Below are positions 1-5,930 of a stretch of DNA of 5,930 nt, piece after piece. The translations under genes were made by a program, and so were the position numbers. The notes beneath the pieces were generated by a model. That model was not told the origin of the DNA, searched no databases, and saw only the letters and a program-made list of their open reading frames with translations. This stretch comes from Bacteroidales bacterium (GTDB taxonomy: Bacteria; Bacteroidota; Bacteroidia; Bacteroidales; P3). The DNA is taken from the NCBI GenBank assembly GCA_016281475.1, contig JAEEIS010000238.1:1-5930 (forward strand), given 5' to 3'. The number at the start of each line of letters is the position of its first letter. Position 1 is the stretch's first letter.

Positions 1-1
1 C

Positions 2-1195
2 AAAGACCGCGAGACCATCATGGATGCCACCTCACTGCTGCCCGATGACATAAACAGCTATGACCGGCGGATGAGCGAGAGCCGATACACCGTGGGTATG
101 GACTATAAGTACGAGTCGCTGGTTCAGGACAAGAAGCTGCGCACATCCATATATATGTATCTGCCGTTGTCGTTCACCGACCGCCACACGAGCTACACAC
201 GGTACACGGTGGACACCTCTCTCGTGCAGTCGCCGGTGTTCTTCGAGCCCTCGCTGTCGTTCACCTATTCCAAATGGCGGGGTGACAACGCCAACAGCTC
301 GTTGTGGAGGTTCTATGCACAGACAGCGCTGAGCCGTAAGCTGCCCGATGCCACACAGCTCATCACTCTGCCCCTGACCTCCGACCGCATCAACATCTAT
401 CAGGGCAATGCCCACCTGAAGTCACCCGCCACATGGGAGACCGACCTTTCATGGGACTGGCCGATGAAGAACAGGTCGGCCTATCTGCGCCACACTTTGA
501 CTTATATAAACTATTTCAACCGAATCGTCAGCACCTACCGCTATGATACGGGCGTGTACACCAACAGGCCCGACAATGTGAACGGCACATGGGAGCTGCA
601 GCTCAACAACCGGGGGCAACTGCTCTTCGGATGGTCGAAACTCAAAGTCACCTTCACTTTCAGTCTGCGGAGCAGTTACCAGCGGATGAAGAACTTCACT
701 GCCGATGGAGCTACGGGTATGCCCACGCAGTTTGACAACAATGAGCTCAATCATGAAGCTCACGCGCAATTCCGCAGCCGTTATAAGAGCGTTTTGGGAG
801 GGTTCCGTCTGAGCGCCGAATGGAGGAAGCCGCTTAGTGGGCGGGCCGACATGGGCTATCGCGATACATGGGACTATAAGGGCAACATCTGGTTCACGGC
901 CAATCTTCCTCTCGGCATAGACTTGGAATCAGAGTGTGTGTTGATCAAACGCCAAGGCTATGCGAGCGACGAACTGAATAAGTTGATGTGCGAATGGGAC
1001 ATGAGCATATCGAAGTCGATACTGAAAAACAAGATAGGCCTGAAGTTGCAAGCCATCGACATACTCCGCCAATACAAGAGCGTGGCATACGTCGTCAACG
1101 AGCGCGGCATCCGTGAGACCCACACCGTGTCGTTGCCTTCCTACATACTCTTCAGCGTAACGTATAAGTTCAATAAACAGCCCAAGAAGAAATGA
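2..1195 (+). CDS. Outer-membrane beta-barrel protein (OMP_b-brl_3 / TonB-receptor-like), 3' part only
   Basis: The reading frame is open from the left edge (codons from base 2) and ends at a TGA at 1193-1195, so about 397 C-terminal residues are visible. The first Met (base 20) is internal, not a convincing start. The protein is a succession of alternating polar/aromatic stretches typical of transmembrane beta strands, for example the part beginning YLRHTLTYINYFNR and the part beginning LKVTFTFSLRSSYQ. It ends with the penultimate-strand pattern WDMSISKSILKNKIGLKLQ...DIL and then YILFSVTYKFNK. This matches the C-terminal barrel of Bacteroidetes outer-membrane beta-barrel family proteins, relatives of TonB-dependent receptors that usually carry an N-terminal carboxypeptidase-regulatory-like domain and plug. 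Those N-terminal parts would lie upstream and are not seen, so substrate and TonB dependence cannot be judged. The final KKK after the last strand is slightly unusual, since barrels often end on an aromatic residue. Confidence 0.8.
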   Translation, partial: KDRETIMDATSLLPDDINSYDRRMSESRYTVGMDYKYESLVQDKKLRTSIYMYLPLSFTDRHTSYTRYTVDTSLVQSPVFFEPSLSFTYSKWRGDNANSSLWRFYAQTALSRKLPDATQLITLPLTSDRINIYQGNAHLKSPATWETDLSWDWPMKNRSAYLRHTLTYINYFNRIVSTYRYDTGVYTNRPDNVNGTWELQLNNRGQLLFGWSKLKVTFTFSLRSSYQRMKNFTADGATGMPTQFDNNELNHEAHAQFRSRYKSVLGGFRLSAEWRKPLSGRADMGYRDTWDYKGNIWFTANLPLGIDLESECVLIKRQGYASDELNKLMCEWDMSISKSILKNKIGLKLQAIDILRQYKSVAYVVNERGIRETHTVSLPSYILFSVTYKFNKQPKKK

Positions 1196-1234
1196 CGTAT
1201 CGCGACTTTGCTGATCAAAGGCATTGACTTGCGC

Positions 1235-1257
1235 TACCAAAACAACTTGTTTTGGTA
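1235..1257. repeat. Perfect 11-bp inverted repeat after the barrel gene
   Basis: The left arm TACCAAAACAA (1235-1245) is the exact reverse complement of TTGTTTTGGTA (1247-1257), with one base between. As RNA it would form about 10 bp with an ACT loop. It can extend past one mismatch by three more pairs (GCG 1231-1233 with CGC 1259-1261). It lies 40 nt past the stop of the barrel gene. There is no following T-run, so it is a weak case for an intrinsic terminator. A protein-binding palindrome or a 3'-end processing/stability hairpin is equally possible. Confidence 0.5.
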
Positions 1258-1512
1258 TCGCGTATCGGCCACCAGGCACAGCAAAGCCCCGTGGAAGCAT
1301 CATCCAAGAGGCTGCCCGACGTGCGCAAAGAGGGGGCATACGTTCACCATACCACGCAGACGCTTGAACTCGGCGGGAAATGAAATTCACCTCTTCAACA
1401 TCGACTGATACTCATCGAGTTGCGGGCAACATTCGTGGTGACAAAGATAGCAGTCTTTGGCTTTTTACTTTCTGCTTTTTCAGTTCGTTAAATCAGAAAA
1501 AACGGCGTATCA
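1258..1512. other. Intergenic stretch without a supported gene
   Basis: Short open frames cross this stretch on both strands, for example a 66-codon frame at 1208-1408 (+) and a frame running into the barrel gene on the minus strand. None gives a recognisable protein, a credible start or a domain. The 66-codon frame is rich in Arg, His, Pro and Cys, as expected from accidental translation. The end (about 1440-1512) becomes AT-rich, as usual near Bacteroidetes promoters. It may hold decayed coding DNA, but no frame shows it clearly. Confidence 0.4.
1442..1466 (+). terminator. Weak candidate terminator hairpin with T-run
   Basis: CAAAGA (1442-1447) and TCTTTG (1454-1459) can pair over a 6-nt loop, followed by GCTTTTT. 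The stem is AT-rich and short, and it lies about 250 nt after the only upstream gene. This could be a transcription end before the promoter at 1513 or chance in AT-rich DNA. Confidence 0.2.
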
Positions 1513-1544
1513 TTTGGTCGATTGAAGAATTATTCGTACCTTTG
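1513..1544 (+). promoter_or_regulatory. Bacteroidetes-type promoter (TTTG-N20-TAccTTTG)
   Basis: TTTG at 1513-1516 is followed after exactly 20 nt by TACCTTTG at 1537-1544. This matches the Bacteroidetes primary-sigma consensus (-33 TTTG and -7 TAnnTTTG). Transcription would start near 1550. The next start codon is at 1903, so the promoter either makes a free RNA ending near 1819 or gives the downstream gene a leader of about 350 nt. Confidence 0.7.
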
Positions 1545-1550
1545 CACCGT

Positions 1551-1819
1551 CGCTTGTCAGCCCACTTGTGGGCAGCGGGCGATCTCATATATGAGAAAGA
1601 CGTTTTCGAACGTCTGTCGTTGTGAACTCTGTACTTCGCAAATTCATTCCTCACAGCAGGCAGATGGCAACTGAAGCGTCTGCGTAGTGCGTATCTGTAT
1701 ACATTGTTTATAGTTCGTGCTGGTGTGGGCTAACTGCGTTGTCTATCCTGTGTAGGTTGGGCAATGCGAAGGCCCAGAGTTCCAGGATGGGCAGAGAAAC
1801 AGACTCCTACGCCTTTTTT
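1551..1819 (+). ncRNA. Candidate structured RNA: small RNA or long 5' leader
   Basis: Directly after the promoter, consecutive hairpins pack closely. CTCA/TGAG is at 1584-1595. A perfect 7-bp stem with a TTCG tetraloop is at 1598-1615. A 7-bp stem with one G-U pair joins 1619-1625 to 1651-1657. GCAGA pairs with TCTGC (1660-1664/1679-1683), and GTAT with ATAC (1691-1702). A closing helix can form between 1556-1565 and 1725-1734 (AGCCCAC with GTGGGCT, plus two pairs past a C/A mismatch). A second domain at 1745-1788 has a 6-bp outer stem (ATCCTG/CAGGAT) around TTGGGC/GCCCAG. The RNA would end at a T6 run at 1814-1819. I do not recognise a tmRNA, RNase P or SRP signature. A 6S RNA or a cis-regulatory leader of the next gene remains possible. 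Pairings were found by eye; no folding energy or covariation was computed. Confidence 0.4.
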
Positions 1820-1902
1820 GTATATCTGCATGAACGTTGACTAAAAACGCTGCCAAAGGGGAGTAGGCGGAGAATAGCAATGACTGCAAAACCATTTCAA
1901 CT

Positions 1903-3462
1903 ATGCGAAAAACAATCTTTACCCTGATGCTGCTCTTCGCAGCAACAGCCGTGAGCGCCCAGACCATCGTGAAGGGCGACATGAACGACGACAACAACCT
2001 CACCATTGCCGATGCCGTGAGCTTAGTGGACGTGATTCTGGGCAAGTCGCCCATGCAGACCATCAGCCTGGGCGGCGACCCCTATAAGGTGGACAATGCG
2101 CTGGTCGTCGGCACATGGTATGCGCCGGAAGGCTGGTCGTTCACGCTTAGCGACGACGGCACCACCGACTATCCTGGCGCTACGACCTATAAGTTCCGTC
2201 CCTATCAAGGCACGCTGATGTTCTATAATGCCTCCGGCCGGCCTGTTACAACCATCGTGTTGAACGAAGTAGATGCGTCCTATCTGTTGGCCATCGACTA
2301 CGCCACGCATGCCTATACCTATTACACCAAGTCCACCTCGTTGGCCACTGGCATCACCCTCGACCAGACGTCGCTCACCATCAACAGCGGCACCACTGCC
2401 CAACTCACCGCCAGCATCAAGCCCGCTGAAGCCTTCGCCACTATCACATGGACGAGCAGCGACGAGAGCGTGGCCACCGTCGATGCCAATGGCCTCGTGA
2501 CCGCCGTCGCTGGTGGCACCTGCACCATCACTGCCAAGACGAGCGGCAGCAATAAGACGGCCACTTGTAGCGTAACGGTGAAACAGATGGTGACCAGTAT
2601 CGTGCTGTCACAGACAACGGCTGTCTTGGAGAGTGACGGGATTGTCCGTCTTTCAGCCACTGTGCTGCCAGTGAATGCCTCCAACAAGACTGTTGTTTGG
2701 AGCAGTAATAACGAAGCTGTTGCTGGTGTCGTCAATGGAACCGTGGTTGCTGCCGGTAGCTACGGTACCACAGTCATTACCTGCGAGGCTGCTGACGGCA
2801 GTGGCGTGACGGCGACCTGTATTGTATACATTCTCGATCCCAGCACTTACGTCGACCTCGGCCTGCCATCGAGAACGCTGTGGGCCACCTGCAACGTTGG
2901 TGCCTCAAGTTCCGAGGACTACGGCGACTACTTCGCATGGGGCGAAACCGCTGGCTACAACGATGGGAAGACCAACTTCAACTGGAGCACCTACAAGTGG
3001 TGCGAAGGCTCTTCGTCGACCATGACCAAGTACTGCACGGACAGTAGTTACGGCTACAACGGCTTTACCGACAACAAGACCGAGCTCGACCTGGAGGACG
3101 ATGCCGCCTACGTCAACTGGGGCCCGGCCTGGCGCATGCCGAGCATTGAACAGTTTGCAGAGCTGATCAACAGCGGTTACACTACTACCGAGTGGACCAC
3201 TCAAAACGGTGTCTATGGCAGAAAAATCACAAGTAAGGTTGCTGGATATGAAGGCAACTTCATTTTCCTGCCAGCCGCAGGCGAACGCGACAATAGCTCG
3301 CTCGGCGACGCGGGGTCGGACGGCAACTACTGGTCGCGCACGCTCGGCGGGAGCTACCCGAACAATGCGCGTGGCCTGTACTTCCACTCGGGCTTCATCG
3401 GCACGTACAACGGCTACCGCTACTACGGCCGAAGCGTGCGCCCTGTGCGGCTCTCAGAATGA
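1903..3462 (+). CDS. Secreted half-dockerin / Ig-like / FSMP (C-type-lectin-like) protein, candidate DGR target
   Basis: 519 residues. The start at 1903 is supported by a clean signal peptide ([19 protein letters not shown], likely cut before Gln20). Residues 24-47 are one dockerin-type calcium-loop repeat (D26, N28, D30, D37, then [10 protein letters not shown]); the usual second repeat is absent. Residues about 66-143 resemble a lipocalin-like beta region (VVGTWY...FTLSDDGT...[13 protein letters not shown]). Two Big_2-type Ig-like domains follow at about 148-227 ([10 protein letters not shown]...[13 protein letters not shown]) and 229-310. Residues 316-516 form a Fib_succ_major (FSMP) domain: [29 protein letters not shown], and the ending [10 protein letters not shown]. 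This domain type has a C-type-lectin-like fold and is a common DGR target in Bacteroidetes. The role is inferred as a secreted or surface binding protein; the ligand is unknown. Its stop codon overlaps the ATG of the next open frame (ATGA). Confidence 0.8.
3322..3450 (+). other. Putative DGR variable region (residues 474-516)
   Basis: The extreme 3' end of the FSMP domain runs from GNYWSRT to the invariant-looking tail GRSVRPVR. Of the 35 codons for residues 475-509, 24 end in C and none ends in A. The residues at these NNC codons (N, Y, R, G, S, F, H, I, L) are what randomised AAC codons yield. Fixed-looking codons (TCG, ACG, CCG, GCG, CTG) lie between them. DGR mutagenesis changes template adenines, so AAC-rich templates give this pattern. 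The GC-rich end GGCCGAAGCGTGCGCC is where an initiation-of-mutagenic-homing site would sit. The gene as a whole also favours C-ending codons, and the template repeat is not in the window, so this is inference. Confidence 0.5.
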
Positions 3463-3490
3463 GCGCATCTCTCCCCCAAGACGCCACCCA

Positions 3491-3516
3491 CCGCCCCACA
3501 GCCTGTTGTGGGGCGG
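3491..3516 (+). repeat. 10-bp GC-rich stem-loop downstream of the putative variable region
   Basis: CCGCCCCACA (3491-3500) pairs perfectly with TGTGGGGCGG (3507-3516) over the 6-nt loop GCCTGT. It lies 28 nt after the stop of the FSMP gene and 40 nt after the presumed end of the variable region. No T-run follows, so it is not a standard intrinsic terminator. In known DGRs a GC-rich hairpin or cruciform just downstream of the variable region helps target recognition, and this has that shape and position, although the spacing is larger than in the Bordetella phage example. A transcript-stabilising hairpin is the alternative. Confidence 0.55.
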
Positions 3517-3539
3517 AGGCTCTGCTGGGGGCGCGATGC

Positions 3540-3740
3540 GGCTGTGGTGCACAGATGCTGCGTCACCTAGGCGTGCACAAGATGCGCCTGATGACCAACA
3601 ACCCAGTGAAGCGCGTAGGCCTCGAGGCCTACGGCCTGGAGATTGTCGAGAACGTGCCCATCGAAGTCACCCCCAACGAGTACAACCTCCGCTACCTGCA
3701 GACTAAGAAGCAGCGCATGGGCCACACCCTCCACCTCTAG
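3540..3740 (+). pseudogene. ribBA: 3' remnant of ribBA (GTP cyclohydrolase II C-terminus)
   Basis: The 66 residues from [12 protein letters not shown] to [11 protein letters not shown] and TAG match the C-terminus of GTP cyclohydrolase II, the riboflavin-pathway enzyme that opens GTP. Key family features are present: the GxGAQ motif, [10 protein letters not shown] with the conserved Thr and Lys of the substrate site, EIVENVPI, and RYLQTKK..MGH. Everything before this is missing: the DHBP synthase half, the zinc cysteines and the catalytic Arg region. Intact bifunctional RibBA is about 400 residues. The frame stays open upstream to an ATG at 3459 that overlaps the stop of the FSMP gene, giving a 93-codon frame, but its first ~27 residues ([14 protein letters not shown]...) resemble no RibA sequence and are read through the GC-rich stem-loop. 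The remnant cannot be active. Its protein sequence is otherwise well preserved, which suggests a recent break. Confidence 0.8.
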
Positions 3741-3792
3741 TAATAAGATCTGAAGTCTTGTCCGCTACTCCGTCTGGCGCGGGAAAGTTATA

Positions 3793-5070
3793 TTAGTCCT
3801 TCAGACAGCCGATGGGAACAACAAACACACCGTCAGGACGCTGGTAGGCGTATGGACCTACTGCCGTGACAACCATCATAAACGAAGGTGCCTTCATCTT
3901 CGTGGTGTCAATGGTTTCGGCCAGTGTCTTCAGTGCATCAGCACCATCATTTATCAGTTTCTCTCCACCCAGTTTCACTTCTATCAGCGCGTATGTACCG
4001 TTACGGCGATGCAGCACGGTGTCACATTCCAGCCCGGAACTATCCCGATAGTGATATAGTTTTCCATCGAGAGCTTCTGCGAATACTCGCAAGTCACGCA
4101 CGACCAGATCTTCAAAGATAAGTCCGAATGAGTCAAGATCGTTAATCAGGTCGTTTGGACCTAAGCCCAGTGCGGCAGTGCCTATACTAGGATCAACGAA
4201 ATGGCGGGTATCGCCAGTACGAATGGCTGACTTACTGCGGATATTAGGATTCCAGGATGTCAGGTCTTCAATGACAAAGAGCTTTTTCAGTGCCTTGATG
4301 TAGTCTGCGATGGTATCCTCGTCGAGTGTATTGGCATCGTTCGACTGCATGTCAGCCTTGATGGTGCCGTATGACACTTGTTGAGAGATATTCCTTGCAT
4401 ACGATCGTAGCAGCAGTTTTGTGCGCTCTGCGCTGCGCTTTACGCCATCTACTCGCTGTATGTCGCGTTCAGTCACATCATCAACATAGCTAAATGCCTG
4501 GTCCAGGGCGATGTCACCCTCCAACAGCGTTGTCTGTGGCCAACCACCCCGGCAAGTCAGATAAGCTATGCGTTGCAGGTCTATGTTGTTGGGTTGCGGT
4601 TCAAAAGTGTTCCCTTCGAAAAGACTGCTCAAACTGACACTTCCGGTCGACTCACCCGATTCAAACAGGCTCATCGGGCGCATCTTGATTCTTGCGATGC
4701 GGCCAGTACCGCTGTGTGTGGTCTCGTCGGCTTGAGGTGTCACGCTGGATCCCGTGAGGATGAACTGTGAAAAAGCTCCTCGCTTGTCTACTTCATTGCG
4801 AATGGCATCCCACAATTCTGGTATTGTCTGCCACTCGTCAATCAGTCTGGGCGTATCTCCCTGTAGCAGTATCTTCGAACTGATCTCCATCATCTGCCTG
4901 CTCTGTTTCAGCACATCGGTGTCACCCAGGTCAAGCTGGCTTTTGCACTGCTGACGAGCCGTCGTCGTCTTGCCGCACCATTTCGGCCCTTCTATTAATA
5001 CTGCCCCCTTGCCCGCCAGTTTACGGGCAAGCAGCTTATCGGCAATCCTCGGTTTGTACATTTTATCCAT
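3793..5070 (-). CDS. AAA_14 / DUF4143 family ATPase
   Basis: 425 residues from the ATG at 5070, with an alternative ATG at 5061. An upstream TTG in frame (5100) is excluded because the promoter -7 box lies within it. Residues 22-40 carry a Walker A P-loop (GPKWCGKTT, 28-36, Lys34). RLIDEW at 75-80 is Walker B, and ILTGSS at 104-109 is the usual sensor-like motif of this family. The conserved GTGRIARIKMRPMSLFES stretch follows at about 121-138. The C-terminal DUF4143 part ends with GLECDTVLHRRNGTYALIEVKLGG, whose E-x-D...E-x-K spacing fits the degenerate PD-(D/E)xK nuclease-like fold of this domain. These proteins are abundant in Bacteroidetes and archaea; their cellular role is poorly defined, so no function beyond ATP binding is claimed. 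The length is full for the family. It converges with the ribBA remnant, 52 nt apart, and is transcribed alone. Confidence 0.9.
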   Translation of the reverse strand: MDKMYKPRIADKLLARKLAGKGAVLIEGPKWCGKTTTARQQCKSQLDLGDTDVLKQSRQMMEISSKILLQGDTPRLIDEWQTIPELWDAIRNEVDKRGAFSQFILTGSSVTPQADETTHSGTGRIARIKMRPMSLFESGESTGSVSLSSLFEGNTFEPQPNNIDLQRIAYLTCRGGWPQTTLLEGDIALDQAFSYVDDVTERDIQRVDGVKRSAERTKLLLRSYARNISQQVSYGTIKADMQSNDANTLDEDTIADYIKALKKLFVIEDLTSWNPNIRSKSAIRTGDTRHFVDPSIGTAALGLGPNDLINDLDSFGLIFEDLVVRDLRVFAEALDGKLYHYRDSSGLECDTVLHRRNGTYALIEVKLGGEKLINDGADALKTLAETIDTTKMKAPSFMMVVTAVGPYAYQRPDGVFVVPIGCLKD

Positions 5071-5089
5071 CTTTATGCAGTTGACGGTG

Positions 5090-5121
5090 CAAAAGTACAA
5101 ATAATAATTGATAAATCCAAA
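5090..5121 (-). promoter_or_regulatory. Promoter of the DUF4143 ATPase (TTTG-N20-TACTTTTG)
   Basis: Read on the minus strand, TTTG (5121-5118) is followed after 20 nt by TACTTTTG (5097-5090), an exact fit to the Bacteroidetes consensus. Transcription would start near 5084, leaving a leader of about 14 nt before the ATG at 5070. This decides the start codon of the gene. Confidence 0.75.
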
Positions 5122-5136
5122 TATTTTGGTAGATTT

Positions 5137-5219
5137 TCGGTCGTTTGAGACGGATTTGTTCGGTCGTTTGTGGCGGATTCATTCGGTCGTTTGTGACGGA
5201 TTTGTTCGGTCGTTTGTGG
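5137..5219. repeat. 23-bp direct tandem repeat, 3.6 copies
   Basis: Three full units (5137-5159, 5160-5182, 5183-5205) and a 14-nt partial (5206-5219) each begin TCGGTCGTTTG and continue with a less constant G(A/T)G(A/G)CGGATT(T/C)(G/A)T. Units are head to tail with no spacers, so this is not CRISPR. The array starts 16 bp upstream of the -33 box of the ATPase promoter, which suggests operator-like binding sites. The 23-nt period does not preserve a reading frame, so it is not a coding repeat. Confidence 0.85.
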
Positions 5220-5428
5220 AAAGAGGTGTAACTTTTACTCTTATACATTATTGGGCCCGAGAGATACATTCTGAAGGCATTTTCGCTTTCTTTCCATACC
5301 CCTATGAATAATTTTCCATAGGGTGTACGGCTTTGTTTTTCATATTTCGCTGATATCTAGCCGTTTTTGATTCTTTCTAATTTCCATCTTTTCCATAGGC
5401 AACTGATACAACTTTGAAAAATAAGTCG
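5220..5428. other. AT-rich intergenic region between divergent genes
   Basis: No gene is supported. It holds an inverted repeat, CCCTATG (5300-5306) with CATAGGG (5317-5323) over a 10-nt loop. The octamer TTTCCATA occurs three times (5291-5298, 5313-5320, 5390-5397), with a near copy TTTCCATC at 5381-5388. The longer form TTTTCCATAGG is at 5312-5322 and 5389-5399. These could be regulator sites for the downstream lipoprotein gene. Confidence 0.45.
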
Positions 5429-5436
5429 TAACTTTG
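5429..5436 (+). promoter_or_regulatory. -7 promoter element of the TPR lipoprotein gene
   Basis: TAACTTTG matches TAnnTTTG and lies 24 nt before the ATG at 5461, so transcription would start near 5442. No good -33 TTTG is found about 20 nt upstream (the sequence there is near CTGAT). A TTTG lies only 12 nt upstream, which may mean an activator-dependent or weak promoter. No Shine-Dalgarno sequence is present; the leader is A-rich. Confidence 0.55.
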
Positions 5437-5460
5437 CAGCCAGGAAACAACTAGAAAACG

Positions 5461-5930
5461 ATGGCTATGTTTAAAAGACCATTACATATATTCATCATCG
5501 GCATTCTGCTGATAGCTTGCGGTCATCCGCAGCAGGACTCAGATGCACAGACGGCAGCACGTTGTCTGGAGGAAGCTGAGGCAGCTTTGGCCAACGACAG
5601 TGTCCTTCTGGGTGAGACTTTACTCCGGAAGACCATCCTATTGTCGGAAAAGGCTGAGGACTGGCACACCAATTATATCGCGTACCAGCGATTGGCAGAG
5701 GCACTGTCGCAGAGCAATCCTGAGGAGGCCTTGCGACTGATGAAAAAAGCCCTGACCATCTATGAGCAGCATCCCGATGATGAGCGCAACCTCGTCATCC
5801 TGCTCGACTATGCCGGCACATACGCGGCACAAGTGGCATTCATCACAGAGGGCTCTTACGATGAAGCACTCGATCTCGTCCATCGTGCATACGACATCGC
5901 TGAGAAAAACCAGATGACCGACCTGATGTG
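5461..5930 (+). CDS. TPR lipoprotein, 5' part (continues past the window)
   Basis: The frame is open from ATG 5461 to the window end, giving 156 residues; a second in-frame ATG at 5467 is possible. The N-terminus has KR, then a hydrophobic stretch, then the lipobox LIAC with Cys20, so a lipidated envelope protein is predicted. Residues 30-156 are helical and repetitive, with TPR-like pairs: about 31-66 (AARCLEEAEAALANDS), 71-104 (AYQRLAEAL, then NPEEALRLMKKALTIYEQ) and 112-150 (SYDEALDLVHRAYDIAEKN). In Bacteroidetes this arrangement usually begins a longer protein whose N-terminal TPRs face the periplasm. In many of them a transmembrane helix and a LuxR-type HTH or histidine-kinase part follow; that part would lie beyond the window, so the output domain is unknown. 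It is transcribed divergently from the ATPase. Confidence 0.75.
   Translation, partial: MAMFKRPLHIFIIGILLIACGHPQQDSDAQTAARCLEEAEAALANDSVLLGETLLRKTILLSEKAEDWHTNYIAYQRLAEALSQSNPEEALRLMKKALTIYEQHPDDERNLVILLDYAGTYAAQVAFITEGSYDEALDLVHRAYDIAEKNQMTDLM

Follow-up and report, generated by a model that had tools for sequence, protein, structure and literature searches.

Several described systems resemble the locus studied here. For the diversity-generating retroelement (DGR) proteins of the human microbiome, the sections of the report that treat them (PMC4159848) describe Fib_succ_major, DUF1566 and Big_2 classes with a C-terminal variable region (VR) and adenine-directed change, as in our gene, and present DUF1566 as similar to Fib_succ_major. 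In those DGRs, however, the template is paired with the VR, whereas the gene in our window (the whole analysed stretch of 5,930 nucleotides from a Bacteroidales bacterium) is one of many dispersed copies and no template for it was found. The remote variable proteins of cyanobacterial DGRs, as outlined in PMC7517822, are likewise dispersed lectin-fold paralogues placed outside the DGR cassette; those genomes contain a DGR, whereas none was found in the genome nearest to the window. In Nanoarchaeota, DGR fragments without a reverse transcriptase (RT) also testify to past adenine-directed change with no RT on site, and the corresponding sections of PMC4372165 call such VRs fossils or remote targets. 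That case concerns archaea and orphan target proteins, and a comparable paralogue family is not described in those sections.

The DGR of Bordetella phage BPP-1 is similar in having a GC-rich inverted repeat downstream of the VR. According to the part of PMC3240598 devoted to this element, hairpins 4-34 bp behind the VR are a frequent feature of phage-related DGRs and matter for BPP-1, where the stems have 7-10 bp and GRNA loops. Many of the hairpins found here are far longer and, unlike those described for BPP-1, they are often preceded by GTGCATCC. Nearer to the window, the FSMP-type DGRs of genomes G333, G192, G081 and G082 have the same domain and template columns homologous to our VR, but they are complete cassettes with the RT adjacent and their templates differ from that of the window's clade. 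A large DGR survey states, in its account of its own approach, that remote targets would be missed (PMC8144416).

The gene, its reading frame and its GRSVRPVR tail agree with the initial annotation of this DNA (Table 1), and the Ig-like domains that it mentioned were found as two Big_2 stretches. The half dockerin is less secure: the stretch GDMNDDNxLTIADAV..LG can be seen by eye and looks dockerin-like, but the Pfam dockerin models gave no match. For the C-terminal domain called FSMP, NCBIfam models did not match at E 0.001 and Pfam Lcl_C (PF07603), the former DUF1566, matched weakly and under its cut-off. The domain model predicts a C-type-lectin-like fold at the VR, as in DGR variable proteins, and the VR (codons 461-508 of 519) lies near the 3' end of the gene, as in DGR targets. 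Foldseek with the full-length model returned mainly proteins with Ig-like domains, and a sequence search of solved structures gave no useful match.

Table 1. Features of the window around the 1903-3462 gene and its 3' flank
Feature	Positions	Strand	Remarks
Secreted protein, 519 aa	1903..3462	+	Signal peptide, dockerin-like repeat, N-terminal beta domain, two Big_2, C-terminal FSMP/Lcl_C-like lectin-fold domain
Putative signal peptide, 20 residues	1903..1962	+	Recognised by eye
Dockerin-like repeat, single	1975..2046	+	Recognised by eye; no Pfam match
Two Big_2 Ig-like stretches	2347..2832	+	First is residues 149-224; bounds of second estimated
FSMP / Lcl_C-like domain	2833..3459	+	Predicted C-type-lectin-like fold; domain model pLDDT 94.5
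Variable region (VR) proper, codons 461-508	3283..3426	+	Among paralogues base 3 column-fixed, bases 1 and 2 vary
Conserved GC-rich tail, 11 residues	3427..3459	+	By analogy, would hold the place of the initiation-of-mutagenic-homing segment
Altered 3'-flank motif GCGCATC-TCTCC	3463..3480	+	RUG424 counterpart GTGCATCCTCTCC
10-bp GC-rich stem, 6-nt loop, retained in window	3491..3516	+	L001: 7 bp
Left arm of the paralogues' long downstream hairpin	3489..3542	+	Right arm missing; homology to L002 flank stops near 3542
3' fragment of ribBA (GTP cyclohydrolase II end)	3531..3740	+	Joined at hairpin apex

Taken by itself the window sequence is weak evidence for a DGR variable region, and the case rests on comparison. 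The dense run of NNC codons reported for 3322-3450 (codons 474-516) is present as a mild enrichment: 27 of its 43 codons are NNC, compared with 211 of 440 in codons 21-460. Its density alone is unremarkable, since 39 of the 477 stretches of this length that the gene contains have more NNC codons. The GC-rich character of this DNA was confirmed, with a GC content of 0.659 in codons 474-516 compared with 0.576 for the whole gene. No near copy of 3322-3450 was found within the window. These coordinates overlap a real region, but the imprinted stretch (3283-3426) both begins and stops earlier. Fixed and variable codons do alternate, far beyond chance, but this only becomes visible when paralogues are compared.

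Such a comparison was made with 94 proteins of 480-560 aa (that of the window and 93 others, giving 4371 pairs). Mean column entropy reached 1.96 bits in the VR, against 0.67-0.86 elsewhere and 1.32 in the signal peptide. In the VR, fixed columns alternate with variable ones, in which Y, N, S, D and G prevail. Thirteen of the 4371 pairs have 93-97% upstream identity; their median identity falls to 23% at the variable columns and stays at 100% at the fixed ones. The 11 pairs above 97% upstream show a median of 86% at variable columns; these close pairs share members and are not independent. Such fast change at the variable columns calls for a dedicated process or for module exchange.

A further pattern concerns the third codon base. 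Twelve VRs (the window's, six from G001, three from G004 and one each from G002 and G007), picked by hand and by eye for a gap-free alignment that left out the orthologue L001, have a near-invariant third base in each column while their amino acids change among up to ten kinds. Most columns have C as this base, with T at 464 and 495 and G at 483 and 501, and a single amino acid, serine, is encoded by AGC, AGT or TCG according to the column. Over the 22 columns with at least five amino acids the third-base consensus was 0.898, compared with 0.622 (sd 0.023) in permutations that preserve the amino acid and the first two bases, and none of 1000 permutations reached it. The upstream control for the same 12 gave 0.549 against 0.517 (reached by 137 of 1000), and at a threshold of at least three amino acids 0.615 against 0.565 (0 of 1000). 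When all 22 extracted VR-like domains were included, distant copies among them, the consensus was 0.682 against 0.504 (0 of 1000); the control for these domains (0.535 against 0.487, 0 of 1000) departs from its permutations too, though less than the VR, and in this set base 3 varies most of the three in the control and least in the VR.

The imprint is not equally clear in every copy. With 8 departures in 48 third bases the window is joint highest of the 12, the copy on contig C61 of G001 having one, and three other paralogues of G001 are without it (L087, P 0.22; L113, P 0.15; L119, P 0.47). Contig C42 of G001 (L116 / L288) holds four clustered FSMP domains in neighbouring frames, and the three of them that were analysed belong to the imprinted set but have no 3' motif. 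Such an imprint would not come from selection on the protein, codon preference or gene conversion; an AAC/AAT template that is copied with changes at adenines does produce it. Substitution at template adenines is thus seen indirectly, from the column-fixed third base, the template itself being absent from the data. Judged by the third-base imprint and the domain model, the 3' end of the 1903-3462 gene is a DGR-type variable region by descent, set in the predicted C-type-lectin-like domain of a secreted multi-domain protein, which supports the initial annotation in part.

Genuine DGRs do occur in the same genus. Of its 299 genomes, 19 were matched by a DGR RT query, at 25 places in all; the neighbourhoods of 20 of these places were fetched, together with that of L124, and 18 of the 21 contained template/VR pairs (none in L190, L193 and L194). 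The pair finders kept repeats with at least 80% (the first one) or at least 70% (the later one, used for G333) of their mismatches at A, the first one accepting also T on the other strand. Several of the pairs sit in the FSMP-type domain, which bears out the earlier statement that DGRs with AAC-rich templates diversify this part of such proteins. Mismatches fall on template adenines in 10 of 10 cases in G003, 20 of 20 in both G081 and G082, 21 of 21 in G333, 29 of 33 in G192 and 15 of 18 in one pair of G273.

In 16 pairs with 654 template adenines 416 were kept, and the others had become G (104), T (84) or C (50); the non-A bases of the imprint follow the same order, G>T>C. At the two columns where the imprint has T, the templates of G081 and G082 read AAT at 495 and GGT at 464, and that of G192 reads AAT at 464 and AAC at 495. 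Proteins retrieved with the G333 RT as query include RT gene calls that begin inside the template, and 16 of the best 120 show FSMP-type templates. The template inferred from the VRs, in which Asn was placed at the variable columns by assumption, has 65-82% protein identity to these 16, which took no part in its inference. The YWSRTL form of the window's clade occurs in none of the 16. In P0312, P0316, P0332, P0339 and P0349 automatic gene calling has joined the DGR template and the RT gene into one, and fused calls of this kind place templates in protein databases as N-terminal Lcl_C domains.

The closest relative of the window is RUG424 (genome G001, locus L001). Codons 474-516 differ from it by 5 nt (3.9%) and the domain upstream of them by 4.7%, so no excess of strain-level variation at the VR is seen in this one genome pair. 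The larger differences lie in codons 49-145 (26%) and in codons 229-310 (24%, a divergent allele within the Big_2 part), the rest of the gene differing by 2-5%. The same two blocks are combined differently in P0099, P0114 and P0117, and no close paralogue donor of the window's N-domain allele was found among the 15 loci of G001 compared. Five close alleles differ at codons 503 (N/D), 505 (Y/S/F) and 508 (Y/H), in the 3' part of the VR, and where DNA was compared the changes at 505 and 508 (TAC/AGC and TAC/CAC) keep the third base. Upstream of the gene a long 5' leader (1540-1885) has related copies in G001 (contigs C60, C21 and C10), G002 and G004, some of them before other genes, and L001 lacks most of 1698-1885. 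Rfam, run on the window with the leader included, gave the single match mir-4510 at E 0.59, which is not credible.

No DGR RT was matched in G001, the assembled MAG of this relative, at E 1e-20; its single RVT_1 match is of the UG26 type. The inferred template had 19 matches in eight related genomes, every one within an FSMP gene and at most 83% identical, and a template of the window's clade was found in none of 398 genomes of the genus, for each of which two candidates were scored. Phage and plasmid records gave no convincing match, nor did several pattern searches of viral contigs. Among the latter, the single match in L262 reads as the Asn-rich template of another DGR, thirteen matches do not read as an FSMP-type domain and two more proved on reading not to be DGRs. 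The group II intron, retron-type and Drt3b RTs of related genomes were typed as non-DGR. FSMP genes occur in 157 of the 299 genomes and do not track the DGR RT (10 of 19 genomes with it, 147 of 280 others). The absence of template and RT from a MAG is weak evidence because the contigs that carry DGRs are sometimes very short in these MAGs (3303 bp in G333 and 4130 bp in G400). Of the refuting findings that the initial annotation had named, half were made: the nearest genome yielded neither template nor DGR RT, yet wider relatives vary strongly in excess.

A further comparison concerns the 3' flank. Of 122 unique VR-like ends, 23 (two from templates) are followed within 60 nt by a strict form of the motif, GTGCATCC or TGCATCCT. 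A loose GTGCATCC pattern of five variants, the window's altered form included, raises this to 29 of 122, which leaves about three quarters of the VR-like ends without motif. The background of 0.002 per 60 nt applies to TGCATCCT only; for GCATCC alone 0.04 occurrences are expected per 130 nt. The motif is found behind the template (+30) and the VR (+10, +5) of G333 and G192, and on neither side in the other 20 of the 22 genuine pairs checked. Inverted repeats scoring at least 15 are enriched behind motif-bearing ends: 13 of 28 have one, compared with 19 of 400 control flanks (Fisher 3e-9) and with 6 of the 92 other ends. Motif-bearing rows match the imprint at P<0.01 in 15 of 16 cases, against 16 of 76 without motif, a contrast that is partly selected because many motif-bearing loci were fetched by similarity to the inferred template. 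This test used 92 of the 122 rows, other genera included, after 13 training, 10 template-like, 5 viral and 2 short rows had been dropped. A link between an intact 3' end and the freshness of the VR is only suggestive (p 0.16, not significant).

The folding z of the 150 nt behind the stop is -7.8 for the G333 VR, -7.6 for L002, -7.2 for L008, -8.8 for L036 and -7.3 for L042, followed by L056 (-4.8), L050 (-3.1), the window (-3.0), L049 (-2.7) and L001 (-1.7); motif-bearing flanks without hairpin also exist (L216, 0.4 and 0.1). Folding z alone fails to separate the window from its paralogues, but flank homology does. The flank tracks L002 to about 3542, the apex of the hairpin, and then enters the ribBA fragment, so the right arm has been lost. 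L001 has the same ribBA junction and its long hairpin is truncated too, with the motif intact and a VR nearly equal to the window's. In RUG424 about 60 bp that are present in the window's fragment are deleted from both the main ribBA (L001:2300-2800) and the fragment behind FSMP, which may reflect a broken gene, gene conversion or an assembly artefact.

These data can be accounted for in more than one way. The window gene could be an active DGR target whose RT and template lie elsewhere in the genome of the same strain, in line with the initial annotation, the changes at codons 503, 505 and 508 being fresh retrohoming. Their variation among the five close alleles with the third base kept, the retained 10-bp GC-rich stem, similar in size to the stems given for BPP-1 in the relevant part of PMC3240598, and the weakness of absence from MAGs with such short DGR contigs all speak for it, but they have to be set against the mere 5 nt in 43 codons that separate the window from RUG424, the altered motif, the truncated long hairpin and the search of the nearest MAG that found neither template nor DGR RT. 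We consider an active target unlikely, and the current hypervariability implied by the initial annotation is opposed by the near-identity of the region in RUG424, the damaged 3' flank and the outcome of that search. Much less probable in our judgement is that no retroelement was ever involved and that selection on the lectin binding face together with paralogue recombination produced the variation, NNC coming from codon preference. The gene does exchange blocks elsewhere (codons 49-145 and 229-310), the NNC enrichment in the window is mild and at P<0.01 the imprint is not matched by 60 of the 76 motif-less VR ends. Neither codon preference nor gene conversion, however, would fix base 3 in each column while bases 1 and 2 vary, and permutations that preserve the amino acid and bases 1 and 2 never reach the observed consensus.

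The UG26-type RT, present in G001, G004, G005 and G006, might instead be the diversifier. At E 1e-50 it was matched in 29 of the 299 genomes of the genus, with a single match in 28 (loci include L026, L027, L028 and L029). Beyond its being the sole RVT_1 match in G001, FSMP genes are somewhat more frequent with it (20 of 29 genomes against 137 of 270 others, p 0.08). G002, G007 and G309 nevertheless carry genes of the same clade and lie outside the 29 matched genomes, which led us to reject this candidate; moreover, a VR search of G001 had no match on contig C58, which holds the UG26 gene, and PADLOC classes UG26 as a defence RT. We regard a diversifying role of this RT as scarcely credible.

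The reading that we favour, and hold to be reasonably probable, is that the window gene is a retired member of a dispersed target family that was written by a DGR in the past and diversified in trans. Its VR would have been written by adenine-directed reverse transcription of an AAC-rich template, as one of a family of chromosomal targets dispersed in rumen Prevotellaceae. The machinery would have worked in trans, from a locus that the relative's assembled genome lacks and that may sit on an accessory or poorly assembled element, and the targets would probably be addressed by a 3' signal made of the conserved tail, often GTGCATCC, and a hairpin or cruciform. The data show the codon imprint, hypervariation among wider relatives, a shared 3' motif, enrichment of hairpins, the truncation and near-fixity relative to a single relative; from these we infer trans action, this address role of motif and hairpin, and retirement. 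Recombination with ribBA would then have deprived the long hairpin of one arm, and the motif was altered too; we propose that the region froze because of these two events, the gene now evolving mostly through exchange of whole blocks. The window copy is probably inactive now. The kept 10-bp stem, the z of -3.0, which resembles those of L050 and L049, and the intact motif of L001 count against retirement, and the remaining stem with the three variable codons leaves room for low residual activity. We do not assign the window gene to a working DGR.

For the study of these elements, aligned paralogues suffice: a fixed base 3 with variable bases 1 and 2 can flag remote targets and past activity without the machinery. 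The address model, if true, would explain how one DGR serves many chromosomal genes and how targets are switched off. It is possible, and we put it forward tentatively, that rumen Prevotellaceae hold a dispersed library of secreted lectin-fold proteins that mobile DGRs rewrite in trans, each member carrying a portable address (conserved tail, GTGCATCC and long cruciform) and retiring when this address breaks, and in which the codon imprint would reveal a DGR history in genomes that have neither RT nor template.
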